Shown here piece by piece: positions 1 to 64,000 of a stretch of 64,000 bases of DNA (positions are counted from its first letter, which is position 1; each line of letters opens with the position of its first letter). This stretch comes from Sphingomonas ginsengisoli An et al. 2013 (GTDB taxonomy: Bacteria > Pseudomonadota > Alphaproteobacteria > Sphingomonadales > Sphingomonadaceae), in assembly GCF_009363895.1 (NCBI RefSeq), contig NZ_CP045434.1, forward strand, positions 2,684,501 through 2,748,500, written 5' to 3'. The position numbers were made by a program, and so were the translations under genes. The notes beneath the pieces were generated by a model that saw only the letters and a list, made by a program, of their open reading frames with translations, ran no database searches and was not told the DNA's origin.

Positions 1-1
1 C

Positions 2-901
2 CTCGACTTCGACGCCATCTCCGGTCTCACCGAGACCCTTGGCAAGAATGGCGTCACGTCCAATTACCGGTCGGACTTGGCACCGTATACATGGGAACTC
101 ACGCAAGGCCTGCGGGCAGGTCGAGCATTGTTCACGCAGCCGCCAATGCCCATCAAGTGCGCCGGCGCGCCGCAGAAGGCCATGTACCTCTCTGCAAATC
201 ACTGGGAGCGCACGTCAGTTCTCCGCAACATCGGCGTGGAGTTCCACAGCGCCGCTCCAACGATTTTCGGCGTCGCGGATTATGTGCCCGCGCTCGAAGA
301 GACGATCGAGCGCTATGGGATCGATCCACACTTTGAGAGCAATCTAGTTGCTGTCGATGGGCGGGCGCGGGTGGCCACATTTAGATCGGCCAAGGGCGAA
401 ATCACGCGCTCGTTCGACATGTTGCATGTCTCGCCTCCCCAAAAGCCGGTGGAGATCGTGACAAACAGCTTGCTCGCTGATCGGGCCGGCTATGTCGACG
501 TCGATCCGATGACGCTCCAGCACAAGCATTTCGCGAATGTATTTGCGCTCGGTGACATCGGCGGCATGTCCAATGCAAAGACGGCGGCTGCGGTCCGCAA
601 GCAAGCCCCGGTGGTCGCGGAGAATGTCGAGGCAGTGTTCGCGGGTGAAAGCCCTCACGCGATCTACGATGGCTACGGGAGCTGCCCGCTGACAGTCGAA
701 AAGGGCAAGATCCTGCTCGCGGAGTTTGGGTATGGCGGCGTGCTTCTGCCGAGCTTCCCGAAGTTCGTAATCGACGGCACGAAGCCCTCTCGGCTTGCAT
801 GGCACCTCAAGAAGGACCTGCTTCCCGCCATCTACTGGGACGCGATGCTCAAGGGCCGCGAATGGCTCGCCTCGCCCGCCGAGATGACGAAGGCCGCCTG
901 A
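2..901 (+). CDS. sqr: Sulfide:quinone oxidoreductase, type II (C-terminal part)
   Basis: The 5' end lies outside the window; about 299 residues remain. The flavoprotein oxidises H2S to persulfide at the membrane and passes electrons to quinone. The segment matches the mitochondrial-type (type II) family: a KCAGAPQK motif (its Cys codon at 158-160) and a GSCPL motif (Cys codon at 683-685) supply the two redox cysteines known from human SQOR, and MLHVSPP, LQHKHFANVFALGD and SKT/AKTAAAV-type motifs are conserved. Its stop overlaps the start of the sulfite exporter (TGATG), indicating translational coupling and a shared sulfur role. A general NADH-dehydrogenase-like flavoprotein is the alternative, but the Cys motifs argue against it. 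Confidence 0.88.
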   Translation, partial: LDFDAISGLTETLGKNGVTSNYRSDLAPYTWELTQGLRAGRALFTQPPMPIKCAGAPQKAMYLSANHWERTSVLRNIGVEFHSAAPTIFGVADYVPALEETIERYGIDPHFESNLVAVDGRARVATFRSAKGEITRSFDMLHVSPPQKPVEIVTNSLLADRAGYVDVDPMTLQHKHFANVFALGDIGGMSNAKTAAAVRKQAPVVAENVEAVFAGESPHAIYDGYGSCPLTVEKGKILLAEFGYGGVLLPSFPKFVIDGTKPSRLAWHLKKDLLPAIYWDAMLKGREWLASPAEMTKAA

Positions 902-1680
902 TGGTCGACACCCTCCAATACGTCCTTGGCCTGCTGTCCGGCAGTCTTGTGGGTTTCACCCTCGGCCTGGTCGGCGGTGGCGGTTCGATCCTCGCGGTCC
1001 CGCTGATGGTCTATCTTGTCGGCGTCCAGAACCCGCACGTGGCAATCGGGACCAGCGCGCTCGCAGTCGCCGTGAATGCCGCCACCGGTCTTGCCAACCA
1101 CGCCAGGCACGGCACGGTGAAATGGCGCTGCGGATTGATGTATGCCGGCGCCGGCGTGATCGGGGCGTTCTTCGGGTCAAGCGCTGGCAAGGCGTTCGAC
1201 GGCCAACGCCTGCTGTTCCTGTTCGCGATCGTGATGGTGGTGGTCGGCGTCCTGATGCTTCGCCGGCGCAAGCAAGAAGGGCACGAAGGCGCCGAATGCA
1301 ACCGTGAGAATGCGGCCAAGGTGCTCGGTGCTGGCATGGGCACCGGCGGCTTCTCCGGCTTCTTCGGCATCGGCGGCGGCTTCCTCATTGTGCCCGGCCT
1401 GATCGCCTCGACCGGCATGCCGATGATCAATGCAGTGGGCACCAGCCTCGTCGCGGTGACCGCCTTTGGCCTGACCACGGCGGCCAACTACGCCTTTTCC
1501 GGCCTAGTCGACTGGGTGCTGGCAGGCGTGTTCATCGTAGGCGGAGTGATCGGCAGCTTTGCCGGCACGCGGGCCGCCAAGCGGTTGTCGAGTTCGGGGC
1601 AACTTTCAACGATCTTCGCGGTGCTGATCTTCGTCGTTGCCGGCTACATGCTGTGGAAGAGTGCTGGGGCGGCATTCTGA
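901..1680 (+). CDS. TauE/SafE-family sulfite/organosulfonate exporter
   Basis: 259-residue inner-membrane protein with about eight hydrophobic segments. Two internally similar halves each carry a glycine-rich signature (GLVGGGGSILAVP near residue 20 and GFFGIGGGFLIVP near residue 155), which is diagnostic of the TauE/SafE family. The start is placed at the ATG overlapping the upstream stop; an in-frame codon further upstream (799) would overlap the flavoprotein gene extensively. Directly downstream of a sulfide:quinone oxidoreductase, it probably exports sulfite or thiosulfate made from sulfide. The substrate is inferred from context. Confidence 0.88.
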   Translation: MVDTLQYVLGLLSGSLVGFTLGLVGGGGSILAVPLMVYLVGVQNPHVAIGTSALAVAVNAATGLANHARHGTVKWRCGLMYAGAGVIGAFFGSSAGKAFDGQRLLFLFAIVMVVVGVLMLRRRKQEGHEGAECNRENAAKVLGAGMGTGGFSGFFGIGGGFLIVPGLIASTGMPMINAVGTSLVAVTAFGLTTAANYAFSGLVDWVLAGVFIVGGVIGSFAGTRAAKRLSSSGQLSTIFAVLIFVVAGYMLWKSAGAAF

Positions 1681-1683
1681 GCG

Positions 1684-2496
1684 ATGACCCTTCCGCAAAC
1701 CTTCCAGCTGGGCCCCCTGATCCTCTCTTCCGACCGGGCTTCGGCGCTTGTCTTGTTTGCTGTCTTTCTCGCCATCACGAGCGTGGTCGCCAAGAAGGTG
1801 GATGCGCGAGCGGAGCGAGCAGGTTGGTGGGCACTGGTGATCGGTATCGTGGCAGCACGCGCCGGCTATGTTCTGATGAATTGGGCCGCATTTGCCACCG
1901 ACCCTCTCTCGATCATGTGGATTTGGCAGGGCGGCTTTTCGCTGGCGGCCGGCCTGGCGGGCGCGCTGGCGCCGATTGCTGTAACGATGCGTCGCCTGCG
2001 ACCAGTAATGATTATGGCGTCCTCGATCGCCGTGCTGGGCGCCGCATTCGTTGGTGTCTCAGCAGCTCTCCGCCCTGCACCTATACCAGTTCCGGCGACT
2101 ATCGCCCTTCGCACGCTTTCCGGCGAGCCGGTGGTCCTTTCAGAGCTTCGTGGTCGACCATTTGTGATCAACCTCTGGGCGAGTTGGTGCCTGCCGTGTC
2201 GACGGGAAATGCCAATGCTGGCGGCGAAAGCGTCGCATTCTCCCGTCGCGATCCTGCTGGTGAACAGCGGCGAGCCGCGCGACGTCGCTGCGGGGTTTCT
2301 CGAGCGCAGCCGCCTGCCAAGCCGGTCCGTTCTGCTTGACCCTGGAGCCGCGTTGGCGGCCGCTATCGGCGTCAGTGGTTATCCCGCCACATTGTTCGTA
2401 AACTCGGCCGGTAAGATCGAGACGATGCACTTCGGCGAAATCTCGCGCGCAATGCTGGAAGCTGAGCTGCGTGATCTGGAACGTCAGACCCGCTAG
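1684..2496 (+). CDS. Lgt-like membrane domain fused to TlpA-type thioredoxin
   Basis: 270 residues. The first ~130 form four hydrophobic segments with Lgt-like signatures (ARAGYVLMNW near 58-67 and WQGGFSLAAG near 81-90) but are far shorter than a complete prolipoprotein diacylglyceryl transferase. Residues ~135-270 form a periplasmic TlpA/ResE-like thioredoxin fold with the active site W168-C169-L-P-C172 and a cis-Pro region (GYPATLFV). It begins 3 bp after the exporter stop, so it is in the same operon. Likely role: periplasmic thiol or persulfide reduction, or cytochrome maturation, anchored by a degenerate Lgt-like module. The function of the membrane part is unknown. Confidence 0.75.
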   Translation: MTLPQTFQLGPLILSSDRASALVLFAVFLAITSVVAKKVDARAERAGWWALVIGIVAARAGYVLMNWAAFATDPLSIMWIWQGGFSLAAGLAGALAPIAVTMRRLRPVMIMASSIAVLGAAFVGVSAALRPAPIPVPATIALRTLSGEPVVLSELRGRPFVINLWASWCLPCRREMPMLAAKASHSPVAILLVNSGEPRDVAAGFLERSRLPSRSVLLDPGAALAAAIGVSGYPATLFVNSAGKIETMHFGEISRAMLEAELRDLERQTR

Positions 2497-2585
2497 GCTA
2501 TGGTGGACCCGCTAGGATCAGCCATGCCAATCTTCGACGATTGGGTCGCCCCACACGCCGCTGCGAAGCTGCCGGGCAAGAAAGG

Positions 2586-4043
2586 ATGGATAGCTTCGTG
2601 CTGACGGATGTCACGGCCCTGACCCTCGCGCGGGTCCAGTTCGCATTCACCGTCAGCTTTCACTTCATCTTCCCGGCCTTTTCCATCGGCCTGGCGAGCT
2701 ACCTCGCGGTGCTCGAAGGGCTTTGGCTGAAAACCGGCAAGTCGCTCTACCTCGACCTTTTCAAATATTGGCTCAAGATCTTCGCGATCGCCTTCGCCAT
2801 GGGCGTCGTCAGCGGAATCGTGATGTCCTACCAATTCGGGACCAACTGGGCGGTCTTTTCGGACAAGGCCGGAGGCGTGATCGGCCCGCTGATGGCCTAC
2901 GAGGTCCTCACCGCCTTTTTCCTTGAGGCAGGATTCCTCGGCGTGATGCTGTTCGGAATGAAGAAGGTCGGTCCGCGCCTACATTACGCGGCCACACTGA
3001 TGGTTGCGTTAGGCACCTTCATTTCAGCGTTCTGGATCCTGAGCGTCAACAGCTGGATGCAGACGCCGCAGGGCTATGTCGTCTCACCCGATGGCCGGCT
3101 GCTGCCGGGTCCGAGCTGGCTGCCGATCATCTTCAACCCCAGCTTTCCCTACCGCTTGGTCCACACGGTAATTGCCGCCTATTTGACGACCGCCTTCGTG
3201 GTCGGCGCGGTCGGCGCCTGGCACCTGCTTCAGGACCGGGCGAACTTGCATGCGCGCAAGATGTTCTCGATGGCGATGTGGATGGCCGCGCTGGTCGCGC
3301 CGGTGCAAATCCTCGCAGGCGACATGCACGGGCTCAACACGCTCGAGCACCAACCCGCCAAGGTCATGGCGATGGAAGGCCATTACCAAAGCCATCCGGA
3401 CGGCGCCCCGCTTTACCTCTTCGGCATTCCTGACGACGCCAAGCAGCAACTCGATTATGCGGTTGGCATCCCCAAGGTATCGAGCCTGATCTTGAAGCAT
3501 GATCCGAACGCTCCTTTGGCCGGTCTGGACACCATTCCCCGTGATCGGCAGCCACCGGTGAAGATCGTTTTTTGGTCGTTCCGGATCATGGTTGGGCTTG
3601 GCTTCTTGATGCTTGGCCTCGGCCTGTGGAGCTTGCTCGCGCGCTGGCGCAAGAGGCTCTACGACTGGCCGATGCTGCATCGGGCGGCCTTGCTGATGGG
3701 GCCGTCGGGCTTCATCGCCGTGATCGCTGGCTGGATCACCACCGAGGTCGGACGCCAACCGTTCACGGTCTACGGCATTCTCCGCACCGCGCAGAGCGCC
3801 AGTCCACTGGCGGCCCCGGCTGTCGCGGCATCGCTCGCCGCCTTCGTGCTCGTCTACTTCGCCCTGTTCGGCATCGGCACCTGGTACATCCTGCGGTTGA
3901 TGAGCCATCCTCCGCATGTCGGCGAGCGCGGCGTGGCCAGCACCGAGCGGGCGCCGATCCGCACGGCGGGAATTACGCCGGGGCCGACCCAGAATCCGGG
4001 GCCGGAGGTCGGCCGCGAGCCACTTCCCGGGGCGGCGGAGTAG
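2586..4043 (+). CDS. cydA: Cytochrome bd-type quinol oxidase subunit I (CioA/CydA)
   Basis: About 485 residues and nine or so transmembrane helices. It oxidises quinol and carries hemes b558, b595 and d. Recognisable parts are the N-terminal ARVQFAFTVSFHFIFP with the heme-ligand His, GTNWAVFSD, EAGFLGVMLFGM, and the quinol-site sequence TTEVGRQPFTVYG. The short Q-loop is typical of the cyanide-insensitive (CIO) subgroup. The start is uncertain: ATG 2586 abuts an AAAGG, while GTG 2598 sits about 11 nt after it. An ATG at about 2541 is too long for the family. It forms an operon with cydB. bd oxidases resist sulfide, which fits the upstream sulfide genes. Confidence 0.93.
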   Translation: MDSFVLTDVTALTLARVQFAFTVSFHFIFPAFSIGLASYLAVLEGLWLKTGKSLYLDLFKYWLKIFAIAFAMGVVSGIVMSYQFGTNWAVFSDKAGGVIGPLMAYEVLTAFFLEAGFLGVMLFGMKKVGPRLHYAATLMVALGTFISAFWILSVNSWMQTPQGYVVSPDGRLLPGPSWLPIIFNPSFPYRLVHTVIAAYLTTAFVVGAVGAWHLLQDRANLHARKMFSMAMWMAALVAPVQILAGDMHGLNTLEHQPAKVMAMEGHYQSHPDGAPLYLFGIPDDAKQQLDYAVGIPKVSSLILKHDPNAPLAGLDTIPRDRQPPVKIVFWSFRIMVGLGFLMLGLGLWSLLARWRKRLYDWPMLHRAALLMGPSGFIAVIAGWITTEVGRQPFTVYGILRTAQSASPLAAPAVAASLAAFVLVYFALFGIGTWYILRLMSHPPHVGERGVASTERAPIRTAGITPGPTQNPGPEVGREPLPGAAE

Positions 4044-4047
4044 GCCG

Positions 4048-5055
4048 ATGGCTGTCAATGTCGACCTCACCACCATCTGGGCGTTCATCATCGCCTTTGC
4101 GGTCTTCATGTACGTCGTCATGGACGGCTTTGATCTTGGTATCGGCATCCTCTTCCCGACCTTCCGACGCGGGGACGAACGCAGCCAAGCGATGAATGCC
4201 ATCGCGCCCGTGTGGGACGGGAACGAGACTTGGTTGGTGCTCGGTGGCGGTGGGTTGTTCGCGGCCTTTCCGCTCGCTTACGCCGTCATCCTGCCGGCGA
4301 CATACCCACTCGCAATAGCCATGCTCCTTGGCCTCATCTTTCGTGGCGTTGCCTTCGAATTCCGGTGGCGCGATCCCCGGCATGAACTTTTCTGGGACTT
4401 CGCCTTTTTCTTCGGGTCGCTGATCGCGGCGATGACTCAGGGAATGATCTTAGGCGCCCTGCTTCAGGGCATCGCGGTCGAGGGCCGATCCTATGCTGGC
4501 GGCTGGTTGGACTGGCTGTCGCCCTATTCGCTGCTGACCGGTATCGGCGTGGTGATCGGCTATACGCTCCTCGGAGCCTCGTTCCTGGCGATGAAAGTAA
4601 CCGGACGCGCCGAAGAGCATGCCTACCGCCTGGCACACAAAGCTGGGATTGCCACACTGGCTCTGCTGACAGCTGTAAGCCTCGCCACGCCGTTTCTCTT
4701 CCGGCAATATTGGGACCGTTGGTTTGAATGGCCAAGCGTGCTGATTGTGGCCCAGGTGCCGTTGCTTTCCGCCATCCTGTTCTTCGCCCTGTTTCGTAGC
4801 ATCGCCAAGCGCCGGCGCTATCGCCCGTTCCTACTCTCGCTTGGTGTTTTTGCGCTTGGCATGGCGGGCCTCGGCATCAGCATGTGGCCCTATGTCGTGC
4901 CGGGTGCGCTGACGATATGGGACGCAGCGGCTCCGGAGCGTAGCCAAGTCTTCATGCTGGTCGGCGTCGCCATCATCATGCCGATCATCCTTGCCTACAC
5001 TGCCTGGGCCTATTGGGTATTCCGCGGCAAGGTCGCGGAAGAAGGCTATCATTGA
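4048..5055 (+). CDS. cydB: Cytochrome bd-type quinol oxidase subunit II
   Basis: 335 residues, eight to nine membrane helices. The N-terminal WAFIIAFAVFMYVVMDGFDLGIG, followed by WDGNETWLVLGGGGLFAAFP, is the CydB/CioB signature. It lies 4 bp after cydA, and the start ATG is preceded by GGCGGCGGAG. An in-frame upstream codon at 3916 would run back through the cydA 3' end and adds a non-conserved basic stretch, so it is not used. The 3' end overlaps a small ORF (TTGA), giving a three-gene oxidase operon. Confidence 0.93.
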   Translation: MAVNVDLTTIWAFIIAFAVFMYVVMDGFDLGIGILFPTFRRGDERSQAMNAIAPVWDGNETWLVLGGGGLFAAFPLAYAVILPATYPLAIAMLLGLIFRGVAFEFRWRDPRHELFWDFAFFFGSLIAAMTQGMILGALLQGIAVEGRSYAGGWLDWLSPYSLLTGIGVVIGYTLLGASFLAMKVTGRAEEHAYRLAHKAGIATLALLTAVSLATPFLFRQYWDRWFEWPSVLIVAQVPLLSAILFFALFRSIAKRRRYRPFLLSLGVFALGMAGLGISMWPYVVPGALTIWDAAAPERSQVFMLVGVAIIMPIILAYTAWAYWVFRGKVAEEGYH

Positions 5056-5177
5056 CGCAGCCGCCGCAGCCGCGCGCCAGCCTGTGGCGAAGGCTTGGCT
5101 GGATGGCGCTCATCTGGGCAGCGAGCGTCCTGTTGCTGGGCTTGATCGCCTTGGTGATCCGCTGGTTTCTCCACTGA
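5052..5177 (+). CDS. DUF2474-type small subunit of bd/CIO oxidase
   Basis: A 41-residue ORF that starts with TTG overlapping the cydB stop. It has a basic N-terminus (LWRRLGW), one hydrophobic helix (ALIWAASVLLLGLIALVI) and ends RWFLH. Size, single membrane span and position immediately after cydB match the DUF2474 family, the analogue of CydX in CIO-type operons, which probably stabilises the oxidase. The TTG start is inferred from the overlap. The internal ATG (codon 18) would remove the basic segment before the helix. Confidence 0.72.
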   Translation: MTQPPQPRASLWRRLGWMALIWAASVLLLGLIALVIRWFLH

Positions 5178-5204
5178 CACCTGTCTTCGTTGATAGGATT
5201 GATG

Positions 5205-5822
5205 ATGTCCGACGACCAACAACACTGGCAGCACGTCTATTCAACAAAGAGCTCGACCGAGATGAGCTGGTATCAGCCGACGCCAGCAGCCTCGCTCGAT
5301 GCACTCGATAGAATTGGCGCAACGCCCGCAGACAGCCTGATCGATGTCGGTGGTGGGGCATCGACCCTAGTGGATGCGCTCATCGAGCGCGGCTGGGACG
5401 ATCTTGCAGTGCTCGATATCTCTGAAGCGGCGCTCGACGCATCGCGAACCAGCTTTGGTAATCATGCGGCGAAGGTGCGCTGGATAGCCGAAGACATCCG
5501 TCTTTGGTTGCCGGATCGACGCTGGAGCGTTTGGCACGACCGAGCTGTATTTCACTTCCTCGTAAACGCGAACGATCGCGAGCGCTACAAGCAGAGGCTT
5601 CTTGAGGGCCTGTCACCTAAGGGAATTGTCATCATGGCGACGTTCGCTCTAGATGGACCTGAACGCTGCAGCGGTCTGCCTGTCCAACGTTACGACGTTC
5701 CCGCGCTTCAGGCCGAGTTTGGTTCTAATTTCGAACTCATCGAAGCATGGTCTGAAAACCATCTGACACCTTGGAGCAGTTCTCAGGCATTTTGCTGGAC
5801 AGTTTTCCGCACAGTGAGGTGA
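5205..5822 (+). CDS. Class I SAM-dependent methyltransferase
   Basis: About 205 residues. Motif I is LIDVGGGAST, followed by an acidic residue in AVLDIS (ribose-binding) and a DRAVFHFLV segment. It resembles small class I methyltransferases sometimes called TehB-like or thiol methyltransferases. Two adjacent ATGs (5202, 5205) follow an AGGA. It lies 27 bp after the DUF2474 ORF and probably belongs to the same transcript. The substrate cannot be read from sequence; a sulfur- or metal-linked substrate is only suggested by context. Confidence 0.8.
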   Translation: MSDDQQHWQHVYSTKSSTEMSWYQPTPAASLDALDRIGATPADSLIDVGGGASTLVDALIERGWDDLAVLDISEAALDASRTSFGNHAAKVRWIAEDIRLWLPDRRWSVWHDRAVFHFLVNANDRERYKQRLLEGLSPKGIVIMATFALDGPERCSGLPVQRYDVPALQAEFGSNFELIEAWSENHLTPWSSSQAFCWTVFRTVR

Positions 5823-5986
5823 TCTCCCTTTCAAGTGCCTGCCCGCGCATTTCAATGAACGAACGGCAGATCGATCTATCTAGCGCGATGAGGCGGACGG
5901 TCTGGTACCGGCCAGGATCAGCCAAAGCATGCTTTCGAGAGCACTCGTTGATTCTCCCGGCCGCTCATGGCCACAGGAGATGAACG

Positions 5987-6619
5987 ATGGGACACTCGAA
6001 CTATGATCCCGGGCAGGACTGCCGCGCTGCGTGGAACGCCGGTCGGAAGTTAGGCGCGAAGCGGCCACTCCATCCCAAGCAGGTTTGGGCCGTGCGCTTC
6101 TGGTTAGAACAGGAGCACCGACTTCGAGACCGCGCCCTCTTCGACCTTGCAATAGACAGCAAGCTTCGTGGCTGCGATCTCGTGAAGATCCGGATCGGCG
6201 AACTAGTGAGTGGCGCACGTATCCGCCAGCGCGCCATCGTCATCCAGCAGAAGACCGGCAGACCCGTCCAGTTCGAACTGCTGGAGCCAGCAAGGACGAG
6301 TTTGCTGGACGGGCTGGAGCGGCGTCGCGGTTCGCTCGACAACTTCGTGTTTCCAAGCCGGATCGACCACTCTTACCATATCAGTACGCGACAGTATGCT
6401 CGTCTGGTTGATGAGTGGGTGACCGCAATTGGGCTCCGGCGTGAGGAATACGGCACCCACTCACTTCGGCGAACCAAGGCGGCCTTGATCTATAAGCAGA
6501 CAGGCAACCTGAGAGCCGTGCAGATACTGCTCGGGCACACAAAGATCGAAACGACGGTCAGGTACTTGGGCGTTGAGGTCGAAGATGCCCTCACCCTAGC
6601 TGAAGCGACTGAGGTCTGA
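5987..6619 (+). CDS. Tyrosine recombinase (phage integrase family), short form
   Basis: 210 residues with the full catalytic set: Arg61 (KLRGCDL), Lys89 (QQKTG), His158 and Arg161 (HSLRR), His184 (LLGHTK) and the nucleophile Tyr193 (VRYLG). The usual N-terminal arm- and core-binding domains are largely missing, so it is a catalytic-domain-only type common in sphingomonad islands. AGGAG lies 10 nt before the ATG. It stands between the sulfide module and the DUF5131/TcmP pair and ends at a strong hairpin. It may mobilise part of this island, but no tRNA or clear att site flanks it. Confidence 0.88.
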   Translation: MGHSNYDPGQDCRAAWNAGRKLGAKRPLHPKQVWAVRFWLEQEHRLRDRALFDLAIDSKLRGCDLVKIRIGELVSGARIRQRAIVIQQKTGRPVQFELLEPARTSLLDGLERRRGSLDNFVFPSRIDHSYHISTRQYARLVDEWVTAIGLRREEYGTHSLRRTKAALIYKQTGNLRAVQILLGHTKIETTVRYLGVEVEDALTLAEATEV

Positions 6620-6627
6620 AGCACGCA

Positions 6628-6652
6628 GGTGAGCCGGCTACGCCGGCTCACC
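6628..6652 (+). terminator. Hairpin terminator after the recombinase gene
   Basis: A perfect 11-bp inverted repeat (GGTGAGCCGGC / GCCGGCTCACC) with a 3-nt loop begins 9 nt after the recombinase stop and is followed by a short T-containing stretch (GTTTCT). The U-tract is weak, so termination strength is uncertain. Confidence 0.65.
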
Positions 6653-6776
6653 GTTTCTGCGAAGAGCTGCCTCTCACCATTCAGGCTGAAGCGCGGTAAT
6701 CTCGTGAGCGGCCCTTCTTCAGCAGCACCTTACTATGCATTAGTGGGGAGCCGTAAACCTTTCGAAGGCGCCGACC

Positions 6777-7709
6777 CTACCTTGCACCATACTTCTTGAT
6801 CTGTGCTGATACGCCCTTCTTAATCAGATCGATCGCGCGCTCGTTGGAGTTGCCGCTCAAGAGAAAGAGCGAGAACTGACGCAGCTTCCGCCGTGTCAAT
6901 ATTGGAATCGGCTCCGACACGAAGCTGAAGATGGATCGAAGCCGTTCAGCTGCGAACTTCTCAACCTTGCCTGGGTCGGCATTGCGGCTTGGGCCTGTCG
7001 GTGGAGGGAGGTCGAACAGGTCCGTCGGAGCGGGCTGATAGTCGTAGAAGCGTGTCTCCCAGTCGGACGTGCCGAAGACCTCGTCGAGTGCGGCTCTCTT
7101 GCTCGGATCTAATGCGGCATGATCGTGACTGAGCTGGCGCAGCGCTGCATGCAGCGGAAAGAGGTACCAGACGTCGGCGCGACTAGTCTCCGCCAAGAAA
7201 CGTAACGTATCCCACCTGACGGACATGCCGTAGGGATCGAGGAAGACGACCGCCCGCTGCAGACCGCTTCGGCCATGCGCGACCCATGGTCCTCTGGTAA
7301 AGATCTCCCGGATTTGCTCGTTCGCATCTCCTTGGACGCAGCGAATGTCGCGGTTCGGGAAGTCGTTCCTGACCCGCTCGAGGGCGCTGAACCGGCCTGC
7401 GTTCTTCTCGATGAAAACGAGGTGGCGAAAAGGGGGATCGATCGCCAGCGCGCGTCGTGCCGATCCTTCGAAACGGGCTCGATCGAGAACGCCCCCGCCA
7501 ATGGTGAAGAGGCCACTCGGCCCACCGTCCACGGCTCGGTCGCCCGTACCAGCGAAGGCATCCACATACCAAGTTTCGAAGGGATCGGCGGGCGATGGCT
7601 TGGCCTTAAGCGCTGCGGTGTAGAAGTTTAGGTAATCTGAGACAGCGTTAAGCTTGATCTCAGTCCAGCTGCCGCCAAAGCGATGCTCTGCTAGTTCCAA
7701 GTTTGCCAC
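6777..7709 (-). CDS. tcmP: Three-Cys-motif partner protein TcmP
   Basis: 310 residues matching the TcmP family, defined by genetic linkage to the three-Cys protein encoded just upstream. Visible motifs resemble a Rossmann methyltransferase: YVDAFAGTGDR (like motif I) near residue 48 and VVFLDPYGM (like a catalytic DPPY) near residue 160. The C-terminal half has LRQFSLFLLSGN and a basic end (KKGVSAQIKKYG). The gene begins 73 bp after its partner's stop on the same strand, so the two probably form an operon. Methyltransferase activity is an inference from motifs; no substrate is known to me. Confidence 0.82.
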   Translation of the reverse strand: MANLELAEHRFGGSWTEIKLNAVSDYLNFYTAALKAKPSPADPFETWYVDAFAGTGDRAVDGGPSGLFTIGGGVLDRARFEGSARRALAIDPPFRHLVFIEKNAGRFSALERVRNDFPNRDIRCVQGDANEQIREIFTRGPWVAHGRSGLQRAVVFLDPYGMSVRWDTLRFLAETSRADVWYLFPLHAALRQLSHDHAALDPSKRAALDEVFGTSDWETRFYDYQPAPTDLFDLPPPTGPSRNADPGKVEKFAAERLRSIFSFVSEPIPILTRRKLRQFSLFLLSGNSNERAIDLIKKGVSAQIKKYGAR

Positions 7710-7782
7710 CGGGGTCTGTCTGAATTGTGCTCGAAGCAGAACGGAAAAGCATGAACTTCGATGCCGTGGGCGGCAGCGGCTA

Positions 7783-8523
7783 TCATGCGGCCCGGGAGGC
7801 GACTGGGACTGGGAGCTCGTTCCATTCCCGACCGTCTAAGTCGCGACCGCCCGTCTTAGGACGGATACCTCCCCACTGCTTGAAGAAGAACGCCACGCTC
7901 TGCTCGGCGCATTGGTCCCGGATCTCTCGTGCCCAATCGATCTTCATTGGCCTGGCACCAGGACCACTTTCGCCGCCGGCGATCACCCAGTGAATGCCGG
8001 TAAGGTCGACTGGACCGACGGCTCCGATCAGTGGCTCAACTGAAAGGAAGCGTACGGCGGCCGAAGCCTGACGGAGGTGGACTATCCGAGATGAGGAGCG
8101 GCCGTCCTCAACTGAGACCCCCAGCCAAATGTGGGCTGGAGGAGAGGCATTGCGGTACCGGCTATTCAGATACTCGCGCATCAGAGAGCTGCGCTTCGTT
8201 AGCACCTGGAAAACGTGCCAGTCGGCCCTCTCCATTGTGTCGAACACCAAGTCGATGAAGGTGCGCGGAACCTTCTTGTGGAACAGGTCACTCATCGAGT
8301 TAACAAAGATCATTCGCGACCGCTTCCAAGCAAGAGGTTGCGCCATCCGCTCCGGTCGAAGTGTTAAATCGAAGCCGTTCTCGAATGGGTGGCCGGGAAT
8401 TCCGCGCCAGCGCTCGGAAAACCGGGCAGCATAGCAGTTGTCGCAGCCGGCCGTGATCTTCGTGCATCCCGTGACCGGGTTCCACGTCGCGTCCGTCCAT
8501 TCAATTGCACTGCCATCTGCCAT
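7783..8523 (-). CDS. DUF5131 / phage Gp37-Gp68-like three-Cys protein
   Basis: 246 residues. The N-terminus (SAIEWTDATWNPVTGC) and cysteines C20, C27 and C30 (C-x6-C-x2-C, in GCTKITAGCDNCY) are typical of DUF5131, which is distantly related to radical-SAM enzymes and probably binds an Fe-S cluster. Later conserved pieces are FVNSMSDLFH, FQVLTKR, WLGVSVED, FLSVEPLIG, WVIAGGESG and FKQWGG. The gene is the promoter-proximal member of a two-gene unit with tcmP, beside a recombinase. The family occurs in phages and mobile elements; the biochemical role is unknown. Confidence 0.85.
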   Translation of the reverse strand: MADGSAIEWTDATWNPVTGCTKITAGCDNCYAARFSERWRGIPGHPFENGFDLTLRPERMAQPLAWKRSRMIFVNSMSDLFHKKVPRTFIDLVFDTMERADWHVFQVLTKRSSLMREYLNSRYRNASPPAHIWLGVSVEDGRSSSRIVHLRQASAAVRFLSVEPLIGAVGPVDLTGIHWVIAGGESGPGARPMKIDWAREIRDQCAEQSVAFFFKQWGGIRPKTGGRDLDGREWNELPVPVASRAA

Positions 8524-8709
8524 TATTCATCGGCCTTTAGAACGAACCATGAATCTGCCACGTCGCGAGACTTGGCGCAACGAGTTCGAACGGTGACAAT
8601 CCGCGACCGGACACAGAGCTAGATGAATGAGAGTCCGAATTTCGGCACCGTGAAAGCGGCTTCGAATGTCGGCTTGTGGGTCTTTCCTGCCGCGGGAGCG
8701 ACATGAGCG

Positions 8710-8739
8710 AATGTCTGCTTTCGACCCTAAGCAGACATT
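8710..8739. repeat. Dispersed 30-bp palindrome, copy A
   Basis: Perfect 11-bp arms (AATGTCTGCTT / AAGCAGACATT) around an 8-bp loop (TCGACCCT). It lies 21 bp beyond the 3' end of the merR-like gene. The same element recurs at 12935, 13563, 13948 and 16526. Confidence 0.9.
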
Positions 8740-8760
8740 CCTTCCGTTTGGTTGCTCAGT

Positions 8761-9165
8761 TCAAGGCTCAAAGCTAGCCAGTATAGGGCACGCGCCGCTC
8801 TCTGAATGGCTGCATTCGTGAGCGAGGCGCGTCAACGCATCTCGGGCTCGCTGAAGCTGCTCGATCTTGGTCGTGAGTGCTTCAACGCGCGCTAGGGCGA
8901 GTTGACGAGCTCGGCTGCGATCGTCGCTCTTATCAAGCTCTAGAAGTTCTCTGATTTCCTCAAGAGTGAAGCCGGCCGCTTGCGCCCGCCGAATAGAGTT
9001 TAGGCGGCGCACGTCCCCAACGCCGTAGCGCCTGATACCGCCCTCGCGCGTTGGCTCGTTCAAGAGACCTCTGCGCTGATAGAATCTGATTGTCTCAACG
9101 CTGACGCCTCCGGCTGAAGCAAGTTTGCCGATCGTCAACGAATAATGGTCTTGATCCTGTACCAT
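8761..9165 (-). CDS. MerR-family metal-type regulator
   Basis: 134 residues. The winged HTH (LTIGKLASAGGVSVETIRFYQRRGLL) is followed by a dimerisation helix and a C-terminal metal loop. Compared with MerR of Tn501, Cys118 and Cys126 (HECSHSESGACPIL) match C117 and C126, but the position of C82 holds Asp (LELDKSDD). The family twists a 19-bp-spaced promoter into an active form; such a promoter overlaps this gene's 5' end. The annotated ATG lies inside the operator, so the transcript is nearly leaderless or a later start is used. It probably controls the divergent glutaredoxin–MauE gene and the metal genes behind it. Confidence 0.87.
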   Translation of the reverse strand: MVQDQDHYSLTIGKLASAGGVSVETIRFYQRRGLLNEPTREGGIRRYGVGDVRRLNSIRRAQAAGFTLEEIRELLELDKSDDRSRARQLALARVEALTTKIEQLQRARDALTRLAHECSHSESGACPILASFEP

Positions 9166-9182
9166 GGTACGGACCCTATATA
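9151..9182 (+). promoter_or_regulatory. mer-like operator/promoter
   Basis: TTGATC (9151-9156) and CTATAT/TATATA (9176-9182) form -35/-10 elements about 19-20 bp apart. The spacer contains the palindrome GTACCATGGTAC inside TGTACCATGGTACGGA, closely resembling the mer operator (CCGTAC..GTACGG). The long spacer is the hallmark of MerR-activated promoters. It faces the glutaredoxin–MauE gene. Confidence 0.72.
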
Positions 9183-9212
9183 CCCGGCGAGTTGATCACA
9201 ATGGAGAGCGAC

Positions 9213-9971
9213 ATGTCCGACATGGCCAATCATCCCACCGCCGCAAAGCGAGCCGTACTCTACCGCATGGTGATGCCAACCCACACCTGTCCGTATGGCC
9301 TCAAGGCAAAGGACCTGCTTCGACGCTCGGGTTACGAAGTAGAGGATCATCACCTTACCACGCGGGACGAGACCGACGCGTTCAAGAGTGAGCACAACGT
9401 CCCGACGACACCGCAGGTGTTCATCGGGGGCGAACGGGTGGGAGGTTATGACGACCTGAGGCGTTTCCTAGGCAAGCAAGTAACGGATCCAAAGGCTACC
9501 ACTTATCGGCCTGTTCTTGCTCTCTTCACCATGACGGCCCTCATGGCCATGGCGGCGAGCTATGCGGTGACAGGTGACGTGCTCTCGGCGCGAGCCGGTC
9601 AGTGGTTCATTGCCATGTCCATGATCGTCCTTGCGCTACTCAAGCTGCAGAACGTCGAGACGTTCGCGACCATGTTCCTGAACTATGACCTGCTGGCAAA
9701 GCGGTGGGTGCCTTACAGCTACGTTTATCCCTTCGCAGAAGGTGCGGCTGGCGTGTTGATGGTAGCCGGAGCACTAACCTGGCTCGCTGCGCCGGTTGCC
9801 CTCTTCATCGGCACGGTCGGTGCGATCTCCGTCTTCAAGGCAGTGTACATCGACAAGCGTGAGCTGAAGTGTGCGTGCGTCGGCGGCTCAAGCAACGTGC
9901 CACTTGGCTTCATCTCGCTGACCGAGAACTTGATGATGATCGGAATGGCGATCTGGATGGTGGCGATGTGA
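9213..9971 (+). CDS. Glutaredoxin–MauE/DoxX membrane fusion protein
   Basis: About 252 residues. Residues 1-85 form a glutaredoxin fold with active site TCPYG and the TTPQVFIGGERVGGYDDL glutathione-binding segment. The rest is a four-helix MauE/DoxX-like membrane domain with a C-x-C motif (ELKCACVGG) near the end. ATG 9213 is chosen because GGAGAG precedes it by 3 nt; TTG 9192 and ATG 9201 are in-frame alternatives. It lies under the mer-like promoter and upstream of secreted metal-binding proteins. Likely role: a membrane-bound dithiol/glutathione redox step in metal or thiol homeostasis. Confidence 0.8.
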   Translation: MSDMANHPTAAKRAVLYRMVMPTHTCPYGLKAKDLLRRSGYEVEDHHLTTRDETDAFKSEHNVPTTPQVFIGGERVGGYDDLRRFLGKQVTDPKATTYRPVLALFTMTALMAMAASYAVTGDVLSARAGQWFIAMSMIVLALLKLQNVETFATMFLNYDLLAKRWVPYSYVYPFAEGAAGVLMVAGALTWLAAPVALFIGTVGAISVFKAVYIDKRELKCACVGGSSNVPLGFISLTENLMMIGMAIWMVAM

Positions 9972-9979
9972 AGGGCTAT

Positions 9980-10321
9980 ATGAGGGCGGTGCAAACGCTC
10001 GTTGCCAAGTTGCTGCTTCTATTAGCCGTGCTGCTTATGCCGCTTGGCATGGCGTCGGCGCCTGCAAATGTGCCAGCGACCGATCACCAAGCTGCAATGG
10101 CCCGCATGGCGATGCAGCATTGCCCCGAACAGACGAACAAGCGGCATGTTGGCCATACCTTAGCGGCTTGCTCAATGGCCTGTGCTTCAGCCTTGCCCGC
10201 CCAAGATGCGGCTCAGACCGAGGCCCCCCGCACTGCCCGCCAGGTAACGTACCAAGTCGCGCGGCCGGCTCTGAGCGGGATTGAGACCGAGACCTCTACC
10301 CCTCCGCCAAAGACTGCCTGA
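9980..10321 (+). CDS. Small exported His/Cys protein of the metal cluster
   Basis: 113 residues. A clear signal peptide (LVAKLLLLLAVLLMPLGMASA) precedes a short mature part containing HCPEQ and HTLAACSMACAS and ending in a Pro/Thr-rich tail. Met, His and three Cys suggest metal binding. The ATG follows AAGGG; GTG 9968 overlaps the previous stop and is an alternative. No confident family assignment; it resembles small periplasmic proteins found next to copper-resistance genes. Confidence 0.62.
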   Translation: MRAVQTLVAKLLLLLAVLLMPLGMASAPANVPATDHQAAMARMAMQHCPEQTNKRHVGHTLAACSMACASALPAQDAAQTEAPRTARQVTYQVARPALSGIETETSTPPPKTA

Positions 10322-10357
10322 GCTTCGAACGATCCAACGAAACTCAGGAGAACAACA

Positions 10358-10513
10358 ATGATCACTTTGGTTATCGCTGCAGCCGCTGTTGCTGCTCAGC
10401 CTTCAACTCCCTCGCATTCGATGTCGGGGATGCACGCGCAGCATCGTGCCGCAGCCTCCAAGGGCAAGGATTGCTGCAAGGACTGCTGCAAGGACATGGC
10501 CAAGAAGCATTAA
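10358..10513 (+). CDS. 51-residue Cys-rich exported peptide
   Basis: A short gene with an excellent ribosome site (AGGAG, 7-nt spacer). The product begins with a hydrophobic signal-like segment (ITLVIAAAAVAAQP), then SMSGMHAQH, and ends with a doubled di-cysteine motif CCKDCCKD followed by MAKKH. Four clustered Cys with Met and His point to soft-metal binding (Cu, Hg, Ag) in the periplasm. It lies between an exported His/Cys protein and a Met/His-rich outer-membrane protein in the same direction. Confidence 0.7.
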   Translation: MITLVIAAAAVAAQPSTPSHSMSGMHAQHRAAASKGKDCCKDCCKDMAKKH

Positions 10514-10591
10514 GGCCGCGCAGTCCGCTATTTTGAAGAAACCAGGGCGGGGGCGGCGCGCAATCGCGTCGCTCCTGTTTGGAGATGTATT

Positions 10592-12259
10592 TTGAGAATG
10601 AGTTTGCTTGTTGCCGTCAGCGCCTTCGCGCTGGCGCCAGCCGCCGCGCATGCGCGAGCGCAACACATGAACATGCCTGGCATGGCGATGCCTATGCCTT
10701 CCAAGGCCCCTGCTGAGAAAGTCACTACGAAAAAGTCCACTGCGAAGAAGAAGCCAGCTCCTAGGTCGACGGCTCCGACTAAGAAGCGTACCGCTGAGGC
10801 GCCGGGCGGCGGTAGGTCAGTATCCAAGAGTGTGGCGAAGTCGCCAAAACACGAGGCAATGGCTCACGGCATGACCATGCCGATGAATCATAGTTCGATG
10901 CAGATGTCGCCACAGACCCAGGAAGGCGCAGCGACGTCGCCCGATCACTCAACGATGCAGCACAGCATGACGGTGCAGATCCCGGCGGGATCGAGCAGCA
11001 AGATGCCCATGCCAATGGACCATTCGCAGATGGACCACTCGCAGATGGACCATGGCTCCACGGCTCAGATGAGTATGCCGATGAACGGGCACGGCAATCA
11101 CATGGCCATGAACGGTGCGTTCGGCTCCTATCCCATGGAACGGGAGAGTTCAGGGACGGCGTGGCAACCCGATACGTCCGAGCACGAAGGTTTAATGGCC
11201 ATGTCGGGCGACTGGACGCTCATGGCGCATGGCGTGCTCAACCTCGTTGCCGATCACCAGGGCGGCCCTCGCGGCGACGACAAGGTGTTTCCGTCAGGCA
11301 TGCTCATGGGCATGGCGCGCCGGCCGCTCGGCAACGGAACGCTGCAGTTCAAGGCAATGCTCAGCCCTGAGCCCATCATGGGCCCTAGTGGCTATCCCTT
11401 ACTCCTCGCCAGCGGGGAGACAGCAAATGGCCGCGACCGGCTAATCGATCGTCAGCATCCGCACGATCTTTTCATGGAATTGTCGGCTTCCGTATCGCAG
11501 AACATCGGCCGGAAGAGCAGTGTTTTTGTCTACGCAGGACTACCTGGCGAACCGGCGTTTGGCCCTCCAGCCTTCATGCATCGCGAAGCCATCATGGACT
11601 CGCCTGAGGCTCCGATCACACATCACTGGCTGGACTCGACGCACATCAGCTTTGGCGTTTTCACAGCTGGCGTAGTGCTCGATCGCTTTAAGGTCGAGGC
11701 CAGCCGCTTCAATGGCAGGGAGCCGGATGAGCACCGCTGGAACATCGAAACAGGTCAGCTGGATTCGACTGCAGTTCGGGTTTCGTGGAACCCCACTCGG
11801 ACCTTGGCTCTCCAGGGCAGTTGGGGTCACTTCGTGGACCCTGAGGAGCTTGAGCCCGGCGTGAATCAGAAGAGGTGGTCGGCAAGCGCCTTGTGGGCGG
11901 AAGAAGTTGCGCCCGGTTGGAAAATCGCCGCTACTTTGGCTTGGGGTCGAAAAACTGCACACGGGCATAGCGACGACGGCTATGCTGCGGAGGCCTCATT
12001 GAAGCATCAACAATGGACTGTCTTCGGTCGCGCCGAGCTGACGGAAAACCGTGAGCTGATCGATGTCGAGGATGGCCCTGCCTATCGCGTGGGCAAAGCT
12101 TCGCTAGGCGCCGTTCGCGACTTTAGGATTGCAGACCATCTCTCGTTCGGCGTCGGTGGGCTAGCCTCGGTCAATTTCGTCCCGGACGGCCTTGCACCCC
12201 TATACGGCCGGCATAATCCCGTCGGTACAATGGGCTTTGTCCGACTGAAGCTGAATTGA
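10592..12259 (+). CDS. Met/His-rich outer-membrane beta-barrel protein (CopB-like context)
   Basis: About 555 residues. A signal peptide is followed by a ~170-residue low-complexity part: HMNMPGMAMPMP, a Lys/Ala/Pro stretch, then HGMTMPMNHSSMQMSP and three MDHSQ/MDHG repeats, all typical of copper-binding segments. The C-terminal ~370 residues (SGDWTLMAHGVLNLV onwards, DRQHPHDLF, alternating aromatic strands, ending FVRLKLN) look like an outer-membrane barrel. TTG 10592 has GGAG at good spacing; ATG 10598 is the alternative. Probably copper binding or export at the outer membrane; not clearly orthologous to CopB. Confidence 0.72.
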   Translation: MRMSLLVAVSAFALAPAAAHARAQHMNMPGMAMPMPSKAPAEKVTTKKSTAKKKPAPRSTAPTKKRTAEAPGGGRSVSKSVAKSPKHEAMAHGMTMPMNHSSMQMSPQTQEGAATSPDHSTMQHSMTVQIPAGSSSKMPMPMDHSQMDHSQMDHGSTAQMSMPMNGHGNHMAMNGAFGSYPMERESSGTAWQPDTSEHEGLMAMSGDWTLMAHGVLNLVADHQGGPRGDDKVFPSGMLMGMARRPLGNGTLQFKAMLSPEPIMGPSGYPLLLASGETANGRDRLIDRQHPHDLFMELSASVSQNIGRKSSVFVYAGLPGEPAFGPPAFMHREAIMDSPEAPITHHWLDSTHISFGVFTAGVVLDRFKVEASRFNGREPDEHRWNIETGQLDSTAVRVSWNPTRTLALQGSWGHFVDPEELEPGVNQKRWSASALWAEEVAPGWKIAATLAWGRKTAHGHSDDGYAAEASLKHQQWTVFGRAELTENRELIDVEDGPAYRVGKASLGAVRDFRIADHLSFGVGGLASVNFVPDGLAPLYGRHNPVGTMGFVRLKLN

Positions 12260-12269
12260 GGTTGGGCCG

Positions 12270-12929
12270 ATGGGATTGCTAAAGCGACACTTTCCAAGCG
12301 CTAGCTTTGCAGCGGTCTTCCTGATCCTTCTGGCCGCGGTCGGCGCGGTGTTCATCTACGCTGGTGTCTACAACATCGGAGCAGACGCGCCGCACTCTCA
12401 GGTTGTCTATGGCTTGCTGAGGCAGTTGCGGGAGCGTGCCATCGCGCGTCATTCGAGCGACATCGTTGCACCTAAGGACCTAGCAACGCCGGCTCGGATC
12501 GAAGCGGGCGCTGGCCTTTACCAAGAGATGTGCACGAGCTGCCATCTCGGACCAGGCGTTGAGCCGTCGGAGTTGAGCCAGGGCCTCTACCCAGCAGCTC
12601 CAGAACTAGCGACAACTACCACACGCTCAGCTGCTCAGCAGTTCTGGATCATCAAGCATGGGATGAAGCTCAGTGCCATGCCTGCTTGGGGCAAGACCCA
12701 CAATGATGAGCTGATCTGGGACATGGTGGCTTTCATCCGGCAGCTACCCAAGATGTCTCCGAAACAATACAGGGCGGCGATCGCGAGTGCTCCCGCTGAT
12801 CACGACGAGATCATGACTGCTCATGGCATGGATACCGAAGCTCCGGTCGCTGGGCCGGATCACGCGCGTCACGCAGGTCATGCCGAGCACGGGCACGAGC
12901 ACGAGCACTCAGCGGAGCAAATACGTTGA
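12270..12929 (+). CDS. Membrane-anchored cytochrome c with His-rich tail
   Basis: 219 residues. An N-terminal membrane helix (~12-34) is followed by a class I cytochrome c domain with C88-T-S-C91-H92 and the axial Met137 (SAMPAWG). The C-terminus is rich in His (HARHAGHAEHGHEHEH), suggesting metal binding. It starts 10 bp after the outer-membrane protein gene, so it is probably cotranscribed. Likely a periplasmic electron carrier serving metal oxidation or detoxification. Confidence 0.85.
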   Translation: MGLLKRHFPSASFAAVFLILLAAVGAVFIYAGVYNIGADAPHSQVVYGLLRQLRERAIARHSSDIVAPKDLATPARIEAGAGLYQEMCTSCHLGPGVEPSELSQGLYPAAPELATTTTRSAAQQFWIIKHGMKLSAMPAWGKTHNDELIWDMVAFIRQLPKMSPKQYRAAIASAPADHDEIMTAHGMDTEAPVAGPDHARHAGHAEHGHEHEHSAEQIR

Positions 12930-12934
12930 AGCTG

Positions 12935-12964
12935 AACGTCCGCTTTCGACAGATATCGGACATC
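12935..12964. repeat. Dispersed palindrome, degenerate copy E
   Basis: AACGTCCGCTTTCGAC..ATCGGACATC is a diverged copy of the 30-bp element. It fills the space between the convergent cytochrome c and DUF305 genes, where it could act as a bidirectional terminator. Confidence 0.6.
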
Positions 12965-13517
12965 AGCGCGCTTGCTGCGTGTTCACTCCGGCGCTTTCGT
13001 CTGTCTCGGGTGGCGGCGGCGAGACTTGCCGATTGCGGTAAGATGGGAGGTCTGGTGCGCCTGCCGCTGTCGGGTGGGCTTCTAGACGAGCAATCATCCG
13101 CTTCATCTCGGCAATCTCGCGGACCTGAGCATCGATGATGCCATCGGCGAGGCGCCGCACTTCTGGGTCTTTAATGTGGGCTCGCTCGCTGGTCATCACG
13201 GCAATGGAATGATGAGGGATCATTGCCTTCATCCAAGCCACGTCACCAACAGTCTCTTGGCTGCGCACCAGCCAAAGTGCGAGTACGAAGACGACTGCGC
13301 TGCCTCCCAGAATGCCGAAGTTTGCCGCCTTGCTCTTGTACATGCCCCACATGAAACCGAGCATGATCATCGCCATCACCGCTCCCATGAGGAGCGCCAT
13401 CCACATCCGCGTTTGGCTGAACTCCACGTGATCCAGAACGAAGGTGTTGAGGTACATTAGGCCAAACATGACCACCGTAGAGGTGGCAATCATTGCGGCG
13501 AAGCGGCGATAGCTCAT
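12963..13517 (-). CDS. DUF305-domain membrane protein
   Basis: 184 residues with three N-terminal hydrophobic segments (FAAMIATSTVVMFGLMYL; MWMALLMGAVMAMIMLGFMWGM; FGILGGSAVVFVLALWLV) followed by a DUF305 domain: the metal-site motif MIPHHSIAVM and RRLADGIIDAQVREIAEM. DUF305 proteins recur in copper and silver resistance loci. The start at 13517 has GGGAG 8 nt upstream; a longer frame to 13646 runs through a dispersed palindrome and is rejected. It is encoded convergently with the cytochrome c gene. Confidence 0.85.
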   Translation of the reverse strand: MSYRRFAAMIATSTVVMFGLMYLNTFVLDHVEFSQTRMWMALLMGAVMAMIMLGFMWGMYKSKAANFGILGGSAVVFVLALWLVRSQETVGDVAWMKAMIPHHSIAVMTSERAHIKDPEVRRLADGIIDAQVREIAEMKRMIARLEAHPTAAGAPDLPSYRNRQVSPPPPETDESAGVNTQQAR

Positions 13518-13562
13518 TGATCGTTCTCCCGCCGTTCGAACGGTCGGAGCGCCTGCTCGTTC

Positions 13563-13592
13563 AATGTCCGCTTTCCACCCAAAGCAGACATT
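13563..13592. repeat. Dispersed 30-bp palindrome, copy B
   Basis: AATGTCCGCTTT / AAAGCAGACATT arms with one mismatch and the loop CCACCC. It overlaps the stop codon of the 104-residue gene on the minus strand. Confidence 0.85.
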
Positions 13593-13905
13593 AGGGGCTT
13601 GCGTGGGCGCAGGTCGTTCCTCTCCAATCAGCCACCGCTGAAGCACCGCTAGCGATTGCTGCGGTCACAGCTGCTAAGACCGTAATTACGGCTCCAGTCT
13701 TTTGCCAGAAACTCAGATCGAAACGTCGCGCGACCTGAATGGGCCTGCCGTCCCAGTAGAGTGCGCCGTCATGACCGACTCCGATATGACTGAGGCCGTC
13801 GACCGATATTGGGCGCACACCAGTGGGCCAGCCCTTAGGGCGCGCAGCGGTTGATTGTGCAGGGTGGGGAGTTCGCGAGCCTGGCGGCAGTTCTTCATCG
13901 CTCAT
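13591..13905 (-). CDS. Small membrane-anchored protein of unknown function
   Basis: 104 residues. A soluble N-terminal part contains GVGHDGALYWDGRPIQVARRFDL, then one membrane helix (TGAVITVLAAVTAAIASGASAVA). AGGATGACGC precedes the ATG at good spacing. No known domain recognised; similar small proteins with a LYWDG segment and one helix are typical of sphingomonads. Its last codon lies in a dispersed palindrome. Confidence 0.55.
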   Translation of the reverse strand: MSDEELPPGSRTPHPAQSTAARPKGWPTGVRPISVDGLSHIGVGHDGALYWDGRPIQVARRFDLSFWQKTGAVITVLAAVTAAIASGASAVADWRGTTCAHASP

Positions 13906-13947
13906 GCGTCATCCTGTTCGAAAGGCAGCATGGTGGCCCGCGTGTTC

Positions 13948-13977
13948 AATGTCCGCAATGGGTTGAAAGCGGACATT
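13948..13977. repeat. Dispersed 30-bp palindrome, copy C
   Basis: AATGTCCGC / GCGGACATT arms around ATGGGTTGAAA-type loop sequence. It lies about 40 bp beyond the stop of the 71-residue gene. Confidence 0.85.
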
Positions 13978-14017
13978 GGCTCGAACGTCAGCAATAAGTC
14001 TGAGCGAACGCGGCTGA

Positions 14018-14233
14018 CTACTTAAGCCGGCCGCCATCCTCATGGCGCATCATCAACTTCCGGCGTAGCCAGCACCAGCCGAGCCACAGAATAAGCGGCA
14101 TGGCGAAGAGAGCCTCTGGGCGGATGTTCTCGAACACCAGCGGGGTCTCGCCAAGATCGACGACGAAAAGGACGAATGAGATCGACCCGCTTGCAAGGGC
14201 GAGCAAAAAGAGGCGATCTTCGCAGGCCGACAT
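14018..14233 (-). pseudogene. Possible UbiA-like prenyltransferase C-terminal remnant
   Basis: A 71-residue frame with two hydrophobic stretches: SGSISFVLFVVDL and ALFAMPLILWLGWCWLRRK, then MMRHEDG. Order and spacing resemble the end of UbiA-like membrane prenyltransferases (SG..S, PEALW, W..R.W, RG.MHDD). The start lies inside an inverted repeat (CCGACATTC/GAATGTCGG, 14227-14263), and no N-terminal part is present. It may be a gene remnant or a small real membrane protein; weak evidence. Confidence 0.3.
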
Positions 14234-14388
14234 TCCATAATGGTGCGCCCACCAGAATGTCGGAATAGCGTCCGCTCCATTAAACCTGCGCTAGGATTGG
14301 CGCAGGGCAAGGCCTGTCGGCGAGAGCGGACCTCGGGACCGGGGCTGCCTAGGCTTGTAGCTGCGGGTGCTTCCGCTAAGCGGCCGCG

Positions 14389-16515
14389 ATGCTACTTACC
14401 GCCTTGTTTCTTGCCGGCATGTCCCCGCCGCCAGGTCGCGACGATGACGACGATCGCGAGCGAACAAAGTCTTCTCGGGTGCATCGTGCGCGCACGACGG
14501 CGCCAGCGCCCGCTTACGATGACGACGATCATGACAAGCCAAGCGCGCAGGTGCCAGCATCGCCACGGCCGGCGCAGGCCCCACCGTCGACACCGCCAGC
14601 GCACGGCGATGACGATGATCGGGCAACGCCGAAACAGGCAATCGCCGCTTCGGGCAAGCCAGATCGTGACGACGATGACGAGGAGGCGGAGGAAGGTCGA
14701 GCCCAGCCCGAGACGGCGGTGGTCGTCACCGCCCGACGGCTCGATGCAGCGAGGACGCTGGTCGACGTAGGACTTGGCGCCACCGTCACCAGCCTGTCGA
14801 ACGATGCGGTCGAAAACCGTCCGGGCGGCGAGACCGGAAGCATCGCGACCACTCTACAGCAGGTACCGGGCGCCCTTCTGACCGGCCGCATCCTGACCGT
14901 GCGAGGCAGCGCGGCGAATCAGGTCCGCATCAACAATGTCATCGTGCCCGAAGCCATTACCGACCCGGCCGACTTGCTGAGTTCGCGACTTTCGCAGACG
15001 ACCCGGCTGATCACCGGGACCCTCCCCGCCCAGTTCGGGTTCGCACCGTCTGGCGTCATCAGCATCACGACCAAGAACGGCCTCTACCAGCATGGCGGCC
15101 AAGCCGAGCTGTTCGTCGGAACAGACGGGATGGTCGAACCGGCCGTGGAATGGGCGGGTTCGGCGGAGGGAACCAGCTTGTTCGCCTCCGGCAGCCTAGA
15201 GCGGAGGAGGACGCGGGTTGCCGACGCGACTGGGGCCTGGACCAGCGATCGCCGGCAAGCGCTTGAGGGTCTTGGCTTTGCCGATCACGTGATCGATGAC
15301 GAGAACCGCGTGTCGCTGATCCTCGGCGGGTCGCACGAGCGTCACCGCTTTGGACCCACCAGCTTCGGCGCGGGCGAGGAGAAGGCCCGCGGCGGCTTCG
15401 CGGTCGCGACCTTCCAGCACAGTGAAGGCGGCCTCACGGTTCAGGCGTCAATGTTCGGCGGCGTGGGCGACGACAAGGCCGCTTTCCTGCGCGCAAGCGA
15501 GGAACGGCGAGGCTCGTGGGGGAGCCAAGTCGATGGCTCGACCAAGGTGGGCGAAGCGCATCTGTTGCGGATTGGACTGCTGGCGACACGCTCGACCGTG
15601 CGGCAGGTGCGGGCGAGCGGTGTTCGCAGTGGCGCCCGGACAGCGCTCAATCTCTATGCGCAGGACGAGTGGTCACTCGGTCACGGGCTGACATTAAATC
15701 CCGGACTTCGGCTGGAGTGGCTGGAGGGCCTGCAGCGCCGCGCGGAGCTCGAACCCCGGGCGAGCCTGGTGTGGGCACCGATTGCCAACCTGACTGCGCA
15801 CGTCGGCTATGCCCGCTACGCTGCCGCACCGCCGTTGGACGAACCGAACGCGCTGCCGCCGCTCAGGCGCGAAACAGACGACTTGTTCGATGTGGGGGTG
15901 TCGCGAACCTCGGGACCGCTGACGCTCGCTGCTGACGCTTACTGGCGCCATGCACACGGCCTGCTAGTCGAACGGCGCATCATCGGCTCGGCTCTTCCCG
16001 ACAGCTTTCAGTTCGAGCAGGGGCGAATGCGCGGTGTCGAACTTTCGGGCAGCTACGGTTGGCGAGGAACGACAGCGTGGGCCAGCCTGTCACTGGCCAA
16101 GGCGGAGGGCAGACAGATAATCGGCGGCGGAGCCATCTTTCCGGCCGCCACGCTGGCTGCCACCGCAAGTCGCTATGTATCGCTTGGCAGCGACCGCCCG
16201 GTGCATGTGGCCAGTGGTTTTACCAAGCGGTTCGGCCACTTCAGCCTTGGGGCGGATTCCCTGGTTTCGAGCGGGGCGGTTCGAACCTTGTCACCAAGCG
16301 ACCCCAACGGATCACGCCAGCACTTCTCGGCGGAGTTTGGGTTAGCAGGAGTCTATCATCTGACCCTCGCCGGGAAGCCAGTGGACGTGCGGCTGGACCT
16401 GACCAATCTGACGAACAGCCATGCGCCCAGCAACGACGCGACTGCGCTGGAGGGCGACTGGATGCGGTTCGCCCGGCGGCGGGCGGTGACCATTGGAATC
16501 GAGCAGGGCTTTTAG
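14389..16515 (+). CDS. TonB-dependent receptor with Asp-rich N-terminus
   Basis: 708 residues. A short hydrophobic N-terminus (MLLTALFLAGM) is followed by about 100 disordered residues with four Asp runs (18-22, 44-47, 74-77, 94-97) separated by Pro/Ala/His stretches. The plug starts near AVVVTARR (110) and contains the QVPGALLTGRILTVRG-like region; the remainder is a barrel ending in the terminal Phe of an outer-membrane protein (GIEQGF). In-frame TAA at 14377 prevents a longer start. The Asp runs could bind divalent metal, suggesting uptake or sensing of a metal complex. No regulator gene is adjacent. Confidence 0.85.
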   Translation: MLLTALFLAGMSPPPGRDDDDDRERTKSSRVHRARTTAPAPAYDDDDHDKPSAQVPASPRPAQAPPSTPPAHGDDDDRATPKQAIAASGKPDRDDDDEEAEEGRAQPETAVVVTARRLDAARTLVDVGLGATVTSLSNDAVENRPGGETGSIATTLQQVPGALLTGRILTVRGSAANQVRINNVIVPEAITDPADLLSSRLSQTTRLITGTLPAQFGFAPSGVISITTKNGLYQHGGQAELFVGTDGMVEPAVEWAGSAEGTSLFASGSLERRRTRVADATGAWTSDRRQALEGLGFADHVIDDENRVSLILGGSHERHRFGPTSFGAGEEKARGGFAVATFQHSEGGLTVQASMFGGVGDDKAAFLRASEERRGSWGSQVDGSTKVGEAHLLRIGLLATRSTVRQVRASGVRSGARTALNLYAQDEWSLGHGLTLNPGLRLEWLEGLQRRAELEPRASLVWAPIANLTAHVGYARYAAAPPLDEPNALPPLRRETDDLFDVGVSRTSGPLTLAADAYWRHAHGLLVERRIIGSALPDSFQFEQGRMRGVELSGSYGWRGTTAWASLSLAKAEGRQIIGGGAIFPAATLAATASRYVSLGSDRPVHVASGFTKRFGHFSLGADSLVSSGAVRTLSPSDPNGSRQHFSAEFGLAGVYHLTLAGKPVDVRLDLTNLTNSHAPSNDATALEGDWMRFARRRAVTIGIEQGF

Positions 16516-16525
16516 CGCTTTCGTG

Positions 16526-16555
16526 AACGTCTGCTTTGGGTCGAAAGCGGACATC
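16526..16555. repeat. Dispersed 30-bp palindrome, copy D
   Basis: AACGTCTGCTTT GGGTCG AAAGCGGACATC, an imperfect hairpin, begins 11 bp after the TonB-receptor stop, the same 3'-end placement as the other copies. Confidence 0.85.
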
Positions 16556-16800
16556 GCGGCCGCGACCCCAAGGAAGTGTATTACTCTTTTGCCGACAACC
16601 AAGCGGCGCTGCAGATTAGGATCAACTCCCGGCGAGCGGCCGGCTCCGCCAAATGCTCTTCGAGAACGGGTCGGTCGTGCTCTGTTAGTCGACGCATGAT
16701 CTGCGCTACGCTTCGGCACTGGCCTGAACGCGCGAGCGAATATGCTCGTCGAACTGCCGCTAGATGAGTCGTGCCGTGGCTTTGGCCAGGCTTACCCCGG

Positions 16801-17058
16801 TTATCGGGCAAGGGCACCGTAGTATCCAGCCATCGTGATGTGAGCCGAGCGGGCGCGCGGATGTCGAGCCGCCGCCGCTGCCGTGAGTTCTTGGGCCGCT
16901 CGTGCAGCATAATGCGGACGGTCCGCGACGAGCGCGGCGTTGGCCAGTCGATCGAACTCCCGCGCGATGCTGTTGAGCATAACCTGTTCAGCCAGGCTGC
17001 CGACTTCGCCGACCAACTGCCGGCAGTAATCCGCTTCTTCCGCCAACGTACGCGCCAT
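16801..17058 (-). CDS. Small alpha-helical protein, unknown
   Basis: 85 residues, predicted all helical (ARTLAEEADYCRQLVGEVG, LNSIAREFDRLANAAL, AARAAQELTAAAAA). It resembles short uncharacterised proteins with an AxxYCRQL segment seen in alphaproteobacteria. An overlapping 162-residue frame (16581-17069) is less natural in composition. No function assigned. Confidence 0.45.
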   Translation of the reverse strand: MARTLAEEADYCRQLVGEVGSLAEQVMLNSIAREFDRLANAALVADRPHYAARAAQELTAAAAARHPRARSAHITMAGYYGALAR

Positions 17059-17169
17059 GACCCGAGCACCCCTGTCGTGCGCAGGCCTTAACGGTCAATC
17101 ATTCAACGATGGATTGCCGAACTCGGTAAACGGCGAACCAAAACGCCGTCGCCGCCGGCATCAATCGAA

Positions 17170-17997
17170 TTAATCATCTGCGTCCCGCGGTCGCGGTCCC
17201 TTCTTCCGTTCATGCATCCATCTCTTCAGCGCATCGCCCTCTCGCGACGCACCTTCCTTGTACGAGCGGTTCTCCAGCTTGATTTTGTAGCGGTCGGGAA
17301 AGCCGTCGTTGATGATGTCGAAGATGCGCTGCTCGAAGTGCCATTCCTTCAGCCACCAGTCCTTGTTTTTCGGACTGCGTGCGCGGCGCCAATGGGCGGC
17401 GAAGTAATTGACTTCCTTCTGCGCCTCGGCTCGCCGATCAAGCCGCTTCTGCCAGTGCGCCAACTCTTCCTTCGACATCGGACCTTCGGTCCGTACGGTG
17501 CCCGTTCGCATGTTAATGATGACGTCGTCTGGGTGGGGCAGGGGCGCAGGGTCAGGTAATCCAGCAGCCTGGCAACGTTGGATTTCGTTCTCCCACCGCT
17601 GCTTGTACTCAAGCGCATTCTCGAAGGCGGTGAGGTGGTCGGCGTTCCGACTGGCTTCGATCTTCTGGACGAATTCGGTCATGGTCTTCTGCGCCAGGCG
17701 GTTCCCCTTCATGGCCGACACGCCCATCGCCCGCATGACGGCCTGGATCGCTGGCAGCTCGATGACCTTGTCGCCCTCGCGGATGGCGACCGGCCGATAC
17801 GCCTCCTCGAGGATCAAGCTCGCAGTCGGCTCGTCAGCCGGATTGAACTTGGCCGGCTGATTGCGTGATCCTCGGGGCCGCCCGCGAGGATTGCCGGAAA
17901 CGCCCTTCTTAAATCGATGCTCGACCGGCGGGCTGCCATATCCCACCGGTTGCACCGCCGGCAGCTGTGAGCGCTTATCGTTATCAGCGCCGCTCAT
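17170..17997 (-). CDS. DUF5681-domain phage-type protein
   Basis: 275 residues. The N-terminal DUF5681 signature is FKKGVSGNPRGRPRGSRNQP (near 28-47), a basic Gly/Pro-rich segment found in phage packaging clusters, usually just before the terminase. The rest is charged and helical with no recognised domain. Its ATG overlaps the stop of the upstream methyltransferase (ATGA), so the two are translated as a unit. No terminase follows in this window, so it is an isolated piece of a phage or gene-transfer-agent-like module. Confidence 0.8.
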   Translation of the reverse strand: MSGADNDKRSQLPAVQPVGYGSPPVEHRFKKGVSGNPRGRPRGSRNQPAKFNPADEPTASLILEEAYRPVAIREGDKVIELPAIQAVMRAMGVSAMKGNRLAQKTMTEFVQKIEASRNADHLTAFENALEYKQRWENEIQRCQAAGLPDPAPLPHPDDVIINMRTGTVRTEGPMSKEELAHWQKRLDRRAEAQKEVNYFAAHWRRARSPKNKDWWLKEWHFEQRIFDIINDGFPDRYKIKLENRSYKEGASREGDALKRWMHERKKGPRPRDADD

Positions 17998-19319
17998 CAG
18001 GCTGCCTCCGCCGAGCAGGATCGCTGCTCGGCAGTATCCTCAAAGCTCGTCGACGTGGACGCCAGCATCGCGCCCCTGCCGGTAAGCTGCTCCCAACGCC
18101 GCACGATCGTGTCGCAGTAGAGTGGGTCAAACTCGACCAGGCGAGCACAGCGACCGGTCTTCTCCGCGGCAATCAGGGTCGAGCCAGAACCGCCAAAAGC
18201 ATCGAGCACGATCTCGCCGCGGCGTGAGCAGTCACGGATCGCATCGGCGATCATGGCGACCGGTTTCACCGTCGGATGCATCGCCAGCTCGCTCGATCGC
18301 GTCGCACTGATCGAGCTTATCCCGGCGTAGTCCCACACGTTGGTGCGGTAGCGGCCGGTTTCGCCGAGGCCGAAGCTGTTGGTGTGCTCGGCGGTGCCGG
18401 CCTTGAAGACGAAGATAAGCTCGTGCTTCGATCGGTAGAACGAGCCCATGCCGCCGTTGGTCTTGTTCCAGATCACCAGGTTCTTGAGCTCGGTGAATGC
18501 GATCTGCCCGGCCGCGAGCAGCTCGCCCATGTGCCGCCAGTCCATGCACACGAATGCGATGGCGCCGTCACGCATGGCGGCGGACGTCGCAGAGAGGCAC
18601 TCAGTCAGAAAGGCGGTGAACTGCGACTGGCTCATCTCGCCGCTGGCAAAGGCGAACTCGCGGTGCTGGACCTTCCCGAGGCCGGAGACGTGGCCATCGA
18701 TCGGCACATTGTAGGGCGGATCGGTGAAGACTAGGTCCGCCTTTTCGCCCGCCAGCAGGGCCTCATAATCCGCTACTCTGCGCGCATCGCCACAAATGAG
18801 CTTATGACGACCAAGCACCCAGACATCGCCAGCCCGTGTGACGGCTTCAACGCCTAGTTTGGGAACTTCATCTTCAGGCGCATCACTGCCCCCTGGATCA
18901 CTGTCGCTGGCATCATCCAGGACCATGTCGACCTCGGCCAGGCTGAAGCCGGTGACCGTTACATCGAAGTCGAGGTCGATCAGGCCCTGAAGTTCGAGCG
19001 CGAGTATCTCGCGATCCCAGCCGGCGTTAAGTGCCAGCTTGTTGTCCGCCAGCACGTAAGCGCGGCGTTCTTCCTGACTGAGGCTGGAAAGCCGAAGCGT
19101 CGGCACGCTCTCGATGGAGAGAAGCTTGGCGGCCGCCAGTCGGCCGTGTCCGGCAACGATGACCCCATCGTCGCCAATCAGGAGCGGGTTGGTGAATCCG
19201 AACCGCTCGATGCTGTCCGCAATCTGGCGGACCTGCTTCTTGGAATGTGTTCGAGCATTACGCTCGAACGGCTTGAGGTCAGATACGCGGCGATATTCGA
19301 TCCTGAGTTGGTGTTCCAT
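17997..19319 (-). CDS. ParB-domain DNA methyltransferase (beta-type)
   Basis: 440 residues. Residues 1-~110 form a ParB/Srx-like domain (NPLLIGDDGVIVAGHGRLAAA at 44-64). The catalytic part has DPPYNVP (200-206) before FGGSGST (375-381), with HPTVKPV and a VWDY segment between; this order is typical of beta-class N4-cytosine/N6-adenine enzymes. ATG 19319 gives the natural MEHQLRIEYR start; a frame extending to 19433 adds non-conserved sequence. No restriction gene is adjacent, so it is an orphan or phage-encoded methylase that may protect phage DNA. Confidence 0.88.
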   Translation of the reverse strand: MEHQLRIEYRRVSDLKPFERNARTHSKKQVRQIADSIERFGFTNPLLIGDDGVIVAGHGRLAAAKLLSIESVPTLRLSSLSQEERRAYVLADNKLALNAGWDREILALELQGLIDLDFDVTVTGFSLAEVDMVLDDASDSDPGGSDAPEDEVPKLGVEAVTRAGDVWVLGRHKLICGDARRVADYEALLAGEKADLVFTDPPYNVPIDGHVSGLGKVQHREFAFASGEMSQSQFTAFLTECLSATSAAMRDGAIAFVCMDWRHMGELLAAGQIAFTELKNLVIWNKTNGGMGSFYRSKHELIFVFKAGTAEHTNSFGLGETGRYRTNVWDYAGISSISATRSSELAMHPTVKPVAMIADAIRDCSRRGEIVLDAFGGSGSTLIAAEKTGRCARLVEFDPLYCDTIVRRWEQLTGRGAMLASTSTSFEDTAEQRSCSAEAA

Positions 19320-19507
19320 GGTGGCTACCCCGCCCGTTGATAAGCATGCGACTACTCCCCTATGCCGTTCACAAAATGTTCCGGCCTCAACATGGCAGCA
19401 CGAAACGGGAACATCGTCAAGCGAGAGCCGCAAAGATGCGGTGGATAACCGCCGATTGTAGGCTTCGCTGATCCGCTTCGAATAATTGCCTGTTAGGCCG
19501 CCGCGGC

Positions 19508-19690
19508 TTCCCTGTTTCGGGGATAACAGTTCCCTGTTTCGGAGCTAACAGTTCCCTGTTTTGCGACAGGGCTGAATGAACCGAATATCGCGCGTTTTCA
19601 GGCGCTTGCTGCAGCTGAGAAGCCCGACGAAGGGCTCAAAAACACGCGAATTCCCTGTAAATCGCTGCAGAACAGGGAAGATCAGGGCTG
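19508..19690. repeat. TTCCCTGTTT tandem/inverted repeats
   Basis: Two 22-bp direct repeats (TTCCCTGTTTCGG...TAACAG at 19508-19529 and 19530-19551) are followed by a third partial unit TTCCCTGTTTTG (19552). Further on are TTCCCTGT (about 19650) and the inverted ACAGGGAA (about 19672). The region 19320-19816 has no convincing gene. The repeats sit at the junction between the phage-type pair and the RNB gene and may mark an old insertion boundary. Confidence 0.65.
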
Positions 19691-19816
19691 AGACGCGTTA
19701 TCGATCGACCTCAAGCCGCACCATTACACAACCGAAGTCGAAGCGAACCGCGGCCGCGGATGGGCGCCGCGGTTTCAAGACGGTCGCAAATGCGCTGGTT
19801 CGTGTAAGCAAGCGCG

Positions 19817-21202
19817 ATGAAGGCGATCCAGGATCCGCGACACGCGCTCACGGCCGGCTTGGCTGCGATCAGGCTGCAATATCAGGTGCCCGAAGGCTTT
19901 CCGACCGAGGTGCTCGCCGCCGCCGACGAGGCTGCCAAGCGGGTCCCGAGCGCGCATCGGGATCGTACGGGCGAGGCGTTCGTCACGCTCGACCCGGCAA
20001 CCTCGACCGACCTCGACCAAGCGTTTGCGATTCAAGCCGCGGGCGATGACCTCATCCTCCATTATGCGATCGCCGACGTCGCCTGGTTCGTCGACGATGG
20101 CGGGGTGATCGAAGCCGAGGCGTGGCGGCGGGGGACGACCCTGTACCTCCCCGATGGCAAGGCGGGTCTTTATCCGCCCGTGCTGAGCGAAGCTGCAGCC
20201 AGCCTGCTTCCCGACGGGCCGCGGCCGGCGGTCGTGTTCGCGGTGCGGATCGACCCCGCGGGCAAGGCGAGCCTCGACGGCGCCGAGCGCGCTCTGATCC
20301 GCAGCCGTGCCAAGCTTGCCTATGATGCGGTGAACGAGGCCGACCTGCCCGCGGGGTTCGCCGAACTGTCGCGACGGATTGCGGCGGCCGAGGCAGCGCG
20401 CGGGGCGTCGCGCGTCGACCCACCCGAGCAGGAAGTCGCCGCCGTGGGCGAGGGCTGCTACACGCTCTCCTTCCGGCCGCGACTGGAATCGGAGAGCCGC
20501 AACGCCGCTTTGTCGCTTGCCGCCAACCTGGCCATCGCCGACGCCCTGCTGGCGGCGCACGCCGGGCTGTTCCGGGTGATGGCCGAACCCAATGATTTCG
20601 CCATCGGCCGCCTGCGCCAGACCGCCAAGGCGCTCCATCTCGACTGGCCCGCCACGACCAGCCTCAAGGACTATGAGCGCACGCTCGACCCCGCCGATCG
20701 TGCCGAGGCGGCGATGATGCTCGCAGTGCGCCGGGCGGGCGAGGGCGCATCGTATCGGCCCTATACCCCCGGCGAGATCCCGTGGCACTCGGCGATGGCG
20801 GCAACCTATGTCCATGCCACCGCCCCGCTGCGTCGCCTCGCCGACCGGTATGTGGTGATGGCCGCGCTCGCGGTGGCCAATGGCCAGCCGGTGCCCGACG
20901 ACTTGAGCGCGGCCTTTGCGCGCCTGCCCAAGGTCATGGCCCGCGCCGATGCCCAGAGCGCGGCGATCGAGCGCGCAGTGATCGACCTTGCCGAAGCGGT
21001 CACCCTGCAGGGGCGCGAGGGCGAAGCGTTCGACGCGGTGGTGACCGATGAGGATGAGCGCGGGGTACGGATCCAGCTTGAAGTCGAGCCAATCGTGGCC
21101 CGCGTCGTGGCGCACGGGGTCGAGCCCGGCACTAAGATTCGCGTCCGACTCGCCGCGGCCGACCCGGTGGCGCGGTCGCTGAGGTTCGAACGCCTCGCCT
21201 GA
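19817..21202 (+). CDS. RNB-domain exoribonuclease (RNase II/R-like, short)
   Basis: 461 residues made up mainly of the RNB catalytic domain: TLDPATSTDLDQAFAI (near 58-73) supplies the acidic metal ligands, with HYAIADVAWFVD and HATAPLRRLADRYV further on. The N-terminal cold-shock domains of RNase II/R are missing and only a small C-terminal beta domain remains. It is a 3'-5' exonuclease family member common in alphaproteobacteria. ATG 19817 lacks a strong ribosome site. Confidence 0.85.
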   Translation: MKAIQDPRHALTAGLAAIRLQYQVPEGFPTEVLAAADEAAKRVPSAHRDRTGEAFVTLDPATSTDLDQAFAIQAAGDDLILHYAIADVAWFVDDGGVIEAEAWRRGTTLYLPDGKAGLYPPVLSEAAASLLPDGPRPAVVFAVRIDPAGKASLDGAERALIRSRAKLAYDAVNEADLPAGFAELSRRIAAAEAARGASRVDPPEQEVAAVGEGCYTLSFRPRLESESRNAALSLAANLAIADALLAAHAGLFRVMAEPNDFAIGRLRQTAKALHLDWPATTSLKDYERTLDPADRAEAAMMLAVRRAGEGASYRPYTPGEIPWHSAMAATYVHATAPLRRLADRYVVMAALAVANGQPVPDDLSAAFARLPKVMARADAQSAAIERAVIDLAEAVTLQGREGEAFDAVVTDEDERGVRIQLEVEPIVARVVAHGVEPGTKIRVRLAAADPVARSLRFERLA

Positions 21203-21282
21203 GCCAAGCGTCGCGGAGGATGGACGGGAGGGCAGCGCCGTGCTTCCTTCCGGCGCGGAACGTTTGCCGGGCGGGGGGCGGA

Positions 21283-23400
21283 GTGAGCGGACGGGGTTTG
21301 CGGGTTGCTTTGCTTGGTGCCGTCGGGACGGTGCCGGCGGCGGCGGTCGGTCAGCCGTTGCACCCGAGCGTCGTCGTCACCGGGGAGCGACCGAAGCCCG
21401 CCCCTGAAAAACTCGAGCACATCCTGCCCGAGGTGGACGGCGCCAAGATCACCGTGACCAAGAAGACCAGTGTGACCAAGCTGGATCTCGTGCCCACCAT
21501 CGTGGACGGCAATCCGCGCGAGCTGTTCGCGCGCACCCCGGGGCTGTTCGTGTCGGAGCAGCAGACCAGGACGCAATATAATCTTGGCTATCGCGGGCTC
21601 GGCAACCCGCAGGAGAGCGAGTTCGTGCTCGTCCTGCAGGACGGGGTGCCGATCGCGACCGACTGGATCGGCTTCCCGACGGTCTACTATCTGCCGCTGC
21701 CGCGGTCGCTGGCCGAGGTGCAGCTGGTGCGCGGGGGGTCGAGCCTGCTCTACGGCCCCAATCCGGCGCCCGCCGTCAACCTCGTCTCGAAGCGACCCGC
21801 GGCTGACGCGCCGCTGAGCGGGACCAGCGAAAATGTGATCGGCAGCAATGGGCTCTTCTCGACCTACAACATGATCGAAGGGTCCAGCGGGTCGCTCTCC
21901 GGTCGCGCAAACCTTGGCGTGGTTCGCAGTCGCGGGCAGCGCGACAACAATCGCTCCCGAACGATTCAGGGGGACGCGTACGTCGCTTACCGGCCCGCCA
22001 AGGACGATGTCTGGTATATCGACCTCCACGCGCATGATGCCAGCGCCGGCGATGCGGGGCGATTGTCCTACCCTCATTATCGTGCCGACCCCGATCAGGC
22101 GCTGACGCCGTTCAATCGTAATTGGGTGCGCCGGACGTCGGCGACCCTCGGCAACGAGGCCGACATCGGCAACGGCTGGCGCTCCGAGGTGAAGCTGTGG
22201 GCGGCCTGGCAGCGGCTCTACCAGCGATCGGCCGCCGCCGGCGCGCATCCGGCCACCACCACCCTGGTCGACGAGCAGTTCCGCAGCCAGGGTCTCGACT
22301 GGCGCTTCCGCAAGCGCTGGGGACGCGGCAACGCGCTGACGTTCGGCACCGTGCTCTATCACGACAGCGCACCGTTCCGGCAGTGGACGAGCAGCGAGAT
22401 CACCGCCCCGCGCAACACCACGACGGGGACCCCGCGGCTCGATCAGGATCGCGATAGCTGGTACGGCGCCATCTTCGGCGAAAGCGTGTTCCGCTTGCCG
22501 GGGAGCTGGCACGTCGTGCCCTCATTTCGTCTCGAGCACGAACGCATTCGTATCGACGAAAGTGTTCGTCCCCCCAACCTCGTGAGGCCGCTCATCAGCC
22601 AGTCCGCGAGCCGGACGATCCCGCTATTCGGGTTCGGCGCCGGGTTCGATTTCGGCCAGGGGAACGAGACCTATTTCAGCGTGAGCCAGGGGTATCGCCC
22701 GGTCCGCTTCTTCGACGTCGCCTCGCCCTTTTCCAACATCAACCCGGGCGGCGTACCCGCCGCGTCCAAGTCGGTTGCGTGGGAAGCGGGGGTGCACGGG
22801 ACCCCGCTCAAGGGTCTGTTCTACGACGCCAGCCTGTTCTGGATCGAGTTCAGGAACCGCATCGAGACGATCGTCCTGTCGCCGACCGAGTCGATCTACC
22901 AGAATAGCGGCGACACTCGGCATCGCGGGTTCGAAGGCGAGCTGTCCTACGATTTCTTCGCCGGCCGCGAGGGCGACCTGCATCTGACCGCCTTCGGCAA
23001 TGTCAGCTTGCTCGACGCGAAGTTCACCGCCAGCAAGCTGGCCGCCCGCGTCGGCAATCGGCCGGCCTTCGCGCCCAAGGTGACCGCCAAATATGGGCTG
23101 ACCTTCCGCGCGGACGGGCGCTTCAAGGTCAGTGTCACCGGTCAAAGCGTCGGCAGCCAGTTTTTCCAGGATTCCAATCTGCCCGTGGGCACGCCGACGA
23201 GCGCCAACTTCATCCCGGCGAAGGTCCCGGCCGTGACTCTGCTCGACCTCGCGGGCGATTGGCAGCTGACGCGCAACCTCCGGCTGCTCGGCGGCGTGTC
23301 GAACCTCACCAACCGCGCTTATTACAACCGCGTCTTCCAGAACGGTATCGAGCCCGGTGCCAGGCGCACCGTCTACGCAGGCATCGCCACCGGATTCTGA
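21283..23400 (+). CDS. TonB-dependent receptor (FecA-like)
   Basis: About 705 residues. GTG 21283, preceded by GGGGGGCGGA, gives a normal signal peptide (LRVALLGAVGTVPAAAVGQP); a longer frame from 21220 adds a non-signal leader. TonB-box-like SVVVTGERP is followed by a plug domain (RTPGLFVSEQQ, LGYRGLGNPQESEFVLVLQDGVPI) and a 22-strand-type barrel ending GIATGF. Overall it resembles receptors for iron(III) siderophores or dicitrate. No FecIR regulator is adjacent. Confidence 0.87.
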   Translation: MSGRGLRVALLGAVGTVPAAAVGQPLHPSVVVTGERPKPAPEKLEHILPEVDGAKITVTKKTSVTKLDLVPTIVDGNPRELFARTPGLFVSEQQTRTQYNLGYRGLGNPQESEFVLVLQDGVPIATDWIGFPTVYYLPLPRSLAEVQLVRGGSSLLYGPNPAPAVNLVSKRPAADAPLSGTSENVIGSNGLFSTYNMIEGSSGSLSGRANLGVVRSRGQRDNNRSRTIQGDAYVAYRPAKDDVWYIDLHAHDASAGDAGRLSYPHYRADPDQALTPFNRNWVRRTSATLGNEADIGNGWRSEVKLWAAWQRLYQRSAAAGAHPATTTLVDEQFRSQGLDWRFRKRWGRGNALTFGTVLYHDSAPFRQWTSSEITAPRNTTTGTPRLDQDRDSWYGAIFGESVFRLPGSWHVVPSFRLEHERIRIDESVRPPNLVRPLISQSASRTIPLFGFGAGFDFGQGNETYFSVSQGYRPVRFFDVASPFSNINPGGVPAASKSVAWEAGVHGTPLKGLFYDASLFWIEFRNRIETIVLSPTESIYQNSGDTRHRGFEGELSYDFFAGREGDLHLTAFGNVSLLDAKFTASKLAARVGNRPAFAPKVTAKYGLTFRADGRFKVSVTGQSVGSQFFQDSNLPVGTPTSANFIPAKVPAVTLLDLAGDWQLTRNLRLLGGVSNLTNRAYYNRVFQNGIEPGARRTVYAGIATGF

Positions 23401-23428
23401 TCGTTCCGCGCTAAACGCGCGGCGCCGG

Positions 23429-26400
23429 TCAGTCCTTTTCGCGCTCCTGAGCGAAACTGGCTGTGTTGCCGAGCAGGCGGGTGCCGAGCAGGGCTGAGGC
23501 GAAGGCACTCAGCCTGCCGCCGCGCGCCTCGTCGGCGTCAAATTGCGCCGAGGCGACATCGATGACCGGCTTTCCGCTTTGCTGGAGGGCGCCGTTGAGC
23601 CGCTGAAGATCGCCGGCTTGCAAGGTCGCGAAGTCGCGTTCGACGTCGGCCAGCTCACGCTCGAGCGCGGCCACCCGCGCAACTTGGTAAGCGGTGGGCG
23701 CGCCGTCGGTGCTGGTGATGCTGCCGTACGCGGTGTCGGCATGTTCGCGCAGACGCTCTTCACCGGTGATCGCGCCGCCTTCGGTGGTCGCCGCGATTTG
23801 CTTGCGCAGGACGTCGCCCTGCGCGAACACCTTTTCGGCGAGGGCCCTGGTCGCGGCAGGTGCGGCCTTGTCGTCGGCGATCCGCTCCGCGCCCTCACGC
23901 GCGGCGGCGATCTTCGCGGCGAGCGTGCTCATCCGCGCGAACAGGGCTTTCACCCGCTCCGCTGCGTCATATTGCGCCTGCCGGTCGGCGACCGTGTAGG
24001 TTGCGCGGCGGTCGAGCACGACGTCGAGCGGCATCGTTTCCGACACCCCGTTCTTGGTGATGCGAACCGTATAGTGGCCCGGCATCACGCGCTGGCCCTG
24101 CGTCGAGGATCCGGCGATCGAGGCCGCGGGCGGGACCTGCGGCGGCTTGGTCAGCATCGACCAGCTGATCCGGTTCAGCCCCTTGCGCCGCGCGGCCGGG
24201 ATCTCGTCCACCAGCTTGCCGCTGGCGTCGAGGATCTCGACCTTCATGCGGCCGATCACGTGCCGCGCGCGCTGGTAGTAAGTGATCTGCGCGCCGTCGG
24301 GCGGGTTCTGACCGGCGTAGGTCGCGTCGCCCTCCGCCCAGCCGCCATTGCCGCGGATGCGCTGTTCGACCGGCCGCGAGGGGATGAGCTTGAGGTCCGC
24401 CGAGAGCGTCGCGACATCGAGGCTGCGGAGCGGCGCGATGTCGTCGACGATCCAGATGCCGCGGCCATGGGTCGCCAGCACCATGTCGTCGTCGCGCGTC
24501 TGGAACGCGATGTCGCGAACGGCGACGTCGGGAAAGCCCGTCGGCTGGAACCGGGCCCAGCTCGCGCCGCGATCGAGCGAGGTGAACAAGCCTTTTTCGG
24601 TTCCGAGGAAAAGGATGTTGGGACGCTTGGGATCTTCCTTGATGACCCAGGCATAGCCGGTGACCGCGCTGGTCTGCGGGCCGACGATCGGCTTCCAGCT
24701 CCGCCCGTAATCGGCGGTCCGGAACACATAGGGTGCGAAATCGCCGAAGGTGTGGCGGTCGATGGCGACATAGGCCACGGCGGGGTCGGTGCGGCTGGCC
24801 TCGACCCACGACACCCAGCTGCCTGCGGGCACCTTGAGGTTGCGGGTGAGGTTGGTCCAGTTCTGCCCTCCGTTGCGGGTCAGCTGGATGTTGCCGTCGT
24901 CGGTCCCCACCCAGATCTGGCCGGGCGCAACGGGGCTTTCCGAGATCGAGTAGATGGTCGCGTTGGTCTCGGCCGCGCTGTTGTCGACCGTGATGCCGCC
25001 CGATTGCTCCTGCTTCTGACGCATCGGGTCGTTGGTCGTCAGGTCGGGCGAGATCCGATCCCAGGTGTTGCCGTGGTCGCGCGTCCGGAACAGGAATTGC
25101 GAGCCGATGTAGACGACGCTCTTGTCGGTCGGCGACAGCGCGATCGGCGTATTCCAATTGTAGCGCAGCTTCTCCTTGTAGCCGCCCATCGGCTGGACCG
25201 AGCGGACCTCGTGAGTCAGTCGGTTGATGCGCCCGATCGTGCCGCCCTGATATTCGGCATAGGCGAAATTGGGGTCGGTCGGATCGGCGAAGGTCCACAT
25301 GCCGTCGCCGCCGTAGAGGTTTTCCCACCGCGAATTGGTGATGCCGCCGGGATATTCCTGGTCGCCGACCCAGCTGGAATTGTCCTGCAGGCCGCCATAG
25401 ACCTGATAGGGATCGCGGTCGTCGACGCTGACGTGGTAGAACTGGCTGATCGGGAGGTTGTAGCCCTTCCACCACTTGTTGGCGCCGTCATGGCTGAACC
25501 AGAGGCCGCCGTCGTCCGCGCCGACCAGTTCCTTGCTGTTGGTGGGGTTTATCCAGACGTCGTGCCAGTCGCCGTGGCTGGCGCCGGCCGCATTCGAGAA
25601 GCTCTTGCCGCCATCTTCGGAGGCAATCACCGAATAGCCCATCTTGTAGATCTTCTGGTCGTCCTTGGGATCGACGACCAGGCGGCTGAAATAGAAGGGC
25701 CGCCAGACCATCCCCTGGCTGCGATCGCGTTCTTCCCAGGTCCGGCCACCATCGCTCGACGCGAACAGCGCCGAGCGGACATTCTCGATGAAGGCGTAGA
25801 CCATCTTGGGGTTGGACGGCGCGAAGACCACTTCGACGCGGCCCCACGGCCCCTTGGGAAGTCCGCTGCGGGTGCTCGCATCGAGCGGGGTCCAGGTCGA
25901 TCCGCCGTCGCGGCTTTCCATCATTCGGCTGCCCGACGGCGCCGTCGGCCCGTCGCCGCCCGACCGGAAGGTCCAGCCCTTGCGGCGGAAGTCCCACATG
26001 CCGGCCAGGAGGTGGCGGGGGTCGGCGGGATCGAGCGTGACCGACGAACAGCCGGTCGACAGATTGCCGCCCTTGAGGACCTGGCTCCAGGTCGCACCAC
26101 CGTCGGTGGTCCGGTAGAGCCCGCGGTCGGCGCTGTCGCTCCACAACGCGCCCGGCGCACAGGCGTAGACGATGTTGCTGTTGGTCGGGTCGACCACGAT
26201 CCTGGTGATGCGCTCGGTCTTGGCGAGACCCATGCGGGTCCAGTTGTCGCCGCCGTCGGTGGACTTCCACATGCCGTCACCGATCGAGACCGAGTTGCGG
26301 GTCCAGGATTCGCCGGTTCCGACCCAGATCGTCTTGGGGTCCTTCGGATCGATGGCGAGGGCGCCGATCGACTGCGAGCCGCCCTTGTCGAAGATCGGCC

Positions 26401-26653
26401 GGAAGGTCGTGCCGCTGTCTTCGGACTTCCACACGCCGCCGGAGGCCGAGCCGACGTAGAGCGTGACCTTGCCATCGGCGTCCTGGTGGCCGGCGAGGGC
26501 AGCGATCCGGCCCGACATCGTGGCCGAGCCGATGTTGCGAATGCCCAGTCCCGACACGGTGCCGGTGTCGACCAGCGGAGGCGAGGAGGGCGCCGCGGCG
26601 ATGGCGGCGGAGCTGGCGGCGGCGAGAAGCAAAAAGGTCAGGGGAGTGCGCAT
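23429..26653 (-). CDS. Exported BNR/sortilin-repeat (VPS10-like) protein
   Basis: About 1,074 residues. The signal peptide TPLTFLLLAAASSAAIAAA is followed by a beta-propeller built of BNR/Asp-box repeats (S-x-D-x-G-x-T-W type: SEDSGTTF, STDGGDNW, TTDGGATW, SRDGGSTW, SSDGGRTW, SLDRGASW), then a beta-sandwich part (DASGKLVDEIPA) and a C-terminal helical region. ATG 26653 is chosen because GAGGAGG lies 9 nt upstream; ATG 26662 directly abuts it. Similar proteins are annotated as glycosyl hydrolases without proof. It lies downstream of a LolA-like gene. Confidence 0.85.
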   Translation of the reverse strand: MRTPLTFLLLAAASSAAIAAAPSSPPLVDTGTVSGLGIRNIGSATMSGRIAALAGHQDADGKVTLYVGSASGGVWKSEDSGTTFRPIFDKGGSQSIGALAIDPKDPKTIWVGTGESWTRNSVSIGDGMWKSTDGGDNWTRMGLAKTERITRIVVDPTNSNIVYACAPGALWSDSADRGLYRTTDGGATWSQVLKGGNLSTGCSSVTLDPADPRHLLAGMWDFRRKGWTFRSGGDGPTAPSGSRMMESRDGGSTWTPLDASTRSGLPKGPWGRVEVVFAPSNPKMVYAFIENVRSALFASSDGGRTWEERDRSQGMVWRPFYFSRLVVDPKDDQKIYKMGYSVIASEDGGKSFSNAAGASHGDWHDVWINPTNSKELVGADDGGLWFSHDGANKWWKGYNLPISQFYHVSVDDRDPYQVYGGLQDNSSWVGDQEYPGGITNSRWENLYGGDGMWTFADPTDPNFAYAEYQGGTIGRINRLTHEVRSVQPMGGYKEKLRYNWNTPIALSPTDKSVVYIGSQFLFRTRDHGNTWDRISPDLTTNDPMRQKQEQSGGITVDNSAAETNATIYSISESPVAPGQIWVGTDDGNIQLTRNGGQNWTNLTRNLKVPAGSWVSWVEASRTDPAVAYVAIDRHTFGDFAPYVFRTADYGRSWKPIVGPQTSAVTGYAWVIKEDPKRPNILFLGTEKGLFTSLDRGASWARFQPTGFPDVAVRDIAFQTRDDDMVLATHGRGIWIVDDIAPLRSLDVATLSADLKLIPSRPVEQRIRGNGGWAEGDATYAGQNPPDGAQITYYQRARHVIGRMKVEILDASGKLVDEIPAARRKGLNRISWSMLTKPPQVPPAASIAGSSTQGQRVMPGHYTVRITKNGVSETMPLDVVLDRRATYTVADRQAQYDAAERVKALFARMSTLAAKIAAAREGAERIADDKAAPAATRALAEKVFAQGDVLRKQIAATTEGGAITGEERLREHADTAYGSITSTDGAPTAYQVARVAALERELADVERDFATLQAGDLQRLNGALQQSGKPVIDVASAQFDADEARGGRLSAFASALLGTRLLGNTASFAQEREKD

Positions 26654-26667
26654 GACGTTCATCCTCC

Positions 26668-27534
26668 TCAGCGAGCCGACGACGGCTTGGACGGGCTCGG
26701 CGGTGTCGGGGAGCTAGTGTTCTTCGATGGCTCGGACGGCGGCCGTTCGGACGCATCGGGTGCCGGCTGCGCGCTTGGTCGGGGCGACGCACCTGGTTGC
26801 ACGAAGCTCGCCGGATCGATCCGCGGGTTGGCGACCGCCGAGGCGATCAGGGTGCGGACGCGCTGGTCGGGCTGCGTCGGCTGCCAGCTGTCGATCGCCA
26901 TCGGGAAGTAGACGCCGCCGACCTTCTCATAGTCGCCATATTCATATTCGGTGACCGTCTGCGCACCGCGCACCTGCCGGGTCTCGGTTGCCCGGATCTC
27001 GAGGAAGGTGTCGGGGTCGAGCAAAAAGTTATAGCGGTCGCCATCCTTTTGCTGGACCTGCAACTTGTAGGCGTTGGTGCCGTCGAAATCCTCGCGGCCG
27101 AGGTAGCGGACGGTCGATCCGTCATGCAGCGATGAGAGCAGCACGCCGTCGATGCTCCCGGCGTCGGCCTGGGCGCGGGCTTCGTCGGCGGACATGCGTT
27201 CGGCGTCCTTGCGGCCCTGGAACGGGTTCACGCGCCAGCCGGAGGTGCCGTCATAGGCCTGCTCGATCGTTAGCCCCTGGACGCTGAGGTCGTCGCGCAT
27301 CTTGTCGCCGGCCGCGCCGCCGCGGGCGCGGGTGCCATGATAGGTCAGCTGGAAATCGCCGGGAGCGATGAACTTGCCGTCGAACTGCAGCGTGTTGATC
27401 GCCGCCAGCGCCGCCGCGCCGCCGCGGGCCTGGAGGTTCTTGGCGACCAGTTCTGTCGCGGTCGGGTCCGATGGGGCGGCGATGAGCGAAGTTGCGCAAA
27501 CGAGGCAGGCCAGACCAGCAACACGAATAAACAT
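26668..27534 (-). CDS. LolA-like exported lipoprotein-carrier-fold protein
   Basis: 288 residues. The signal peptide FIRVAGLACLVCATSLIAA leads into a beta-rich domain of the outer-membrane lipoprotein-sorting fold (AINTLQFDGKF, SGWRVNPFQGRKD, KLQVQQKDGDRYNFLLDPDTFL, YGDYEKVGGVYFPM). The C-terminal ~45 residues are Pro/Ser-rich. ATG 27534 has GAGGGG upstream; the frame to 27609 is longer but lacks a signal. It ends 14 bp before the BNR protein start, so both are probably cotranscribed and exported together. Confidence 0.75.
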   Translation of the reverse strand: MFIRVAGLACLVCATSLIAAPSDPTATELVAKNLQARGGAAALAAINTLQFDGKFIAPGDFQLTYHGTRARGGAAGDKMRDDLSVQGLTIEQAYDGTSGWRVNPFQGRKDAERMSADEARAQADAGSIDGVLLSSLHDGSTVRYLGREDFDGTNAYKLQVQQKDGDRYNFLLDPDTFLEIRATETRQVRGAQTVTEYEYGDYEKVGGVYFPMAIDSWQPTQPDQRVRTLIASAVANPRIDPASFVQPGASPRPSAQPAPDASERPPSEPSKNTSSPTPPSPSKPSSAR

Positions 27535-27727
27535 TCGTCGTCCCCTCTGATGAGGTCGCCAGACTGGCCGTCGCGCTTGCCCTTGGCAAGCGGGGACGGA
27601 TCGCCGCATGCTTCAGCTGCCGCGCATCATTGCGAACATCTGCAATATCGCGTCAGCTATTGATTTGCGCGGAACGACAGCAGTCGGGTGAGCGCAGGGG
27701 CAGAGCCGACGTTTCTCCACTCAGAGC

Positions 27728-28026
27728 CTGACCAGCGGCGCGGCGATGCCCCTCAGAGGTCAGAGTTTCGAGACCGAAGCGGTGTTTCGCTGCATCGAAA
27801 GCGAGCGCTGCACCGCGGTCCGCGGCGTCCCGACCATGTTCGTGGCGATGCTCGATCACCCCGGATTCAAGTCTTTCGACCTGTCGAGCTTGCGCACCGG
27901 CGTCGCCGCGGGCGCGCCCTGTCCGCCGGCGATGATGCGACGGATGATCGAGACCATGCACCTGTCCGACATCTCGATCGGCTACGGCATGACGGAGACC
28001 AGCCCGCTCGGCACCCAGACCCGGCG
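27728..28026 (+). pseudogene. Acyl-CoA synthetase (AMP-binding) internal fragment
   Basis: About 100 codons match the middle of a fatty-acyl-CoA synthetase: [50 protein letters not shown] and the adenylate-forming motif YGMTETSP. Both the N-terminal half and the C-terminal third are missing. It ends abruptly where a trehalase fragment begins in a different frame. Confidence 0.8.
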
Positions 28027-28374
28027 CAACCGTCGGCAATCGCGGATTACGTGAATAAGGAGATGCTGGCCCCAGGCGGTCTCCGCAAAACCTTGGTGAA
28101 CAGCGGTCAACAATGGGATTGCCCGAACGGCTGGGCCCCGCTGCAATGGATCGCGGTGGCAGGTCTCCGCCGTTTCGGCCTTCACGATCTTGCCGAGGAG
28201 ATCGCGCGGCGGTGGGTCGCGACGGTCGATGCAGCCTACCGCAGCACCGGCTTGCTATTCGAGAAATATGATATCGAGAACGGCTCTGTGGGTGCCGGCG
28301 GCGAATACGCGCCGCAGATCGGGTTCGGCTGGACGAATGGCGTGACGGCAGACCTCATCGACAGCCTCCACTAA
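28027..28374 (+). pseudogene. Trehalase C-terminal fragment
   Basis: About 115 codons match the end of GH37 trehalase: LAPGGLRKTLVNSGQQWDCP, NGWAPLQWIAVAGLRRFG, EKYDIENGSVGAGGEY and IGFGWTNGV. The catalytic N-terminal ~400 residues are absent. The open frame runs back to 27688 across the acyl-CoA synthetase remnant, but the reading frame there is unrelated. Confidence 0.85.
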
Positions 28375-28506
28375 GCGACCAGCGCAATGGAATGTCCGTC
28401 GCTGGCAAAGATATCTGAAGTCGCCATGACTTTTCGACGCAAAATGGTTTTTGAGGCCCGGCTCGAAAGAACGGCTGGATCGACCCAGAGCCCACTCCCT
28501 GCCCTT

Positions 28507-28530
28507 CTGAACAAGCGAACAGTTGTTCAG
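28507..28530. promoter_or_regulatory. Palindromic operator upstream of RND efflux genes
   Basis: Perfect 8-bp arms CTGAACAA / TTGTTCAG separated by 8 bp, about 50 bp before the adaptor gene. Size and symmetry fit a TetR-type repressor site, as is usual for efflux operons, but no TetR gene is nearby. Confidence 0.5.
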
Positions 28531-28581
28531 TTTCGGTTTAAGCGGTCCGTCTAGGCGCGCTGCTTCTGCCGGTGGGACGGG

Positions 28582-29775
28582 GTGAGGTTGAGCGTGACGG
28601 AGCCAGTGCCGACCGCTGCTCCCGATCAATCCAAGCGGCGTCGACATTGGTTGCTGGCCGGACTGACTGCGCTCGTGCTGATCGTCGCGGCGGTGCTGCT
28701 GCTTCGACCCAACCACGAGACGGCGCCGCCGCGGCCGCCGATCGAGGTCGCGACCGCGCAGGTCCGTCCCACGGTGGTGCCCGACGTCATCGAAACCTCC
28801 GGCACGATCATCTCGCCACAAACGGTGGAGGTCCGGCCGCAGACCGGCGGCGTCATCGAGCGCGTGCTGATCGGCGATGGCGCCTCGGTCCGGAAGGGCC
28901 AACTCCTCTTCACCATCGATCCGCGGCCGCTGCGCAGCGCGCTTGAACAGGCGAGCGGCGCCCTGACCCGCGACCGGGCGCTCGCCGCCGATGCCGCCGA
29001 CAGTGCCCAGCGCTACCGCCCGCTCGCTCGGGAGGGGGCGGTCGACGACAAGACCGCGATCACCGCCCGCCATTCGGCCGAAGCCCTGCGCGGAACGGTG
29101 ATGCTCGACCGCGCCCAGGTGAATTCGGCGCGGCTGTCCCTCGCCTACACGCAGGTGCGCGCGCCGATCAGCGGTCGTGCGGGCGCGATCCAGGTCAAGC
29201 CCGGCAATGTCGTCACCGCCGACATGACGAGCCCACTGGTCACGCTCAACGTCGCCGGCAACGTCCAAGCCAGCTTCGCGCTGCCGCGCGCGCAGGTCGA
29301 CCAGGTCAAGCGGGGCGCCGGCGGCGGACCACTGGCAGTCGAGGCGCTCGATTCGATCAGCGGCAAGCCACTGGCGCGCGGCCAGCTCTACTTCCTCGAC
29401 AATAGTTTCGACGACAGCAGCGGGACGCTGACGGTCCGTGCGCGCTTCCCCAATCCCGGCGAGCAATTGTGGCCTGGCCAGTTCGTCACGATCCGCGTCA
29501 TCCTCTCTGAAGCGCCGGTGCTGGCGATCCCGGAATCGTCGCTCCAGCAGGGACAGCAGGGACCCTATGTCTATGTGCTGGCCAACGGCCGGGCGGCGAT
29601 CCGCCAGCTGACCGTCGCGCGGATGCTCGACGGCAAGGCGGTGGTGACCCGCGGACTACGCGCGGGCGACACGATCATCCTGACCGTTCCCAACGAATTG
29701 CATGACGGGAGCGCGGTCCGTGCAGCCCCGCAGCGGGGCACCGCAGCGGCCCCCGCCGAGGCGCCGCGCGCGTGA
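28582..29775 (+). CDS. RND efflux periplasmic adaptor (MdtA/HlyD family)
   Basis: 397 residues. One N-terminal membrane helix (WLLAGLTALVLIVAAVLLL) is followed by a lipoyl/barrel-sandwich domain (TGGVIERVLIGDGASVRKGQLLF), a coiled-coil hairpin (ALEQASGALTRDRALAADA), the returning lipoyl half (YTQVRAPISGRAG) and beta-barrel and membrane-proximal domains. GTG 28582 is listed; GTG 28594, with GAGG 6 nt upstream, is equally likely. The stop overlaps the permease start (GTGA). No outer-membrane channel gene accompanies it. Confidence 0.88.
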   Translation: MRLSVTEPVPTAAPDQSKRRRHWLLAGLTALVLIVAAVLLLRPNHETAPPRPPIEVATAQVRPTVVPDVIETSGTIISPQTVEVRPQTGGVIERVLIGDGASVRKGQLLFTIDPRPLRSALEQASGALTRDRALAADAADSAQRYRPLAREGAVDDKTAITARHSAEALRGTVMLDRAQVNSARLSLAYTQVRAPISGRAGAIQVKPGNVVTADMTSPLVTLNVAGNVQASFALPRAQVDQVKRGAGGGPLAVEALDSISGKPLARGQLYFLDNSFDDSSGTLTVRARFPNPGEQLWPGQFVTIRVILSEAPVLAIPESSLQQGQQGPYVYVLANGRAAIRQLTVARMLDGKAVVTRGLRAGDTIILTVPNELHDGSAVRAAPQRGTAAAPAEAPRA

Positions 29776-32700
29776 ACCTCTCCGCGTTGTTCATCCGCCG
29801 CGCGGTGATGACGTCGGTGGTCATGATCGCGCTGGTGCTGTTCGGCGGGATGGCCTTCTTCACCTTGCCGGTGAGCGAGCTGCCGACAGTCGATTTCCCG
29901 ACCATCACGGTCAACATGTCGCTGCCCGGCGCCAACCCGGAGACGATGGCGGCGGCGGTCGCGACCCCGCTCGAGCGGCAGTTCAGCGGCCTGCAGGGGC
30001 TCGACACGATGAGCTCGACCAGCAGCACCGGCTCGACCCGGATCGTGCTGCAATTCTCGCTCGACCGGAATGTCGATGCGGCCGCGCAGGACGTCCAGAG
30101 CGCGGTGTCGCAGGCGGCGGGCCTGCTCCCGCGCGAGATCAATCCCGCCGAGATCCACAAGGAAAATCCGAGCGACGCGCCGATCATGCATCTGGTGCTG
30201 CGCTCGAAGACGATCGCGCTGCCCTTGCTCAACCAGTTCGCCAAGGACCGGGTGGCGCTGCGCCTCGCCTCGGTTCCGGGCGCCGGGCAGATCGACGTCA
30301 ACGGCGCGCAGAAATATGCGGTGCGGCTCTACGTGAACCCGCACCTGATGGCGGCGCGCCACCTCGGTTTCGACCAGATCCTGTCGGCGGTGCAGGCGGC
30401 CAACAGCAACGCGCCCGCCGGCACCCTGATGGGCCAGGCGCGCTCCTACACGGTCAAGGCCGACGGCCAGCTCAAGACCGCCGCCGACTTCGACAACATG
30501 GTGCTGGTCTACAAGGACGGCGCGCCCGTTCGGTTGCGCGACCTCGGCCGCGCGGTCGACAGCGTCGAAAATCTCAAGACCTCGGCCTTCGTCAACGGCC
30601 AGCGCGCGATCGAGATCAACATCCACCGCCAGCCGGGCGCCAACACGCTGGCGGTGACCCAGGGCATCCAGGCCGCGCTGCCCCAGATCCGTGCACAGCT
30701 GCCTGGCGACGCCCAGCTCGACGTGCTCTACGACCGCGGCGACTATATCGGTTCGTCGGTCCGCGACGTGCAGTGGACCCTGGTCGGATCGCTGGTGCTG
30801 GTGATCGCGGTAATCCTCCTCTTCCTGCGCAGCTGGATCGCGACCCTGATCGTCGCGCTGGTGCTGCCGACCTCGCTGATCGGCACCTTCGGGGTGATGA
30901 AGCTGTTCCACTACAGCCTCGACAACATCTCGATGCTCGCGCTGACGCTGTCGGTCGGGTTCGTGGTCGATGACGCGATCGTGGTCATCGAGAACATCGT
31001 CCGCCATTCCGAAGCCGGCGCCGGCCGCATGGAGGCGGCGATCGCGGCCTCCAGGGAAATCGGCTTCACCATCCTGTCGATGACGCTGTCGCTGTCGGCG
31101 GTGTTCCTGCCGAATCGTCTTCATGGGCGGGCTGGTCGGACGGCTCTTCTCCGAATTCGGCGTGGTCATCGCGACCACGGTCATCCTCTCGGGACTGATC
31201 TCGCTGTCGCTGACCCCGATGCTCGCCGCGCGATTGCTCACCACCAAGAAGGCCAAGGGGCGGTTGTTCGATGGTTTCGAGCGGATCCTTGCCGCGTCCG
31301 AGCGCGGCTATGCCCGCGCGCTCGACTGGACCACCGCGCGGGTCGGGCTGATGCTCGTGATCGGCGCCGCGACGATGGTGGGCACGGTGCTCATCTACCA
31401 GCTGGTCGAGAAGGGCTTCATCCCCAAGGTCGACAGCGGCAAGATCGATGGCGACACCCGCGTCCCCGAGGGCACGGCCTACGCCGACTTCGTGGCCAAG
31501 CAGAATGCGGTCGTCCGGATCATCCAGAGCGATCCCAACGTCGCCAACGTGGAATCGGTCATCGGCGCCGACAACACGCTGGGCAACAGCGGGCGCCTGC
31601 TCATTGGCCTCAAACCGCTCGACGAGCGCAAGGGCTCGGCCGACGAGGTGATCCAGGATGTGCGCGCCAAGGTCGCCGGCATTCGCGGGATCACGCTCAA
31701 CCTGACCAATCCGCCCGCGATCGACATGGGGCCGACCGCCTCGAGCGGGTCGCTGCAATTTGTGCTGCAGTCGACCGACCAGCAGAAACTCTACGCCCAG
31801 TCGGATCCGATCATGCAGCGGATCAAGGCGCTGCCGGGCATTCAGGACGTCCACAGCGACCTTGAGATCCGCAATCCCGAAATCCGGGTCAACCTGCACC
31901 GCGAGCAAGCGGCGGCGCTGGGCGTCACCGCCGCCGGGCTGCAGGACACGCTGCAAAGCGCTTACGGCGGCCGCAAGATCAGCACCATCTACGGCGACAC
32001 AGACCAATATGAGGTGTTGCTCCAGGTCGATCCGCGCGCGCAGGCAGACCTCAACGGGCTCGACGCTCTGTCCTTCAACGGCAATCAGTCGCCGGGCATC
32101 ACCGCGATCGGCACCCAGACATCGAACAGCAGCTCGGGGACGGCGGCGGTGCTGACCGCGGCGGGCGGGCCGATGGTCCCGCTGCGCGCGGTCGCCGACG
32201 TCGCCACCGGGGTCGGTCCGGTCGCGATCAACCATTATGCGAGCCTGCCGGCCGTGACGCTGTCAGCCAATCTCGCCCCCGGGGTCTCGCTCGGCGACGC
32301 CACCACCCGCATCTCGCAGGCCATGGCGCAAACGCTCGGCAAGGGCGCCGACGCGTCGATCAGCGGGACGTTCGCGGGTGCGGCGCAGGCGTTCGAAAAT
32401 TCGATGAAGACGCTGCCGCTGCTGCTGCTTGTCACCATCCTCCTGATCTACGGCGTCCTCGCCATCCTCTACGAGAATGCGCTGCATCCACTGACCATCC
32501 TCACGTCGTTGCCATTGGCGGGGTTCGGAGCACTGCTGATGCTCGCGCTGTTCGGGCAGGAGTTGAATCTGTTCAGCTTCGTCGGGCTCATCCTGCTGGT
32601 CGGGCTGGTCAAGAAGAACGGGATCATGATGATCGACTATGCGCTCGAGCTCGAGCGCTCGGGTGAGGAAAAGTGGCGCGATCCCCGTGCGGCGATGATC

Positions 32701-32955
32701 GAAGCGGCGACCGTGCGCTTTCGCCCGATCACGATGACCACGCTTGCCGCCATCCTCGGCTCGCTGCCGATCGCGCTGGGGTTCGGTGCGGGTGCCGAGG
32801 CGCGCCGGCCCCTCGGGATCGCAGTGGTCGGCGGACTGCTCTTTTCGCAAGCCCTGACCCTGTTTCTGACGCCCGCCTTCCACATCGGCCTGGCCCGGCT
32901 GCTGCAGCGTTGGCGGGAACGCAGGGGCGTGCCGACCCAGGAAGCCACGACTTAG
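29772..32955 (+). pseudogene. RND efflux permease (MdtB/AcrB-like), frameshifted
   Basis: Two frames together encode a full-length ~1,060-residue hydrophobe/amphiphile exporter. Frame one (from GTG 29772) has the N-terminal FIRRAVMTSVVMIALVLFGG and the TM4 motif SVGFVVDDAIVVIENI. It goes out of frame after LSAVFLP, and the homologous sequence (MGGLVGRLFSEF) continues from 31123 to 32955 in another frame. The run CCGAATCGTC (about 31110-31119) has one extra A compared with the expected CCGATCGTC. The remainder (porter, docking and TM domains; GLILLVGLVKKNGIMMIDY) is intact. It is either a recent inactivating mutation or a sequencing error. Confidence 0.85.
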
Positions 32956-33065
32956 CCTGCCTGGCAGCGGAGGCGGAATGCCGACCGAGCTTCTCTGAAT
33001 TTTCGCGAGTACCGCGCGCGTACACCAACCTTGCTCGTCGGGCCGGCCTTCGCCAAGGCGGAGGG

Positions 33066-34553
33066 ATGCCTGAACTCGATCAACGCCGGTTCAATCGACT
33101 TGCGCTCGGCGCGATGCTGCTTGGTTTTCTGTTGCTGGCGGGTGCGTTTGCCGCCGTGCTGGCGAGCCAGGCGCTCGATCGCCGCAGCAATCGCTGGGTC
33201 CAGCATACCTTCCAGGTGGTCGATGACTTGAACCGGCTCGAGCTGATCGTCGAGCGGAGCGAAACCGCGGCGCGCGGCTATATCATTCGTCCCGATCCGC
33301 TGCGGCGCCAGACATTTGAGCAGAACCGCGACCTGTTTGCGCCGTCGGTGGACGGCCTTCGCAAGGCGACGGCCGACAATCCGCGCCAGGTGGCGCTGAT
33401 CGCGCGGCTGTGGCCCTTGCTCGAAGACGAGCGCGGGGTGCTCGACCGGACTCTCGCGCTGGCCGACAGCCGGGGCGTGGCGGCCGCCCAGGCCGACTTT
33501 GCGGTGGAGATGGACAAGCGCCGCGTGAACGGCATCCGCGCCGTCTCGGCCGAGATGCGGGCCGAGGAATTGCGCCTGCTGCAGCAACGCATCGCCAATG
33601 CACGCGAAGCCTCGAACGTATCGCAATGGGCGTTGTTCGCGACCGGCCTGTTGCTTGCGGTGCTCGGGATCGTGACCTTTTTCACCGTGCGCCGCTACAC
33701 CGAGCAGCTCAATAGCGCGCGGACCCGCCTCGACCAGGCCAACGCCGGGCTCGAAACGCGGGTGCGCGAGCGGACGTCCGACTTGAGCCGGGTCAATGCC
33801 GAGCTGCAGCGGTTCGCTTATATCGTCAGCCACGACCTGCGCTCGCCGCTGGTCAACATCATGGGCTTCACCGCCGAGCTCGACACCTCGGCCAAGGCAA
33901 TCGCCGGGCTAATCGACAAGGTCGAGGCCGATGCGCCGACGCTGGTCGACGAGCCCGCCCGGCTGGCCGCGCGCGAGGACCTGCCCGAGGCGGTCGGCTT
34001 CATCCGCGCCTCGACCCAGAAGATGGACCGGCTGATCAACGCCATCCTGCGCCTGTCGCGCGAGGGGCGGCGCAACCTCCGGCCCGAGCCGCTCGATTTG
34101 AATGAGATGCTGGCGGCCACCGCCGCCACCTTCGGCCAGCAGCTTGGCAATCTCGACGCGCACATCGAGATCGCGCCGGGGCTTCCGACGATCACCCAGG
34201 ACCGGGTGGTGATGGAGCAGATCGTCTCCAACCTGATCGACAATGCGCTCAAATATGGGGTCGAGCGGGGCGGACATATCCGGATTGACGCCAGCCAGCG
34301 CGGGATCATGACCGAGCTCACCGTCGCCGACGACGGGCGCGGAATCGATCCCAAGGATCATGAGCGGATCTTCGACCTGTTCCGCCGTGCGGGCAAGCAG
34401 GACGTGGCGGGCGAGGGGCTTGGCCTTGCCCACGTCCGCGCGCTCGCCTACCGCCTCGGCGGCTCGATCGACGTCTCCTCGAAACTTGGCGAGGGCGCGA
34501 CCTTTCGGCTACTCGTGCCGACGACCTTCCGCGAACAGGAGCCTGAAGCTTGA
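33066..34553 (+). CDS. CHASE3-domain sensor histidine kinase
   Basis: 495 residues. TM1 (~12-33), an extracytoplasmic CHASE3 domain (~37-187: NRLELIVERSETAARGYI), TM2 (~188-207), a short coiled coil, HisKA with the phospho-acceptor His256 (YIVSHDLRSPLVN) and HATPase_c (VVMEQIVSNLIDNALKYG, DDGRGI, GEGLGLAHV). The dimerisation part carries a ~45-residue insertion before the second helix. ATG 33066 follows GGAGGG. The stop overlaps the next response regulator (TTGA), so the two are coupled. The signal sensed is unknown. Confidence 0.88.
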   Translation: MPELDQRRFNRLALGAMLLGFLLLAGAFAAVLASQALDRRSNRWVQHTFQVVDDLNRLELIVERSETAARGYIIRPDPLRRQTFEQNRDLFAPSVDGLRKATADNPRQVALIARLWPLLEDERGVLDRTLALADSRGVAAAQADFAVEMDKRRVNGIRAVSAEMRAEELRLLQQRIANAREASNVSQWALFATGLLLAVLGIVTFFTVRRYTEQLNSARTRLDQANAGLETRVRERTSDLSRVNAELQRFAYIVSHDLRSPLVNIMGFTAELDTSAKAIAGLIDKVEADAPTLVDEPARLAAREDLPEAVGFIRASTQKMDRLINAILRLSREGRRNLRPEPLDLNEMLAATAATFGQQLGNLDAHIEIAPGLPTITQDRVVMEQIVSNLIDNALKYGVERGGHIRIDASQRGIMTELTVADDGRGIDPKDHERIFDLFRRAGKQDVAGEGLGLAHVRALAYRLGGSIDVSSKLGEGATFRLLVPTTFREQEPEA

Positions 34554-34993
34554 ACCAGCATCGACCCGTCAGCATCGTCATGATCGAGGACGACGAGGGC
34601 CATGCGCGTTTGATCGAGAAGAACATCCGTCGCGCGGGCATTTCCAACGCGTTGGTCCACTTCCTCGATGGCGGCAGCGCGCTCGACTATCTGTTCAACC
34701 ACGCCGAGGGGCCGCGCCACAACGGCCCGGCGCTGGTCCTGCTCGACCTCAATCTGCCCGACATGAGCGGCACCGAGATCCTCGAGAAGATCAAGAGCGA
34801 CGCCGGGCTCAAGCGGACGCCGGTGGTGGTGCTCACCACGACCGACGACAAGGTCGAGATCGAGCGCTGCTATGACCTTGGCGCCAACGTCTACATCACC
34901 AAGCCAGTCAATTACGAAAGCTTCGCCGACGCGATCCGCCAATTGGGGCTGTTCCTGTCGGTGATCCAGGTGCCGGACGTCGACGCCGCGTGA
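34550..34993 (+). CDS. Single-domain response regulator (Rcp1-like)
   Basis: 147 residues consisting only of a receiver domain: acidic pair E13-D14/D15 (IVMIEDDEGHA), phospho-acceptor Asp66 (LLDLNLPDMSG), Thr in VVLTTTDD and Lys in YITKPVNY. It has the extended loop typical of Rcp1-type regulators that partner phytochrome-like kinases. It starts with TTG overlapping the kinase stop, with AGGAG upstream, and its end overlaps the next gene (GTGA). It probably shuttles phosphate between the flanking proteins. Confidence 0.87.
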   Translation: MNQHRPVSIVMIEDDEGHARLIEKNIRRAGISNALVHFLDGGSALDYLFNHAEGPRHNGPALVLLDLNLPDMSGTEILEKIKSDAGLKRTPVVVLTTTDDKVEIERCYDLGANVYITKPVNYESFADAIRQLGLFLSVIQVPDVDAA

Positions 34994-36021
34994 AGCAACC
35001 GCGCCGCATCCTCTACATCGACGACGACCCGGGGCTGTGCCGCCTCGTACAGAAGTCGTTCGAGCGACAGGGTCATGCCGTCGTCACCGCCACCAGCGGC
35101 GACGAGGGGGTGGCGCGGGCGCGCGAGGGGCAGTTCGACGTGATCGCGGTCGACCATTACATGCCGGGTCAGGATGGGCTCGAGACGCTGGCGGCGCTGC
35201 AGCGGCTGCCGGACACGCCGCCGATCGTCTATGTCACCGGGTCGGAGGAGAGCCGCGTCGCGGTTGCCGCGCTCAAGGCCGGCGCCGCCGATTACATCGT
35301 CAAGTCGGCCGGCGGCGACTTCGTCGAACTGCTCGAGCAGAGCTTCACCGGGGCGCTCGCGGCGGTCAGGCTGCAGCAGGACAAGGCGGCTGCCGAACAG
35401 GCGCTCAAGGCGTCGAACGAGCGGCTGCAGACGCTGCTGCGCGAGGTCAATCACCGCGTCGCCAACTCGCTGCAGATGGTCTCGGCCTTCGTCCACATGC
35501 AGGCGCGCGACGTGACCAACGAGGCGGCGCGCGACGCGTTGCGCGACACGGACAGCCGGATCAAGGCGATCGCGCAGGTGCACCGCCGCCTCTACACGTC
35601 CGACGATGTCGAAAGCGTCGCCATGGACGAATATCTCGCCGCCATCGTGCAGGAGCTGCAGGACACCTGGTCGACACCGGCCGCGCCCCGGCCGATCCGG
35701 CTCGAGGCTGACAAGGTCATGATGAAGACCGATCATGCGGTCTCCCTGGGCGTGATCGTCAACGAGCTGGTCAGCAACGCCTGCAAATATGCTTATCGGC
35801 CCGAGCAGGCTGGCGAGATCCGGGTCAAGCTCGCCGAGCAGCGCCCGTCCGGCTTCCGGCTCGAGATCGAGGACGATGGCGTCGGCATGAAGGCCGGCGA
35901 CAAGCCCAAGGGCAGCGGCCTTGGATCCAAGATCATCCAGGCCATGGCGCGCAGCATGTCGGCCAATTTCGCCTATGAGGCGGCGCCTAGCGGCGTCCGT
36001 GCGGTGCTGCAGGCCGCCTGA
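34990..36021 (+). CDS. REC–HisKA_2 hybrid sensor/response protein
   Basis: 343 residues. The N-terminal receiver has Asp55 (IAVDHYMPGQDG) and Lys in YIVKSAGG. A linker coiled coil leads to a HisKA_2-type dimerisation domain with His155 (LREVNHRVANSLQMV) and a HATPase_c domain (GVIVNELVSNACKYA, EDDGVGM, GSGLGSKII). This REC-first layout places the kinase output under control of an upstream phosphodonor, presumably the CHASE3 kinase. HisKA_2 kinases often act in alphaproteobacterial general stress signalling, but no PhyR/NepR gene is visible here. Confidence 0.87.
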   Translation: MKQPRRILYIDDDPGLCRLVQKSFERQGHAVVTATSGDEGVARAREGQFDVIAVDHYMPGQDGLETLAALQRLPDTPPIVYVTGSEESRVAVAALKAGAADYIVKSAGGDFVELLEQSFTGALAAVRLQQDKAAAEQALKASNERLQTLLREVNHRVANSLQMVSAFVHMQARDVTNEAARDALRDTDSRIKAIAQVHRRLYTSDDVESVAMDEYLAAIVQELQDTWSTPAAPRPIRLEADKVMMKTDHAVSLGVIVNELVSNACKYAYRPEQAGEIRVKLAEQRPSGFRLEIEDDGVGMKAGDKPKGSGLGSKIIQAMARSMSANFAYEAAPSGVRAVLQAA

Positions 36022-36024
36022 GGG

Positions 36025-36477
36025 TCAGCGCGGCAGGCTGCCCGTCTGCCGCAGCGCTTCGCCCAGCGCCAAGGCTGCGGAGGTTGCGAGATTGAGCGAG
36101 CGTACTTCGGGCCTCATCGGCAGGCGCACCCGCGCGTCGCAAACCGCCGCGACCTCGGCTGGAACGCCGGCGCTTTCCTTGCCGAACAGCAGCACGTCCT
36201 CGGCGCCGAAGCGGAAGGCGTAAGCGTCCTCGCTCGCCTTGGTGGTGAACAGCACCAGCCGCCGCGCGCCGACCGTCGCGCGGAAGGCGTCGAAGCTCGC
36301 GTGGCGGACGAACTCGACATGGTCGATATAGTCCATTGCCGCCCGTCGGACGCGCCGGTCATCCCACGCGAAGCCCAGCGGCTCGATCAGGTCGACCGCC
36401 GCGCTCAGGCAGGCGGCGAGGCGCAGCACGGCGCCGACGTTGCCGGCGATCTCGGGCTCGAACAGGGCGATGCGCAT
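36025..36477 (-). CDS. trmL: tRNA (cytidine/uridine-34-2'-O)-methyltransferase
   Basis: 150 residues, a complete minimal SPOUT enzyme. It opens with RIALFEPEIAGNVGAVLRLAA, has LFGKESAGVP in the cofactor knot and ends with the conserved RSLNLATSAALALGEALRQ. It methylates the wobble ribose of tRNA-Leu in E. coli. ATG 36477 fits the family start; the frame extends to 36543 without homology. The stop lies 4 bp from the convergent hybrid kinase gene. Confidence 0.9.
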   Translation of the reverse strand: MRIALFEPEIAGNVGAVLRLAACLSAAVDLIEPLGFAWDDRRVRRAAMDYIDHVEFVRHASFDAFRATVGARRLVLFTTKASEDAYAFRFGAEDVLLFGKESAGVPAEVAAVCDARVRLPMRPEVRSLNLATSAALALGEALRQTGSLPR

Positions 36478-36562
36478 GGCTGCTGACTGGCCACGCGGCT
36501 GCCCGCGCGCAAGCCGCTCGGACACAAAATTGCGCGGCCGCAACTTTCGCGCTTGCGTCGCG

Positions 36563-36592
36563 CTACAATTGTGGCGTACGCTACAAATGTAG
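36563..36592 (+). promoter_or_regulatory. Two BlaI/MecI-type operator half-palindromes
   Basis: CTACAATTGTGG (36563-36574) and CTACAAATGTAG (36581-36592) match the TACA-x2-TGTA core bound by BlaI/MecI repressors. Their centres are 18 bp apart, directly upstream of the blaI-like gene, indicating autorepression of the blaI–M56 operon. Confidence 0.7.
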
Positions 36593-36609
36593 CTGAGGAG
36601 TTCCGATTC

Positions 36610-36987
36610 GTGCTGAACCGCTTGCCCCCCAAGGAAAGGCAGATCGTCGATCTGCTCTACCAGCGCGGCGCCATGACATCGGGCGAGGTGGTTGACGGAC
36701 TGCCGGAGCGGCTGAGCGGCTCGGCGGTGCGCACCATGCTTCGCCGGTTGGAAGAAAAGGGCGCGGTGCGCCGCACCGACAGCGAGCGCGGCTATCTCTA
36801 CGCTCCCGCCCAGTCCGAGCAGACCGCCCGCAAGTCGGCCCTGTCAGAAGTGGTGCGGGTGTTCTTCGACGGTTCGCCGACCAGCGCCGCCAGCGCGCTG
36901 CTCGGCATGTCCGACAAGATCGACGAGACCGAACTGGACGCGCTCGAGCGGATGATCGCCGAAGCCCGCAAGGCCAAGGGGAAGTAA
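36610..36987 (+). CDS. blaI: BlaI/MecI/CopY-family repressor
   Basis: 125 residues. A winged helix (RLPPKERQIVDLLYQRGAMTSGEVVDGLP, SGSAVRTMLRRLEEKGAVRR) is followed by a dimerisation helix region. GTG 36610 is preceded by GAGGAG at 9 nt; a TTG frame from 36553 would run through the operators and is rejected. It is cut by the cognate M56 protease in known systems, releasing the promoter. It begins just after two operator-like palindromes and ends one base before the M56 gene ATG. Confidence 0.88.
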   Translation: MLNRLPPKERQIVDLLYQRGAMTSGEVVDGLPERLSGSAVRTMLRRLEEKGAVRRTDSERGYLYAPAQSEQTARKSALSEVVRVFFDGSPTSAASALLGMSDKIDETELDALERMIAEARKAKGK

Positions 36988-36988
36988 G

Positions 36989-38776
36989 ATGATCGCCTTG
37001 TTCATTCCCTTCGCACTGAAATCGCTGCTGATCGCCGGCCTGACCCTCGGCCTGTTGCGCCTGCTGCGAGATCGTTCGGCAGCGGAGCGCAACATGGTCG
37101 CGCACTTCGGCCTGCTGGCGCTGCTGATCATGCCGCTCGGCTCGATCTTCCTGCCGCAGCTGGTGGTGAGCGCGCCGGTGCTGGCGCCGGCCGCCGCGCC
37201 GGTCGCGGTCACCGCGACGCCGGCCGCCGCAAGCATGGCGCTTCCCGCCGCCACCGCCGCGCCGGCGGCGGCGCCGGCGTTCGACGTCACCGCGCTATGG
37301 CCGTTGCTCTACGGGGTGCCCGCGGCGCTGCTGTTGATCGTCACCTTGCTGGCGGTGCTGCGCCTGCTGACGCTCCGCGCCCGTGCCTCGGTACTGGTCG
37401 AGCCGAGCTGGATCAGCGCGCTCGCCCATGCCCAGCGGCGGATGGACTTCAAGAACGGCACTGCGCTGCTCAGCAGCAGTGACCTCAAGTCCCCGATCAG
37501 CTGGGGCGTGCTGCGCCCGGTCATCCTGATCAACGACGAGGCGATCGGCGCGCATGGCGACGCCGAGGCGATCATCGCGCATGAACTGGCGCACGTCCGC
37601 GGACTCGACTGGGCCAAGCTGCTGCTCGCCCGCATCGTCAGCGCCCTGTTCTGGTTCAATCCGCTGGTCTGGCTGCTCGCCCGCGAGGCGCATCAGCTGC
37701 GCGAGGAGACGGCCGACGACGCGGTGCTCGCCGCCGATGTCGCCAACACCGATTATGCCCAGCTGCTGGTCGGCGTCGCGCGCCACGAATGCCGCGGCAT
37801 CCTGCTCGCCAGCCACGGCGTCGCCCCGGCCAAGAACAGCCTGTCGCGGCGGGTCCGCCGGGTGCTCGACCAGAGCCTGCCGCGGACCCCGGTGGCGCGT
37901 GGCTTCGGCGCCGGGCTGGCGCTCGGCGTGGTCGCGGCTGCCGCCCCGCTCGCGGCGCTGACGCTGGTGCCGAGCGCGGCGGGTACCGACGGCGGCAAGC
38001 GCTATTACGTGTCGCCGCCCGAACGCTCGCTGCCAGCGGTGGTCGCGGCTTCGGTGGCTCGGGCGACCACGGTCACCACCGACGTCGTCACGACCCAGGT
38101 CTCGGCCGCGCTGGCCGGGGAGCATGCCGAGCAGGCGCGGCGCGATGCCGACCAGGCGCTCGCCAACGCTCGCCAGCAGCTTGCCAGCGGGGAGCAGCAA
38201 CGCGCCACCGATGCCCAGGCGCGCGCCAACGAGGCCGCGATCGAGGCGCAGAACCAGGCGCTCGCCGCGGCGGCCGCCGAGCGCGTCGGCCGGGTCGAGC
38301 CGGGCTATGCCGCGCAGATCCGCGCAGCGGCGCCCGGCCTCAAGCTCGACAATGGCGACCTGATGGGGATGCAGGCGGTGGGGGTCAGCCCCGACTGGCT
38401 GCGGGCGATGATCGCGGCGGGCTACCAGCCGCGCGACGCCGGCGACCTGACGGGCGCGCGAGCGGTCGGAGTGTCGCCGGCCTACGTCGCCGAGCTTGCC
38501 CGCGAAGGCTATCGGGGCCTGCCGCTGTCCGACCTAACCAGCATGCGCGCGATGGGGGTCGATGCGGCCTACATCCGCCAGCTGCGCCAGCAAGGGCATA
38601 CGGGCATGACGCCCGACCAGCTGGTGCAATATCGCGCGATGGGGATCGCCACCCGCAGCCTCCGCGCCGAGCGAGCTCGGCCGCCCGCGCTGCCGCGGCC
38701 GCCGAGCTGGCGACGCGACAGCGGAGCCGAGCCGCCCGACCCGCCCGAGCCGCCCGACCCCGTCGATCACGACTAG
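36989..38776 (+). CDS. BlaR1/MecR1-type M56 metalloprotease with C-terminal repeats
   Basis: 595 residues. Membrane helices at ~5-27, 36-55 and 103-128 flank the zinc protease site H198-E-L-A-H202 (AHELAHVRGLDW), with a downstream EETADDAVL segment; another helix lies near 305-330. There is no penicillin-binding sensor domain. Instead the C-terminal periplasmic part has an Ala/Gln-rich coiled coil (~375-430) and three to four 29-residue repeats (~445-560) with a G-V-S-P-x-[YW] core. It starts one base after blaI. The repeats probably sense or bind a ligand or partner. Confidence 0.87.
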   Translation: MIALFIPFALKSLLIAGLTLGLLRLLRDRSAAERNMVAHFGLLALLIMPLGSIFLPQLVVSAPVLAPAAAPVAVTATPAAASMALPAATAAPAAAPAFDVTALWPLLYGVPAALLLIVTLLAVLRLLTLRARASVLVEPSWISALAHAQRRMDFKNGTALLSSSDLKSPISWGVLRPVILINDEAIGAHGDAEAIIAHELAHVRGLDWAKLLLARIVSALFWFNPLVWLLAREAHQLREETADDAVLAADVANTDYAQLLVGVARHECRGILLASHGVAPAKNSLSRRVRRVLDQSLPRTPVARGFGAGLALGVVAAAAPLAALTLVPSAAGTDGGKRYYVSPPERSLPAVVAASVARATTVTTDVVTTQVSAALAGEHAEQARRDADQALANARQQLASGEQQRATDAQARANEAAIEAQNQALAAAAAERVGRVEPGYAAQIRAAAPGLKLDNGDLMGMQAVGVSPDWLRAMIAAGYQPRDAGDLTGARAVGVSPAYVAELAREGYRGLPLSDLTSMRAMGVDAAYIRQLRQQGHTGMTPDQLVQYRAMGIATRSLRAERARPPALPRPPSWRRDSGAEPPDPPEPPDPVDHD

Positions 38777-38873
38777 GCCGCCCGCCGCACCATCCCACTG
38801 ACGCCCGTTCGCCAGCACCCTTCGCGGGTGGACGGGATCCCTTTGCCAAAAATCCCTCCCAAGGAGATCCACC

Positions 38874-39758
38874 ATGATCCGCTTGTTCGTCTTCCTCGGC
38901 AGCATCCTGCTGGCCGCCATCAGCATCACCACCGCCGGCTTCGCCGCCGACCTTGGCGAGCTGCGCTTCACCCTCGAAGCGCGACCCGGCGCCAAGGCCC
39001 AGGTCGGCTTCGACCTCGATGAGCGTGACGGCCGCGACCACAATCGCTGGCGCACCAATTCCACCATGCCCATCCGCGACCTGAATGGGCTCGCGCCGGG
39101 CGACTTGCTGGGAGGCGGCAGTCGGCCGCTCCGTTTCGCAATGGTCCGCGATGCGGGGCGCGCCGATTGTGCCGGGACCGGGGGCGACGGGCGCGGCGCG
39201 GGCCGCTGCACCGTGACCCCCGAACGCGGCTTCGAGTCCTTGCTGGCTGAGGCCGGCATCCCCCGGCCCGACCGTCGTGAAGCGTTCGGCATGCTGCTGG
39301 TCGACGTTCGGCGGGACCTGGTCGTCGCGGTGCGCGATGCCGGCTACCGTAAGCCCTCGATCAGCGACCTGACGGGGCTCGCCGCTCTCGGCGTCACTCC
39401 GGCTTACATCCGCGACCTCGACCGGCGTGGCTACAAGCCTGATCACCTCAGCGACCTGACCGCTTTCAAGGCGCTCGGCGTGACCCCGGAATATGTGGAC
39501 GGACTGGTCCGCGCCGGCTTCGGTCGCCTCGCCGCCAACGACATCGTCCAGTTGAAGGCGCTCGGCGTTTCGCCCGACTATCTCGCCCAGCTTCGCGCCG
39601 CCGGTTACGCGCCGTTCCGCAGTTCGGAGGTGGTGCAAATGCGCGCGCTTGGCATCACCCCCGCCGACTTCGCCCGCTTTCGCGCCGACTACGGCCGGGT
39701 CGACGTCGACCGGCTGGTCCAGGCCAAGGCCCTCGGGTTCGTCGACCGCCGCCGTTGA
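38874..39758 (+). CDS. Exported protein with 29-residue repeats shared with the M56 protease
   Basis: 294 residues. Signal peptide (FVFLGSILLAAISITTAGFAA), then a ~110-residue N-terminal domain with two Cys (ADCAG, GRCTV), then at least four 29-residue repeats (~160-280) with A-L-G-V-T-P-x-Y near the middle and G-Y/F about ten residues later. The same repeat unit occupies the C-terminus of the M56 protease encoded 97 bp upstream. AAGGAG lies at ideal distance before the ATG. No catalytic motif seen; it may be the periplasmic ligand or binding partner of the M56 receptor. Confidence 0.78.
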   Translation: MIRLFVFLGSILLAAISITTAGFAADLGELRFTLEARPGAKAQVGFDLDERDGRDHNRWRTNSTMPIRDLNGLAPGDLLGGGSRPLRFAMVRDAGRADCAGTGGDGRGAGRCTVTPERGFESLLAEAGIPRPDRREAFGMLLVDVRRDLVVAVRDAGYRKPSISDLTGLAALGVTPAYIRDLDRRGYKPDHLSDLTAFKALGVTPEYVDGLVRAGFGRLAANDIVQLKALGVSPDYLAQLRAAGYAPFRSSEVVQMRALGITPADFARFRADYGRVDVDRLVQAKALGFVDRRR

Positions 39759-39808
39759 TCCGCCGATCCGTCGTTTCCATGCCCTCGCCGTTGCCGGAGC
39801 GTAATTCC

Positions 39809-41887
39809 ATGTCACTGTTCCTTCGTCTCGGCCTGTTGGGCACGGCGACCTTTCTGCCCTCGCTGGCCGGGGCGCAGACCGCCGCGGCGCCGCCGACGGC
39901 GCCGCTGGCGACCTCGCTGGCGGGCAAGACGACTTTCGTGCCCGCCGACTTCGCGCGCTTCGCCCCGCGCACCGCGCTCGACATGCTCCAGCAGGTGCCC
40001 GGCTTCACTATTCGCGAGGCTGACCAGGACCGCGGCCTGGGGCAGGCATCGGAGAACGTGCTGCTAAACGGGCAGCGGGTCGCCAACAAGTCGGGCGGGG
40101 CGATCGCCGAACTCGGCAAGATCAACGCCGCCGATGTCGAGCGCATCGACATCGTCGACGCCGCCCAGCTTGGCATCGCGGGGCTGACGGGCCAGGTCGC
40201 CAACGTGGTCGTCAAGGCCAACCGCAAGAGTCACGGCCAGTTCGCCTGGCGCCCCGACGTGCGGGCCCATTACGCCCACCCGCGCTACGACAGCGGATCG
40301 ATCAGCTACAACGATCGGATTGGCCCGGTGGAATATACGCTGGCGGTGAACGGTGATTCCGGGCGCGGCGCTTATGGCGGCCCGGTCATCATCACCGACG
40401 CGTCGGGCCAGGTGATCGAGCGGCGGCACGAAACGCTGTGGTCCGATTTCACCGGGCCCAAATTCTCGCTGACGACCAAGCTCGACGGACCCGGTTCGTC
40501 GGTCGGCAATCTGATCCTTTTCTACCAGCCTTATTGGTCGCGGTACGAGATCGCCGACCGCCGTATCCGCCTCGATGGTGACGATCGCGCGCGGGTGACC
40601 CGGTCGAAGCGGCCCGGCTACATCACCGAGGCCAATGGCGATTACACCTTCGCCCTCGGGCCGGGGCGGCTCAAGCTGATCGGTCTCAAGCATTTCGAGC
40701 ATGAGCCGACCGTCACCACCCAGGTCACCAGTTACGATTCAGGCCAGCCGTCCGACGGCGTCCGCTTCAGCCGCGACGTCCGGATCAAGGAGACGGTCGG
40801 GCGCGGCGAATACGACTGGAAGATGGGGCGCAACACGCTCCAGGTCTCGTTCGAGCGGGCGGACAACAGCCTGGCGCAGGTCGGGCGGCTGTTCACGCTC
40901 GACCCAACCGGCGCGTTCAACGAGCAGCCGCTGCCCGACGGGACGGGCACGGTGCGCGAGCGGCGCTACGAAAGCCTGGTGACATTCGGCCGGGCGCTGT
41001 CGCCCAAGCTCGACCTGCAGGTCGTTGGCGGCGCCGAAGTCTCGCACCTCGAGCTGCTCGGCAGCAACTTGCCGGCGCGCAAATTCTTCCGTCCCAAGGG
41101 CAGCATCACGCTCGGCTGGCGGCCGACCAAGGCGTGGGACATCAGCCTGAAGCTTAACCGCAAGGTCGGGCAGATCAGCTTCTACGATTTCCTCGACCAG
41201 CCGCGGCTGAGCGACGACCGCAACAATGACGGCAATGCCCTGCTGGTCCCGCCGCAGAGCTGGCAGCTCGAACTTGAGGGCGGGCGGACGCTCGGCAAGT
41301 GGGGCAAGACGCGGCTCAGGCTCTACGCCCACCGGATCACCGACATCGTGGACATCGTTCCGATCGGGTCGGACGGGCAGGGGATCGGCAATCTCCCCAG
41401 CGCCAAGCGGCTCGGCTTCGAGAGCACCAGCACGTTCAATTTCGATCCGATCGGCTGGCACGGCGCCAAGCTCGACCTGCAATTCGGGGTCGACCACACC
41501 CGCGTCCGCGATCCGTTGACCGGCCGGATCCGGCCGATCAGCGGCAATATGAACCGCTGGTTCAGCCTGTCGCTGCGCCACGACATTCCCAGGAGCAACT
41601 GGGCGTGGGGCACCTCACTCAGCCACAACCACTTCGTGCCATATTATTATCTGACCGAGGTCGATCGGAACGAGGAGGGCCCGTTCTTCGATGAGACCTT
41701 CATCGAGAATAAGGACGTGGCGGGGATGACGGTGCGCTTCTCGATCACCAACCTGCTCAACGCCCGCCATCGCGAGGATCGCTCGGTTTATGCCGGCCGC
41801 CGCACCGTCAGTCCGCTGCTGTTCCGCGAAAGCCATGACCAGCTGATCGGGCCGATCTTCGCGATGAGCATCAAGGGCAGCTTCTAG
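39809..41887 (+). CDS. TonB-dependent receptor-like outer-membrane protein
   Basis: 692 residues. Signal peptide (LFLRLGLLGTATFLPSLAGAQ), plug domain (ALDMLQQVPGFTIREAD, ENVLLNGQRVANKSG, RIDIVDAAQLG) and a barrel ending in SIKGSF. It lacks an obvious N-terminal TonB box. A TTG frame overlaps the upstream stop (39755), but ATG 39809 with GGAG gives a normal signal. It is probably cotranscribed with the repeat protein, linking the BlaI/M56 unit to outer-membrane transport. The last 17 bp overlap the convergent ABC1 gene. Confidence 0.84.
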   Translation: MSLFLRLGLLGTATFLPSLAGAQTAAAPPTAPLATSLAGKTTFVPADFARFAPRTALDMLQQVPGFTIREADQDRGLGQASENVLLNGQRVANKSGGAIAELGKINAADVERIDIVDAAQLGIAGLTGQVANVVVKANRKSHGQFAWRPDVRAHYAHPRYDSGSISYNDRIGPVEYTLAVNGDSGRGAYGGPVIITDASGQVIERRHETLWSDFTGPKFSLTTKLDGPGSSVGNLILFYQPYWSRYEIADRRIRLDGDDRARVTRSKRPGYITEANGDYTFALGPGRLKLIGLKHFEHEPTVTTQVTSYDSGQPSDGVRFSRDVRIKETVGRGEYDWKMGRNTLQVSFERADNSLAQVGRLFTLDPTGAFNEQPLPDGTGTVRERRYESLVTFGRALSPKLDLQVVGGAEVSHLELLGSNLPARKFFRPKGSITLGWRPTKAWDISLKLNRKVGQISFYDFLDQPRLSDDRNNDGNALLVPPQSWQLELEGGRTLGKWGKTRLRLYAHRITDIVDIVPIGSDGQGIGNLPSAKRLGFESTSTFNFDPIGWHGAKLDLQFGVDHTRVRDPLTGRIRPISGNMNRWFSLSLRHDIPRSNWAWGTSLSHNHFVPYYYLTEVDRNEEGPFFDETFIENKDVAGMTVRFSITNLLNARHREDRSVYAGRRTVSPLLFRESHDQLIGPIFAMSIKGSF

Positions 41888-43208
41888 GCGGCGACCCCGC
41901 CACGAAGCGCCCGATCAGCTCCTTCAATTGGACCCTGGCGCCCAGCCGTGCGGCGAGCAACGCGGTGCCGCTCACCTTGCGCTGCACGAACAGCAGCGCG
42001 GCCGGCGGCAGGTGCCAGCTTTCGCGGTCGGCGGCGATCACGATCCCCTGCTCACGCAAGGTGGCGATGAACGCCCGGTCGCCAAAGTCGAACGGGCCCG
42101 GGCGCTCGAGCACCTCGAGGATCACCCCGATCATCCGGTCGATCAGCGCGCCATGCCGCTCGGCCGCGCGGGCGCCGAGGAAGCCCGCCGCCACCGCGGC
42201 CGCGCGGATCCGTGGCACGTCGCCGTCGAGCATGGCGGCGAGCAACCGCGCGTAGCCCTGCGAGACCTCCGGCGCGATCTCCCGCGCCGCGCCGAAATCG
42301 AGCAGGATCAGCCGCCCCGTCTCGGCTTGGACGCGATAGTTGGCGAAGTTGGGATCGGTCTGCATCAGCCCGAATTCGAACAGCTCGCGAAGCACCAGTT
42401 CGACCAGTTCGGCCACCGCCGCGTCGCGCACCGGCTGTTCGGCATCTTCCAGTCGCTCGATCGGCGTTCCGGCGACATAGCTCATCGCCAGCACATGCCC
42501 GGTGCTGAACTCGGCATCGAAGGCTGGCACCACGAACCGCTCGTCGCCGGCCAGCAGGGCGCCATAGCGTTGCAGATAGTCGGCCTCGCGCCGGTAGTCG
42601 GCTTCGCGCGCCAATTGCTCCTTGGCGGCGGTCAGCAGCGGCGCGATGTCGAGGCTCGTCGGCAGCAGTCCCGACACGCGCAGCAGCGTCGCGACATTGT
42701 CGACGTCGGCATCGATGCTGTCGGCGACGCCCGGATATTGCACCTTGATCGCCAGGTCGCGCCCGTTCTGCGTCGTCGCGCGATGCACTTGCCCGATCGA
42801 GGCGGCGGCGATCGGGGTCGCGTTGAACTGGCGAAAGCGCGGCCGCCACGGCACGCCCCACTCGCGATTGAGGATCTGCTGCAGCTGCTGCGGCGGCATG
42901 CGATAGCCCTGGTCGCGCAGGCGGGCGAGGATCGCGCCCAGTTCGTCGGGCAGGAACTCGCCCGCATCGAGCGAGATCATTTGGCCCAGCTTCATCGCGG
43001 CGCCGCGCAGGTGCGCCAGCCGGTCGGCCAGCCGCTTGGCGTTGCCCGGGGTCAGCAACATGTCCTGCATGCTCGGCCGCTGCCCGTCGGCCAGCCGCCG
43101 CGCGCCCTCGGCGATCATTCCGCCGGCGACCCCGCCCGCCAGCCGTCCGAACTGGCCGAACCGCGCCAACCGCCCGCGCGGCACCGACCGATAGTCATCC
43201 TCGCTCAT
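41871..43208 (-). CDS. ABC1/UbiB-family atypical kinase
   Basis: 445 residues with the family's defining parts: AAMKLGQMISLDAGEFLP (KxGQ motif), the Ala-rich loop IAAASIGQVHRA replacing the P-loop, IKVQYPGV with the catalytic Lys, QTDPNFANY and LILLDFGAAREI. Such proteins are ATPases linked to ubiquinone biosynthesis or membrane lipid homeostasis. It has no C-terminal membrane helices, so it resembles the AarF/ADCK3-type short form. It is not evidently part of a Ubi operon here. Confidence 0.88.
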   Translation of the reverse strand: MSEDDYRSVPRGRLARFGQFGRLAGGVAGGMIAEGARRLADGQRPSMQDMLLTPGNAKRLADRLAHLRGAAMKLGQMISLDAGEFLPDELGAILARLRDQGYRMPPQQLQQILNREWGVPWRPRFRQFNATPIAAASIGQVHRATTQNGRDLAIKVQYPGVADSIDADVDNVATLLRVSGLLPTSLDIAPLLTAAKEQLAREADYRREADYLQRYGALLAGDERFVVPAFDAEFSTGHVLAMSYVAGTPIERLEDAEQPVRDAAVAELVELVLRELFEFGLMQTDPNFANYRVQAETGRLILLDFGAAREIAPEVSQGYARLLAAMLDGDVPRIRAAAVAAGFLGARAAERHGALIDRMIGVILEVLERPGPFDFGDRAFIATLREQGIVIAADRESWHLPPAALLFVQRKVSGTALLAARLGARVQLKELIGRFVAGSPPRSCP

Positions 43209-43233
43209 GCGGCGGATATGGGGGAGGGCCCGC

Positions 43234-43866
43234 CTAGTTGCGATGCCGCCGGCGCAGCACGTCGGTTACCGCGGTCCAGTCGCTCCCGCGCGCCTCGAGC
43301 AGGACGGTCAAATGGAAGAGGAGGTCGGCGATCTCCTCGGCCATTCCCTCGGGCGGGCGGGTGACGGCGGCGAGGGCGACTTCGACCCCTTCCTCGCCGA
43401 CTTTCTGGGCGATCCGCTCGGTCCCTTCCTTGAGCAGCCAGCGGGTGTAGCTGGTGTCGGGGCCCGCCTTGGCGCGCTCCTTCACCACCGCCGCCAGCTC
43501 GGCCAGCCAGCCTGGACCAATCGGCTCGGCTCCGAAGCAACTGACGCTGCCCTCGTGGCAGGTCGGGCCGGCCGCCTCGGCCTGGACCACCAGCGCGTCG
43601 GCGTCGCAATCCTCGTGGACGCTCAGCACCGTGAGCGTGTTGCCGCTGCTCTCGCCCTTGCGCCACAGCCGGCCTTTCGAGCGGCTGAAGAAGGTGGCGA
43701 AGCCGCTCTCGAGCGTCGCGGTCAGCGCGGCGCGGTCCATGTAGCCGAGCATCAGCAGGCGGCCGCTGGCGGCGTCCTGCACCACGGCGGGGAGCAGCCC
43801 GTCCATCTTGTCCCAGGCGAGCTGGTCGAGGTCGGCGGAGGTCAGGGGCGAACGTCGATCCCGCAC
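43234..43866 (-). CDS. hisIE: Bifunctional phosphoribosyl-AMP cyclohydrolase / phosphoribosyl-ATP pyrophosphatase
   Basis: About 210 residues. The HisI part has AVVQDAASGRLLMLGYMD, then SRSKGRLWRKGESSGN, VHEDCDADAL and the zinc-site CHEGSVSCF. The HisE part has TSYTRWLL, IAQKVGEEGVEVALAAV and DLLFHLTVLL. It catalyses steps 2 and 3 of histidine synthesis. GTG 43866 lies inside hisF, 25 bp upstream of its stop, with AAGGAG before it; the exact start is uncertain. Last gene of the his operon. Confidence 0.9.
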   Translation of the reverse strand: MRDRRSPLTSADLDQLAWDKMDGLLPAVVQDAASGRLLMLGYMDRAALTATLESGFATFFSRSKGRLWRKGESSGNTLTVLSVHEDCDADALVVQAEAAGPTCHEGSVSCFGAEPIGPGWLAELAAVVKERAKAGPDTSYTRWLLKEGTERIAQKVGEEGVEVALAAVTRPPEGMAEEIADLLFHLTVLLEARGSDWTAVTDVLRRRHRN

Positions 43867-44609
43867 CAGGCGAGGTACTCCTTGAGCTCGGGGATCGCGA
43901 TCCGGCGATCGTGGAAGACGGTGGCGGCGAGCGCGCCGCTGGCGCCGGCGGCAAGGACGTCGCGGAAATGCTCGGGCTCGCCGGCGCCACCGCTGGCGAT
44001 GACGGGGACCGGGACCGCTTCGACCACCTGCTGCGTATGGGCGAGGTCGTAGCCAGTGCGGACGCCGTCGCGGCTCATGCAGTTCAAGACAATCTCGCCC
44101 GCGCCGCGGTCGGCGGCTTCGCGCACCCAGTCGAGCGTGCGACGGCCGGCCGCGCGGGTCTTGGCCGGATCGCCGGTATATTGCTTGACGTGATGGTCGC
44201 CGTCGTCGCTTTCGAGGCTGTCGACCCCGACCACCACGCATTGGCTGCCGAAGTCGGCCGCCAGCTCCTCGATAAGTTCGGGACGCTCGAGCGCCGGGGA
44301 ATTGACCGAGACCTTGTCGGCGCCCGCCTCGAGAACCGCCGCCGCCTGGTCGCGGGTGCGGATCCCGCCCGCGACGGCGAAGGGGATGTCGATCAGCCGG
44401 GCGACACGGCGGATCCAGTCGAGGTCGACGCTGCGTCCCTCGGGACTGGCGGAGATATCGTAGAAGACCAACTCGTCGGCGCCGGCGGCGACATAGTGGC
44501 GGACGTGCTCCTCGATCCCGCCCATGTCGCGGTGCCCCTCGAAGCGCACGCCCTTGACCACGCGGCCGTCGCGCACGTCGAGGCAGGGAATGATGCGGCG
44601 GGTCGGCAT
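43842..44609 (-). CDS. hisF: Imidazole glycerol-phosphate synthase cyclase subunit
   Basis: 255-residue TIM barrel. IPCLDVRDGRVVKGVRF includes catalytic Asp11; the second catalytic Asp lies in VVVGVDS; phosphate sites are PFAVAGGIR and VPVIASGGAG. It converts PRFAR plus HisH-derived ammonia into IGP and AICAR. ATG 44609 is the family start; the open frame continuing to 45008 is shadow sequence. It follows hisA by 5 bp. Confidence 0.95.
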   Translation of the reverse strand: MPTRRIIPCLDVRDGRVVKGVRFEGHRDMGGIEEHVRHYVAAGADELVFYDISASPEGRSVDLDWIRRVARLIDIPFAVAGGIRTRDQAAAVLEAGADKVSVNSPALERPELIEELAADFGSQCVVVGVDSLESDDGDHHVKQYTGDPAKTRAAGRRTLDWVREAADRGAGEIVLNCMSRDGVRTGYDLAHTQQVVEAVPVPVIASGGAGEPEHFRDVLAAGASGALAATVFHDRRIAIPELKEYLAWCGIDVRP

Positions 44610-44614
44610 AAAGT

Positions 44615-45322
44615 TTAAGCGAACAGCTCCTCGGGCGCGATCCGGCCTTCCCACAGGGCCTTGCCGACGATCACGCCATCGGTGTCCAGTTGGGTGACGT
44701 CGCCAAGCGATGAAATACCGCCACTGGCCTGTATCGCGAGGTGGGGCAGGCGCTCGGTGGCCTCGGCGTAGAGGGCGCGGTTGGGGCCGGCGAGCATCCC
44801 GTCCTTGCCGATATCGGTGAGCAACAGGTGGCGCGCGGCGGGAAACCGCGCCGCGACCTCCCACAGGCTGATGCCGCTCGCCGCTTGCCAGCCGTGCATC
44901 GCGACCATCGGCGTGTCGTCCTCGACGCGGACGTCGAGGGCGAGGGTGATGCGGTCTGGTCCGAAGCTGTCGAGCATCGAGGTGACGAGGTCGGGACGGG
45001 TGACGCACAGGCTGCCGACCACCGCGCGGGTGACCCCGGCCTCGAACAGGCGGGCGACGTGGCCGGCCGAGCGGATTCCGCCGGCGACCTGGATCTGAAG
45101 GCCGCTGTCGCGGGCGAGGGCGCGGATGAGGTCGTGCTGGACCGGCTCGCCGACACGGGTGCCGTCGAGATCGACGAGGTGCGCCCAGCTCGCGCCGGCG
45201 GAAGCGAAGCGGGCGAGCGCGGCGGCCGGCGCCTCGTCGTAAAAGGTCGCCTCCTCGAAGCGGCCCTGGCGCAGGCGCACCGGGCGGCCACCGATCAGGT
45301 CCATGGCGGGATAGACGATCAT
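44615..45322 (-). CDS. hisA: ProFAR isomerase (1-(5-phosphoribosyl)-5-amino-imidazole carboxamide isomerase)
   Basis: 235-residue TIM barrel beginning [12 protein letters not shown], with Asp8 catalytic, and containing LQIQVAGGIRS, LLTDIGKDGML and IQASGGISS. ATG 45322 overlaps the hisH stop (ATGA), the pattern used throughout this operon; an ATG four codons upstream (45334) is the alternative. Confidence 0.94.
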   Translation of the reverse strand: MIVYPAMDLIGGRPVRLRQGRFEEATFYDEAPAAALARFASAGASWAHLVDLDGTRVGEPVQHDLIRALARDSGLQIQVAGGIRSAGHVARLFEAGVTRAVVGSLCVTRPDLVTSMLDSFGPDRITLALDVRVEDDTPMVAMHGWQAASGISLWEVAARFPAARHLLLTDIGKDGMLAGPNRALYAEATERLPHLAIQASGGISSLGDVTQLDTDGVIVGKALWEGRIAPEELFA

Positions 45323-45900
45323 GCGGCGAGCCATCCTTGCAGAAATCGCGCCCCGGCCTCGCCGGAACGCTCGGGATGGAATTGCGCGCCGGTCAGCCGG
45401 CCGGCGTGGATCACGGCGGGGATGGGGCGGCCATAAGCGGTGCTAGCGACGGTCACGGGGCCGTCGTCGCAGGCGAAGCTGTGCGCGAAATAGACGTGGT
45501 CGCCAGTGCTGAGGCCGAAGGCGTCGGCGCTGACGGTCAATGGGCTCCAGCCCATGTGCGGGACGGGGCGGCCCGGCGCGGGCGCGAGTTTGCGGACGCG
45601 GCCGGAGAGGAGGGCGAGGCCTGGCGTGTCCTCTTCCTCGGTGGCCTCGAACATCAGCTGCATGCCGAGGCAGATGCCGAGGAGCGGTTGGGGCAGCTCG
45701 GCGAGCAAGCGGTCGAGGCCGCGGGCGCGTGCCTGGCGCATCGCGAAGCCGGCATGGCCGACTCCGGGAAGGACGAGCTTGTCGGCGGCGCGCAGGACCT
45801 CGGGATCGCCGCTGACCTCGGGCGCGACGCCGAGCCGCTCGAAGGCGATCGCCACCGAGCCGAGATTGCCGTAGCCGAGATCGACGCAGACCAGCTTCAC
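45319..45900 (-). CDS. hisH: Imidazole glycerol-phosphate synthase glutaminase subunit
   Basis: 193 residues, class I glutamine amidotransferase. The nucleophile is Cys77 ([13 protein letters not shown]), with His and Glu in GAQFHPE. Also seen: [11 protein letters not shown] and [12 protein letters not shown]. It supplies ammonia to HisF. GTG 45900 overlaps the upstream stop (GTGA). Confidence 0.94.
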
Positions 45901-47549
45901 AGCAGTCCCTTGGTGCTGGGCAGCACCGCGTCCGATCCCTCGCGCGCGACCGCCTGGCGAAGCGCGCGGCCGAACGCCTTGAAGCAGGCCTCGACCTTGT
46001 GGTGGTCGTTGTCGCCGTCGACCCGGACGTGGATCGCCGCGCGCATCGAATCCGCCAGGCTGCGGAAAATGTGCGGGGTCATCTCGGTCGGATAATCGCC
46101 GATGTGGCTGGCGGTGAAGTCGCCTTCGAAGCGGCAGTAGGGGCGGCCGGAAAGGTCGATCAGCACCTGCGCTTGCGTCTCGTCCATCGGCAGCGCGAAG
46201 CCGAAGCGGCCGATCCCGCGCTTGTCGTCGAGCGCCTGCCCCAGCGCGGTACCGAGCGCGATGGCGACATCCTCGAGACTGTGGTGCGGGTCGATCGCGA
46301 GATCGCCGTCGCACGCCAGCGTCAGGCTGAAATTGCCGTGCGCCGCGACCTGGTCGAGCATGTGGTCGAAGAAGGGGACGCCGGTGTCGATCCGGCGGGG
46401 CTCGGCGCGGTCGAGGTCGACCGCCACCGCGATGCGGGTCTCGTTGGTGTCGCGCGCGAGCGCCGCGCGGCGGGCGGGGCGCTCGGCGGCGAGCGGGACC
46501 TCGAAGGCGCGCAGTGCCGCGTCATTCTCCTCCCGGGTGCCGATCGTCAGCCGCACCCCGCCGGGCGCCGCATTCTCGCGGAAGCGGACCCGGATGCCGA
46601 GGCGGTCGAGCCGCTCGGCGAGCGCGGCGGCGTCGTCGACCTCGAGGAAGAGGAAATTGCCGTCGCTGGCGTGGACGCGCGTGACGATGGGGGAAGTGGC
46701 GAGGAGGGGCGCCAGCCGCGCCCGCTCGGCCTTCAGTTCCTCGATCCGCTGGAGGTGCACCGCGCGGCGGGCGGGGCTGAGCGCCTGCTCGGCGGCGGCG
46801 ATGCTCAGCGTCGGCAGCGGATAGGGCGGGGCGGCGCGCGCGACCAAGGCGATCGTGTCGGGTTGGGCGACCAGCCCGCCGACTCGCGCGCCCGCCAGCC
46901 CGAAGGCCTTGGACAGCGTCTTCAGGACGATGAGGTTGGGGCGAGTGGCGGCTTCGGCGGCAAGGCTCGGGGTGTCGCCGAACTCGAGATAGGCCTCGTC
47001 GAGCACGATCAACGTGTCGGGCAACGCCGCAGCCAGCGCGAGCACGTCATCCGGGGCGACCGGGGTGCCGGTCGGGTTGTTGGGGGCGCAGACGAAGGCG
47101 AGCTTGAGGCCGGGCTCGCCCGCCACCGCCGCGATCAGCCGCGCGGGCTCGAACGCATAGTCCGCGCCCAGCCGCGCCTCGATCACCCGCGCGCCCTGCA
47201 GGCGGGAGAAATGGGCGTAGGCGGAGAAGGTCGGCAGGCAGACGCTGACCGCATCGACGCCGGGGCGGCAGAAGGTGCGGATGAGCAGGTCGATCGCATC
47301 GTCGCCGCCGCGGGTGACCAGGAACGATGCCGGGTCGACCCCGTAGAGCGCGGCCATCGCTGCGCGCAGCCGGCGCGGCTGGGGCTCGGGGTAGCGGTTG
47401 ACCCCGGCGGGGCCGAGCGGGGGGTAGGGATTCTCGTTGGCGTCGAGCTTGATCGCGTCGGCACCGAACGGGTCGTCGGCGCGGCCGCCGAGATCGAACG
47501 GCGGCAGGTCGAGGATTTCGGGCCGGGCGAGGCGCTGGGCGAGGCTCAT
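45897..47549 (-). CDS. hisCB: HisC–HisB fusion: histidinol-phosphate aminotransferase / IGP dehydratase
   Basis: 550 residues in one uninterrupted frame. Residues 1-~352 are a fold-type I aminotransferase: [10 protein letters not shown] (36-45), [21 protein letters not shown], the PLP Lys214 in [14 protein letters not shown], and [11 protein letters not shown]. From ~365 an IGP dehydratase follows: [15 protein letters not shown], the metal sites FFDHML (394-399) and HHSLED (422-427), and [18 protein letters not shown]. The ~10-residue linker contains no start codon, so an independent HisB cannot be initiated there. It performs steps 6 and 7 of the pathway. ATG 47549 overlaps the hisD stop (ATGA). 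Confidence 0.9.
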
Positions 47550-48844
47550 GCGCACGCCTCCGCCAGCCGCGCCTCGGCGGATCGAGCGTGGGCTTCGAGC
47601 CCTTCGAGCCGGGCCAGCGCGGCGGCGGCCGGGGCGATCGCCGCGGCGGCGGCGGGGGTCAGTTCCTGCACCGTCATCGCCTTCATGAAGGTCAGCACCG
47701 ACACCCCGCCCCAGGCGCGCGCGGCGCCGTCGGTGGGGAGAACGTGGCTCGACCCCGCGCAATAATCGCCGAACGCCTCGGCGGCGCCGCGCCCGGCGAA
47801 GATCGAGCCGGCGTGGCGGATCAGCGGGACCAGCGCGGCAGGGTCGGCGACGTTGAGCGCGAGATGCTCGGGGGCATAGGCGTTGGCGACCGCCGTCGCC
47901 TCGGCGAGGTCGGCGCAGCGGATCAGCCGCGCGGCGTCGAGGGCGCGTTCGGCGATGGCGCGGCGGGGGAGGGTGGCGACTTGCCGCGCGAGTTCCTGCT
48001 CAACCGAGGCGAGCAAGGCGGCCGAGGCCGTCGCCAGCAGGACCTGCGCCTGGGGATCATGCTCGGCCTGGCTGAGGAGGTCGGCGGCGACGGCCGCCGG
48101 ATCGGCGCGCTCGTCGGCGATCACCATCAGTTCCGAGGGACCGGCGGGCATGTCGATGGCGGGACCGCCGGGGAGCGCGGCGACCTGGGTCTTGGCTTCG
48201 GCGACCCAGGCGTTGCCCGGCCCGCCGATCTTGTCGCAACGGCCGATCTCGCCCGCGCCGAAGGCCAAAGCGGCGATCGCCTGCGCGCCGCCGACCGTCC
48301 ACACCGCGTCGATCCCGCAGCGTTCGGCGGCGAGCGCGACCAGCGGGTCGAGGCTGCCGTCGGCGCGGGGCGGGGTGGTGACCGCCAGCTCGCCGACCCC
48401 GGCGGCGCGCGCCGGCAGTGCGAGCATCAGCAGGGTCGAGAAGAGGGGCGTCGCGCCGCCGGGGACATAGAGCCCGACCCGGTCGATCGGCCGCCAGACC
48501 TTGCGCACCGTCAAGCCGGGCATGGTCTCGACCGCGAGGTCGGCGGGCCGGCTCGCGGCATGGAAGGCGGTGATATTGGCGACGGCGAGGTCGAACGCTG
48601 CCTGCTCGTCCGCGGACAGCCGGCGGCGCGCCTCGGCGGCGGCGGCGGCGATCGGGACCGGCCGCGGCGGCGCGCCGTCCATCGCCGTGGCGAGTTCGCA
48701 CAGCGCGTTCCAGCCGCCGTCGCGGACTTGGGCAACGATTTCGGCGACCCGCGCCTTGAGCGCCGGGTCCGACCGCCCCGCCGGCCGCGCCAGCAATTGG
48801 CGCTGCTCGGCCGGGGACAGGTCGCTCCACACCGCCCGCTTCAC
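47546..48844 (-). CDS. hisD: Histidinol dehydrogenase
   Basis: 432 residues. NAD-dependent four-electron oxidation of histidinol to histidine. Motifs: [58 protein letters not shown], the zinc-binding [16 protein letters not shown] and [12 protein letters not shown] 48844 overlaps the hisG stop (GTGA). A frame to 48937 exists but is not homologous. Confidence 0.95.
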
Positions 48845-49731
48845 AGCATCATCTTTTCGATGGGGAGGACCAGGATAGCCGAGGCGCCGGCAGTCTTGAG
48901 GTCGTGCAGCGTCTCCCAGAATACCGATTCCTGGCACACCGCGTGGACCGCGAAGTGCCCCGGCCGCCCGTGCAAGGGCAAGATGGTCGGCGCCTCGGCG
49001 CCCGGCAGCAGGCGAGTGATCGCGGGCAGCGCGGTGCTCGGCGCATTGAGCATGATGTATTTAGCGTCGCGGGTGCCGATGACGCCCTGCAACCGCTTCC
49101 ACAGCCGTTCGGCCTGCGCTTGCTTGGGCGCGGCGATCGGGCGGCGGGTGCGGATCAGCACGGCCTCGCTCTCAAGCACGGTCTCGACCGCTTTGAGGCC
49201 ATTGGCCTCGAGCGTCGCGCCGGTCGAGACGAGGTCGCAGATGAAGCCGGCGATGCCCAGCCGCGGGGCCAGCTCGACCGCGCCGTTCATCTTGACGACT
49301 TCGGCCGCGATGCCCCGCGCGGCGAGCCAGGCGGCGAGGATGTTGGGATAAGTGGTGGCGATGCGCTGGCCGGCGAGGCTGTCGGGCAGGCCCCACGTGA
49401 CGCCTTCGGGCGCGGCGAGCTTGAGGGTGCATCGGCCAAAGCCCAGCTCGGCGATGACCTCGCAACGCTGCTCGCGCTCAGCGAGCGCGAACTCGTTGAG
49501 GACGTTCTGGCCGACGATCCCGAACTCGCAGGCGCCGTCGGCGACGAAGGTCGGGATATCGTCGTCGCGCACGAACATGAGGTCGGCGGGGAAATTCTCG
49601 ATCCGCGCCGCCAGCACGTTCTTGCCGTTGGCAATGCGCAGGCCGGCATCGCGCAGCAGGTCGCGCGACAACTCGGACAGGCGGCCCGACTTCTGGATGG
49701 CGATGTGCAGCCGCTCGGCGTCAACCAGCAT
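48841..49731 (-). CDS. hisG: ATP phosphoribosyltransferase, long form
   Basis: 296 residues. Catalytic part: LHIAIQKSGRLSE, FVRDDDIPTFVADGACEFGIVG, RIATTYPNI, GFICDLVSTGATLEANGL. The C-terminal ~75 residues form the ACT-like regulatory domain of the hexameric long form, so histidine feedback inhibition is expected and no HisZ is needed. ATG 49731 lies 11 bp inside the 3' end of the regulator gene. Confidence 0.94.
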   Translation of the reverse strand: MLVDAERLHIAIQKSGRLSELSRDLLRDAGLRIANGKNVLAARIENFPADLMFVRDDDIPTFVADGACEFGIVGQNVLNEFALAEREQRCEVIAELGFGRCTLKLAAPEGVTWGLPDSLAGQRIATTYPNILAAWLAARGIAAEVVKMNGAVELAPRLGIAGFICDLVSTGATLEANGLKAVETVLESEAVLIRTRRPIAAPKQAQAERLWKRLQGVIGTRDAKYIMLNAPSTALPAITRLLPGAEAPTILPLHGRPGHFAVHAVCQESVFWETLHDLKTAGASAILVLPIEKMML

Positions 49732-50029
49732 CGCGCGCCTCCAGCGTGTCGAGCGTCTGGCGGTAGCCCTGATGCGGCTCCTGCCTGAGGAAGCGCGCGA
49801 CCCGGACGATGGTGGTCGTGCTGACCCCGGTACCGTCGTGGATGTCGCGATAACTGAGGTCAGTGCCGTCTAGCAGCCGCGCGATGTGCCAGCGCTCGGC
49901 CAGCGTCCGCACCTCGGCGGGGGTGCAGAGGTCGGTCAGGAAGCGGCGCATCTCTGCCGCGTCGCGCGGCACGCGCAGTGCCGCGCAGAGGTCGTCGGTG
50001 AGTTGGGAGAGGTCGCGGGAAGGGGTCAT
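49721..50029 (-). CDS. YerC/YecD TrpR-family regulator, first gene of the his operon
   Basis: 102 residues. The TrpR-type helix-turn-helix is LTDLCTPAEVRTLAERWHIARLL followed by SYRDIHDGTGVSTTTIVRVARFL. YerC-type proteins are linked to his genes in several phyla and some act as histidine-responsive repressors. Here it leads the operon and sits 10 bp behind a perfect palindrome, so autoregulation of the whole his operon is likely. No Shine-Dalgarno sequence is evident before the ATG, suggesting a very short leader. Confidence 0.85.
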   Translation of the reverse strand: MTPSRDLSQLTDDLCAALRVPRDAAEMRRFLTDLCTPAEVRTLAERWHIARLLDGTDLSYRDIHDGTGVSTTTIVRVARFLRQEPHQGYRQTLDTLEARDAG

Positions 50030-50038
50030 TTTGTTACA

Positions 50039-50060
50039 ACGTGCTAGAACAGTAGCACGT
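50039..50060 (-). promoter_or_regulatory. Palindromic his-operon operator
   Basis: Perfect 8-bp arms ACGTGCTA / TAGCACGT around a 6-bp spacer. It starts 10 bp upstream of the yerC ATG. The CTAG-containing arms resemble TrpR-family sites. Occupancy would cover the promoter of the his operon. Confidence 0.7.
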
Positions 50061-50120
50061 ATCTAGGCACGCCGTCCGTGCCGCGCAACCCCGCCGCTCA
50101 GTCCGCCGCCAGCGCTTGCC

Positions 50121-50435
50121 TCAGTTGGCCGCGGCGGTCACCCGCTTCATCTGCCCCGCGACATGATCGAACACCGCGACGTGCATCGGCCGCTCGAACT
50201 CGAGCCCGGCGTGCCACTCGCCATGCCAGCGGACCCAGCTTTGCAGCGGTTCGATTCCCGGCACCGTGATCCACAGCAACTGGCCCTCGACCACCCGCTC
50301 GCGCAGGGCGATGCAGCAGCCGTGCGGCGACATGTTCTCGAGGCTGACCTCGTAGGGCATTTCCTTGGGCTTGCGGAAATTCACCGCGGCGGTCAGCCGC
50401 TCGCGCCCGTCGCGTCGCTTGTTGTCCTGCTCCAT
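50121..50435 (-). CDS. PilZ-domain protein
   Basis: 104 residues consisting of one PilZ domain: the RxxxR-type c-di-GMP motif in KRRDGRERL, then LENMSPHGC (D/N-x-S-x-x-G) and a beta-barrel with WVRWHGEWHAGLEFERP. ATG 50435 is the natural start; the frame extending to 50951 is shadow of the opposite-strand carbonic-anhydrase gene. It likely binds cyclic di-GMP; its target is unknown. Confidence 0.82.
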   Translation of the reverse strand: MEQDNKRRDGRERLTAAVNFRKPKEMPYEVSLENMSPHGCCIALRERVVEGQLLWITVPGIEPLQSWVRWHGEWHAGLEFERPMHVAVFDHVAGQMKRVTAAAN

Positions 50436-50577
50436 GATTCTCGCGTTCCACTTTCTCAAGTTCGGCTCCACGACCCGAAAAATGCCGGAACTCCGCCACT
50501 TCCGATAGGGATGAGTCGCGCAGCGTCCGAGGATGGGACGGATGACGCGCGGCTTTCCCCTCGTTAGAAACGCGGTG

Positions 50578-51102
50578 ATGACGCTGTACGCCCTCGACGA
50601 TCTCGCCCCGCAGCTCGGGACTGGCGCCTGGGCGGCACCCTCGGCCGACCTCGTCGGCGACGTCCGCCTCGCCGCCCGCGCGAGCGTGTGGTTCGGGGCG
50701 GTGATCAGGGCCGACAACACCCCGATCCTGATCGGTGAGGAGAGCAACGTCCAGGACGGCGCGGTCTGCCACTCCGATCCTGGGGCGCCGCTGACCATCG
50801 GGCGCGGGGTCACGGTCGGCCACCAGGCGATCCTCCACGGCTGCACGATCGGTGCGGGTGCGCTGATCGGGATGGGCGCGCGGGTGCTCAACGGGGCGCT
50901 GGTGGGCGAACGCTGCCTGGTCGGCGCGGGCGCGCTGGTGACCGAGGGCAAGACGTTCGAACCGGGGATGCTGATCGTCGGCGCACCCGCCCGTGCGATC
51001 CGTCCGCTGAGCGAGGCCGAGCTGGCGGCGCTCGTCGTGTCGGCGGCCCATTATGCCGAGAAAGCCGCCGCTTATGCCGCCGGCTTGAAGGCCGTCGGCT
51101 AG
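50578..51102 (+). CDS. Gamma-class carbonic anhydrase family protein
   Basis: 174 residues forming a left-handed beta-helix of hexapeptide repeats (VWFGAVIRADNTPILIG, SNVQDGAVCH, GRGVTVGHQAILHGC). The three zinc His residues occur in GAVCH, VGHQ and LHGC. ATG 50578 is preceded in frame by GTG 50575. A function as carbonic anhydrase or paaY-like acyl-CoA thioesterase regulator cannot be separated from sequence. Confidence 0.87.
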   Translation: MTLYALDDLAPQLGTGAWAAPSADLVGDVRLAARASVWFGAVIRADNTPILIGEESNVQDGAVCHSDPGAPLTIGRGVTVGHQAILHGCTIGAGALIGMGARVLNGALVGERCLVGAGALVTEGKTFEPGMLIVGAPARAIRPLSEAELAALVVSAAHYAEKAAAYAAGLKAVG

Positions 51103-51153
51103 GTCACAAGCCTGACACTTGGCGGGCTGCCACGCCTCGCCCACCTATCGTCC

Positions 51154-51846
51154 ATGATCGACATCCGCCCCTTCGCTTCGCTGGGTCATGCCAACCATGG
51201 CTGGCTCGATGCCCACCACCATTTCTCCTTCGCGAACTATTACGATCCCGCCCGGATGGGGTGGGGAAGCATTCGCGTCTGGAACGACGACTGGATCGCC
51301 GCGCAGAGCGGCTTTCCGCCGCATCCGCACAAGGACATGGAGATCGTCACCTACGTCCGCACCGGCGCGATCACCCACCAGGACAGCCTCGGCAACAAGG
51401 GCCGCACCGGCGCCGGCGACGTGCAGGTGATGAGCGCCGGCTCGGGCGTGACCCACGCCGAATATAACCTCGAGAACGAGCCGACGACGCTGTTTCAGAT
51501 CTGGATCGAGACCGATCGCAAGTCGGCCCCGCCCAGCTGGGGCGCGATGCCCTTCCCCAAGGAGGCGCGGGCGGGCAATTTCCAATTGCTCGCCAGCGGT
51601 AATGCCGACGATGGGGCGCTGACGATCAATGCCGACGCGCGGATTCTCGGCACGACGCTGGCCGCGGGCAGCGAAATCGCATTTGAGGCCGATCCCGCGC
51701 GGCACCTCTACCTCGTTCCTTCGGGTAAGGTCCTGGTCAACGGGACGCCCGCCAACCCGCGTGACGGGATCGCCATCACGGGTGAGACCGCGGTGACGAT
51801 CACCGCCGAGGAAGACGCCGAGCTGGTTCTGGTCGACGCCCGCTAG
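51154..51846 (+). CDS. Pirin-family protein (YhhW-like quercetinase type)
   Basis: 230-residue bicupin. The N-terminal cupin has the metal site FPPHPHKDMEIVTYV, GAITHQDSLGNKG and SGVTHAEYN with Glu. The C-terminal cupin lacks metal residues, as in YhhW. Such proteins show quercetin 2,3-dioxygenase activity in vitro; the natural role is unclear. Confidence 0.9.
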   Translation: MIDIRPFASLGHANHGWLDAHHHFSFANYYDPARMGWGSIRVWNDDWIAAQSGFPPHPHKDMEIVTYVRTGAITHQDSLGNKGRTGAGDVQVMSAGSGVTHAEYNLENEPTTLFQIWIETDRKSAPPSWGAMPFPKEARAGNFQLLASGNADDGALTINADARILGTTLAAGSEIAFEADPARHLYLVPSGKVLVNGTPANPRDGIAITGETAVTITAEEDAELVLVDAR

Positions 51847-51963
51847 GGGCAGCTTCGGGATTGTCTGGCGGCGGATTAGCGGGCATGAGGCGCCGCTGAT
51901 CCGCCGGTCCGGACGCGGGGGCGTCCGTGGGGTCCTGGCGCCCACTATAAGGTTGTTCGATAC

Positions 51964-53226
51964 GTGCCCGTGTTCGGCGTCCGTCGCCTGTTCGTCTCCT
52001 TCCTGTTGAGCGGCCTTGCGTCCGCAGCTGCCGCGCAAAGCTCGCCGGTCGCGCCGCCGCCGCCGCCGCGCGCCGATACCGTCGGGCCCGAGCAGTTGCG
52101 CAATTTCGCGCTGCCGGGCTCGTCGCAGGAGCAGCCGGCGACCGACACGCGGCCAGCGACGACCACGCCGACACGCCCGGCACGCGCGGCCACCACCACG
52201 CTGCCGCCCGCCAGCCGCGAGCGCACCACGCTGGTCCCGCCGCCGATCGCCGGCACCGGCCGCGCCGCCGCTCCGGCGAGCCGCCCGGCCGAGACCGTCA
52301 GCGTTGCCCTGCCGCGCACCCAGGCGCCGGCCGCAGCAACCACCGTCTCGACCGCGACGACGCCAGCCCTGTCGTCTGCGGCGCCGACGGGCACCGCACT
52401 GCCCACAGCTCCGCTGTTCCCGGGGTCGGACTCGTCGGTCCCGGTGTCGACCGCACCGATCCCGGCGACGACCGAAGAACCGGCCAGCAACTGGCTGACG
52501 ACCTGGCTCCCGATCCTCGCGCTCGTTGCAGCGGGCGGGCTGTTCGCCTGGTGGTGGCCGCGCCGTAAGCGGGCCGGGGCCGATGAGGGCTTCGGCCAGC
52601 TCGCCTTTGCCGGCGGCCCGGCGGCGCTGTCGCCCGAGCCGGTGCGTGCGCCGGCGCCGCGGCCGGTTCCCGCGCCGCAACCCGAAGCGCCCGTGCGCGC
52701 GCCGAGCGTTGGGCTGGTCAGCTCGCGCTTACGTGCGTGGCTCGATGTGGACCTGGGCGTCCGCGTCGCCGCGATCACCGACGAGGAATATTCGCTCGAG
52801 ATCGATATCGTGCTCACCAACTCGGGCAGCGCGGCGGCGCGCGAGATTGCGGTCGAGGCATTGCTGATCAACGCCGGGCCCGACCAGGAGCAGGAGGTGA
52901 AGGCCTTTTTCGCCCGGCCCGACGCCGACGGCTTCGCGGCCGAGACGGTCGCGCCGATGGGACAGACGGCCTTCTCGGCCACGCTGAAGATGCCGCGCGG
53001 GGCGTTCCGCGAATATGCGGTCGGCGGCGGCTCGGTGGTGGTGCCGATCGTCGCGCTCAACACCGGCTACAAGGCCGGATCGTCGCGCGGGCGGTCGTCC
53101 GCCGCCTTCCTCGTCGGGCGGGCCGGGGCGGACGCCGACAAGCTCGGGCCGTTCCCGACCGACCAGGGGCCCAAGGGCTTCAACCGGCTCGGCCTCAAGC
53201 GCCTGCCCGATCAGGTCCGCCGCTAG
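51964..53226 (+). CDS. Exported/membrane protein with Pro-rich region, unknown function
   Basis: 420 residues. Signal peptide (FVSFLLSGLASAAAA), a ~140-residue Pro/Thr/Ala-rich stretch, one membrane helix (WLTTWLPILALVAAGGLFAWWW), a Pro-rich cytoplasmic linker and a C-terminal domain (~240-420) with SLEIDIVLTNSGSAAAREIAVEALLINAG, suggestive of an Ig-like beta-sandwich. GTG 51964 is the only suitable start; the ribosome site is weak. No family recognised with confidence. Confidence 0.7.
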   Translation: MPVFGVRRLFVSFLLSGLASAAAAQSSPVAPPPPPRADTVGPEQLRNFALPGSSQEQPATDTRPATTTPTRPARAATTTLPPASRERTTLVPPPIAGTGRAAAPASRPAETVSVALPRTQAPAAATTVSTATTPALSSAAPTGTALPTAPLFPGSDSSVPVSTAPIPATTEEPASNWLTTWLPILALVAAGGLFAWWWPRRKRAGADEGFGQLAFAGGPAALSPEPVRAPAPRPVPAPQPEAPVRAPSVGLVSSRLRAWLDVDLGVRVAAITDEEYSLEIDIVLTNSGSAAAREIAVEALLINAGPDQEQEVKAFFARPDADGFAAETVAPMGQTAFSATLKMPRGAFREYAVGGGSVVVPIVALNTGYKAGSSRGRSSAAFLVGRAGADADKLGPFPTDQGPKGFNRLGLKRLPDQVRR

Positions 53227-53239
53227 CTAAGCGGCCGGC

Positions 53240-53416
53240 TCAGCTATTGTCTTCGACCTCGGCGCCGGGCGCGTTCTTGCGGACCGACTCGATCGCGTTC
53301 ATCGCCGACGCCTTGCTGGAATAGCCTTCGGACGCGAACATCGTCTCGCTGTTATATTTGAAGCGGACGCGGAACTCGCCCTTCTTGTCCTTATGGATCT
53401 CGAACTTGTGCGCCAT
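53240..53416 (-). CDS. DUF1508 (YegP-like) small protein
   Basis: 58 residues: one DUF1508 unit (FEIHKDKKGEFRVRFKYNSE, EGYSSKASAMNAIESVRKNA). GGAGGCGAAC precedes the ATG at good distance. The fold is known from YegP but its function is not; expression is often high in alphaproteobacteria. Confidence 0.85.
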   Translation of the reverse strand: MAHKFEIHKDKKGEFRVRFKYNSETMFASEGYSSKASAMNAIESVRKNAPGAEVEDNS

Positions 53417-53492
53417 GTTCGCCTCCGTCGTGGTGGTTGGCGCAAGGTGACCCAGAAGCGAGCGTTAGTGAAGGGCCTTTAGCGGGCGCGGC

Positions 53493-54110
53493 TCAGAGCA
53501 CGTCGCTGTTATAATGGTGCCAGGCGAGCACCGCGGCGGCGCCGCGATAGGGGCGCCACGGTTCGGCCAGCTCGCGCAGATGCTTTTCCGATGGGCGCTC
53601 GTCATGCCCGAGCATCTTGCCGAGTGCGACCTGCACCGCGAGGTCGCCGGCCGGAAAGGCGTCGGCGCGGCCTTCGGCGAACAGCAGATAGATTTCCGCC
53701 GACCAGCGGCCGATGCCCTTGATCCTGGTCAGAAGCGCGATCGCTTCCTCATTGTCCGCAGGCAGATGGGCGAGGTCGAGTTCACCTGAGAGCACCAGCG
53801 ACGCCAGGCTGCGCGCATAGCCGGCCTTCTGCCGTGACAGGCCCGCCTCGCGCAGCTCCTCGTCGCTGGCGGCGATGAGCCGTTCGAGGTCGGGTGGGTC
53901 GCCATAGCCGGCGACCAGCTTGTTCCACATCGAGCGCGCCGCGGCGACGCTGACCTGCTGGCCGACGATGGTGCGGAGGAGGGTGGTCACGCCCGGCTCG
54001 GAATGGCGCGGATCGGGGCGGCCGAGCCGTTCCATCACGTCGGCGAAGGCGGGCTCGCTCGCGGCGAGATGGTCGAGCGCGACTTCGAGGCTTTCGGTGG
54101 TTCTTACCAT
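53493..54110 (-). CDS. alkA: DNA-3-methyladenine glycosylase II (AlkA-type HhH-GPD)
   Basis: 205 residues, the HhH-GPD domain without the N-terminal AlkA extension. Helix-hairpin-helix LTRIKGIGRWSAEIYL and the catalytic Asp in DAFPAGDLAVQ are present. It excises alkylated purines in base-excision repair. No Fe-S cluster Cys, so it is not a Nth/MutY member. Confidence 0.88.
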   Translation of the reverse strand: MVRTTESLEVALDHLAASEPAFADVMERLGRPDPRHSEPGVTTLLRTIVGQQVSVAAARSMWNKLVAGYGDPPDLERLIAASDEELREAGLSRQKAGYARSLASLVLSGELDLAHLPADNEEAIALLTRIKGIGRWSAEIYLLFAEGRADAFPAGDLAVQVALGKMLGHDERPSEKHLRELAEPWRPYRGAAAVLAWHHYNSDVL

Positions 54111-54124
54111 CTCAGTTCGTCACC

Positions 54125-54194
54125 CCGGACTTGATCCGGGGTCCAACTGCATTCGCTGCGCCGAAGACAAAGGTGGATGCCGGATCAAGTCCGG
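54125..54194. repeat. Inverted dispersed repeat (GGACTTGATCC type)
   Basis: CCGGACTTGATCCGG (54125-54139) and its inverse CCGGATCAAGTCCGG (54180-54194) flank 40 bp between the glycosylase and rlmB genes. This CCGGACTTGATCC element is widely dispersed in alphaproteobacterial genomes. It may fold into a long hairpin in transcripts. Confidence 0.75.
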
Positions 54195-54215
54195 CATGAC
54201 GGCTTGCGCGGAGGG

Positions 54216-54959
54216 TCACGCCACGCTCGCCGCGTAAAGCGCGACGGCGGCGGCGTTGGACACGTTGAGGCTTTCGATGGCGGCACTGATCGGCAGCTTC
54301 GCGAGCGCATCGCAATGCTCGCGGGTGTTGCTGCGCATGCCCGGTCCTTCGGCGCCGAGGACCAGCGCCACCCGCTGCGGGCCGAGTGCGTTCTTCAATT
54401 CGGTGGTGGCTTCGCCGGCGAGGCCGATCCGCCAGAAGCCGGCCTCGGCGATCTCCTCGAGCGCGCGGGCGAGGTTGACGACGCGCGCCCATGGCACCCG
54501 CTCGAGCGCGCCGCTCGCCGCCTTGGCGAGGACGCCGCCCTCGATCGGCGAATGGCGGTCCTGGGTGACGATCCCGACCGCGCCGAACGCCGCCGCCGAA
54601 CGGAGGATCGCGCCGACATTGTGCGGATCGGTGACCTGGTCGAGGACCAGCAGGATCGCCTTCTCGTCGGCCTCGGCGAGGATGTCGCCGAGCCAGACGT
54701 CCTCGAGCGGCTCGACCTCGATCACCACGCCCTGGTGCGGGGCGTCGTTGGGGACGAGGCGGCCCATGTCGGGCCCTTCGGCGAAGACGAGGGGCACATC
54801 GGGCGGGAATTGCATGAAGCCCGCGGCCTCGCGCGTCGCCCATGCCTTGAGGATCTTGCGATTGGGATTATCGAGCGCGGCGGCGACGGCGTGCTTGCCC
54901 CACAGTCGCGGGCGATTGGCGCTGCCGTGGCTCTGGTGCGATTTCTTGCGGCGGGTCAT
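54216..54959 (-). CDS. rlmB: TrmH-family 23S rRNA (guanosine-2'-O)-methyltransferase
   Basis: 247 residues. An N-terminal substrate-binding domain (RLWGKHAVAAALDNPNRKI) is followed by a SPOUT domain: LVLDQVTDPHNVGAILRSAAAFGA, LVLGAEGPGM and SLNVSNAAAVALYA. It modifies G2251 in E. coli 23S rRNA. The family assignment is firm; the exact target is by similarity. Confidence 0.9.
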   Translation of the reverse strand: MTRRKKSHQSHGSANRPRLWGKHAVAAALDNPNRKILKAWATREAAGFMQFPPDVPLVFAEGPDMGRLVPNDAPHQGVVIEVEPLEDVWLGDILAEADEKAILLVLDQVTDPHNVGAILRSAAAFGAVGIVTQDRHSPIEGGVLAKAASGALERVPWARVVNLARALEEIAEAGFWRIGLAGEATTELKNALGPQRVALVLGAEGPGMRSNTREHCDALAKLPISAAIESLNVSNAAAVALYAASVA

Positions 54960-54995
54960 GGCCGCGCCTTAAGCGCTCAGGCCCCAGCCGTCACC

Positions 54996-55065
54996 CTGAA
55001 CTCGTTTCAGGGTTCATCTCGACATGCACGGTGCGGCTCGAAAATGGATGCTGAAACGAGTTCAG
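54996..55065. repeat. Inverted dispersed repeat (CTGAACTCGTTTCAG type)
   Basis: CTGAACTCGTTTCAG (54996-55010) and its exact reverse complement (55051-55065) bracket a 40-bp centre that includes CATCTCGACATGCACGG. It lies between rlmB and the end of phoB and could act as a terminator-like hairpin for phoB. Confidence 0.75.
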
Positions 55066-55082
55066 CATGACGGGTGGTGAGC

Positions 55083-55772
55083 TTATGCCACCCCTTCGGC
55101 ATCCAGGGCATAGCCCGCGCTGCGGACCGTGCGGATGAGATCGGGCTCGCCCAGCGCCAGCCGCAGCCGGCGGATGTGGACGTCGACCGTGCGCAGCTCG
55201 ATCTCCTCGCTGTGCGGCCAGACGGTCTCGAGCAATTGCTGACGCGAGAAGACCCGGCCCGGGTTCTCGAGGAAATGGCGGAGCAGGCGATATTCGGTCG
55301 GGCCGACGCTCACCGGCTTGCCCTCGCGGCGGACGCGATGGGCGGTCAGGTCCATCTCGAGCCCCTGATAGTCGAGCTGCTCGGCCGCCAGCGCCGGACG
55401 CACCCGCCGCAGCACCGCCGAGGCACGCGCGACGAGTTCCTTGGGGCTGAACGGCTTGGTCAGATAATCGTCGGCGCCGGTCTCGAGCCCGCGAATGCGG
55501 TCGTCCTCCTCGCCGCGCGCGGTCAGCATGATGATTGGCAGGTGCGCGGTCGACTGGCGGCGGCGCAGGCGGCGGCAGACCTCGATCCCGCTGATCCCTT
55601 CGATCATCCAGTCGAGGATGATGAGGTCGGGGCGGGTCTCCTCGGCGAGGATCAGCGCTTCTTCGCCGTCGCCGGTGCGGGTGATGGTGAAGCCCGCGCG
55701 CTCGAAGTGGAAGCCGATCAGCTCGGCCAGGTTGCGGTCGTCCTCGACCAGCAGGAGCTTCTTGGTGGTCAC
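55083..55772 (-). CDS. phoB: Phosphate regulon response regulator
   Basis: 229 residues. Receiver with Asp54 (LIILDWMIEGISG) and Lys in YLTKPFSPKEL, then an OmpR-type winged helix (GPTEYRLLRHFLENPGRVFSRQQLLETVWP, RTVDVHIRRLR, IRTVRSAGYAL). GTG 55772 overlaps the phoU stop (GTGA). It closes the phoR–pst–phoU–phoB block and should bind the Pho box at 60812. Confidence 0.95.
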   Translation of the reverse strand: MTTKKLLLVEDDRNLAELIGFHFERAGFTITRTGDGEEALILAEETRPDLIILDWMIEGISGIEVCRRLRRRQSTAHLPIIMLTARGEEDDRIRGLETGADDYLTKPFSPKELVARASAVLRRVRPALAAEQLDYQGLEMDLTAHRVRREGKPVSVGPTEYRLLRHFLENPGRVFSRQQLLETVWPHSEEIELRTVDVHIRRLRLALGEPDLIRTVRSAGYALDAEGVA

Positions 55773-56470
55773 GGCTTGGCGAGCCCTTCGCCGCCCTTGG
55801 CGCGCTGCTCCATATGTTCCCCCGTGGCGGCGTAATAGACCATCTCGGCGATGTTGGTGGCGTGGTCGCCGACCCGCTCGAGGTTCTTGGCGACGAACAG
55901 CAGGTGCGCCGACTGCCCGATGTTGTGCGGGTTCTCCATCATGTGGGTCAGCAGCGTGCGGAAGATGCTGTCGTAGAAATCGTCCACCGCCTTGTCGCGG
56001 GCGCAGACGCGGAGCGCGCCCTCGGCGTCGCGGTTGACGAAGGCGTTCAGCACGTCCTGCACCATTTGGGTGGCGATCCGCGCCATCTCGGGCAGTAGTG
56101 ACAGCGGCTCGATCTTAGCGGCGTCCTCGAGCAGGGGCACGCGCTTGGCGATGTTCTTGGCATAGTCGCCGATCCGCTCGACCACGCCCGAGATCTTGAG
56201 CGCGGCGACTACGTCGCGCAGGTCCCCGGCCATCGGTGCGCGCAGCGCGATCAGGCGGATGACCCGGCTCTCGGTCTCGACCTCGAGCGCGTCGATCTTC
56301 TTGTCGTCCTCAATCACCTGATGAGCGCCGTCGAGGTCGCGCTCGGTCAGGCAGCGCATCGCCTCGATGATCCCGTGCTCGGCCAGCCCGCCCATCTCAC
56401 TGATGAGCGCGCGCAGCCGGTCGAGATCCTCGTCGAAGGCTTTGATCGTATGTCCCTGGGTGGCCATCAT
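55769..56470 (-). CDS. phoU: Phosphate transport system regulator
   Basis: 233 residues; two PhoU three-helix repeats, each with an E/DxxxD metal motif (DLRDVVAALKISGVVERIGDYAKNIAKR; LLFVAKNLERVGDHATNIAEMV). It couples the PstSCAB state to PhoR. GGGAG precedes the first of two adjacent ATGs. Confidence 0.95.
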   Translation of the reverse strand: MMATQGHTIKAFDEDLDRLRALISEMGGLAEHGIIEAMRCLTERDLDGAHQVIEDDKKIDALEVETESRVIRLIALRAPMAGDLRDVVAALKISGVVERIGDYAKNIAKRVPLLEDAAKIEPLSLLPEMARIATQMVQDVLNAFVNRDAEGALRVCARDKAVDDFYDSIFRTLLTHMMENPHNIGQSAHLLFVAKNLERVGDHATNIAEMVYYAATGEHMEQRAKGGEGLAKP

Positions 56471-56484
56471 GGTCGTGCTCCCAC

Positions 56485-57420
56485 TCAGCCGTAGCGGCCG
56501 GTGATATAGTCTTGCGTGCGTTGCTGGCGGGGGTTGGTGAAGATGTCGCTGGTCTTGCCATATTCGACCATCTCACCGAGGTGGAAAAAGGCCGTCCGCT
56601 GGCTGACCCGCGCCGCCTGCTGCATGTTGTGGGTGACGATCGCGATCGCGTAGCGGCCGCGCAATTCGTGGATCAGCTCCTCGATCTTGGCGGTGGCGAT
56701 CGGGTCGAGCGCCGAGCAGGGCTCGTCCATCAGGATGACTTCGGGATCGACCGCGATGGCGCGGGCGATGCACAGCCGCTGTTGCTGGCCGCCCGACAGC
56801 GCGGTGCCGCTTTCGGTGAGGCGATCCTTGACCTCGTCCCACAGGCCGGCGCGCTTGAGGCTGCGCTCGACGATCCCCTCGAGGTCGGTCCGGGTCGGCG
56901 CGAGGCCGTGGATGCGCGGGCCGTAGGCAATGTTGTCGAAGATCGACTTGGGGAAGGGGTTGGGTTTCTGGAACACCATGCCGACGCGGGCACGGAGCTG
57001 GACGACGTCCATGTCGGGCGAGTTGATGTCCTCGCCGTCGAGGCTGATGTCGCCGGTCACGCGCGCGCCGGGGATCGTGTCGTTCATCCGGTTGAGGCAG
57101 CGCAGGAAGGTCGACTTGCCGCAGCCCGACGGGCCGATGAAAGCGGTGACCTTGTCGTCGCGGATCTCGATCGAGACGTCTTTCAGCGCCTGCTTTTCAC
57201 CGTAGAAGACGCTTACGTCCTCGGCGCGCATCTTGGGCGCCTCGCCCGTGGCCGGCTCGGCCGCGGTCGGGTTGCTGGCGACGGCCTCGTCGAGCGCCGG
57301 CGCGGGCTCGGGCTGGCGCTCGGCGTTGAACTCGTCCTCCCGCGCGGCGTCAGCCGCGATCGCGGTCGAGGGAAAGGGCACCGGCGTGGTCGGCGAGATC
57401 GGCGGCTGTTCCTTGGTCAT
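56485..57420 (-). CDS. pstB: Phosphate ABC transporter ATP-binding protein
   Basis: 311 residues. Walker [10 protein letters not shown], signature [14 protein letters not shown], Walker [14 protein letters not shown] and the switch His in VTHNMQQA. About 60 extra N-terminal residues, rich in Pro/Ala/Glu, precede the standard domain. ATG 57420 is favoured by AGGG; GTG 57426 is adjacent. Confidence 0.95.
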
Positions 57421-57430
57421 CTGCACGGCC

Positions 57431-58324
57431 CTACCAGCGTCGTTCGAATTTGTTGCGGAGCGCGATCGCCAGCCCGTTCATCAGCAGCATGAAGACGAGC
57501 AGCACAATGATGGCGGCGCTGGTCTTCTGGACATAGGCGTGATCGACCTGGTCCGACCACAGGAAGATCTGCATCGGAAGCACCGTGGCGGGGTCGGTCA
57601 CGCCATGCGGCGGGATGGCGATGAAGGCGCGCATGCCGATCATCAGCAGCGGCGCGGTCTCGCCCAGCGCGCGGGCGACCCCGATGATGGTGCCGGTCAG
57701 GATGCCGGGCAGCGCCAGCGGGAGGACATGGTGGAACACCACCTGCATCTTGGAGGCGCCGACGCCGAGCGCGGCGTCGCGGATCGAGGGGGGCACCGCC
57801 TTGATGGCGTTGCGCGCCGCGATCACGATCACCGGGAAGGTCATCAGCGCGAGCGTCATCCCGCCGACCAGCGGCGCCGAGCGGGGCAGGCCCATCAGGT
57901 CGAGGAATACCGCCAGCCCGAGCAGGCCGTAGATGATCGACGGGACCGCGGCGAGGTTGTTGATGCTGACCTCGACGAGGTCGGTCCAGCGGTTCCGCGC
58001 GGCGAATTCCTCGAGGTAGAGCGCGGCCAGCACGCCGATGGGGAAGGCCAGTGCGATGGTGACGAGGATGGTGAGGAAGCTGCCGACCAGCGCGCCCCAC
58101 ACGCCGGCGCTGGCCGCGTCGGTCGAATCGCTGCTGGTCAGAAAGTCGAGGCTGAGCCCGCCCAAGCCGTTGGCGGCTATGGTGACGAGCAGGAACAGGA
58201 GGAAGGCGACGGACAGGCCAATCGCCGCCAGCCCGAACGCCTTGAAGCGGCGCTCGGCGGCGTAGCGGCGGCGGACGCGCGCCTGCATCGCCGCGTCAGT
58301 CCAGCGGGGCGCGCTCTTACTCAT
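57431..58324 (-). CDS. pstA: Phosphate ABC transporter permease PstA
   Basis: 297 residues with six membrane helices and the EAA-loop region ([31 protein letters not shown]). It begins within the end of pstC (8-bp overlap) and is followed 10 bp later by pstB. Confidence 0.94.
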
Positions 58325-59699
58325 AGGCTTCCCGATAGCGGCGCACGACGATCAGCGCGATGAGGTTGAGGATGAGGGTGATGGCGAACAGCGCCAGCCC
58401 GAGCGCGAAGGCCGCCAGCGTCTTGGGGCTGTCGAACTCCTGCTCGCCGGTGAGCAATTGCACGATCTGCACCGTGACGGTGGTGACGCTGTGGAACGGA
58501 TTGGCGGTGAGATTGGCGGCGAGGCCGGCGGCCATGACGACGATCATCGTCTCGCCGATCGCCCGGCTGACCGCGAGCAGGACGCCGCCGACGATGCCGG
58601 GCAGCGCGGCGGGCAGCAGCACGTTGCGGATGGTCTCGGAGCGGGTGGCGCCCATCGCCAGGCTGCCGTCGCGCATCGCCTGCGGCACCGCGGCGAGGCT
58701 GTCGTCGGCCATCGAGCTGACGAAGGGGATGATCATGATTCCCATGACGAGCCCGGCCGCCAGCGCGCTTTCGGCCGAGGCGGAGCTGATGCCGATTGCG
58801 AGCCCGAGGTCGCGGATCGCGGGCGCCAGCGTGATCGCGGCGAAATAGCCGTAGACCACGGTCGGCACGCCGGCGAGGATTTCGAGCACGGGCTTGAGCC
58901 ACTTGCGCAGGCGCGGGTCGGCATATTGGGTCAGGTAGATGGCGCTCATCAGCCCGAGCGGAATGGCGACGATCATCGCGATGATCGCCCCGATGAAGAT
59001 GGTGCCCCACAGCAGGGGCACGAAGCCGAAGCTGCCCGACGACCCCGCCTGGTCGGCGCGCAGGGCGGTCTGGGGGCTCCACTCGGTGCCGAACAGGAAG
59101 CTTAGCGGATTGACCTGCTGGAAGAAGCGAAGGCTTTCGAACAGCAGCGAAAGGACGATGCCGGCGGTGGTCAGCACGGCGATCAGCGAGGCGCCGGCCA
59201 GCACCCACAGCAGCCGCCGCTCGACGCTCGGCCGCGCGCGGAACGAGGTACGCACCCGCGCGAACGCCAGCGCGGTCCCCGCCAGCGCGACCGCGATTAC
59301 CAGCGCCGCGCCGAGCCACGACCATTGGCGCTCGGCCGCCGCCCAAATGGGGGCGAGGCTGGTCGATTGCGGATTGAACCCGGCGGCGAGCTGGCCGCGG
59401 GCGATCTGCCGCGCCTCGTCGAGCACGGCCGATTGGAGCATCGGATCAGCGGGCATCGCCGCCGCCACCGGGCTCGACAGCACGGCATGGCGGACCATGG
59501 CCTGCTGGGCCGGTACCCAGGCCGCGAGCGCCAGCAGCGCCGGGAGCAGCCCCGCCAGCGCGGCCAGGCTGGCGTGGTAGACGGGCAGGCTGTGCAGCCG
59601 GCCGCCCGCGCGGCGCAGGGCGCGCGCGCGGTTGAGGGCGAGCACGAAGCCGCCCGCCGCCACCGCGAGGATGGCGGCCAAGGTCAGCAGCAAGATCAC
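58317..59699 (-). CDS. pstC: Phosphate ABC transporter permease PstC
   Basis: 460 residues: two N-terminal helices and a periplasmic segment (residues ~70-140) typical of the longer alphaproteobacterial PstC, then the six-helix permease core (YLTQYADPRLRKWLKPVLEILAGVPTVVYGYF; AMRDGSLAMGATRSETIRNVLLPAALPGIVGG). GTG 59699 starts 16 bp after the pstS stop; the open frame to 59789 overlaps pstS and is rejected. Confidence 0.92.
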   Translation of the reverse strand: MILLLTLAAILAVAAGGFVLALNRARALRRAGGRLHSLPVYHASLAALAGLLPALLALAAWVPAQQAMVRHAVLSSPVAAAMPADPMLQSAVLDEARQIARGQLAAGFNPQSTSLAPIWAAAERQWSWLGAALVIAVALAGTALAFARVRTSFRARPSVERRLLWVLAGASLIAVLTTAGIVLSLLFESLRFFQQVNPLSFLFGTEWSPQTALRADQAGSSGSFGFVPLLWGTIFIGAIIAMIVAIPLGLMSAIYLTQYADPRLRKWLKPVLEILAGVPTVVYGYFAAITLAPAIRDLGLAIGISSASAESALAAGLVMGIMIIPFVSSMADDSLAAVPQAMRDGSLAMGATRSETIRNVLLPAALPGIVGGVLLAVSRAIGETMIVVMAAGLAANLTANPFHSVTTVTVQIVQLLTGEQEFDSPKTLAAFALGLALFAITLILNLIALIVVRRYREAYE

Positions 59700-59715
59700 G
59701 CGCGGGCGGTTCCGC

Positions 59716-60747
59716 TTACTTGAGGGTCGACGGGTCGAGCGGCTTGAGGGCCGCAGCCTGCGCGGTGGCCGCGGTCGCATCGGCACCACCGAACGGCACC
59801 AGGCCCTTCTTCTGGAGCGCGCCGCCCTGACCCCACTGGGTCGCGTAGAAGGTGACGAACTGCTTGAGCGCCGGACGCGCGGCGAGATGCTCGCCCTTCA
59901 CGTAGATGTAGAGCTTGCGCGCGCCGGGGTAGCTCAGGTCGGCGATGGTCGCCTCGCTCGGCGAGACGCCCTTGATCTGGACCGCCTTCACCTTGTCGCC
60001 ATTGACGTTGAGGTAAGAGAAGCCGAGCACGCCCAGGGTGGTGTTGTCGAGGCTGACCTTCTGCACCAGCAGGTTGGGATTGTCGGCGACCTCGACATAG
60101 GCGCCGTCCTCGCGGATCTTGGAGCAGATGTCCTTGTGCTTGGCGTCGTCCGACTTGGCGAGCGCGGCCATCGCCGGGTCGGTGTCGCAGCCCTTGGTCA
60201 GGATGAGGTCGGCGAGGCTGTCGCGGGTGCCCGAGACGGGCGAGGGGCCCATGATCCGGATCGGGGTGGCGGGCAGCGCCGGGTTGACGTCGTGCCAGGT
60301 CTTGGCGGTGTTCGGACCCTTGCCGAACGGGTTGGCGGCGAGCGCCTTGTAGATGTCGGCCTGGGTGAGGTTGAGGGCTTGCGCGCCCTTGTTCTGGATG
60401 AGGGTCAGCCCGTCGATCCCGATCGGCACTTCGATGACGTCCTTGGCGCCGTTCTTGGCGCACAGGTCATATTCGCTCTTCTTCATCGCGCGCGAGGCGT
60501 TCTCGATGTCGGGCGAATCGGCGCCGACACCGCCGCAGAAGATCTTCATGCCGGCGCCGGTGCCGGTCGCCTCGACGGTCACGCGCGCGCCGGGGTTGGC
60601 CTTCTGAAAGGCCTCGGCCACCGCGGTGGTGAACGGATAGACGGTGGCCGAACCGACCACCTTGAGCTGCTGCGCGGCATTGCCGCCATTGCCACCACAG
60701 GCGGCCACCAGAGCAACCAACGGCGTGGCCCAGACGATCTTCTTCAT
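59716..60747 (-). CDS. pstS: Phosphate-binding periplasmic lipoprotein PstS
   Basis: 343 residues. A lipobox-like VALVAAC after a signal peptide suggests a lipid anchor. The substrate-binding motifs are VVGSATVYPFTTAVAEAF, TGTGAGMKIFCGG and SPVSGTRDSLADLIL. This is the PstS family with a longer, Cys-containing domain (FCGGVGADSPDI). It is the first gene of the pst operon, 65 bp downstream of the Pho box. Confidence 0.93.
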   Translation of the reverse strand: MKKIVWATPLVALVAACGGNGGNAAQQLKVVGSATVYPFTTAVAEAFQKANPGARVTVEATGTGAGMKIFCGGVGADSPDIENASRAMKKSEYDLCAKNGAKDVIEVPIGIDGLTLIQNKGAQALNLTQADIYKALAANPFGKGPNTAKTWHDVNPALPATPIRIMGPSPVSGTRDSLADLILTKGCDTDPAMAALAKSDDAKHKDICSKIREDGAYVEVADNPNLLVQKVSLDNTTLGVLGFSYLNVNGDKVKAVQIKGVSPSEATIADLSYPGARKLYIYVKGEHLAARPALKQFVTFYATQWGQGGALQKKGLVPFGGADATAATAQAAALKPLDPSTLK

Positions 60748-60811
60748 GGCTTTGCGAATCCTTCCCCGCATCGAGTCCCGCTCGCCCTAGCCGTGGCTAA
60801 GCGATTCAAGC

Positions 60812-60840
60812 GTGACGGTCCGGTGACGGTTTTGTGACGG
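60812..60840 (-). promoter_or_regulatory. Pho box: three tandem half-sites
   Basis: On the minus strand CCGTCAC occurs three times with exact 11-bp spacing (7-4-7-4-7 architecture; spacers AAAA and CGGA). This matches the direct-repeat layout of PhoB sites. It lies between the phoR stop and pstS start, driving the pst operon. Confidence 0.85.
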
Positions 60841-60844
60841 CGAC

Positions 60845-61849
60845 TCAGGCGAGCGGCAGGGCGACGGTCACCGTGGTGCCGGCGCCGGGCGTGCTGCTGA
60901 TGTCGAGCCGGCCGCGATGGCGCTCGACGATGTGCTTGACGATCGCCAGCCCGAGCCCGGTACCGCCGCTGTCGCGGCTGCGCGCGGCATCGACACGGTA
61001 GAAACGCTCGGTCAGCCGCGGGATATGCTCGCTGGCGATGCCATCGCCATGGTCGCGCACGCTGAGCAGTGCCTCGCCGCCGCGCTGGTCGATCGTCACC
61101 TCGACCGTCCGGCCCGGGGTCGGGCAGCCGTAGCGCAGCGCGTTGGCGACGAGGTTATCGGCCAGTTGCAGCAACTGCGCATAATCGCCGGCGACTTGGG
61201 GCCGGTGCGCTTCCTCGCCGACGGTGATCTTCGCGCCGCGTTCGCTGGCGAGCGGGCCGGCGTTGACCACGGCGGTGAGCGCCACCTCGCGCAGATCGAC
61301 CCGCTCGGACGGCACGCTGAAGCGCTCCGATGCGATCCGGCTGAGGCTCATCAGGTCGGCGACGATCCGCAGCATCCGTCGCGCCTCGCCGTGGATCGAG
61401 TCGGCGAACTTGCGGCGCAGCGGATCGGGCAATTCGCCGTCGTCGGCGAGGGTTTCGGCATAGCCGATGATCGTCGCCAGCGGAGTACGTAGCTCGTGAC
61501 TGGCATTGGCGACGAAATCGACCCGGGTCTTTTCCGCCGCGCGCATCGCCGACCGGTCCGCGAGCCGAACGAGCAGCAGGTCGTCGTCGAGCGGGCGGAC
61601 CAAGAGGCTCCAGCTGCGGGCGATGCCGCCGATCCCGCTCACTTCCAGTTCGGCGGCCTTGCCGACCTGGATCGCCGACAAGGCCTGCGGCTGGCGGATG
61701 GCGAGGCGGATGTCGCGCCCGACGATCGCGTCGCCGAACAGCTCGCGCGCGGCGGCGTTGGCGGCGACGGTGCGCTCGCGCTCGATCAGCAGGGTCGGAT
61801 CGCCCGCGGCGTCGAGCAGGGCACGGACGAGGGGCGGTGGGTCGATCAT
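60845..61849 (-). CDS. phoR: Phosphate regulon sensor kinase, soluble form
   Basis: 334 residues: a PAS-like domain (~1-100), HisKA with His118 (FVANASHELRTPLATIIGYAETL) and HATPase_c (NLVANALRYG, VRDHGDGI, GGTGLGLAIVKHIV). The N-terminal membrane helices usual in PhoR are missing, so it may rely on PhoU/Pst for membrane association. Separated from pstS by the Pho box. Confidence 0.9.
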   Translation of the reverse strand: MIDPPPLVRALLDAAGDPTLLIERERTVAANAAARELFGDAIVGRDIRLAIRQPQALSAIQVGKAAELEVSGIGGIARSWSLLVRPLDDDLLLVRLADRSAMRAAEKTRVDFVANASHELRTPLATIIGYAETLADDGELPDPLRRKFADSIHGEARRMLRIVADLMSLSRIASERFSVPSERVDLREVALTAVVNAGPLASERGAKITVGEEAHRPQVAGDYAQLLQLADNLVANALRYGCPTPGRTVEVTIDQRGGEALLSVRDHGDGIASEHIPRLTERFYRVDAARSRDSGGTGLGLAIVKHIVERHRGRLDISSTPGAGTTVTVALPLA

Positions 61850-61885
61850 CTCCGCTTCGTCTTAGGCGAAGGCGGGCGCCAAGGG

Positions 61886-62305
61886 CTAGGCGGAGAAGTC
61901 GAGCCCCAGTCGGCGGTAACGATCGCTCCTGAGCGCCGCAGCGAGGAGGATGAGCAGGATGGGATAGGCCCAGAAGCGCATTGCGGCGGCATAAGCGATG
62001 TTGAGCAGGCTCGGCTGAAGGAGGCGCAGCCCATGTCCCATGAGCGTCGTCAGTTGCAGCCCGGCAGCCCACAATGGCCAGAAGCGGTGAGTGGTCAGCG
62101 CGAGCGCCACGAAGAAGGCGAGCATGCCGAGGTCGATCAGCGCGACGCTGACGGCGATCTGGGTCTCGACGTTGATGAGCGCCGTCGAGAGCGCCGATGC
62201 ACAGAGGCAGACAATCGCAGCAATGCGGATTTCGCGGTCGCCGCGAACGAGGGCGATCACCACCACCAACAGGACAAGGCCGTAATAGAGAGCGATGTGG
62301 ACCAT
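61886..62305 (-). CDS. Four-helix membrane protein, conserved in sphingomonads
   Basis: 139 residues with four hydrophobic segments (YYGLVLLVVVIALV; AAIVCLCASALSTALI; VSVALIDLGMLAFFVALALTT; FWAYPILLILLAAAL). No known domain. It lies downstream of a terminator and in the same direction as phoR. Confidence 0.65.
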   Translation of the reverse strand: MVHIALYYGLVLLVVVIALVRGDREIRIAAIVCLCASALSTALINVETQIAVSVALIDLGMLAFFVALALTTHRFWPLWAAGLQLTTLMGHGLRLLQPSLLNIAYAAAMRFWAYPILLILLAAALRSDRYRRLGLDFSA

Positions 62306-62321
62306 GGCGTCGCCTCCCTAA

Positions 62322-62357
62322 ATCAAAAGGAGCCGGACCGGGATGCCCGGCCGGCTC
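62322..62357 (-). terminator. Rho-independent terminator of the 112-residue gene
   Basis: On the minus strand GAGCCGG..CCGGCTC arms (with an internal CCGGGC/CCCGG extension) are followed at once by CTTTTGATTT. It stands between the 62382 stop and the next gene. Confidence 0.8.
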
Positions 62358-62381
62358 GCTTGTGATGAAAGTGGGTCTCGA

Positions 62382-62720
62382 TCAGCCGACCGCGCGCAAG
62401 TGCGCCGACGCGGGCGGACATTCCATCCCGTCGCCAAAGGAAACCGTCCGCAGGCCCGGGATCTTGTTCTTGGCGTCGAGCAGGATGACATGCGCCTGCC
62501 CCATCCGGCCGCGTGCGGCGACCAGCCCGTTCAGGGCGCCGGCGACTTCCTCGAACGCTTCATGACCCGTGCCGATGGCGACGCCGGTGCAGGAGCGGGC
62601 GCGGATCAGCCGCGACTGCAGCTCGGCCAGTTCCATTAGGGCCGCTTCGATGCTGTCCTCGACCGCCCGGATCTGGGTGGCGACGGCGTGGGCGGATTGC
62701 TCGATGATTTGCTTTCGCAT
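62382..62720 (-). CDS. Small helical protein, unknown
   Basis: 112 residues. The N-terminal ~60 residues form amphipathic helices (AHAVATQIRAVEDSIEAALMELAELQSRLIRAR), followed by GTGHEAFEEVAGALNGLVAARG. No domain recognised. It has its own terminator and lies next to a LuxR-type regulator encoded in the same direction. Confidence 0.65.
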   Translation of the reverse strand: MRKQIIEQSAHAVATQIRAVEDSIEAALMELAELQSRLIRARSCTGVAIGTGHEAFEEVAGALNGLVAARGRMGQAHVILLDAKNKIPGLRTVSFGDGMECPPASAHLRAVG

Positions 62721-62785
62721 GACCTCTCTGTGCCAGGCGGAGAGCCGCCCGGTCTTATGTGGTCCGCGGTAGAGCTGAACTGGCC

Positions 62786-63382
62786 TTAGTGTCCGGCGAG
62801 CCTGGCGAGACTTTCGAGTCCCGCGAGATACATACCGGCCGAGAAGCTGGCGCCCAGTGCGATCCCGAGGATCCAGAGCAACCGCTGGCCGAAGCTCATC
62901 TCATTGCGCGGGTTGCTCCTGGTTGACCACGGCAGAACCAGCGAGGACCGGGGCCGTGTCGCCCCCTGCTCGGTTTCGAGAACTTCACCATCCCCGATCC
63001 CCACTGCACGATCAGCGTGCCGAATCTGAAAACTGATCGCCCCGTCTGGATGGTCGGGGGCCGGGGTCGGGTCGAGATACGGCGCTTGATGTATCAACCG
63101 CTGATATGGCTCGGCCTGGGCGACCAGTCGCGCGGCGTCCTGCCGGCGGGCGACGCCGAGAATGCGGATGGCGGTGCGGATGCGCTGGTCCACGGTGTGC
63201 GGCGAGATGCCGAGGCGTCCGGCAATCTCCTTGCTGCTGAGATGCTGATCGACCAGCCGCAGGACCTCGAGCTGGCCGACGGTGAGGGAAGCGATTCTTT
63301 CTGCTGCCCGGCGCGCCTCTTCGGTTGGCGAGTCGAGCTTGTCCTTGTCCACGACGAATGGGCCCCCGAACTGCTGATACAC
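62786..63382 (-). CDS. LuxR-type HTH regulator with C-terminal membrane helix
   Basis: 198 residues. HTH at ~33-88 (SLTVGQLEVLRLVDQHLSSKE, ISPHTVDQRIRTAIRILG). A variable linker follows, and the C-terminus ends in one helix (LLWILGIALGASFSAGMYLAGL). GTG 63382, after GGGGGGAAC, is chosen; the frame to 63613 adds no homology. The HTH-first, membrane-anchored layout is common in sphingomonads. Target genes are unknown. Confidence 0.78.
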   Translation of the reverse strand: MYQQFGGPFVVDKDKLDSPTEEARRAAERIASLTVGQLEVLRLVDQHLSSKEIAGRLGISPHTVDQRIRTAIRILGVARRQDAARLVAQAEPYQRLIHQAPYLDPTPAPDHPDGAISFQIRHADRAVGIGDGEVLETEQGATRPRSSLVLPWSTRSNPRNEMSFGQRLLWILGIALGASFSAGMYLAGLESLARLAGH

Positions 63383-63682
63383 GCTAGTTCCCCCCGGCAG
63401 GTTGCCGAATAAAATCAATCTGCCAAGTCGCCGACTCGACGCTGTGCATAAGTGCGGCAGCGATGATGCCGAAGTTTGGAGAAGTAACCTAGGGAAAAGG
63501 CTGCGCAGGTTAATGAGCTTGATATGCCTGTGGCGAAACCATCGTGCGTTCAACCGGCGCGCGATTGGTCGGCAGAACGCATCAACGTCGCAAAATCCCC
63601 GGTCGGCGGTCACGCCACCGATTAATGCTGTTCAAGGAGAAGCGATCGGTCCCGAGGCGCCCGCCAGCGGGGGCGACAATGA
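63383..63682. other. Intergenic region without a gene
   Basis: About 300 bp between the LuxR-type gene and tRNA-Tyr. Frames here are short and of poor composition. It should hold the regulator's promoter; no clear hairpin or repeat was seen. Confidence 0.6.
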
Positions 63683-63768
63683 TGGTGGAGAGGGCTGGAT
63701 TCGAACCAGCGTACGCTTGCGCGGGCAGATTTACAGTCTGCTGCCTTTAACCACTCGGCCACCTCTCC
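63683..63768 (-). tRNA. tRNA-Tyr (GTA)
   Basis: 86 nt with encoded CCA. Acceptor arms GGAGAGG / CCTCTCC, anticodon GTA in CTGTAAATC, a T-arm GGTTCGAATCC and a long variable arm (CCCGCGCAAGCGTACGC) as expected for bacterial Tyr. No integrase flanks it. Confidence 0.95.
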
Positions 63769-63828
63769 ACGAGGCGCGGGGGCGCTCTTGGCGGTGGGGG
63801 GCCAAGCTGTCAACGCCTTGACGGGCGA

Positions 63829-64000
63829 TTAGCGGCCCTTGAACAGCCCGCCCATGATCCCGCGCAGCAGCTGATTGCCGAGCTGGCGCCCGACCGAGCT
63901 CGACGCCGCGCGCACCGCCGACTGGATCATCTTGTCGGCGACGCTGGGCCGCGCATCCTCGCGCGCCTGCCGGGCCGCCTCCTGCTGCTGGATGCGCTGT
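63829..64000 (-). CDS. HerA-like helicase/ATPase (DUF853 family), C-terminal end
   Basis: Only the last ~57 codons are in the window. The product end (RIQQQEAARQAREDARPS, ADKMIQSAVRAASSSVGRQL, GNQLLRGIMGGLFKGR) matches the C-terminus of DUF853/HerA-type ATPases. The bulk lies beyond the right edge. Confidence 0.75.
   Translation of the reverse strand, partial: QRIQQQEAARQAREDARPSVADKMIQSAVRAASSSVGRQLGNQLLRGIMGGLFKGR

Follow-up and report, generated by a model that had tools for sequence, protein, structure and literature searches.

What do two neighboring genes of Sphingomonas ginsengisoli, encoding a DUF5131 protein and a three-Cys-motif partner (TcmP), do together, and is phage defense part of their role? 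The genes lie in a stretch of 64,000 nucleotides (hereafter the window) from a genome assembled as one contig of 3.04 Mb. Both are intact and on the minus strand: the DUF5131 gene (7783-8523; phage Gp37/Gp68 family, PF07505) starts with ATG and encodes 246 amino acids, while the TcmP gene (6777-7709; TIGR04474) starts with GTG and encodes 310. A minus-strand gap of 73 bp (7710-7782) separates them, as a sequence-only reading of this DNA had noted in calling them same-strand neighbors, and because they share a strand they are predicted to be possibly co-transcribed; no sigma-70-type consensus site was found in 5800-9250. The G+C content of 6777-8523, 59.5% vs. 66.3% for the whole 64-kb window, is consistent with horizontal gain.

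The pairing of the two families was confirmed to go beyond chance. Among 296 Sphingomonadales genomes, 29 contain a TIGR04474 match above the cut-off and 47 a PF07505 match; with one TcmP locus taken from each positive genome, DUF5131 lies inside the 1.5-kb flanks in 28 of the 29 cases, and the remaining locus sits where its contig ends. DUF5131 was also found within 4 kb of TcmP in 77 of 80 genome loci, the best 80 of 529 confirmed and therefore a sample leaning to close relatives, with the other three comprising one locus with a different three-Cys radical-SAM gene and two contig edges. TIGR04474 proteins are expected beside a three-Cys-motif protein, and in the window that neighbor, 73 bp away, is DUF5131. 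The profiles of the two families show no homology. A distance-matrix test across 72 loci gave an r of 0.40, the largest of 1000 shuffles reaching 0.14; this shows co-inheritance only, as expected of neighbors.

The pair had also been described as flanked by a short tyrosine recombinase and palindromes. Both are present, and the recombinase and the palindrome at 8709-8740 carry almost no weight. The recombinase gene (5987-6619, plus strand, 210 aa; PF00589, E 7.9e-19), convergent to TcmP, recurs with its close flanks at other sites in many members of the genus. A relative at E 1e-20 lies near the pair in one of 80 wider loci (best 80 of 529), that of Sphingobium estronivorans (L065, the same as L209), where its orientation relative to the pair is opposite to that in the window; the count covers relatives of the 210-aa protein, to the exclusion of other integrase families. 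Given these other genomic places and the single co-occurrence, we rejected the recombinase as a part of the system, and it is probably a neighbor lying outside it. The REP-like palindrome upstream of DUF5131 (8709-8740, no strand), found by an inverted-repeat search, was likewise rejected as a dispersed repeat. Allowing up to three mismatches, the genome has 33 sites of its type, AATGTC-GCTT...AAGC-GACATT, and none for a reversed control pattern; four of them lie in the window (8709-8740, 13563-13592, 13948-13977 and 16526-16555). Other members of the genus also contain short matches to the 8709-8740 stretch. Nearby, a glutaredoxin-MauE fusion (9204-9971) sits beside a divergent MerR-type regulator (8761-9165), followed by a Met/His-rich ORF (10592-12259), a stretch that looks like a metal-resistance segment.

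The family assignments of both proteins are strong, and predicted folds suggest what they may do. DUF5131 matches PF07505 at E 4.9e-96 (321.4 bits vs. a gathering score of 28.9), and the C-x6-C-x2-C motif pointed out earlier in the upstream protein is real: Cys 20, 27 and 30 are kept in all 76 aligned sequences. The predicted fold is a radical-SAM-type partial barrel, of the partial TIM-barrel kind typical of that superfamily, and most like spore photoproduct lyase (SPL; top match, score 13.1), with RlmN also among the radical-SAM matches. DUF5131 would nevertheless be a non-canonical member. The canonical CX3CX2C spacing is absent, with CX6CX2C in 76 of 76 sequences, and PF04055 is unmatched. 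The protein differs from SPL, a radical-SAM DNA repair enzyme, in length (246 vs. 340 aa) and cysteine spacing, and it has no match to the Pfam SPL model at E 0.1. Its likeness to radical SAM mobile pair protein A (TIGR04471) is weak (E 2.6e-18; 66.3 bits vs. a cut-off of 355), and no solved structure matches it by sequence at E 1. Several Mycobacterium phages and prophages label DUF5131 'RNA methyltransferase' (e.g., L273, 5001-5906), and one phage record has 'spore photoproduct lyase' at the DUF5131 match; the former label is not supported, and the latter fits the predicted fold.

TcmP matches TIGR04474 at E 5.8e-50 (170.7 bits vs. a curated cut-off of 53) and no Pfam family at E 0.1, including the RlmJ family PF04378. 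Earlier, DAFAGTG and FLDPYGM had been proposed as methyltransferase-like motifs I and IV, and this proposal stands: D50, G54, G56, D158 and P159 are invariant in 81 of 81 aligned sequences. The predicted fold is that of a class I SAM methyltransferase, nearest to RlmJ, the 23S rRNA A2030 m6A methyltransferase, and Trm1, the tRNA G26 dimethyltransferase; compared at fold level, Trm1 differs in target and domain make-up. The key positions are K19, S83, D158, P159 and W181. In the predicted fold and alignment, K19 and D158 fall in register with the catalytic K18 and D164 of RlmJ, and W181 with its base-stacking W195. Motif order, a GS motif and, mostly, a counterpart of H6 are shared as well. The differences are the missing PF04378 match, the lack of a Y4 counterpart and a DPYG in place of DPPY; of the 81 sequences, 71 have DPY and 10 have DPF where RlmJ has DPP(Y/F). 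We know of no radical-SAM partner of RlmJ. The RlmJ comparison set was picked by motif patterns, yielded sequence from 15 of 16 stretches and had one member checked against Pfam (PF04378); a search of E. coli genomes made beside it gave no match.

Longer TcmPs exist too. A joint alignment finds the motif-X lysine conserved in 75 of 75 longer-TcmP ORFs, a set that includes repeated entries and some ORFs of the short type whose start was extended; a regular expression, which had recovered it in 8 of 75, proved too crude and was set aside. Adding the longer proteins shifts the registers of H9 and W181 away from RlmJ. Two of three long TcmPs tested carry the winged-helix domain PF22560, which suggests nucleic-acid binding.

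In our estimate both proteins probably modify a nucleic acid, and RNA is tentatively favored over DNA because the top TcmP folds are RNA methyltransferases (RlmJ, Trm1 and RlmCD, with METTL16 at rank 18 and non-RNA enzymes such as COMT close behind). The top fold of DUF5131 points the other way, as SPL acts on DNA. The same TcmP folds, together with RlmN among the DUF5131 matches, would also suit an RNA-modification cassette with no part in defense, in which the pair modifies tRNA or rRNA for another benefit, for instance making the carrier tolerant of ribosome-targeting compounds or nucleases in the manner of Erm/Cfr-type enzymes. The neighbors of the window copy tested by profile (tyrosine recombinase, class I methyltransferase, MerR regulator and glutaredoxin-MauE protein) agree with this view in including no defense genes; the contexts of other copies, discussed below, fit defense better, and we regard such a cassette as unlikely. 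A further option is viperin-like: phage polymerases would be stopped by a modified nucleotide that DUF5131 produces and that TcmP methylates or buffers. SPL outscores other DUF5131 folds at 13.1, the top TcmP folds act on polynucleotides and the winged helix of long TcmPs points to nucleic-acid binding, all of which make this option highly improbable.

The arrangement of the genes raises the question of whether the two enzymes oppose each other. The 77 paired loci (from the best 80 of 529) comprise 66 convergent, five TcmP-first tandem, four DUF5131-first tandem and two divergent arrangements, and the 3' ends overlap in 63 of the 66 convergent loci. The window copy has the DUF5131-first tandem form. 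If one enzyme were harmful and the other restrained it, convergent overlapping transcription might serve for regulation, and among the 80 genome loci TcmP indeed stands without a partner only at the two contig edges; Gordonia phages also place TcmP on the strand of the repressor and DUF5131 on the opposite one. Antagonism is nonetheless very unlikely, as the genes are in same-strand tandem in the window and in nine of the 77 wider loci, and many viral loci carry DUF5131 but no recognized TcmP.

Among the best 80 of 594 confirmed viral DUF5131 loci, a recognized TcmP lies within 2.5 kb in 35, none is present in 31, and none is present in another 14 that run into edges. In the 31 loci without TcmP (L283 to L353), the DNA-methylase families PF00145, PF02086 and PF01555 match 5, 3 and 1 of 121 nearby genes, compared with at least one of 130 farther genes (130 of the 162 available, with 25 of 37 families among the matches listed). 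DUF5131 may thus pair with other methyltransferases there. The same numbers favor an orphan DNA self-marking system, in which the pair would modify DNA to shield a mobile element from restriction, a form of counterdefense; the carriage of the pair by phages and plasmids and the DNA-acting top fold of DUF5131 also speak for it. Set against this are the RNA enzymes heading the TcmP folds and the report, in the RlmJ study, that single-stranded DNA is not a substrate of RlmJ (PMC3814359), and we consider DNA self-marking decidedly unlikely.

Partners are also exchanged on the DUF5131 side, other three-Cys radical-SAM proteins taking its place beside TcmP at some loci. In addition, three-gene versions with one radical-SAM gene, a short TcmP and a long TcmP were seen (L062, 9959-13004; L365, 8986-11962; L366, 8986-13239; L186, 6814-9632), with DUF5131 in rhizobial plasmids and with a CX3CX3C radical-SAM protein in a viral contig; in L366 the two TcmP genes are separated by an IS3 transposase gene. 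On pSymA, four ORFs follow in a row: a helicase that is presumably Hna, then a short and a long TcmP, and finally DUF5131. Mentions in the texts searched are incidental: an expression table for Sinorhizobium meliloti places the TcmP gene SMa2243 after the Hna defense helicase gene SMa2245 (PMC12445080), and TcmP also appears in a prophage gene table for S. meliloti (PMC12429752).

Temperate phages are a further context. A search with one TcmP query returned two phage records, and the near absence that this implied was misleading, as divergent TcmPs adjoin DUF5131 in five Gordonia phages. These phages (Fairfaxidum, BaxterFox, Easley, Bosnia and Pytheas) were chosen from among the top hits, DUF5131 occurring in 49 Gordonia records. 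Each of the five has a TIGR04474 protein above the cut-off convergent to DUF5131 and an integrase gene within the examined stretch; in four, TcmP follows the repressor gene at a distance of at most 4 bp, both being on one strand, and in Pytheas one gene intervenes. The mycobacteriophages TChen, prophiT36-2a and Bipper have DUF5131 and no recognizable TcmP in the stretches read. Position beside a repressor fits defense better than an RNA cassette serving some other benefit. The Gordonia phage CarolAnn is described as coexpressing a proven defense pair with its immunity repressor (PMC6426606). That RexAB-like two-gene module (genes 43 and 44) resembles ours in its position, although its products are described as one membrane protein and one protein weakly similar to DUF4747 (PMC6426606), which differ in family from TcmP and DUF5131.

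Plasmid neighborhoods likewise favor defense over an RNA cassette. Defense-type genes lie within 9-10 kb of the match in five of the seven annotated plasmid loci (seven of 11 records, those with gene tables at the match), vs. two of seven control regions offset by about 60 kb (30 kb in Deinococcus), which held an AIPR protein and a reverse transcriptase; the control count becomes three if toxin-antitoxin pairs and an edge-cut helicase are included, and all calls are unblinded readings of product names in a small sample. The five loci are those of Nostoc (BREX and DarT-type genes), Leisingera (two Abi genes), A. tumefaciens (DUF1837 and a DEAD helicase, which we take to be Hachiman-type), R. 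rhizogenes (a DEAD helicase, a type ISP restriction enzyme, DUF262 and a UvrD helicase) and Haladaptatus (DUF499, DUF1156 and a helicase, presumably with defense roles). The Acetobacter and Deinococcus loci have a DNA methyltransferase only, in Acetobacter at the edge. In Sphingomonadales, where sets of 140 genes called with a simple ORF caller were reduced to 138 each by dropping two proteins longer than 1080 aa, 62 PADLOC families matched the case neighborhoods and 16 the control at E 1e-10; these are families rather than genes, many GajB models corresponding to one helicase. Among the 25 of 62 case families listed are mads2 (two genes), DarT, DarG, GajB/RTasHel, PDC-M53A and B, and dGTPase/dCTPase, while control families include RtcR, IetA, TRIP13, DpdF, DrmC, PycC and RTasPolA. 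Given the phage and plasmid contexts, we incline, on balance, to a defense role for the pair.

This suggestion is already public. In a PADLOC search of the window covering the pair and the recombinase, the adjacent genes matched the A and B models of PDC-M41 (PDLC04635-04639) at E 9.8e-73 and 1.7e-101, in a copy of the database without curated cut-offs; DUF5131 matches PDC-M30B nearly as well. The pair is therefore a cataloged candidate defense system, PDC-M41 itself being a computational candidate. The statement that the families are known by co-occurrence only does not hold, given this entry and the folds and residues added here, whereas the statement that no function is established does: neither the name PDC-M41 in main text nor a test of the pair was found among open-licence full texts, a body that excludes supplements, preprints and most subscription journals. 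The folds and residues assigned above, the overlap of convergent genes, the exchange of radical-SAM partners and the position beside the repressor are new here, and none of them was found in print in the same texts.

The two-component nucleic-acid modification or defense role proposed in the sequence-only reading, though already cataloged as PDC-M41, is thus the best-supported one, on the strength of RNA base methyltransferase and SPL folds, retained catalytic residues, and phage and plasmid contexts. In its full form, in which two enzymes of a mobile module modify a nucleic acid as part of phage defense, we put it a little short of an even chance. TcmP would bind SAM and methylate the exocyclic amine of a base through K19, D158 and W181, at adenine N6 by analogy with RlmJ. 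C20, C27 and C30 of DUF5131 would hold a 4Fe-4S cluster, and the enzyme would cleave a second SAM to a 5'-deoxyadenosyl radical that might alter the base methylated by TcmP, or a neighboring one, on a presumed shared substrate. What the two enzymes make together, on phage or host RNA or less likely DNA, may block phage growth or mark self from non-self. A bolder version, which we hold only tentatively and consider rather doubtful, is that the non-canonical radical-SAM enzyme and the RlmJ-like methyltransferase jointly build an undescribed hypermodified base as a defense module whose specificity is set by exchanging the radical-SAM partner (CX6CX2C, CX3CX2C or CX3CX3C) and the TcmP subunit (short, or long with a winged helix); it draws on loci with one radical-SAM and two TcmP genes and on prophages in which TcmP immediately follows the immunity repressor.

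The predicted residues K19, D158 and W181 of TcmP and C20, C27 and C30 of DUF5131 provide direct loss-of-function controls, and the repressor-side position in laboratory Gordonia phages offers a ready test system. If the proposal is correct, a concrete and testable chemistry would be gained for a gene pair that bacteria and phages carry and that has a relative on an archaeal plasmid, where TcmP stands with other radical-SAM partners, and the radical-SAM modification of nucleic acids would enter phage defense alongside the viperin-like enzymes.
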